Source of the DNA: Ampullaceana balthica
Taxonomy: Eukaryota; Mollusca; Gastropoda; Lymnaeidae
DNA: 64,000 bases
NCBI GenBank assembly: GCA_944989445.1
Contig: CALYLW010000741.1
Location: forward strand, 124,001-188,000
Direction: 5' to 3'
Position numbers and translations under genes: made by a program. Of the stretch, positions 1 through 64,000 are shown piece after piece (position 1 is the stretch's first letter; each line of letters begins with the position of its first letter). The notes under the pieces are model-generated. The model searched no databases, had not been told where the DNA came from, and saw only the letters and a program-made list of their open reading frames with translations.

Positions 1-359
1 TTCGAACTTTTCGTTTTAATCTATTCTTTGTTTTTTTATTATTATATTTTTTAAAATTAATATTTTGGTATTATCATCCATAAAAAAAATTAAAAACAGA
101 ATCTCCACTCCTATCCCAAACACACTTAAAAAGGATCTAATTCTAATTTTTTATTGGGTTTTAAAAATGTATATATTTTAAGTCGTTCAAAGATTTTCAT
201 TGTGATAACAAAAATAAATGAAAGTTTGTTTGTTTTCTTTTAAATTAAGTCTCGACATGCTGAACGATGCACCTCGCAGGCGTTGAAACCATTACAAACC
301 CGCGCCCTTCCATTCACTTCTGTTTTTTTGTGACAGACAATAATATTTAATGCTGCTAG

Positions 360-477
360 GCCCGTATGACCTGTATGAACGAACAATTCGTCCGAGGATT
401 TCTTAATGACATGTTACGAAGGCTAGACTCACTGACCACCACAGTACGCCGTGTGCTGGCGAGGGTTATGGGGAAGG
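360..477 (+). CDS. Candidate internal exon, unknown product
   Basis: A CTGCTAG acceptor, an open frame and a donor AAG/GTAAAT bracket about 39 codons reading MTCMNEQFVRGFLNDMLRRL and then TTTVRRVLARVMGK. The composition is amphipathic and not low-complexity, unlike most ORFs here. I do not recognise a family and see no partner exons in the window. It could equally be chance. Confidence 0.25.
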
Positions 478-844
478 TAAATAAAGAGAGTGGGGGCAGA
501 GAGAATGTAGGCACCTTTAGAAAGGACCATCTGACCAAATTGCCTTTTTATTGTCCGATTACATCGGACAAGGTGGGGATACAGTAAGATATGTTTGAAA
601 GGACCACAGAGGAATGAAGCTTTTAATCACAATCATGAATTCGCATTGAATTTTGACTGGTTGTACGTATATATACTTTTTTACAAATCGTCGTAAATTA
701 AACGTTACAACAACAATTTCAGACTGTATTTAATTTTAATGGATAAATATATTAAGTTAAATTATTTTTGTACCAAAGATTAATTTTAAAAATAATAAAT
801 TTTAAAATTATATTTTAAAAAAAAATTCTACGGTGTAGATACGA

Positions 845-991
845 AGGGGTCGAAACGTCCAGGGTCGAAACGTCCTGGGGTCGAAACGTCCTGTGGTCGA
901 ACTGGCAGGGTCGAACCGTCCGGGGTCGAAGTGTCCGTAATTCGTATGTATGTATGTATGTGTGTATGTATAAATGTATGTATGTATGTTT
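845..991. repeat. 16-bp minisatellite plus (TATG)n
   Basis: About six imperfect units of GGGGTCGAAACGTCCT occupy 845-937, followed by a TATG microsatellite to about 991. A 71-codon minus-strand ORF across it is a product of the periodicity. The flanks (1-359 and 592-844) are AT-rich with nothing recognisable. Confidence 0.8.
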
Positions 992-1532
992 AATATTTCT
1001 TTTATTATATTTGAAAGATAGATTTTGCAATACTAGTTATTGTAATGATTGTATTGATAATTTTTTAAAAAATAATCTTTTCTTACCATGCGATTTGCAA
1101 TTGTAGCTTAATTATTATCCTCGAAGTATTTTATACCTACGAAAAAGAAAAGATGAAATAATAGTTTTGATTCTCTTTTGTTAATACTCATTTCGTTTCA
1201 TACTCATTTATCTCCTAAAGCTTTCTAATATTTTAGAATATCTGGCAATATAAGATTGTAACATGAAAGTACCATTTTAAGACTTTGTAAAATATGTTAA
1301 TATGTGAATATTACAGCAATACACAAGTAATTATTCTTTATTATTTTGTCTTTAATGATATCTTTGTTTTATATCGAAAGTGTGATGGGGGCGGATCTAT
1401 TTTGGTGGAGACATTATTTTACAGGGTAGGGGAGAATTTATTTTAATCGGGAGCAAAACATTTTTTTCCGGTGGGAGACTGTATGGGAAGGATTTATTTT
1501 GCAACACAGTCCCTGCTCCTATGACATTGATG

Positions 1533-1705
1533 CAGTGTTTCCCAGAGGGGGCGCGAAGCTCCCTAAAGGGAGGGTGCGAAATGGTGTACTTATAACAATT
1601 TTATAGACAAATGATACTATTTACTGTCGCGCGGGGGGTGCGAAAATGTTTTCTTTTTCCTATTGGGGAGGGGGGGACGTGACAGAAAATAATTGAGCAA
1701 CACTG
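1533..1705. mobile_element. hAT-like MITE, 173 bp
   Basis: Terminal inverted repeats CAGTGTTTCCCAGAG and the complement of AATTGAGCAACACTG, with an imperfect 8-bp target duplication (cattgatg / caataatg, 6 of 8). CAGNG termini and 8-bp duplications are hAT hallmarks. Interior is G-rich and non-coding. Confidence 0.6.
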
Positions 1706-2061
1706 CAATAATGGTACAATTGGCCTTCATCAAATTTCTACAAATCATAAGTAATGAGAACGGTTAATGTCAATCGTAATTAAAATCCTTTGTGACAAAA
1801 ACTTTTATATTCTTTTTTTTTAATGAGACAAACACATTTTAAAAATAATTAATTGAATACACCAACACATTATTTAAATTTATTATCTTTAATAAAGGTG
1901 ACATCTGCATCAGTTGGTTCATTTGACAAAAACAAAAAAATTAGCACATGCAGTGAGATTAATCCTGTCAACTAGAAAGTAGAGCTAGGCTTGTGTCAGG
2001 TTGAATCCTTCTATCTTCCTTCCTCTCCAAGTGAGCGCTGAGACAGATCACATATTGAAGT

Positions 2062-2206
2062 CTACCCTCTCCGAGCGACTGGATATAGATGACACGCGCA
2101 CCGTGACAACACTTGTATGGGGATGTAGTTCGTCACTCTCGGTTGTTTTGTAACGAAGATGTGTGCGAATATGTTTGAGACGCCTTGTTCACACTCAGAC
2201 CTGTAC
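2062..2206 (-). CDS. NT-A exon 4: second half of cystine knot
   Basis: The acceptor CCAATAG leads into YRSECEQGVSNIFAHIF and then TNYIPIQVLSRCAC, ending PVARRG and TAG. It holds knot cysteine 4 and the terminal CxC. NT-B exon 4 shares SEC-Q, SNI-AH-FV, KQPRVT and IPIQV. A possible AATAAA poly(A) signal (minus strand) lies at 1879-1884, about 180 bp past the stop. Confidence 0.82.
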
Positions 2207-5200
2207 CTATTGGTAGAAAGTAATGTTCTTGAACAAACAAAACTTATTTCGACGTAAATTACAAACGTGAATAGAAAGCATACGCAGCAAAGATATTTAT
2301 GTTAGGGCTGGTACTGATTTTAAAAAATGTTCGATTAATCGTGAAACATTTTAATCGATTAATTATATATTTATAACGCATATATAGATCCCGTTAAGTG
2401 GAAATTCATTAGCCTATTATCAATCGTATTATTATTTCGAGAAATAATAAAGTCGCTGTAATTCCATGGCTCTTAAATTTTGTGACGTAACACAGCAAAT
2501 TCGTTCTGCTAGGTAAGAAATAAGAAAGAAAAACCTTTTTGTTACGTATGCACGTCTAAATAAATAATAATAATACGATTGAAAAGTATGTAAGTAACAA
2601 TAAAAAAAACTGTAAAAAAAAGTTTTTGACTATAAAGCCTTTATATAGGAGACATAACTAAAAGAATGTTGATTATAATACGCAGCGCAAGACAATTAAA
2701 AAATCCAAAATTTTAGCTATGTCTCGTAAAACATGTTTAATATAATGCGAACAGATCGGAAACATATTTTTAAAAAGTATCGTCAATACAATACGCACCG
2801 CAAAGCGCGACAGGAAAGATTGTTTAATATAATACGCACCACAACACTCTAGCATAAAAATAACATGCTACATAGAGATAAATTGAGATAATCTAAAAAT
2901 TCAATATTTTAATATCATCACATTCGATCGATCCGAAATTTTGATAGATCATTTTTATTATCGCCACGAGTCTGGCTGCAAAATTTCAGCTCGCCAGCAT
3001 AATAGAAAGTGGGTTTAAAAATCGATCGAAAGTGTTTTCGGCAATCAAGCAAGCAGACACCATTAGTTAATATAAAGGATTTAATTTTTAAAAACCCGTA
3101 AAAAAAATAAGTTTTGTGAGTATAAATCATTTATATACGAGACATAACTAAGAGAATGTTCATTATAATACGCAGCGCAACACAATCCCAAAATTCAAAC
3201 TTTCAGTTATGTCTCGTAAAAGATGTTTAATATAATGCGCACCGATCGGGAATATATTTTTAAAAAGTATTGTCAACATAATACGCACCACGATACTCTA
3301 GAACAAAAATTAACATGCTACAAAGAGATAAATAGAGATAATCTAAAAATTCATTAATTTAATTACTGTATATTCGATCCATTTGAAATTTTGATCGATC
3401 ATTTTTATCATAACCACAAGTCTACTTGCAAAATTTCAGCTCGCCACCATACAGGGAAGTGGATTAAAAATTGATCCAAAGTTTTTTTCGGCACGCAAGC
3501 TAGCAGTTACGAGTTAAAATAAAGGATTTTTAAAAAAACATAAAATAATAATACATTGGAGAAAAACCATATTAGAAATATCTTCGCAAATTTTAATCGA
3601 ATTTTAATCAATCAAGTTAATTTTAATCGATTACATTTATAACGATTAACCGGTTAATTAATCGTTGATTTCCGCAGCCCTAAGGGGCCGTCCATAAAGT
3701 ACGTCACGCTCCGAAGGGGGGGTGTAAGAAAGTGTGACACTTTGTGAAGGGGGGGGGGTCAGGCCATGTGTGATGTCACACATTTAATATTTTTAAATAT
3801 TTTTTTCTAAATTATTTATATTTTTAGTAGAATTTAAATAGCTTTAAAAATAATTTTCTAAAATTTTGTGAAACATTAGAATTAGTTTTATGTCAAAATA
3901 GCATGAAATGCGTATCTCCTGAATGTGTTGTTCATAAATCTGAATTGGACTGATATCAAAGGATCAGGAATGGCATGACAATCTTGTTCGCACCAGCCAA
4001 TATTTCACTCAAATTGTTAAATATCAGGACATGAAATGTTGCGACAAAGCACGAAGATCATATTTCAACGTTTTACCTTCAAAATTCTTCCGTCTCCAAT
4101 TCCAATCAACCAAACAAACGATGGACTCAAAGCTTCAGAAAGAGCAGAATGAAAATTCTAATAAATTTCCTTTTGTGTTTGTAGCAAAAACTCTCAAATT
4201 TGATGAAATTATGCCAAGATCAACAGGAGTTTTCAAAGTACAACCATTTGATTACCAGCCTATTTAATCGACTTTGCAAAGTATGTCACATATATTTTGT
4301 CTCACAAACAATCTTGAAGAAACATACAGGACATCACAGAGCTCGGGCTCAGGAGAATGTGCCCACCCAATCTGTTCAAGAATCAACTCAGATAAAACGC
4401 ATCCGTCCTTTGAGAATCGCTTCTAGAAGGCAAAGAGGGCCCATTGCAGTTATTGCCAGACGAGAAAATGAACATACAGAGGCTGTTGAGTAGCTAGATG
4501 AGGACGAGTTGATCTGTCTGCAATTATCCTTCCAGGAAACGATGATGGTGAAAGATTGTTGATGCCAATCGTAGCTATGGATGAACACTTCACTTCACCA
4601 TAGTAAAATGATGTCCAGTGAATATTTTTAAATTAAACATAATTCACAGGACCATAATAAACAGATTCAATAAAGCACAAGAGTTGGTCACATAATTTAT
4701 CAATCTAGTCTTTTTTTCATACTGTTTTGTTTCCTTTTCATTAATCGCTAATCTACTTCTTATCCTATGTCAATAGAATGCATAATCGGAAGATTATCTA
4801 AAACTTGACCTCACCCATTGTAAATAAAAAGGTAGCAGATAAATGATGTGTATTATATAATTGTCAAGTCTAATTCTTGCATTTTTTTATTTCAAAATCG
4901 ATCTAGATGGAGTTACTGTTTCATTGAATAACTGTGACAATTGTTGACAATTAACTTTTCTACTATTATAGTCATTTTAATAATCTGATAGTTCTTTTAA
5001 GTGGGAGTGTACGGGATTTCGGCTCCAGCTCCGGCAAATCTGAAATCCGGCTATTTTTTTAAAATCCGGCTCCAGCTTCGGCAGGATTTCACTTCATAAA
5101 TCCGGCTGGTCGGTAGATCCATAATTCATATATATATTCATAATGGCTCCGGGAAAAACGGAATCCGGCCATTTAAACAAATCTAATTCCGGTTCCAGCC

Positions 5201-5924
5201 GGATTTCACTTCAAAAATCCGGCAAAGTTCAGCTCTGGCAGGATTTTAAAATTTTGAATCCGGTACATCCCTACTTTTAAGTGGAAATTTTATATTTAAT
5301 AGAGTTTAATAGTGAAGTGTATTTTAAGTATTAAATTAAATATTTTAATTAGGTGTTAATTAAAAATATTTTTCAAAAGTGTGACGTACTTTAGGGAGGG
5401 GTCCCAATATTTGTGACAATTTTGTGACATGGGGAGGGGGGGCCAAACATGGTCAAAAATAGCGTGACGAGAGGAGATTTTGTCGTTATCTCTCTCTGTC
5501 ATTCGTGGTCGAGTGGAAAAACAAAAGTAAAAAATGACTACTTTCCGTGATGCCATCAAGCTGAAATTTTGCACATAGACTCGTGTCACCTATCAATGCA
5601 TTGTATCAAAATTTCAGATCGATTGATCAAACGTACCGTAATTAAATTAATGCCTTTTTAGTTTAACTCTATATAACTATATGTAGCGGCGTGCTTTTGT
5701 TTACTTTTCACGCAGAGTTCAGTACAGCTATCGGTGACCAGACCATTCCCCTCCCCCCACCGGTTTTACAGCAACGGGGAGTTAAGGCAGTTTCAGTCTG
5801 TAAATGTTTGTCGCGTTTGAACATGATTAATACTTTAAGCTATGTCTCATATATAAGGCATTTATATTTTAAAAAATGTTTTAGGGGGCATTTAATTAAA
5901 TCCCTTATATTAACATCACAGTCT

Positions 5925-5982
<58 letters not shown>

Positions 5983-6001
5983 TCTCTCTCTCTCTCTCTC
6001 T

Positions 6002-6098
<97 letters not shown>

Positions 6099-6132
6099 TC
6101 TCACTCTCTCTATCTCTCTATCTATCTATCTA

Positions 6133-6177
<45 letters not shown>

Positions 6178-6576
6178 TGGGCGGGCGGAAAAACAGAGTA
6201 AAGAAATCACTTCCAGTGATGATATCGAGCTGAAATTTGCACATGGACTCGTGTCACCTAACTCACCTAACAATGCATTGTTTCGAAATTTCAGGTCTAT
6301 CGAATGTACCACAATTAAATTAATGCATTTATATTTTATCTCTATATAACTATATGTAGCGGTCTGCTATTGTTTACATTCACGTGTCACTTGAGTTCAC
6401 GTCAGCCATCGATGACAACATCTCGTGTTTTACACCAAGAGCAGTTCAGTTAGTTTCATGCTGTAAATGTTTGTTGTGTTTGAACATAATCAACATTTTT
6501 AGTTATGTCTCAAATAGAAGGGATTTATAGTCAAAAAGTTTATTTTTATTAAATCCTTTATATTAACTTCACCGCC

Positions 6577-6641
<65 letters not shown>

Positions 6642-9600
6642 TGTCTCTCTGTCTATCTCTCTCTCTCTGTCTGTCGTTCGTCGTCGGGCGGGCGGAAAAA
6701 CAAAAGTAAAAAATGACCCACTTCCCGTGATGCCATCGAGCTGAATTTGGCACATAGACGTGTCACCTAACAATGCATCGTATCAAAATTTCAGATCGAT
6801 CGAACGTACCGTAATTAAATTAATGCATTTTTAGTTTATCTCTATACGGCATATGTAATTCAATTTCACAGTTTGTTATTGTTTTTTTTTCACGTGACAG
6901 TTCAGTTTGCGCCTTGACGCAACATGTCGATGTACCGGCGTGCTTTTGTTTACATTTTACGTGTCACACTGAGCTCGGTCCAGCGATCGGTGACCAGACC
7001 TTTCCCCTCTCCCATCCCCCACCAAGGGGTTATAAAACAAAGGAGAGTTAAGACAGATTCAGTCTGTAAATGTTTGTCGCGTTTGTACATAATAAATACT
7101 GTTACTTATGTCTCATATATAAGGGATTTATAGTCAAAAACTTTGTTTTTACGGGTTTGTTTTATTATTAAATCCCTTATATTAACTTCGAAATCTTGTT
7201 TTAATTCTTGTTTTATTACGGGGTTGTTTAATTATTAGGTCCCGACTACTTCCCCAGAAACAGCCACCCCTCGTACATCCAAATAAAATTTAAAAAACGC
7301 GTTTGTTATTGTAAACTCGAATTACACTACAAAATAATTTAGCTTTCACGCCACTGCATGAAACTGACATGGAAGTGTTAACCCCACGACACGCCTGGGA
7401 CGCTGTTCGGCACTCCACAACATAAAACCACTGCCTGAAAGTGTCCTGCACCAGCTCCACCAGTTGTTCGTTGTTGTTATAAGCATGGGTCAAGTTGACG
7501 AAACGGGCATTCACCGGACAGTCAAAGCACCTGTCTGACATCAGCTGCCTCTGGGATAATGATAGAACGATGACAGTGTTGGGTGTCGTGAGAGAAGGGG
7601 TGAACAAAAGCAAAATGAAATGGCAATACAAGATGAAATATAATATATTCTCAACCCGTGGAGCCCACTTTGACTTGGATATCCCTTTATTTGTTTCTTT
7701 GGGATTTTGTGTGTGTTTGCGTGTGTGGAAAGTCTTCTTCTTCTTCTTCTCTTCTTCGTTCTCAATTTGAGTTTTGCGTGCCGACAAGTGGCCCGTTGTC
7801 TCCGACTTCAGCCTGCTGTTTTTTCTGGATGTGCTTCCACTCGACCACTGTATCCCCTGCAAGTCTTCTAAATCTAAATATTCAAAATCTAACTCGATTG
7901 AATATAATTCTGGTCCACACTAAAATCTTGTGCTAGCGCAACGGAGGCCCAACCGCAGCTCTCGAGCCCGCATGCGGCTCTTCTGTGCTCACATTGCGGC
8001 TCATGTACAATCAATGAAAGATATGTGACAAGGATTACTTGAAGATTTCCAAGCAAGGCTTAATGACCCATAGTGCTCCAATGCGGCTGTCAACAATTGT
8101 TATATATTTTTAAATGGCTCTCAGTTACTACAGGTCTGGCCACCCCTCTTCTAATGTGTAGTATGACATAGTCAGGGGATCTGGATATATCTATATCTAT
8201 AGAGAAGAAATTGTTTCTAAATATGTCATCTGTTTTAGTAGATAGGGCCATCCGCAAATAAAGACACGTAACTTTACCCCCTCTTTACCCCCTCCCCAAT
8301 GGCAGAGATAGTAACAAAAATTGACACCCCCCACCCCCACATTTCATCTGACCTTCAAAAATAATGTTACAAACTTATTTACCCACTCTCTCCTCTTTAA
8401 AAAAAGAAGTCTCCACAAAAATCACTTCGTCTACTATTGTCCTTCATTAACAGTAAACAATTCATAAAAAAGTGTATCGAATTACGTCACTTGTGTCAGA
8501 GGCAAATCTCTAGCACAAGAGTTCTAGCCTAGGGGAAAGCATCGCTTTTGAGGCGGAAAAAAAGACCCTAGATACTATACGGAGGGGTAAGGTGGGTATA
8601 CAAGGTGTTTGCCATGCACTAAGGTTATTTCCTAATGAATCCACGAGTTTATTTTGTTTTTGTTTTTTTAATGTGCGGTTTGTTTGCTTTGAAGTTTGGG
8701 GGACGACATTGCGATACTAATTAGACATGGTTTGGTGTTTTTGAGAAGTTCATGGGTGATTTGCTTTACTTCAGTACCACACACGCCTTAGTTACGACTA
8801 ATAAATAGGGACAGTTTGTGACAGCTGTAGTGATGGTTTGTTACAAATGTAGTGACAGTTTGTAACAGATGTATTGACAGTGTGTGACAGATGTAGTGAC
8901 AGTTTGTGACAGATGTAATGACAGTTTGCGACAAATGTAGTGACAGTTTGTGACATATGTCGTGACAGTTTGTGACAGATGTAGAGGGTAGAAATAGCTT
9001 TCCTATATTCTTTGGTCGAGATCATTATTCGTCTTTTTTTTCCAGGGTTACTTTTGTCAGGGCTCAACCGTCAGCCGACATTTTGACAAGTACATTTTTT
9101 CGGATGATTTTTGTGTCTGAATTCATGCCATAAGAAGTAAGATGAAATGATATCATTGAGTTATTTTACAGTGCAATTTTTTTTCAAAAATGTTACTTTT
9201 TAGGTGACTCCCCCCCCTCCCCCCCCTCACCAAACATTCCTGTTGAACATTATCACAAAAATCTTCCCACCTCCCTTGAAATTCATGACGCCATTAATGA
9301 ATGGCCCCTCATATACCAAAAGTTGATGGGAAATAATTCTGTGTAAATTAAATCACAGATGATAATGTTTGGAGTAAGTCATTATTGGTATTTTAAGGGC
9401 GCATATATTGATTTTTTAAAAAAAAATAACAAATTCCCAAGTTGGACACTGGTAAAACTTTTTTATCAAGCTAAATGTCCTTTTTTTTAAATTTAAACAT
9501 TTTTAATTACTTGTTCGTATGCACTTAGACACAATATATATATGTTGAATTTTGTACTCATATTTTTAAAAAGTAATATTAATATAATTAGAGTGTGCAT

Positions 9601-12600
9601 ATTGATTCATGATTTCTTTAGAAAAATAAGGTACGGCATAGAAAAGGGGAAAATACAGATACCACAATTTTATGATCTGATTAATGTGTCTCTAATGTCA
9701 ATGAAAAGTGTTTATCGCACAGGATAACCATTTGGGTGTTTAAATTGGTATTGTTGGAGTTGGTAACATCAGATATTTACAAACCTAACTTAAACGTTTG
9801 GTCAAGATTACAGACTCACTTTCCTAACATCAACATTGAATAGATCCTCGGCCTCGACCTCAGCAGACTCAAATCCAGATTGTCCGATGATGTCTCGTCT
9901 CTTGATCTCTGATTGCATAGACGTGAAATCCTCCTCAGCTCTTGCCCTATTTAAATGCGTTGTTGGGGCATCAAGGTCTGGTTGTTCAGAAATGGTATCT
10001 GCAAATAGATTTGATAATAAGATTTTAAATTTGAATTGTATGTAACGGGTGGTTGCCCGCGATTCAAATGTTTAAGTTTTTTATATTTTTATAATGTTAT
10101 TGTAGTTGACAGCAAATATTTGTTTTAGGGTGACGATGATGCAAGCAAGGGCCGTTCATAAAGTACGTCAGGTTCCCAGGAAGGTCAAGGTGAGTAACTT
10201 TTATAAGACGGGTGGGGCTGGGAGGTGGTACTACATGTGACGTCACACGTTGTGTTCAGGGGCGGATTAAGACTGCACGGGGCCCCTGGCTGCAATTCAA
10301 ACTGGGGCCCTATCCAGCCAGTGTACCTTTAGATAAAATTATTGCTAGCAGCTAATATAAGACTGTAACTTGTAAATATTCATTCAAAATGAATATTCAT
10401 GAAAAAACCGAATTCTAAGAAATAACTTTTTGCCGATATCCTAAAATTGAGTGTAAAAGACAATTTATAAAATTAAAAAACACATGAAAAAAAACCTCAT
10501 ACGCCACCCGGGGATCGAACCCACCACCGCTTGCACCATGAGCCTTAGTACTTCACATCCGGCCACGAGAGCTCATTTGCAGTTGTGAATTTAAAATATA
10601 TATATAATATTCTTTAATAATTTCTGTTATTGAGCCTATCAAATCAGGTTTTTTTGACTGCTAAGACTATCGTGTGGTAAAAGAGATCATTTTAATAGAT
10701 GAGATTTTATTAATTTATCATATTTTCGGCAATTCATGTATACAGTTGTCCACATTTATTATAAAATATGCTAAGTTTGGGGGCCCTAAATCATCGGGGG
10801 CCCCCTGGCTTTAGCCCGTTCAGCTTAATCCGCCATAGGTACAGTTTACTTTTGTGTTAGTTGATCAAATGTTATATCTCACATTAAATCCCACAATCGA
10901 TCACAATAAATATAAATAAAACTTAGAGTTCTGAGTCCCCTGTGTGACTACTTAGTTTGTGACTAAAAAATTATTTTCTGCTTTTTCGTGCGAGTCTCTA
11001 CATTCCTCACTGCAGCTTGGCCTCATCTTTTAAAAAAAAAGGTTTTTGTTCATTTTATTATAGTTAGCAATAAGAAATGAATAAAACTATGGGTATAAGA
11101 CTAGTATAAGTTACAATTGTTCATTACAAAAAAAAGCCATTACAATTAGTTTCCATTCAATATTTTTGGGAGCACGCAAATCGTAGCATATTAGTATAGT
11201 TTTATTTACTAACCTAAAATGTATACTAGGAACTAGTTACATACAAAGTATAATTATATGTAAATTTCCAGCACGGCAGTAGCACAATTTTCAGTTATTG
11301 TCCGTGGCTAATACACAAGTGCTTCAAATGGTCATTGAACCTCAAAAGGTTGAGAACCACGGCCCTAAAGCAACTATCAACTTGAAAATATGTTGTTTTT
11401 TAACGAAATTTCCACTGGGAATTGCGTTTATATATTTGAAATGTCCGGCCTGTCTTTTCGAGCTTTGAACAGCAAATCCCCTGAACCATACCAGATAGAG
11501 GAAAAGGTCTTTGCAAATGTGCTAAGGAGGTCCCATCGATGTGCACGCGCCAAAAAAATTACCGAAAGGTTTACTCGATTTCCTGGAAAATCCAAAAAAC
11601 CCTAAACAATATCAGTACTTTGTCAATTTTTCGCCAACCATAACATCTATCGGGTTGAAAAAAACGCCAAACGATAGCTAATAATATTTAGAGCAATGTT
11701 GGAGAAGGAATTTTTGAAAAAATCTCTTTTGGTTCGACTCCCGTAATTTTAGCAGCAATTTGTAGACAGCAATTGTTTTTAAATCCTTTATATTAACTTG
11801 TGTCTGTTTGGTTGATTGCTTGCTTGTTTGTCGAAAACACTTTGGATTGATTTTTAACCCACTTCCTCGTAAGCTAGCGGGATGAAATTTTGCAGGCAGT
11901 TTTGTGCCTATGATAAAAACGTCGTATCAAAATTTCAGATCGATCGCATGTACCGTCATTAAATTATTGAATTTTTAGATTATTTTATTTATCTCTATGT
12001 ATCATGTTATTATTTTAGATAGAGTGTCGTGGTGCGTATTATATTGAACAACCTTTCTGTCGCGCAATAACGCGCGTATTTTATTGACAACACTTTTTAT
12101 AAACATATTCCTGATCGGTGCGCATTATATTAAACATGTTTTACGATACATCTACAATTTTGTATTTTTGGATGGTCTTGCGCTGCGTATTATAATGAAC
12201 ATTCTTTTAGTTACTTCTCGTACATAAAGGATTTTTTCGTCAAAAACTTGTTTTTTACGGGTTTATTTTTTTTTAAGTTTCACAATTATTGATTTGAAAT
12301 TACTTTTAATGTACTCTAGAATGATAGTTAATGGGGTTTCCCCGCTTTGTGAATGCTAATGTTGCGCGGTGCGCATTATATTGACACATTCTTGGTGTGA
12401 CTCTAGAATGATTTCCCTTGAATAACAAAATCGGAAATTCTCTGGTGGAAATTGCGTTTAAATACTCATTCGAGTTTTTATTCCTTGTTTTTTGGATCAC
12501 TGCGTCATTTTTAGCTGTGAGAAACACCCCATTAGAATAGATCGTATGATATACAATGAAAAAAAATTATCAAGCATTAATGAAAACGACGTTTCCGAGA

Positions 12601-13015
12601 AAGTGGCACTTGGACTTTCAGAAGACGACCTAAAATTCCGTCACTTTCAATCAAAACCAAAATTAATCCTTCAGTTAAAAATTCCTTTCATTCAAAATCC
12701 TTGCAAATGTATTGGATCAAATGGTTGTCTTGGTGCCGAGATGAAAATACGATTGCACACCAGAAATTATTAAACATGGATGAAAAAAAAATGTATGTCT
12801 TGACATAACCATGAGTACGTTGGCACATTATGGGTCTCTTTTAAAATAGTTTACTGTAATCCGTATTTTATCAAGTTACTTGATGAGATATGAAGTCTTG
12901 TATTTCTGTCATCGTTTTTTTTTACATTATTAAACTGTTAAATAATATTCATTTACTTACACGAATCAGCCATCGTCTTTGTTATGACAGCAAACATCAA
13001 CATTAGTTGAAGCAT
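2062..13015 (-). CDS. NT-A: secreted neurotrophin/Spatzle-like cystine-knot growth factor, 4 coding exons
   Basis: Exons on the minus strand are 12961-13015, 9820-9998, 7369-7550 and 2062-2206 (561 bp, 186 aa plus stop). All junctions have GT/AG ends and compatible phases (1, 0, 2). The product starts with a hydrophobic signal peptide (MLQLMLMFAV...), then an acidic prodomain. A basic site VRKR is formed across the exon 2/3 junction, followed by the knot domain. Six cysteines match the NGF knot: FDC, VVEC, QAC, SEC and CAC. The third-to-fourth cysteine spacing is 12 residues as in NGF, and the last two form CxC. WFYVVEC and CRGVNT resemble neurotrophin FFETKC and CRGID. A sequon NLT lies in the first finger. 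By family knowledge it would be a secreted, processed dimer acting on a Trk- or Toll-type receptor. Neurotrophin is favoured over Spatzle because of the C-R/E-G-I/V-D/N-T motif. The family is inferred by eye, without a database search. It is paralogous to NT-B at 18.8-47 kb. Confidence 0.82.
2305..3680. mobile_element. TA-flanked MITE (GGGCTGGTACTG ends) split by a repeat dimer
   Basis: Begins TA/GGGCTGGTACTGATTTT and ends CCGCAGCCC/TA, with AATCGATTAAT-rich subterminal inverted repeats. The relative at 49991-50468 lacks the insertion; aligning the two shows that about 940 bp (2609-3545) was inserted near its 3' third. TA target and no coding capacity suggest a Tc/mariner-class non-autonomous element. 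It lies in NT-A intron 3. Confidence 0.6.
2609..3545 (+). repeat. Tandem dimer of dispersed repeat R1
   Basis: Two head-to-tail copies (about 2609-3094 and 3095-3545) of a roughly 490-bp repeat. It starts with an ACCCGTAAAAA/TTTTTGACTATAAATCC block, has TATAATACGCAGCGCAA and GAAATTTTGATCGATC in the middle, and ends TTAATATAAAGGATTT. The two copies share the junction ACCCGTAAAAA. Other copies are at 11775-12272 (reverse), 20362-20865 and 63425-63935. Confidence 0.75.
3684..5470 (+). mobile_element. TIR transposon with GGGGCCGTCC ends, carrying a zinc-finger ORF; right terminus lost
   Basis: Left terminus GGGGCCGTCCATAAAGTACG after a TAA, then G-rich and (in mirror) C-rich arms around GTGACACTTTGTG. 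The interior matches, in opposite orientation, the complete copy at 47601-48976. Here the right terminus stops after AGCGTGACG and is replaced by the (CT)n repeat cluster. Superfamily is unassigned: 3-bp TWA flanks recall PIF/Harbinger, but I see no transposase. A run of AATCCGGCTCCAGC-like short repeats lies at 5010-5270. Confidence 0.65.
3903..4588 (+). pseudogene. Transposon-borne C2H2 zinc-finger protein, frameshifted
   Basis: Opens MKCVSPECVVHKSELD, then a stop and a frameshift; the frame resumes at 4200 and reads to 4493. A classical C-x2-C-x12-H-x3-H finger (CKVCHIYFVSQTILKKHTGHH region) lies at 4275-4337, followed by a basic stretch IKRIRPLRIASRRQRGPIAV and an acidic tail (ENEHTEAVE, LDEDEL). 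The second copy (48190-48742, minus) has the same N-terminus and basic region but lacks the finger segment. Function unknown; it may be a DNA-binding accessory protein of the element. Confidence 0.5.
5474..7200 (-). repeat. Tandem trimer of R2 units, each with an internal (CT)n tract
   Basis: Three head-to-tail units (about 5474-5895 truncated, 5896-6548, 6549-7200). On the plus strand each runs AAATCC(C)TTATATTAAC, a CT microsatellite, GGGCGGGCGGAAAAACA, a block with GAAATTTCAGATCGATC, and ends TCATATATAAGGGATTTATAG. The ends resemble those of R1, so R1 and R2 are probably one superfamily. Head-to-tail units with a microsatellite at a fixed internal site recall Helitron-like non-autonomous elements. 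Leucine/serine-repeat ORFs here are artefacts. Confidence 0.7.
5925..6174. repeat. (CT)n microsatellite, about 250 bp
   Basis: Nearly pure CT with rare TA, GT and TATC interruptions; gives spurious ORFs of 141-180 codons. A second tract is at 6579-6668. Confidence 0.95.
7369..7550 (-). CDS. NT-A exon 3: first half of cystine knot
   Basis: The acceptor TTATCCCAG is followed by 182 bp in phase 0 to phase 2, with donor GTCAGT. It encodes RQLMSDRCFDCPVNARF, the sequon NLT, then QWFYVVECRTASQACRGVNT. It carries knot cysteines 1 to 3 plus one extra cysteine (DRC). Length and phases are identical to NT-B exon 3 (19541-19722), which it resembles along its whole length. Confidence 0.82.
7933..8147 (-). 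mobile_element. hAT-like MITE, GCGGCTC family
   Basis: About 215 bp with the family ends GGCCCAACCGCAGCTC and, on the right, AGGTCTGGCCACCCC. Interior phrases CATGCGGCTCTTCTGTGCTC and GAGCCATT match the copy at 42584-42790 in reverse. No clear target duplication. Confidence 0.6.
8245..9308. mobile_element. Degenerate GGGGCCGTCC-type TIR element
   Basis: Left GGGCCATCCGCAAATAAAG followed by C-rich arms, right CCCCCCCTC... ATTAATGAATGGCCCC. The ends are imperfect versions of the family. The interior contains the minisatellite at 8806-8990 and otherwise AT-rich sequence. Confidence 0.4.
8806..8990. repeat. Minisatellite, about 22-bp units
   Basis: About eight units of GTGACAGTTTGTGACAGATG with point differences. 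The 89-codon minus ORF (ICHKLSLHLSHTVN-like) is produced by the repeat. Confidence 0.85.
9820..9998 (-). CDS. NT-A exon 2: prodomain
   Basis: The acceptor TATTTGCAG precedes TISEQPDLDAPT, and the exon runs 179 bp to a clean GTGAGT donor in phase 0. The residues are acidic and polar (RARAEEDF, ESAEVEAEDLF) without cysteines, as expected of a cleaved propeptide. It ends VRK; the first codon of the next exon is Arg, so a basic R-K-R processing site forms at the junction. Confidence 0.72.
10147..10252. mobile_element. GGGGCCGTCC element fragment (left end)
   Basis: AGGGCCGTTCATAAAGTACG followed by a G-rich arm and TGTGACGTCACACG; truncated where the hAT MITE at 10257 begins. Confidence 0.45.
10257..10838. 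mobile_element. hAT-like MITE with CAGGGGCGGATTAA ends
   Basis: Left CAGGGGCGGATTAAGACTG, right TTAATCCGCCATAG, with inner GGGGCCC-rich inverted segments at 10278-10312 and 10790-10812. Contains a tRNA-like segment at 10502-10572 on the minus strand. Target duplication weak. Confidence 0.5.
10502..10572 (-). repeat. tRNA-like SINE head or tRNA pseudogene
   Basis: The minus strand has A-box-like TGGCCGGATG and a B-box GGTTCGATCCC with the expected spacing. The acceptor arms do not pair convincingly, so it is more likely a SINE head than a working tRNA. Confidence 0.4.
11396..11725. repeat. Intron-1 block shared with NT-B
   Basis: About 330 bp closely similar to 23318-23636 in the same orientation (shared: ATTGCGTTTATA, CATACCAGATAGAGG, CCATAACATCTATCGGGTTG, AATAGCTAATAATATTTAG). 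Both copies lie between exons 1 and 2 of the two paralogous genes. Either intron sequence retained since gene duplication or a two-copy mobile repeat; a scrap near 12440-12480 favours a repeat. Confidence 0.6.
11775..12272 (-). repeat. Dispersed repeat R1, reverse copy
   Basis: Full-length R1 in reverse: begins AAATCCTTTATATTAACT and ends TTGTTTTTTACGGGTTT, with all internal landmarks. The 12280-12960 interval has AT-rich sequence with a 93-codon ORF that I do not recognise. Confidence 0.7.
12961..13015 (-). CDS. NT-A exon 1: signal peptide
   Basis: This short exon encodes MLQLMLMFAVITKTMADS plus one base, then a strong donor GTAAGT (phase 1). An in-frame upstream ATG at 13069 would add 18 residues (MSIYPATAPS...). 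I chose 13015 because it gives a compact signal peptide like that of NT-B, but the start is uncertain. The split T joins AT of exon 2 to give Tyr. Confidence 0.7.
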
Positions 13016-13153
13016 CGCGCGGCTCAACAGTAAACCGACAGATGGCGCTGTGGCGGGATAAATGGACATTTCTTTCTGCACACAAAAAAACTACTTCTAC
13101 GATCGCTATTCCTGTGGTATTTATTGTAGTGGTATCGCCCAGACCGAACCCCC

Positions 13154-13187
13154 TGGCGTCGACAAACCTCGCCCAAAGTCTCGCGGT
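13154..13187 (-). promoter_or_regulatory. Conserved upstream block of NT-A
   Basis: About 140-170 bp upstream of the NT-A start, the minus strand reads ACCGCGAGACTTT, then GCGAGGTT and GACGCCA. NT-B has the same at 47097-47131. TACAATAAA follows closely in both. Likely promoter or 5'UTR conserved between paralogues. Confidence 0.5.
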
Positions 13188-13859
13188 ATGAAATATTACT
13201 GCTGACAATGATCTCGTCGCAGTCTGTGGCGTGCGGCCAAGAAATCAAAATTGTCCCCGAATTCCACCAAACCAATGTTGTTTCAAATACATGTATTAAG
13301 CGGTCTTGTTGTTATTGTTGTTTTAACTACTGAAATTAGAAAAAAAAATAATCTTGAGGAAAAATTATCGTTGGCGCCTATGACTCATTCATCAAATATT
13401 CCTTGCATTTCAATTTTTATCAAAAAGCTTATCACTTGAAAAAGGATTTTTTAAATATTTACGTTCGGACTGCAAGAAAACAACGTTACTATTGGATGGG
13501 CGCCTGCATTGTGTCATCCCCCCCCTACACACACACGCACAAATAAATAAATAAAAAACATTCTAAGTTTAGAGGTAATATGGATACACCATACAACTTT
13601 TGGGCATTTACGTATCAAGCCCCACCCCTTTTTCCCCACCTTAGATGTGATGGTGTCGTTAAGCCAGTGATAAAGGCAAGCTATAAACTCTATTCGCTCT
13701 AAGGCCCCGTTTCACCAACAGTTTTAGAAGTTTCTTCTTGACATCCATGGAGATTACGGAGATGTTGTGTATCATAATGCTATAAGATAGCTCAGTCGGG
13801 GGATAGCACTTCAGCGCCTCTACACACTTAAATAAGAAACGAGGCTATTCATCTTGGAC

Positions 13860-14400
13860 ATCTTGGAAAATAAGGGACAACCAATTCCAGAACTATCTGA
13901 TCCTGCTTGGCTAGTAGATTTTGATTTTTAGTTGATGTGACAAGACATCTAAACTTTCTTTACACAAATCTTCAAGGGCGAACAGCAGTGGTAAACCAAT
14001 TATATTCACAAATCAATGCCTTTGGAAACAAGCTGCACATTATTTTTCAAAGGCAACTGTCTCAAATGCAGACTAATATCACACATTTCGCCCAACTACA
14101 GGAAATCATTACAAGTTTTCCCAGAAAGAAACTGCAATGAGCATAGGCAGAGGTAAGTTGCAGATGTCATATCCATAGCTCATGATGAATTTGAAAGACG
14201 CTTTCCGGATTTAGCAACTATTGAAAGGGAAATCATTTTTTTTTGGTCTTCACCTTTCTCTTTGGACGCCGATGTTGCTCCAGGCAATCTGCAACTGGAA
14301 CTCAAGGCGTTTCAAAGTGCTGCTGAATGCCACAGCAGACAACAGCTTTTTCTAATTGCCTTTTTACTGTCTGCTGGATTATGACAGATTCCAAGAAATT
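13860..14400 (+). pseudogene. Decayed hAT-class transposase, GTF2IRD2/ZBED-like
   Basis: Several frames together read PAWLVDF, TRHLNFLYTNLQGRTAVVNQ, HFAQLQEI, DEFERRFPDL and APGNLQLELKAFQS. These are characteristic pieces of the domesticated/transposon family with the WL.D..FL.DIT.HLN.LN..LQG signature. At least three frame changes and stops; non-functional. The region 13290-13860 holds nothing further that I recognise. Confidence 0.6.
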
Positions 14401-14406
14401 CTGAAT

Positions 14407-14515
14407 TGACGTCATATTTCTTAAACACCCCCCCCCTAACCTTCGTCACCCATCGTCACAAAAGTTTGACCCCCCCCCCTCAAACCAGGTGAGTGACGTC
14501 ATTTATGGACGGCCC
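14407..14515. mobile_element. GGGGCCGTCC MITE fragment (right end)
   Basis: TGACGTCATATTTCTTAAACAC, C-rich arms with CGTCACAAAAG, then GACGTCATTTATGGACGGCCCC. Only the right terminus is present. Confidence 0.55.
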
Positions 14516-14957
14516 CATATTCGTCATTCTTACTGAACCTGCTAATAGCCATATCTCTGTCAGCAGTTTTTAAAATTGAAAATATTTCGGATAATTTAAA
14601 TATTTTTAACATTGGAATTTTAAGCTATGGGCCAATAAGAGGATATAATTTGTAAAAAAATAAAATTTAATACAAATATTTTAACAATTTATGGATTCGT
14701 CTACTTTGCGTTAGAAGCTGGCTGCTAAAACAATAACAAGGCGCATTCTTGAGATAATAAATGGCGTGCCTTAATCTATCATAACATCTTTGAATAAAGA
14801 AAGAAAAGAAAACTATTATTATAAATAGAAGGGGTAATTTATTTTGATATTACCTGGAACATCATATTAAAATTAAAATCTATGGTATTTTCTAGTTAAC
14901 GATTAAGTATATCAAGTTAATAATATGGTATATTCCCGTAAACAATATGGTTTACAT

Positions 14958-15278
14958 CAAGGGTCGCGAAACCATGGCTCGCGACTCGCGAGACAGATGA
15001 GGCTCTATTGATGGCTGCATCTGGCTCTCAGACACGCAACGTTTATTCAGACTCATTTGACCTACATATTAAATGCATTTTTTTTTAAACAGCATAACAA
15101 TGTTATTAAAAAAAGAATTCAAAAACATAAGTATTGTACTTTTAGTGTTGAAATTACACAAAAAGCTCACATTTACATTGAATTTTAGTTTTAAACATGA
15201 TGTATGGGTCTCACAGAATTACTTTTCAAAATATGTGGTGTTTATGGCTCGCTCAGACAAAAAGATTCCCGACCCCTG
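14958..15278. mobile_element. Intact hAT-like MITE, 321 bp, perfect 8-bp target duplication
   Basis: Begins CAAGGGTCGCGAAACC and ends GATTCCCGACCCCTG, flanked by perfect duplications gtttacat (14950-14957 and 15279-15286). The perfect duplication suggests relatively recent insertion. Confidence 0.8.
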
Positions 15279-15286
15279 GTTTACAT

Positions 15287-16025
15287 TATCGTAATCTTTA
15301 TTTATTTTTTTTAACAAAAAAAAATGAATTTAGATGAGACTCAATTATCCTACATAAGGGCAATTTATGGCTATGCATTTATTACACTTAATCCTGAAGG
15401 AAAAAGAAAATGATAAAAAGAAATGAGTTTCTATCCAAAGACCGATCATTTGTTTTCAATAATTAGAGATATTAAACGTTTGCTTGGATTTGTTACAAAT
15501 ATTTTTACTTGAGGCTTAATTGATTTCTCCGATAGTTTCTCTTTTTCGGTGGAACTGCGTTAGTTTTCTATATTTCGGATACTTGAGATACAAAATACTT
15601 ACGCAGGTGTTGTGTAATGACGTATTGCAATAATAAACGAAATCTGGCCATCAAAAAGGAAAACATTAGTTTGAGTTTTTTTCCCTGTGAATATTTATAG
15701 GCGCTATAATCTGTTCCTTGTGTGGAACTAAAAGTCTTGTTATTTTGTCATCAAAGAAGTATTAAATTTCACTAAAATGTAAACATATTGTTAAAGGACA
15801 TATTTATTTATTTTTAATTATTTATTTATTTCATATGAATATTTAGTGTAGCAAATTTCAATTGACTTTTCCCCTAACGAGAATATTTTAGTGCTTTAGT
15901 ATAAAAAAAATAAATTTAAAAAATTTAAAAAAGCAGGTCTTCCAAAGTACACAATTGGATTTATGCAATTATGCTAATTTTCTTCGCTCTGATTGTTTGC
16001 TATTTCATTTCAACATTTTCTCACC
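15287..16025. other. AT-rich intergenic stretch
   Basis: Between the 15 kb MITE and the GCGGCTC-type element; no coding sequence, no repeat structure seen. Confidence 0.6.
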
Positions 16026-16027
16026 TT

Positions 16028-16990
16028 CAGCAGAATGCGGCTCTTCTTTACTCTCGTTGCGGCTCACGAGCAATTTAAGAAATTAAACGTTTTCGTTTGA
16101 AATATTTCATATATCCCAAAAAAATAAAAAGTTAAAAATGAATCTTGACTAAAGCAAAGGATTAAAAGTAATATGGGCTTGATTTAAAATTTAAAATTTG
16201 AAGGGAGCGATTGGTTTTTTATTTGTTGCTGATGTAAACTGTTAAGTTTCTCTTCTGGTTCCGTTAAAACTCCGCTTTTAAAAGTATTAATCATTACTGT
16301 CAGTCCTTTTATATTTAGAAACTTATTATTTTAAACTTTCAATAAAAAATGGCAACAAGTTGCAGGAAATGAAAATATAAAATCCTGTTCCGCTTTTCTC
16401 ATCAATACATTCATAATATACGTAATCAAAGATGGTTTCCAGCTTCCCATGAACATTGTTAATGATTGATATGGAAATCTTCTGCTGCTGAAATGGGGCT
16501 GTTAAAGTTACAGGAAGATCAGGCTTTAGCTCGTGGCAGCAGTGTAATATCCTCATCTTAAGACAGCTAATTGCTGGTTTACATCCTATTTCGGTACAAC
16601 CTACTGCTGTGAACCTTTGTACTCCCCAAAGAAATTCATAAAATCAAAGCATCGAGCAGTAACAAGCAACAAGCATCCGACAGAACTTCTTCGCACGACA
16701 ACTACTAGCTAACGACCATAGTTAAGCAAACTTATTAGCTCAGAACTTCTCAGCAGAATCATAACTCACTATACTCATGAGTCAATATGCTGTGTGTTTC
16801 TATTCATAAATTTTACATATTTAAATATTTGTTCATTGTTTAGCTGCAATTTTTCTTAAACATGCGGTTAGGGTTAAATTTAATTTTTTAAACTGAAATT
16901 TTTAAATCATTAAATTGCGGCTCTCAACAATTTTTTAAAAATATTTTTAAAATTGCTCTCAATTACTAAAGGTCTGACCACCCCGGTCTA
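16028..16990 (-). mobile_element. Longer GCGGCTC-family hAT-like element
   Basis: Left has GAATGCGGCTCTTCTTTACTC, right has GCGGCTCTCAACAATT and ACTAAAGGTCTGACCACCCC, both family landmarks, about 0.96 kb apart. The interior holds a 76-codon minus ORF (16326-16556) beginning MRILHCCHELKPDLPVTLTA, which is not low-complexity; it may be a remnant of an internal gene. Unrecognised. Confidence 0.45.
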
Positions 16991-17477
16991 GATTCTAGAG
17001 CTTCATTACATTGTGATACGTATCCAACACGCTTATTATTTAATTGTTGATTCATCATTTGCTGCATCAATTCTAACACCAAGAATTAATTTGTCATCGA
17101 TGATTCTCGACCCCGTCCCCAGTTTGCTGATGAATTGATTACATAACATTGATTGGAAACTTCTATTTATTCCCTTAAAAGGAACAAAATATTTATTTAT
17201 TTTTAAAATAAAAATGATTTTGTTCAGCTTCACACTTATTTTGCATTCATTATCCAACTTATAATGGAGCAACTTTCATGTCATTTACCAACATTTCAGT
17301 AAATAAACGATTACGGATTCATTTTTAGATTAACGAAATTAAAGATTAATCAATAATTATGAATTTGTCTTCTGGGTTTAAAAGGAATGCATACATTTTT
17401 GACTTGCGAATGAAAACATTCTTATCGAATATTATTTCACTTTTCAACATCATAAGTCCCGAATGACTGAAACGACC

Positions 17478-18045
17478 TTATGATTGGTTAAATTCTATAT
17501 TATGATTGGTGAAATTCTATATCATGATTGGTTAAATTATATATTATGATTGGTTAAATTCTATATTATGATTGGTTAAATTATATATTATGGTTGGTTA
17601 AATTATATATTATGATTGGTTAAATTCTATATTATGATTGGTGAAATTCTATATTATGATTGGTGAAATTCTATATCATGATTGGTTAAATTATATATTA
17701 TGATTGGTTAAATTCTATATTATGATTGGTTAAATTATATATTATGGTTGGTTAAATTATATATTATGATTGGTTAAATTCTATATTATGATTGGTGAAA
17801 TTCTATATCATGATTGGTTAAATTATATATTATGATTGGTTAAATTCTATATTATGATTGGTTAAATTATATATTATGGTTGGTTAAATTATATATTATG
17901 ATTGGTTAAATTCTATATTATGGTTGGTTAAATTCTATATTATGGTTGGTTAAATTATATATTATGATTGGTTAAATTCTATATTATGATTGGTTAAATT
18001 CTATATTATGATTGGTTAAATTCTATATTATGATTGGTTAACTTT
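17478..18045. repeat. 22-bp minisatellite with higher-order structure
   Basis: About 25 units of TATGATTGGTTAAATTCTAT with variants ATATAT, GGTTGG and GGTGAA. The same sequence of variants recurs every several units, so amplification involved multi-unit blocks. It contains many ATTGG/CCAAT motifs. Lies between NT-A and NT-B. Confidence 0.9.
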
Positions 18046-18786
18046 GGTCTGGTCGTGCTACTCCAATCACCAACTAACAAGGATGTAAAATCTCGTGATG
18101 GTCTTTTAGACTAAATAAATACTCTTGAATATTACAAGAACAAACGAGAGAAACAAATGTTTCATTGAGTGTATTTTTAGCATTAACTTATTCAACAAAA
18201 AATTGATAAGTACGTTATTTTTTATTTCAATTTTGCTGTTAGTGTCATGTGTTTAAAAACGTATGTGTGCATATAGCTCTTAACAGCATAAAAAACCTAA
18301 GAATAATCAATACACATAATTTGCAATGTCTGTCATGACTGTCTGTCCGTGACGCTACTAATTTTAGAAAGCAGCGCACTAAATTACTGCACCAGAAATA
18401 ACTCTTTTCGAACGTTCCGTATAAAATTTTGCAATATGAAAATCAATGAATAAAATAAAAATAAATAAAAGTTATGTATTACATTAATTTTTATTCTGAT
18501 GTGGATAATCTCGGACTGGTTAGATTTCAGCTGAAGTGTATTTATTTTGAAACCTTCCGTCGTTTTTGACGGGTGATACAGTAGTACATATTTATATTTC
18601 TTAAACATTTTCAAACAAACATTGTTTAAGCCAATCCACATAGAAATAAAACAACCACACACACACAAATTCAAATCAACTAACAGTTTGAAAACTGTGT
18701 GTGTTCTTTTTTATTACTGTGTATGTACTGTTTGCAATTTTCATATTTGAGTTGTCATTGTCCGAAATAAAGTTGGAGTCATTCAT
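18046..18786. other. Downstream flank of NT-B
   Basis: AT-rich sequence past the NT-B stop. A 96-codon minus ORF (18384-18674) is lysine/phenylalanine/isoleucine-rich and looks like chance. Possible 3'UTR. Confidence 0.5.
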
Positions 18787-46978
<28,192 letters not shown>

Positions 46979-47096
46979 TGTTGCGGAGGGTGGTGATGTA
47001 ACAGCTTTAATGGTCAAGTCTTCCGGAATCAAAGAGATGCGCCCAAGAGAAGCAAGTGCCACTGTGACTATTCCATCGCCTTTTATTGTAGGATCG

Positions 47097-47131
47097 TGGT
47101 GTCTGCCAACCTCGCTGTAAAGTCTCGCGGT
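47097..47131 (-). promoter_or_regulatory. Conserved upstream block of NT-B
   Basis: Minus strand ACCGCGAGACTTT, AGCGAGGTT, GACACCA, then CCTACAATAAA and GGAATAG; matches the NT-A block at 13154-13187 at a similar distance (about 120-150 bp) from the start codon. Confidence 0.5.
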
Positions 47132-47600
47132 CTGATAGGCTACTGGTGACACTGACGTCAACGCCATTTCCGTTGAAAGATTGATACTCGCATGTGATAC
47201 ACGTGGTCCCAGAAATTATGTGTTTCAAAGTTTTAAATTTGTTAATTGTGGTTGCTGTGACATGGCAATGTGGGGCGGGGGCAGTAAAGTTGCATTTGTC
47301 AGCAAGTTGTGGTTGGATTTGTTTTAGTGGTGGAGTAGCTATAATCTCTGCTGCTTCTATGTTTGTTTTCCTTTGAACAGTGAACTAAACTCGCCCCGCT
47401 GTCTTCGGCTATTGTGCTGCACGGTGCGATAGGGGACGACTTGGTGCCATATAATTATAATTAATGGTAAATTACGGGCTGTGAATTATTATTGCCATGG
47501 TTTCTGTTCCATAATTCAACTTTCAGCTCATGCCACAACTCCCCCTTTTTTTTTCTTCGTATCGCCGTCAATACATTTTAGAAAGTAGCATCGCTAGTTA

Positions 47601-48976
47601 GGGGCCGTCCATAAAGTACGTCACGCTATTTTTGACGATTTTGACCCCCTCCCCCCCCCCTGTCACAAACTGTCACAAATCTCGGGACACCCCCCCCCCT
47701 ATAGTACGTCACACTTTCCAAAATTTTTTTAATTAACACCTAATTAAAATATTTAATTTAATACTTAAAATACACTTCACTATTAAATTGTATTAAAATA
47801 TAAAATTTCCACTTAAAAGTAGGGATGTACCGGATTCAAAATTTTGAAATCCGGCTGGAGCTGAAGTGGGCCGGATTTATGAAGTGAAATCCGGCTTGAG
47901 CCGGAATCAGATTTGTTAAAATGGCCAGATTCCGGATTTTCCGGGGCCATTGTGATTATGAATATATATATAAATTAGGGATCTACCGGCCCGCCGGATT
48001 TATGAAGTGAAATCCTGCAGGAGCCGAAGCCGGATTTTTAAAAGTACATAATAAAAAGAAAACAAAACAATTTGACTAAAAAAAAGACTAGATTGACTAA
48101 TTATGTGACCAACTCTTGTGCTATATTTAATCTGTTTATTATGGTCCTATTAATTATATTTCATTCAAAAATATTCACTGGACATCATCTGTGTTCATCC
48201 ATAGTTACGACTGACATCAATCTTTCACAATCATCGTTTCCTGGAAGGATAATTGCAGACAGATCAACTCGTCCTCATCTAGCCACTCAACAGCCTCTGG
48301 ATGTGCATTTTCTCCTCTGGCAATAACTGACATGGGTTCTCTTTGACTTATAGAAGTGATTCTCAAAGGACGGATGCGTTTTATCCGAGTTGATTCTTGA
48401 ACAGTTTGTTGATCTTGGCATAATTTCATCAAATTTGAGAGTTTGTGCTACAAACAAGGAAGGAAATTTATGAGAATCTGCATCTGCTCTTTCTTAAGCT
48501 TTGAGTCCATCATTTGTTTGGTTGATTGTGATTGGAGGAGGGAAGAATCTTTAAGGTAAAACATTAAAGTATGAGCTTCGTGCTTTGTCGCAACATTTCA
48601 TGTCCTGATATTTAATAACAATTTGAGTGAAATATTGGCTGGTGCGAACATGATTGTCAAACCATTCCTGATCTTTCGATATCAGTCCTGCTGTATCCAA
48701 TTCAGATTTATGAACAACACATTCAGGAGATACGCATTTCAATGCTATTTTGACATAAAACTAATTCTAATGTTTCACAAAATTTGTGAAAATTATTTTT
48801 AAAGCTATTTAAATTCTACTAAAAAAATATAAATAAATTAGAAAAAAATACTAAAAATAATAAATGTGTGACATCACACATGGCCTGACCCCCCCTCCCC
48901 CCTGTCACAAAGTGTCACACTTTCTTAGACCCCCTCCCCCCCCCCTCGGAGCGTGACGTACTTTATGGACGGCCCC
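47601..48976 (-). mobile_element. Complete GGGGCCGTCC TIR element, 1.38 kb, TTA target duplication
   Basis: TTA/GGGGCCGTCCATAAAGTACG to CGTACTTTATGGACGGCCCC/TTA, with long C-rich/G-rich imperfect inverted arms. Interior is the reverse of 3684-5470 including the AATCCGG short repeats. It carries the zinc-finger gene in shortened form. Confidence 0.8.
48190..48742 (-). pseudogene. Transposon ORF related to 3903-4588, zinc finger deleted
   Basis: MKCVSPECVVHKSELDTAGL, EWFDNHVRTSQYFTQI, CCDKARSSYFNVLP, then after a frame change CQDQQTVQESTRIKRIRPLR and AEWLDEDELICLQLSF. Relative to the other copy about 150 bp carrying the C2H2 finger is missing between ATGCCAAGATCAACA and CTGTTCAAGAATC. The shared N-terminus is less damaged here. 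Confidence 0.5.
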
Positions 48977-49790
48977 TTAGTATAATTTAAATTATGTGAA
49001 CCCACCTCCTCTGTGCCTAATCAACAGCTTTAAACAAAATCTTTTCTTTCTTTTCTTTCCACCCCATAAACTATATCAAACTTTTAGCACCCCTTATTTC
49101 CCGCAATCTTAAATTAAAAACGGAAGTAAATTTTCAAAATAAGATTAAATTGAAATGTATTTTTTATGATGTTCATAAATTATTATTTTTTTCCAAAACA
49201 AACCAGAAATTAGTGTAAAGCAATGTAATAAATGTTCTGCACAAATTGTAGAGATGTTTTAATTATATAATGCAGCGAACTTCTATAAAATTAGAAATTG
49301 TTGTAAACTAAATACAAAAGAACAGTATCATACAATTTCGATAATATTTGAAATGAAAAGAATAAGTTTTTACTAGTAGAATTTTTTTCCAGAATCTTTA
49401 AATTTTAAATGAAAATGATTTAATTTTAATACTTACGCTCATTTATTGTAAAACATGTTCACTACAGGCTAATTGCAACTCATGGAGACAAATGATGTCC
49501 TTCCAACTGGGAAACTTCCAGATCATCTCATTTAAACTAAGCCCCTTCAGCCCAGAAATTCAAGCAAAAAACACACACACACACAAAAGCGTGGTTCAAC
49601 CTTGAATCAGTACAGGACAAGGGCGTAGCTTGGGAAAGAGAGTACATTTGTCCAATTTTAAAAAGAAAACGTATAAACTAAAGAAAATTCAAAAAAAAAG
49701 CTTCTAGATTCATTATTAGAGAGTATTCAAAATTGACAAGCGTAGCACACTTATTTTAATCATTTAACCTAGAAAAACTACTTGAGGGAG

Positions 49791-49950
49791 CAGAAGCGTA
49801 CTAGGTTTTCCGCGCCCTTGGCTAATTCCTTTTTGGCGCCCTTGAGAAATAGGGGAAATACTTAATTATAGAGAATACATCGATTATTGAAGGATTAGCC
49901 CTCGGCACCCTTGGCAACTGCCCCGATGCCAAGTCGTTGTTAGGCCGCTG
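49791..49950 (+). mobile_element. Short hAT MITE (GCGCCCTTGGC family)
   Basis: CAGAAGCGTACTAGG to GTTGTTAGGCCGCTG with inner GCGCCCTTGGCTAATT / GCACCCTTGGCAACTG inverted motifs. A minimal derivative of the 25.2 kb hAT. Target duplication not convincing. Confidence 0.6.
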
Positions 49951-49990
49951 GGAAAGAAGAACAAAGAGTAAAGTTATTATACTTATACTA

Positions 49991-50468
49991 GGGCTGGTAC
50001 TGATTTTTTTTAATTGATTAATCGGCAAAAATTAATCGATTAATTTCGATTAATTATATTTTATATAACGCATATATATTTTTTTAATATTTATCCAGTT
50101 AAGTCGCGATTCATTATTTCTCGAAATCGTTTAAGTCGCGGTAATTCCATGGCTCCCATAGTATGTTATGTAACACAGTAAATTCGTTCTGCTATGACAG
50201 AAATAAGGAAGAAAAACCGTTTTGTTTACATATGCATGTCTAAATAAATAATAAAAATACGAGGGAAAAGAATGTACGTAGTAAAAAATATAAATTTTTA
50301 ATAAATTGGAGATCAAAAAATATTAGAAATGTTTTATTTCATTTTGATCGAATTTTATTCGATGAAATTAATTTTAATTAGGCCTGCGTAAATTAACGAT
50401 TAATTTCTCGATTAATAGTTAAAAATTTAAACGATTAAATTTTTTTTAACGATTAATCGACCCACCAC
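49991..50468. mobile_element. TA-flanked MITE (GGGCTGGTACTG)
   Basis: Uninterrupted relative of 2305-3680, sharing CATATATATTTT, GTAATTCCATGGCTC, AAATTCGTTCTGCTA and ATATTAGAAAT. The right end is eroded. Confidence 0.6.
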
Positions 50469-50637
50469 TTATAAATGTACTGGAAGTCAGAAAGTAAAAT
50501 ATTTCGGTCGATAAATATAAACTAATTTCAGGACGATTACACGAACTTTTTTGTTTTAAACTATCGACTGACGTGAATGTTCAAAATGTTGATAAAGGTT
50601 ATTGTTTCCATTGAGAGAAATCGTTTGCCTACCATGT

Positions 50638-50822
50638 AATGTTCCCTCTAAGTCTAAGCTTCGTTGGTCCGTGAGCAAAGTTTTAAAAAAACTAATGTGC
50701 AAAGTTGCACAACGTCCATTTTTTGTGCAATGTTTTACAAAATTTGCTGCGCGGTGATTCTAAACTCCTCCGTGGCGTCGATGTAAATATCTGCGCTGCC
50801 GCGCTGCTTAAAGGGAACATTA
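50638..50822. mobile_element. hAT-like MITE, 185 bp
   Basis: AATGTTCCCTCTAAG to CTTAAAGGGAACATTA, flanks taccatgt / taccatgg (7 of 8). Followed by a 60-bp tandem duplication (about 50826-50945: CATGGTTCTAACACTT ... CCAAACATCCACTA twice). Confidence 0.7.
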
Positions 50823-50961
50823 TACCATGGTTCTAACACTTTTTTAACATATCACCTGCATACCAAACATCCACTATAGTTTTGCTATCATGGTTCTAAC
50901 ACTTGGCTTACATATCACCTACAAACCAAACATCCACTACAGTATCGGAAATTTCAGCTAA

Positions 50962-52545
50962 GGGGCCGTTCCAGAAATGACGTCACGCACCTAGGGGGGG
51001 TGGGGTCACACTTTTGTGACGATGCGTGACGAGGGGGAGGAAGGAGGTTGAAGAAATGTGACGTCACATCAAAAGGGTAACTTTAAATAAAACTTCCACT
51101 GAAATATTTGGTCGCTTACAATTTATTTAATGACTTTTTTTTTAATCAGTGCTTCTCAATATGCCGGTCGGTAGGCCATCAGACGCTGGTTGGCGTAAGC
51201 TATCAAGACACCATTTGTGATGTAACCGCAGCTCCGCTTGGTTCTCTCGCGGCAGGCGACTTTTTTCCCTGTTACCCCAAAATATACAAGTTTATGTGTG
51301 CGTTACGCCCCCCCCCCAACCCCGAGACTCTAGGTCCTGCTCACATGACTCGGGGATTTGGGGGAGCGTCGTTAGCCCCCCCCCACCTCCTCCAAAAATG
51401 CTACTGGCGAGTTTTACAAGCATGACAAGTGTCTAAAAATGATCTGAATAGGATTATGTGTAGATATTTTAAGTCAAAACGACACGGAATATCATTTTTC
51501 ATTAAAGGGGGTGGGGAGGGAATCTATTTGACAGAATTATAAACGTTTTTGTTTGATATAATTGTTCGATTGGTTTTTGGTCAAATTTCCCTGGCCATTC
51601 TAGATATAATGATAAATGAGCCCATTTAAAATTAGTCAAGTATTCATTAACTTTATTGAATGCATCAAATTCTTGACATCGCAATTCGAGAGGAGCACAA
51701 ACCAACTTTTCTTCTTAGCTTAGTTTTCAATGCATTAATTTTAAATATTACAGAAAAGATACATCATACAGTCAAGTCATGTGGATTAAGATTAGGCCTA
51801 TTGTCACTCGTGTCAATATAAATGAAATTAGGGTGGATTTAGGTGTCTTCGTATAGTACGTAGGTAAAAAATCTACATAGTTGTCAAATTTTTAAAAATG
51901 CATTTTCTGAAAAGGAACCGGTTCAATAATGGGTATATGTTCCAAGCGTACACGTACACATGACGTATTTTAATATATCTAATGGATTGTAGTGGATGTT
52001 ATATGTCCCAAATGAGTCTGCATTACCCCCAAGAATTCCCTTTTGACTCCAGATTAGGTTATCTACCCTTGTTCGCGGACCTCTTTCTTTCAGCATGACC
52101 GTCAGTCAATTGAGGGATTTTTAACAAAATACATTTTAAGAATATTATTTTTAAATAATTTTTTTTCTAAGCAAAGACGTTAACCGTGATGATTAATAGT
52201 CAATGTTTAATTTGTATGCATTCAAATAAAATGTAATCTAAGGATGTTAACACAGTTCGTTTTCTGAAGGCCGGTTAAACGTTTTAAAAAACGCGGGTTA
52301 CAATATTACAATGTAGACCTTCACTAAATAAATAATAAATGCTTAAAGGACAATAAAAGTGATTTGAAACACACTTATTTTCATTTAGAAAATAAGTTGG
52401 TTTTTTGCTTTTTTTTTGGGGGGGGGATGGGGGTCAAAGCTTTGTGGCGTATTTTTAGCGTGGTTGGTGGTCTAACTTTTTGTGACGACGCGTGACGAGG
52501 TAAAAATTCGGCCAAAATCGCGTGACGTCATTTATGGACGGCCCC
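50962..52545 (+). mobile_element. GGGGCCGTCC MITE split by about 1.1 kb
   Basis: TAA/GGGGCCGTTCCAGAAATGACG at the left (50962-51135) and TGACGTCATTTATGGACGGCCCC/TTA at the right (about 52270-52545), each matching 33977-34391. The intervening 51136-52270 is foreign and starts CAGTGCTTCTCAATATGCCGG, like a hAT end; I could not find its other end. Confidence 0.6.
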
Positions 52546-52609
52546 TTATACGTAAGGCAATTAATTCAAGCTTGGAAATAATCACAACAAGCTAATATAA
52601 CACTCTGAG

Positions 52610-52850
52610 ACTCAATTAGACGTAATATAAAACGGTTTTCTTGTTCCATTCGCAAGAACACACAAGCTAATCTTCCTTCCCGTCTGTAATTCGTGCATGG
52701 AATGGATGCCTGAACATACCAACACACTATCACCTTTTATAACTCGAATACATTTGCGAAACTAGACCTAAACTATGGATAAGCTTAGGACGCAATGACG
52801 TTTTGTATAGAAGGAGCGAATGTAAAATATAAGATAAGAATGTACAGGGG
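52610..52850 (+). pseudogene. LINE C-terminal and 3' tail fragment
   Basis: Reads SFPSVIRAWNGCLNIPTHYH, then GRNDVLYRRSECKI, the usual FFPR.I..WN.LP end of a non-LTR RT. The tail AGGACGCAATGACG, TGTATAGAAGGAGCG, TATAAGATAAG is shared with the SINEs at 43.9 and 45.3 kb. Confidence 0.65.
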
Positions 52851-53305
52851 CGCCATGATGAGGTTTAAAGGGTTAAAGTAAAATTAAGTGAACGACGGTA
52901 ATAAATCGGAAAAACGGGATAAAAACAGGATAACTGCAGCAGACACACCATCTGATACTCCTGCCATGCACAGTGATGATGCTGATGCTTCATATGCACC
53001 GCAGGCAGCCGAGATATGTATTCTGCGTACACCCAGTTTGGCCCGCACATGACTGTAAGGAGCCAATAATTGTTAATGGACGTCAGAAAAAATAAGCATG
53101 AGGAGTCATTGGTGTCACCCAGTGTGGTATCTCATGGTGTCACCCCCTCACGACTTACCCAATAGACCTCCTATATTCTGCCAGTGCCAAATAACGGGAA
53201 CATACAGAATTTTACGTTTAGGTGTCACCCCTTGTGATGGTGTCACCCGGTGCGGTACGCACCCAACTAGTCACGCCTCTGATCTTGCCTGACTCGATGT
53301 ATGTA

Positions 53306-53660
53306 GTAGACCTACTTTCCTCAATGTATATACTAGAATTACTTTCCTCAATGTATGTAGTAGATCTACTTTCCTCAATGTATGTACTAGAAGTACTTTC
53401 CTCAATATATGTAGAATTACTTTCCTCATTTCCTCAATGTATGTACTAGAATTACTTTCCTCAATGTATGTACAAGAATTACTTTCCTCAATGTATGTAC
53501 TAGAATTACTTTCCTCAATGTATGTACTAGAATTACTTTCCTCAATGTATGTACTAGAATTACTTTCCTCAATATATGTACTAGAATTACTTTCCTCAAT
53601 ATATGTACTAGAATTACTTTCCTCAATATATGTAGTAGAATTACTTTCCTCAATGTATGT
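53306..53660. repeat. 27-bp minisatellite
   Basis: About 13 units of ACTTTCCTCAATGTATGTAC then TAGAATT. A period of nine codons leaves both strands open (75-99 codons); I do not consider them genes. The 52880-53060 segment before it has an unrecognised open frame on each strand. Confidence 0.92.
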
Positions 53661-53669
53661 AGTCCAGAA

Positions 53670-56144
53670 CTTGAAATACCTCCGTGGCGTTAGATGGTGT
53701 GCGATACCTTTTTATATTTATACGGAGGTCTTTTAAGGACAATGGAAGGTAATGGGGGAACAATCATCCCACTCTGGCGATACTAAATCTAGCTACGCCA
53801 CTAAATACAACACCTTCAATGACTTACCTCTCCTTCATAATAATAGTAACTTCTTCCTTGCCCCTTTACATTACAAATGAACACCATAATTTATGGACGT
53901 TCAACACAACAAATAAAATATTTGACCATTATTTAATATTGCGGATAATTTAATTTTCATAAATATAACTACATTATGTTTCATTTTTTAGTACAAATGT
54001 ACATAAGTTGTTTTTTTTCCCCAGGCTTTGAAAAAGAAAAATCGAAACAAAAACCATATATCTAACATCAAGACTAGGGGAATGCCTTGGATTATGTTGG
54101 TGTAGTTATCCCAGGTGATTGTATCTTGACTGAGCCATGCAAAAAAATGGGGTAAGGGTGGCACCCACCCCATTTGCCAATAGCATCAAAGTAGTCATTT
54201 ATCATGTACACATTCTGTAACAGTAATGATGTTTACATGTAGAAGATGATGTTTAGATTGTGACTTTGCTCAAAGATCAGCTTGTACCTGCCATGTGCTG
54301 TGTGTCCTTGTGTAACTAATAGACTGGTCTCTTAATAAAATTATGCATAAACTCATTAAAAATGTGTGTGTTAAAAAAATCATTGTGTCTTTATGAATGA
54401 ATCCTTACAAGTTTATGTATAATTAAATCATAAGAAATGTAGGATAGTAGTAAAGAACTTCCAAACATTAAGGTCATCCAAGAAAAGCTGTGTTAACATA
54501 GGAGTGATCATTAATGTCAAGTTATCCAACTTAAACAAAAAGCTGCTGTCCATCCCTTTAAAACAAACATGTTGACACAGATACAATTAAAAGAATGTCA
54601 ACCCAATTGTGAAATAAAGTAAAGTAATAGATTATTTATTTAAAACTGTCTCCATTGTAAGATTGTATTTAATTGTGGAATATAAAAACTTCTACTAGCT
54701 TTAATACATTTTTTTTTCAGAGAATATATATATCAGAATTATCTTTTTCAAAAGCAAACGTGAAAGGCATTTAATTTAATAATTTACCCGTTTAAACGCA
54801 TTTCAAAAGGTTCATAAATCTAAGATTTGCTTAAATCCTTAGAAAGGTACAGTACATTATATGATTCTCTAAAAAAAATGCATGTTTCTTGTCAGTATAT
54901 TTTTCCTGTGTTCAGTAAACTTTAATTTTTGAAACTCCATTTAGCCATCTGTACTACATTTTGGAAGCAATCATCTCTCTGAAACAACAAAAAACAGTCC
55001 AGAGGCCCTGCAAGCTAATACTAAATGGTGCACAGTTGTGCTTAAAATGTTCTGTTCCAGAACAAGCAATCCCTCAAGTAAAATATGAAAAATTATGGAA
55101 AAATATATTTAAACCACAAATAATTTTAGTCTTGGAAAGTATTTATTCTGAAAATGGTCTATAAAATATGTAATGTCAACAATAGACAAAAGAAATAACA
55201 TTCATTAAATGAAAAAAATAAAAACTACACAAATTTGGATTTATTTTATAACACATGGGAATAATGCATCTAATAGCCTTATGCCTCTTAAAAGATTAAG
55301 AGTAATAATCTAATAGTTTTTCAAATACAATTGTTCCAGTCTAAATTGTGTAGCATCAAAGAACATCGTTTAAAGATTATCTTAAAATTTGTAGGATAGA
55401 GAAAAAAAAATAATTTAAAATATTACAATTGTAGCATCTTATTCTAACAATTATCAGAAGCCAGAGCAGCCATGTGCATGGACAAGATTAAACAAAAAGA
55501 AAAAAAATAACTAACCACAATCTGTTTAGCAACTAGGGGGAGTGGGTGGGTGGAAGTTTCCAAATTTCATCAAAACTGAGTTCTGATTATCTTATCCATA
55601 AATTTAAATAACACATACAAAAAAAGTCAAAAGACTGAAATCGGTAGATCAAAGAGAAAGTGGTGTCAATATAATATTTTCAGTTAAATGATGAAACAGC
55701 AAGTACCAGAGATGTGGTTGTATGAAATTCCATTTACATGTCTATTTCATGTGTAGCATATTTCAAAAACAATAACTGACATAAATGATGCTAATACTTT
55801 TTTTATTCCCCAAAACTTCTGGAATAGTCACCATTTAGGAAAACTATTAGGAAGAGTCTAAGGAATTTCCAGTGATCATTTGAGCAATTTATTAAACTAT
55901 GTCAAACTAATTATGACCTTCTACTATAATTTATTTAGGAGTTGAGATTCGTTATAGGTCAAATAGATACTAAAGAATCTGAAATAAAGATGGTCACAGC
56001 TCGAAATAGGTTAAATGTTATAATTACACCCAATGAAAACAAAGTTAACTTCGCTCTATTGGATGATTTAATTTACCTGACAAATATAAATTAAACTGTT
56101 CTTTTAATAAATTGCATCTAAAAAAATAATAATGAAACATGTAT
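53670..56144. other. AT-rich region downstream of SOD1
   Basis: No coding, tandem or transposon signal. Part is presumably the SOD1 3'UTR; I could not fix the poly(A) site. Confidence 0.6.
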
Positions 56145-56252
56145 TTACGAGGTGATACCAATGACACCACAAGCAAGACGAGGACCTGCATTTCCTGTCT
56201 TCAAACTTTCATCGTTGCCCCCTTTGCCAAGGTCATCTTCCTTTTCATGCAC
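56145..56252 (-). CDS. SOD1: SOD1 exon 5
   Basis: Encodes [16 protein letters not shown], with copper ligand His122, then [13 protein letters not shown] and TAA. Acceptor ATTTCTAG. Confidence 0.97.
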
Positions 56253-59200
56253 CTAGAAATAACATAAAAATTGACATCTAGGGACTTTTAACACAATGGA
56301 AATGTGGAATAAAAAATGTGTTGTAATTATTCCCAACATCATATTCATTTATCTTTTTTATAGTGTAAGGTATTGTTATTGAGTTATTTTTCAATAAGAA
56401 AATTTCATGCAATATTTATGGTAAATCTGTTTCCCCAACATCTGTTCTTGAAATAAATTTAAAAAATTTTCTTAAAGAGCTCCGATTGTTTCTTGGATTG
56501 TACATCTAGCAACAGAATCTATAATTCACAAAGACAAAAAAACTATTAGATGCAGTCATAAAAACGTACCACTAAACTCCGACCAATAATTGAGTTTTCA
56601 CCAATGAGTGGAATTTGTGAGTCTTTTAACTCAATAGTTGCTATGCCATCCTCCCCTGCAGTTATGTTTCCCAAATCACCTGCATGTCTGAAAATTTTTT
56701 AATGAATAATTTATAGCCTCATTCATGATGCAAAACTTAATATTCTTTATCCAAATGTATCTGTGTGGTGGTCTACCAATAAAAGTAAATACAATGAAAT
56801 AGTACCAAACGAAAAAGGTGAATAAATCCACTCAAATTACCTTTCTTGGTCACTAGGACCCCCATGGCCCTTATTCTTTGGGTTAAAATGAGCGCCAGCA
56901 CTTACACATCCTGTCAATCACAATAAAAATTTCTAAATCATATCTGCAAAATATATTGTAACAGTAACATAAAAAATTATAGGCATACATAAATTAATCC
57001 CCAAAGTGTTGCTGCTGCTTTTTGGTTTGGACCAGAGTATGTATTTGCCATTCATTTTAGATATAAGCTTTATTCAGAAAAAAAAGAGTGATTTATTCAA
57101 AAACTTATTAATTACCGAAAATGGATGATTGGTATTTTAGTTGCTGTTACTAGCTGAAAAAATAAAAACTTGCTTTTAAAAAACTTATAAAATACTGTGC
57201 CCGGCAGTGGACAAAAAAAAACAAGTTGCTTTAGAGTTCCAGTTCCATCCTACATCATTCAGTACTTACCATTTGTATAGTCCCCAAATTGGTGAATATG
57301 GAAACCATGTTTGCCTTGAGCAAGACCTTTAACCTGTCCTGAAACTAATGTACTATCACTGGCAGTCTAGGAGGAACAAAATATTTTGCACTTGTAACAG
57401 AATTTAAAGCAAGTATGTAATGGAAAGAACAAAATATGGGTGAGACTGCAATCAGGCTTTTAGATTTTCCATATATAAAAAATATATGTAATTTAAACTA
57501 GGTATAAATAGGCCTGACAGGAAATCACAAAATAACTAACGTTTCTGCATAATAGGGACATTTGTTAGTTAAAGGCCTTTGATGAAACTTTCATTGTTTT
57601 TTGAGGTCCTGTCAAGCCTATATATACCCTGTTTAAATTACATATATTTTTTATATGTGGAAAGTAACTTCTTTTCTATAAATGTAAAAAAGAATTAAAA
57701 ATGTATTTTTTAAAACTATTTAATAATACACAAAGAATTCCTGCTACCAGGAAAATTGTGGTAAGTGGGGTGGGCGTGCAATCAGGCTTGGTAGAATAAA
57801 AAAGATAGAATTGAGTATAGATAAGCCTGAAAAGCTGGAAAAAGCCATTATATCTAGAGATGGTAACTGAAGTTGAAATACGAGCTAGAATTGGGTCGGC
57901 AGCAATTACAAAAATAATCAAAATATGGACCCGCAAAAACATTAGCCTTCCGACAAAGCTCAACCTATACAGAGCTCTCGTTAAACAATTGTCCTTTATG
58001 GATGTGAGACCTGGACACTACTAGCAACAACTGGGAGCAAGATGCAGACGTTTTGAAAACAAATGCATGAGAAAATTTCTCCGGATCTCTTATCTAGAAT
58101 CCAAGACCAATGAGTATGTCTGGGACAGAATAACCTCCATTGCGGGCAATTAAGAAGACATAGCGACGATTAAGAGACGCAAGCTGGCATGGTTCGGTCA
58201 TGTGCTGCGACATGATACCCAGACAAAAATAATCCTTCAAGGCTCTGTAGATGGGGGTCAGCGAAGAGGTCGACAGCGGAATAGTTGGCTGGACAACATA
58301 AAAGATTGGACAAGGCTGAGGTTGAATGAATTACTGGCCACCGCTCAAGATAGGCAAATGTGGAGATCGTTGTCTGTTAATGTCTCAATGCGCTCCCCCC
58401 AACAACCGCAACACTCACAGTACTAGGGCTGTCAATATTGTTGTAAAAAGGTGCCCGGGTACCCGTCCAAAATTTTCCGTTAGAAATGCCAACAAATTTT
58501 CACCGTCATGCCCGCTATTAGCCTTTTTCTTTATTATGAGAACGCAAATTTAGATTCAGCGATGTGAAAATGTTAACATCGAAATACAGTGGGACCCACT
58601 TAACTCGAGCCCTGGTTAACTCGTCAGCCCTATTAAGTCAACGTTTTTTTTTGGGACCGCCAAATTCTCTTTGTCTTTGCATTTTATCATCGGTTAATTC
58701 GATTTTTTATAAAGTCGCCGAGCCCTAATATTTCGAGCACAAAAGAATGCCAAATTTGCAACTTAACGTCGATTAGCTCGATCCCCTTCTGTTCGCCTAG
58801 CAATGCACTTTGGCATTTTTAGTTCAAAACAGTGTTGACATCTCGCTTTCTTCGAGACTTCCGGCTATTGTGTGATTCTACGAGATTTCAATAAAAATTA
58901 CCGGATGTTATTACTTTCAATTTGATTCCGTGAATTAGTTTGAGTATGTATTCACCAGAGGTACTCGAAAATCGCGTTAGGTCTTTAATCCGTCATTATT
59001 TCGCTGTGCATGTTATATTATTATTAAACTTAATTCATTTTCTGATGCATTAATCATTTTATTTTTTAAGATAAACGAATATCTTAAGAAAAGAAAATAA
59101 AGGTTTGTATCGAGAATTGACGATGGTTTTTATATAATTAAATACAAAATTATTATTATTCTTTTAAAAGTTTGTTGTTGCTTTGTTACCAGTAAGATAA

Positions 59201-62200
59201 GTGACTGTGACTAACATGCGCGTGACGGTGAAATCAAATCATTTTTTTAATATTCTAGTTTATATATATAATATACACGTCATCACTGTTGTAGGTCGAA
59301 TTCTGATAAGGTCAAGGCAGCATTTGTTACTATTTATATTACAAGTTACACGTATCATTTGATTGACAGAGGAAATTCAAGTGCGGTCTCATAGTGACAG
59401 ATATCCTGCACGTCAAAAGCAATATCCATATTGATATGTGTTTTTTTTTAATTCGCCGATTCGACGGGCATTGCAAACACGCGCCATGAGGCGAGGTGAA
59501 AAATTTGACCTTTAACGCATGCGCAGACAATTATAAACTGGTAACTTTTTTTTAATTAAATGGAATCGAAACGACCAAAGAGACGTAATCAAAGTCATTT
59601 ACTTCAGCAAAAAATATATATATATATATAAAAATTCCGGACTAGTCATAACTTTTCCCCGACTATTTCCCGACTAGTCATAACTTTTCCTGACTTTCAA
59701 GACCAGGAAAAATTACTTTAAGAAGTCCCGACTGAGTGGGAAGTGGGAACCCTGAGTTATATTTAAATGGTCCTTAAAAACTATCGGTTTTAACCTTAGG
59801 AAAGAGTGAAGAAATATTAGGGTCCTGATATTCCGATACGATTCCGATTAATCGTCCCATCACTAATTAATGCACATCATGTATATAATTATAAAGAAAT
59901 TTAAAGCGCATGTTAATATTTTGCCGCCATATTGGTTTTCGATTAACTCGATGATCGGTTATCTCGGCGCCATTTTTCATACCCCGAGGCCGTCGACTAG
60001 CGGGCCCCACTGTACTACTAGTACGTGGTGGAAAAACATGATAGGGGCGTGATTTCTTTTTTATGGGTGTGGGGGGGGGGTAAGGGAAAACGAAGTCTCA
60101 TAAAGATAAAGGGCGATATTTGTATGATGACAAGGCGATTATTTCTAGTTCATAACTGACAACTGTGGTAAATGACAAAACTTTCCGGGACCTTCACCTA
60201 CTTAGTGGACACATCCCTCAGAATTTATGTTTGTTGTTATAGTGTGAAGATCATTCAACCATTGAAATATTATTGGGAGAAAAGAAGAAAAAAAAGAATA
60301 TAGCAGGTGGGTTTTTTTTGTTGTTTTTTTAAAAGCACAGTGGGGATAGGAGTGGAGATGTGCGTGATGTGGGGGGGGGGATTAGATAAACAACATTGGC
60401 TTTTATCAATCGGTAGCAAAGATGTGCTTCATATTTCAAAGACAAAGCCAAGGTCATTTCTGGCCCTTCCTAGTTATCGGCGTTGTGTTCTATTTTGTGT
60501 CTTACTGAGAGCACCCATCCCCCCAGCATTTATTATTTTTATTATAGTGATAATCGTTAAGCGAATGGAATATTAATTTTTTTTTAAAAAGAATATTGCA
60601 GGTTGTTTTTTTTAAAGTATGGTGGGGATAGGAGTGGAGACTTGTGTGAGTGGGGAGGGGGAGAGATTAGATGTTCGGCGTATTTCAAAGCCAAAACCAA
60701 AGTCATTTCTAGCCCTTCCAAGTTATCGACGTTGTATTCTGTTTTCCTTACTTGAACAATTCAAAGAACCAAAACCTTTTTGTTTTAAATGATTTTTGTT
60801 TCATGTTCCAGGGAAAAAAATGTATCAAAATACAGTGTAGTTTGTCGGGACCGTATTTTATTTCCGTTTGACATTTATTTCCTTTTAATTTTAAGCATTT
60901 TCATGTTAAACATATTTCACAGTATATATTTCAAACTAAAAATGTTAATTTGATAAATTATTCACGAGCCGAAATGTGAACACAGAGGAGCCGCAATTCG
61001 ACCACTGTTGGTATAGACATTACAGTAGCCTTTTCACAATTTTACTACCCGGGTAATTGCTCGGCAACGGGTACCCGGGAACGTACCTGTTGACAGGACT
61101 ACACAGGACTGATGATGAAGCCTGAAAAAGAAGCAGCAAAATAAATGCTTTCCTTTCATCAACTTTGTCAATTTAATGAGGATTTCTTGTATGAAATGGC
61201 AGCATTTTTTTGACAAAGGTCATACCCTGAAGCTATACTGTGATCTAGGCTTCGGAGAATTAAAAACATCATTCGTGCTGACCCCTATGATTCATGTGTT
61301 AGGGACAACATTGACAGGGTACAAATCATTCTTACATACCAACCCCACAATGTCAGTCCTAAGCATAAGAAACTGCACAATTCTCCTCTCTGACACTGAT
61401 ATTCACATCTTCCTGACCCTTCCCTTAGTGTTAGAAGAGACAAAAATCTGTTGACCTCTTGGTACAATGCTATTTATCAGCTCCCCCTCTCATTTAGGGA
61501 CTAAACCATGTGGCCACTGCTGTTGCAAGACTTTCCCCTTTCGCACCCAAACTGACCAGCTTGTCCATTCATAAGGACATTCAAGATAAAAGTAATTAAA
61601 GGCAGTTTTCTTTGCACTAGCCACAATCTTTTCTATAACTATAACATCATTTGCACACGCTGCCCTATTCACTACAGTGGCAAGACAGGGAGGCACTGTT
61701 CAGATATTTACATCTTGATATAGAATGTCTTAGATAATTTAAATATAATTATAATTTTTTTGCATGTGTAAGTGTAATTTATTTATACTGACGATGGCAT
61801 TAGCCAAAACATAAAGTATAGCATACTGATTACTGAGCTTTTTCACAAGAAGTTTCAGCCATATTAATATTAGTAATGAGCATTTGCTTTACTTATACCA
61901 TCTTTTACACACAAAAACTTATTAATGAAGCGTTTGAGTTTGATTGAAGAAACAGAAAATTGGTCAGAGCAGTGACAGTATTAAGTTAGTACAATAGACA
62001 ATAAATACTACAAATAATGACAATAGTCACTAGTAGTAGTAGTAGGTCTAACTTTATTTTTAGGCCTACTCTCTGAACTGTGAGTGAGAGTCTTCGTCTA
62101 AGTGTGTAGTGAGAATCTTAGTCTAAGTGCCGTAGTGAGAATCTTAGTCTAAGTGCGGGGTAGATTATTATACAAAACTGACTTGGCCTTGGCTTGGTGT

Positions 62201-62564
62201 TTTGACTAAAACTAAAGTCTAAAGTGACTAAAGCTGTGTGACCGTGTGACGTGTGTACAGGGTGGGCCAATAAAAGTGAGAACATCTTGTAAAATGTGAT
62301 TTAATCATATCAAATTTTGTTTAACTATACCCATACTAGCTGTACTGTAAATTAAACATCTTAAGTCAAGACTCAAGACTCATGAAAACAATGTAATCAA
62401 TGACAACTTTAAACGAAGTCGTAGAAATAGTGCTGAAGGCTCTGGAAGTGGTAGTAATTATGAATGGCAAATGAATAACTATATTAAACCTCTTGAGTAA
62501 ATGTAATTGTGCCGGTGATTCCTGTAGCCGATCCTGGACTTAAGACACACACTGCCTTGACCAT
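56145..62564 (-). CDS. SOD1: Cu/Zn superoxide dismutase, 5 exons, 155 aa
   Basis: Converts superoxide to hydrogen peroxide and oxygen. The lack of a signal peptide and the 155 aa length (human SOD1 is 153 residues after Met removal) fit the cytosolic enzyme. Exons on the minus strand are 62490-62564, 57270-57366, 56841-56910, 56570-56687 and 56145-56252 (468 bp including stop), with intron phases 0, 1, 2, 0 and GT/AG borders. It starts [11 protein letters not shown] and ends ACGVIGITS. Copper ligands are His48 and His50 (GFHIHQFGD), His65 and His122. Zinc ligands are His65, His73, His82 and Asp85 (RHAGDLGN). The structural disulfide pair is Cys59 (GCVSAG) and Cys148; the active-site Arg is Arg145 (GPRLACG). 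All are intact, so it looks functional. The first intron is 5.1 kb and carries LINE, pogo-like and Penelope remnants. One small oddity is Gln51 after the second copper His, where Glu is common. Confidence 0.97.
56570..56687 (-). CDS. SOD1: SOD1 exon 4
   Basis: Encodes [15 protein letters not shown], with zinc ligands His82 and Asp85, and ends IIGRSLV. Acceptor TTTTCAG, donor GTACGT, phases 2 to 0. Confidence 0.96.
56841..56910 (-). CDS. SOD1: SOD1 exon 3
   Basis: Encodes [18 protein letters not shown] then SDQE. It holds the disulfide Cys59, bridging His65 and zinc His73. Acceptor TTGACAG, donor GTAATT, phases 1 to 2. Confidence 0.96.
57270..57366 (-). CDS. SOD1: SOD1 exon 2
   Basis: Encodes [15 protein letters not shown] then the copper-binding strand [12 protein letters not shown]. 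Acceptor CTCCTAG, donor GTAAGT, phases 0 to 1. Confidence 0.96.
57469..57660. repeat. Inverted repeat in SOD1 intron 1
   Basis: Arms 57469-57522 and 57607-57660, about 54 bp each, imperfect (TATATGTAATTTAAAC / GTTTAAATTACATATA), with about 84 bp between. About 100 bp upstream of exon 2 on the transcribed strand, so it could fold in the pre-mRNA. Confidence 0.75.
57850..58430 (+). pseudogene. LINE reverse-transcriptase C-terminal fragment in SOD1 intron 1
   Basis: Frames read [55 protein letters not shown], then [34 protein letters not shown] and [13 protein letters not shown]. This is the molluscan RTE-type RT tail. Frameshifts and a stop break it; antisense to SOD1. Confidence 0.85.
58587..60012. 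mobile_element. Pogo/Tigger-like TIR element, 1.43 kb
   Basis: TA/CAGTGGGACCCACTTAACTC to CGACTAGCGGGCCCCACTG/TA, with inner GGTTAACTCG / CGATTAACTCGATG subterminal repeats. No transposase is recognisable. Interior near 59640-59720 has a CGACTAGTCATAACTTTTCC duplication. In SOD1 intron 1. Confidence 0.72.
60296..60755. repeat. Diverged tandem duplication, about 290 bp period
   Basis: AAGAATAT-GCAGGT, GTGGGGATAGGAGTGGAGA, GATTAGAT, AAGTCATTTCTAGCCCTTCC-AGTTATCG and GTTGT-TTCT recur in both halves. Confidence 0.7.
61120..61720 (+). pseudogene. Penelope-like element remnant with GIY-YIG domain
   Basis: Frames read [54 protein letters not shown], then [20 protein letters not shown] and [11 protein letters not shown]. 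The order RT tail, PLV..R.., C-G-x-C..C.F and (N)xxYxIxCxxC...YxGxTGR is that of Penelope C-termini with a GIY-YIG nuclease. Multiple stops. It sits in SOD1 intron 1. A GCGGCTC-family scrap (60965-61012) precedes it. Confidence 0.62.
61725..62489. other. Proximal SOD1 intron 1
   Basis: AT-rich; contains a three-unit tandem repeat (GTAGTGAGAATCTTAGTCTA) at 62083-62158 and nothing else recognised. Confidence 0.6.
62490..62564 (-). CDS. SOD1: SOD1 exon 1
   Basis: Encodes [20 protein letters not shown] then TFTQE. It lies 5.1 kb upstream of exon 2, and the donor (GTTTAA) is weaker than the others. Start is the only Met in frame close to the conserved KAVCVL strand. Confidence 0.9.
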
Positions 62565-62975
62565 CTTGAAATGCACGTTTTAAATTGTATGCTTGTCTTC
62601 GTCAAAGAAAAATATTTAGACAATGAATTCTGAACATGACACTGCAGTTTGTCAAAGGTCAAGGGTGGCAAAATTTCTAGAAATTGATATCGCGTACTTT
62701 TCAGTGTTCAGCAATGAAACAATTAATATTTTTAATTGATTTAAAATACATTTTAAAGGTCTTCTACTTTAATAACAGATTGTTTTAAAAGAGACCTGAT
62801 TTCAAACAAATCATTTCTGACTATAACTATAATTTTTACACTTTACTTTAAATTAACATTAAAGCCAGTCATTGCCTGGAATGACAGGACAGGAATGTGA
62901 ATTAACAATAATTTAAAAATCTAGAGTCAAAGTGTAAAAATTCAGGCTAGGGTAAAGAATATGAAGACTTCGGTC
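62565..62975 (-). promoter_or_regulatory. SOD1: SOD1 upstream region
   Basis: The 410 bp 5' of the SOD1 start hold the presumptive 5'UTR and promoter. No TATA box or other convincing element could be assigned. Confidence 0.35.
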
Positions 62976-63319
62976 CAGGGGCATAACAACGACTTGGCAT
63001 CGGGGCAGTTTCCAAGAGCGCCGAGGTAGTGCCGTTTTAACGCATAGGCCCGTTGGGCATTTGTCCGGGGGCCCACGAGCACAGGGGCCCCATGGGAATA
63101 TGTTTATTTATATTTATTATGTATATTTATGTTTTTATTTCAGCGGGGGGGCGCACTCTTTCTTTGCCCAGGGGCCCAAAATGGAGTAAAAACGGCTCTG
63201 CGCCGAGGGGCTAATCCTTCAATAATTAATTTATTCTGTATAATTTAGTATTTTCCCTATTTCTCAAGGGCACCAAAAATGAATTAGCCAAGGGCGCGGA
63301 AAACCCAGTTACGCTTCTG
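62976..63319 (-). mobile_element. hAT MITE (GCGCCCTTGGC family) containing a second MITE
   Basis: CAGGGGCATAACAACG to CAGTTACGCTTCTG, flanks cttcggtc / cttcagtc (7 of 8). Without the insert it corresponds to 49791-49950 in reverse. Confidence 0.82.
63027..63200 (-). mobile_element. hAT MITE (CAGTGCCGTCTTAAC family), nested
   Basis: TAGTGCCGTTTTAACGC to GTAAAAACGGCTCTG with perfect duplications cgccgagg (63019-63026 and 63201-63208). Reverse copy of 38746-38947. Confidence 0.88.
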
Positions 63320-63424
63320 CTTCAGTCCTTCGTAAACTATAACTGTACTGAGTACTGTAACAAAAATTAATTACGCGGGCGGGCGGGACCACAACAGACA
63401 GAGAAAGGGAGGGAGAGAGAGACC

Positions 63425-64000
63425 CGTAAAAACCCGTAACAAACAAGTTTTGGACTTTAGTCTAAATCCTTTATGTACGAGAAGTAACTAAAAGAATGTT
63501 CATTATACTACGCAGCGCAAGACCATCCAAAAATACAAAATTGTAGTTGTGTCGTAAAACATGTTTAATACAATGCCCACCGATCAGGAATATGTTTATA
63601 AAAAGTGTTGTCAATAAAATACGCGCTTATTGCGCGACAGAAAGGTTGTTCAATATAATACGCACCGCGACACTCATCTCAAAAATTAACATGATACATA
63701 GAGGATAAATAAAATAATCTAAAAATTCAATAATTTAATGACAGTACATGCGACCGATCTGAAATTTTGATACACAGTTTTTATCATCGGCACAAAACTG
63801 CCTGCAAAATGACAGCTCACTAGCTTACGAGGAAGTGGGTTAAAAATAGATCCAAAGTTTTGGCGACAAGCAAGGGCGCAAGCAGACACCACGAGTTAAT
63901 ATAAAGGATTTAATAAAACAAACCCGTAATAAAACAAACCCGTAAAAACAAAGTTTTTGACTATAAATCCCTTATATATGAGACAGAACTTAAAGTATTT
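63425..64000 (+). repeat. Dispersed repeat R1, followed by start of another unit
   Basis: Complete R1 (63425-63915) then ACCCGTAATAAAACAAACCC and a new head TTTTTGACTATAAATCCC, TTATATATGAGACAGAACTT running off the window. So another tandem arrangement, here R1 followed by an R2-type head. Confidence 0.75.

Follow-up and report, generated by a model that had tools for sequence, protein, structure and literature searches.

Gene organization of the window

The window, that is, the whole 64-kb stretch of DNA analysed here, corresponds to positions 124001-188000 of contig C741 (306,236 bp) in a genome of 1.097 Gb, and carries on its minus strand two intact four-exon genes, named A and B (Table 1). 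All eight exons that a sequence-only reading had placed at this locus were found again at the same coordinates, on the same strand and grouped into the same two genes, and recomputation returned the common four-exon plan with intron phases 1-0-2 in both genes and GT-AG borders in 6/6 introns. That reading had also described an identical 182-bp third exon, which is correct for its length but not for its sequence, which differs between A and B; the NLT sequon that it considered common to the two is present in both. Six knot cysteines do occur at one spacing in A and B, but each mature protein has seven cysteines, and the basic cleavage site, clear in A (KRQRRR), is weaker in B, where VRKR spans the exon 2/3 junction.

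The mature parts of A and B are 55% identical (59/107 positions) and the propeptides 17% (10/58). The identity of the mature parts is not due to chance, and the divergence is too great for an assembly duplicate; a reading of A and B as haplotype copies was dropped for this high divergence. The start of gene B is probably the in-frame ATG at 13069, upstream of that at 13015, since the peptide encoded upstream aligns with the N-termini of two Lymnaea proteins (see below). In gene A, a 51-bp tandem repeat that expanded from the 3' end of exon 3 raises the splice donors of this exon to five, at 19540, 19489, 19438 (AAG/GTAAGA), 19387 and 19337; use of a later donor would read into an in-frame TGA, and a stop after SR is seen in the translation.

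The first intron of gene A contains a 52-bp satellite (36.5 copies, 98% alike; window 40709-42606) and, on the minus strand at window 38927-39628, a frame that by eye resembles a non-LTR reverse transcriptase. On the plus strand at window 26312-26371, Rfam scores a tRNA at 35.4 bits (gathering 29) where ARAGORN makes no call; this may be a SINE.

Table 1. Genes of the cluster on contig C741 and features of genes A and B
Feature	Position in window	Position on C741	Strand	Length and content
Gene A	46978-18787	170978-142787	-	194 residues
Gene B	13069 or 13015 to 2062	137069-126062	-	204 residues from the ATG at 13069; 186 from the ATG at 13015
Gene C		110040-99192	-	194 residues
Gene D		82811-70701	-	230 residues
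Gene E		56407-52963	-	151 residues
Gene A upstream block	47034..47155		-	TATA-like AATAAAAGGCG; common to B, D and E, weak in C
Gene A exon 1	46909..46978		-	70 bp; start codon and predicted signal peptide
Gene A exon 2	22994..23184		-	191 bp; predicted propeptide
Gene A exon 3	19541..19722		-	182 bp; basic site KRQRRR, knot cysteines 1-3, NLT sequon
51-bp tandem repeat	19322..19571		-	4.9 copies; overlaps the 3' end of gene A exon 3
Gene A exon 4	18787..18928		-	142 bp; knot cysteines 4-6 and stop
Gene B upstream block	13105..13211		-	homologous to the gene A block
Gene B exon 1	12961..13069		-	109 bp from the upstream ATG; 55 bp from the ATG at 13015
Gene B exon 2	9820..9998		-	179 bp; predicted propeptide
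Gene B exon 3	7369..7550		-	182 bp; knot cysteines 1-3, NLT sequon
Gene B exon 4	2062..2206		-	145 bp; knot cysteines 4-6 and stop

A cluster of five genes on one contig

The two genes had been taken for a tandem pair, a number that proved wrong: tblastn together with an exon-profile scan located five such genes (A-E) on the contig, and the apparent pair results from the window edge, as C, D and E sit downstream on the same contig and the same strand. These three additional genes of the same type were retrieved by tblastn of contig C741 with A, B and two Lymnaea proteins as queries. The five genes form one row in a single orientation that spans 118 kb, with all reading frames open and free of internal stops, GT-AG borders in 15/15 introns and phases 1-0-2 in every gene; exon 3 measures 182 bp in A-D and 185 bp in E.

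The exon-profile scan covered 11,260 stop-to-stop frames of the contig, each of at least 18 residues. Exon 3 gave five matches (E 3.6e-30 or better; next 0.64) and exon 4 likewise five (E 4.2e-27 or better; next 0.064, a plus-strand frame within the third intron of gene B), values that flatter since the profiles were built from the same five genes, so that the gap to the sixth match is what counts. The exon 1 profile found A-D, with exon 1 of gene E at E 26, and the exon 2 profile found A-C. Splice sites, phase and position served to assign exon 2 in D and E, and exons 1-2 of these two genes are the least certain part of the models.

When the whole genome was searched with mature A, the 10 matches corresponded to exons 3 and 4 of the five cluster genes; mature D recovered these again, with an eleventh match on contig C565 (E 0.056). 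No further cluster-type gene appeared in these genome searches with mature A and D, which could miss divergent copies. The Pfam NGF profile gave no match in the genome at E 0.001, a result that is uninformative as the profile cannot cross introns and was silent in 14 control genomes too. The neighbours of the cluster on the contig, all on the minus strand, include a frame that by eye resembles leucyl-tRNA synthetase (195984-195544; no Pfam match), a SAM-domain protein (265652-263757) and a trypsin (9873-8929).

Knot architecture and family assignment

The spacing of the knot cysteines is 36-7-12-31-2 in the five genes and in the Lymnaea protein P0001, and every cluster gene has the six knot cysteines in order, a C3-C4 spacing of 12 and the C5-x-C6 end. 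Extra cysteines occur directly before C3 in A (likewise in P0001), three residues before C1 in B and three after C2 in E, while gene C carries two, in the signal peptide and in the C-terminal tail, and gene D contains exactly six cysteines. In Spaetzle an extra cysteine bridges the subunits, and by analogy the seventh cysteine of A, B and E could do the same. The NLT sequon is present in A-D and P0001 and absent from E. Signal peptide, propeptide and basic site were judged by eye on the gene models, the basic site before the knot being clear in A, C and E and weaker in B and D. At the position of Arg103 of NGF, gene C and the C565 gene carry Arg, and the other four cluster genes and P0001 carry Gln; on account of this Arg, gene C is predicted to be the most Trk-like member, and the Gln of A, B, D and E is a point against the neurotrophin reading. 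A structure model of P0001 reached a pLDDT of 39.5 (alignment of 6 rows), too low for use.

The Pfam cut-off is 27 bits for NGF (PF00243) and likewise for Spaetzle (PF16077). The NGF profile scored 26.6 bits in A, 26.9 in B, 24.0 in C, 32.6 in D, 21.4 in E and 26.7 in P0001, so that the cut-off was passed by D only, A and B being short of it by under half a bit and C, E and P0001 below it. The Spaetzle profile scored 18.1 bits in A, 24.8 in B, 20.1 in C and 26.0 in D, with no score listed for E or P0001; none of the five cluster genes reached the cut-off of 27 for this Pfam profile. The description of the proteins as neurotrophin-like is thus upheld by NGF scores above those of Spaetzle in 5/5 genes and by the profile matches in PDB, and qualified by the four of five genes that lie under the NGF cut-off. 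A better score for another knot family such as Spaetzle, named in the sequence-only reading as evidence against it, was looked for, and NGF came out ahead in each of the five genes. In B and D the Spaetzle score comes close to the NGF score, which also counts against the neurotrophin reading.

In PDB, the best sequence match was BDNF for A (E 0.0037) and beta-NGF for B (E 0.0063). A profile that combined A-E with both Lymnaea proteins retrieved 20 PDB sequences up to E 10; 18 of them are vertebrate neurotrophins (best BDNF, E 2.1e-7), and the remaining two are Steely1 (0.89) and a hexatoxin (0.8). Spaetzle is absent from these 20 matches of the family profile, although the library holds one, the chain AAEL013433-PA, which we recognise as mosquito Spaetzle. 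NCBIfam gave no match on P0001, and a tree of A-E and P0001 (110 columns, with long branches for C and E) gave no resolved branching order.

A separate piece of a knot gene lies on contig C565 (464166-464588, plus strand; L040 167-589), with the whole knot in one exon, a spacing of 37-9-13-31-2 and one cysteine directly before C1. It passes both cut-offs, with 40.7 bits for Spaetzle and 30.7 for NGF. Judged by its sequence, this is a gene type different from the cluster; it may represent either a Spaetzle or the canonical neurotrophin of molluscs. In a tree it fell with the vertebrate neurotrophins (96/95), and this placement was not relied on because its branch measures 7.88.

Divergence of the copies and upstream regions

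Knot identity among the genes is 42-66%, and that of the propeptide is much less. According to the Nei-Gojobori method, knot dN is 0.24-0.62 between gene pairs and knot dS 1.05-2.58 in the nine pairs with an estimate, being saturated for D-E; dS is near saturation, so that dN/dS ratios are rough. The dN of signal and propeptide exceeds that of the knot in 10/10 gene pairs and, on these alignments, the mature domain is changing more slowly than the propeptide.

A block located at about 55-195 bp from the ATG, which in gene A carries the TATA-like AATAAAAGGCGATGGAATAG, was detected when 600 bp of upstream sequence were compared (A-B, E 1.6e-7; A-D, 4.6e-8; A-E, 5.6e-7), and the upstream region of gene C fits it weakly. 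Full CRE 8-mers are found at -182 in A (about window 47160) and at -183 in C (about contig 110223); they are no more than a lead, as the contig contains 43 of these 8-mers, the two sites fail to align with each other and chance is possible.

Relatives in Lymnaea and a candidate receptor

A search of 5.8 billion proteins (E up to 10) returned as its only matches two unnamed proteins of Lymnaea stagnalis (12 and 1,218 candidates), P0001 with 208 aa and P0002, partial, with 134 aa. On the basis of these two matches the host is taken to be a gastropod close to the pond snails. The search with B gave no match (28 candidates) although the mature parts of B and P0001 are 56% identical, which indicates that this protein search misses true relatives. 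P0001 is like A in its sequence (56% identity), its knot spacing and the CC before C3, and A is the cluster copy most like it. The propeptide of P0002 is nearest to that of P0001 (41/64, vs 27/63 for A and 14/59 for B), and the Lymnaea pair is therefore probably a separate duplication; P0002 as an orthologue of B was a candidate dropped for its P0001-like propeptide. The two proteins probably share one contig, since the longest contig given for each is 471,858 bases long. Lymnaea differs from the present genome in that two proteins were found, one of them partial, and this search found no relative specially close to B-E.

The kinase domain of human TrkB was used as query for receptors and gave 108 matches in the genome, as expected for kinases. 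Contig C536 contains four Trk-like kinase exons (55, 81, 70 and 43% identity) in which VIGEGAFGRVF, HRDLATRNC, SRDVYTTDYYR and a terminal DPVYIDIIA before the stop were read. These motifs are as in TrkB (DVYSTDYYR; PVYLDILG). Matches on C142 and C162 outscore C536 owing to their longer exons, and one on C1006 carries VYTNDYYR. A passage on Lottia and Capitella Trk leads to the expectation of (S/T)(S/T)DYYR together with a C-terminal PLC tyrosine; the motif is printed there without the Tyr that follows Val (PMC2772990). The genome encodes at least one good Trk candidate, that on C536.

Interpretation

The finding is real and larger than first stated, namely a five-gene cluster. On balance we hold it probable that A-E are five divergent gastropod genes of the neurotrophin superfamily arranged as a tandem cluster, with the first two in the window, and the best reading would be a divergent gastropod neurotrophin subfamily that expanded in tandem. 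Each gene would produce a secreted pro-protein, composed of signal peptide, propeptide and basic cleavage site, which would give rise to a cystine-knot dimer with chains of about 105-115 residues, and the dimers would act on Trk-type receptor kinases. Serial tandem duplication, with the promoter carried along, may have given rise to the copies, which may then have come to differ in expression or in the receptors they prefer.

Spaetzle-type ligands of a lophotrochozoan branch, acting on Toll receptors, for example in immunity, would explain why the Spaetzle profile scores 18-26 bits in A-D, why the C2-C3 spacing of 7 differs from that of vertebrate neurotrophins and what the seventh cysteine of A, B and E could do if it bridges subunits as in Spaetzle; another knot gene of the genome (C565) does score higher for Spaetzle than for NGF. 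We consider this origin unlikely, as the NGF score is the higher one in all five cluster genes, the C3-C4 spacing of 12 is that of NGF, BDNF and NT-3, and Spaetzle is missing from the 20 PDB profile matches though a mosquito Spaetzle was recognised in the library. Reproductive and albumen proteins often form fast-changing tandem arrays, and neurotrophin relatives recruited to such a non-neural secreted role could account for the tandem array with its strong divergence in knot and, above all, propeptide, and for a PDB match named ovulation-inducing factor, which belongs to the NGF family. Knot dN is nevertheless below dS in 9/10 pairs (those with a dS estimate), which gives no overall sign of positive selection, and this recruitment seems improbable to us. 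It is very improbable that some copies, A first, no longer make protein through the multiplied exon 3 donor, a later one of which leads to an in-frame TGA: the five donors in the 51-bp repeat of A (19540 to 19337) and the stop after SR visible in its translation agree with such a loss, but the reading frames of all five genes are open, and none of the copies is closer to Lymnaea P0001 than A.

The preferred reading of a divergent neurotrophin cluster can be extended, in a version that we hold less likely than not, to an independent gastropod multi-ligand neurotrophin code, in which five clustered ligands of common promoter ancestry would be served by one Trk and perhaps also by p75 or Toll, and the relocated extra cysteines of A, B and E would allow covalent homo- or heterodimers that vertebrate neurotrophins lack. 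If this is true, the five ligands and the separate Spaetzle/NGF-type gene would exceed the four of vertebrates. Memory and nerve repair are studied in pond snails as models; should these animals have several ligands, reasoning based on a single ligand would have to be reviewed, and ligand-receptor co-evolution could be tested in identified neurons.

Comparison with known systems

The cluster is like vertebrate NGF, BDNF, NT-3 and NT-4 in its predicted pro-protein plan, the C-x-G-I-D motif (A and D) and the C-x-C end. In NGF, BDNF and NT-3, C1-C2 measures 43-45, C2-C3 10, C3-C4 12 and C4-C5 28-29; the cluster shares the C3-C4 spacing of 12 and differs in C1-C2 (36), C2-C3 (7) and C4-C5 (31). 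The Spaetzle family (PF16077) comprises secreted cystine-knot pro-proteins, as predicted for the cluster, and its profile scores 18-26 bits in A-D, yet stays below NGF in 5/5 genes. The Spaetzle-like gene of this genome is that on C565 (40.7 bits), unlike the NGF-leaning cluster. Vertebrate neurotrophin precursors are described as encoded in one major exon in a passage of PMC2772990, whereas the snail knot is split by an intron. The single Daphnia gene Dappu-NT, for which six coding exons with the knot over four are predicted in the same source (PMC2772990), resembles the cluster in that it is a protostome neurotrophin whose coding sequence lies in several exons and whose knot is interrupted by introns, and differs from it by six coding exons instead of four, a knot over four exons instead of two, and one gene instead of five.

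Two types of sea-urchin neurotrophin and a Lottia knot are described, and no Spaetzle is said to have been recovered from lophotrochozoans, in passages of PMC2772990, a reported lack on which the C565 gene bears. One ancestral bilaterian neurotrophin gene with later diversification in vertebrates is favoured in a passage of PMC7535936. A figure legend of PMC4812194 gives expansion as likely only in the vertebrate lineage, while elsewhere that paper lists two acorn-worm neurotrophin genes and allows duplication and divergence in other lineages as possible. A five-gene snail cluster would be a clear invertebrate expansion of neurotrophins, counter to the stated vertebrate-only pattern. Among the open papers listed in literature searches, no title or abstract dealt with a molluscan neurotrophin cluster, a scope outside which most subscription journals lie, so that this is weak evidence of absence.

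The Aplysia neurotrophin ApNT was reportedly described by Kassabov in 2013. In passages of PMC6758832, ApNT is a gastropod neurotrophin that acts with a Trk and is reported to drive the consolidation of synaptic facilitation, and a single neurotrophin and a single Trk gene are reported for Aplysia. As far as that account goes, the likeness to the present cluster is that of a gastropod neurotrophin, and the difference is that of a single gene vs the five found here.
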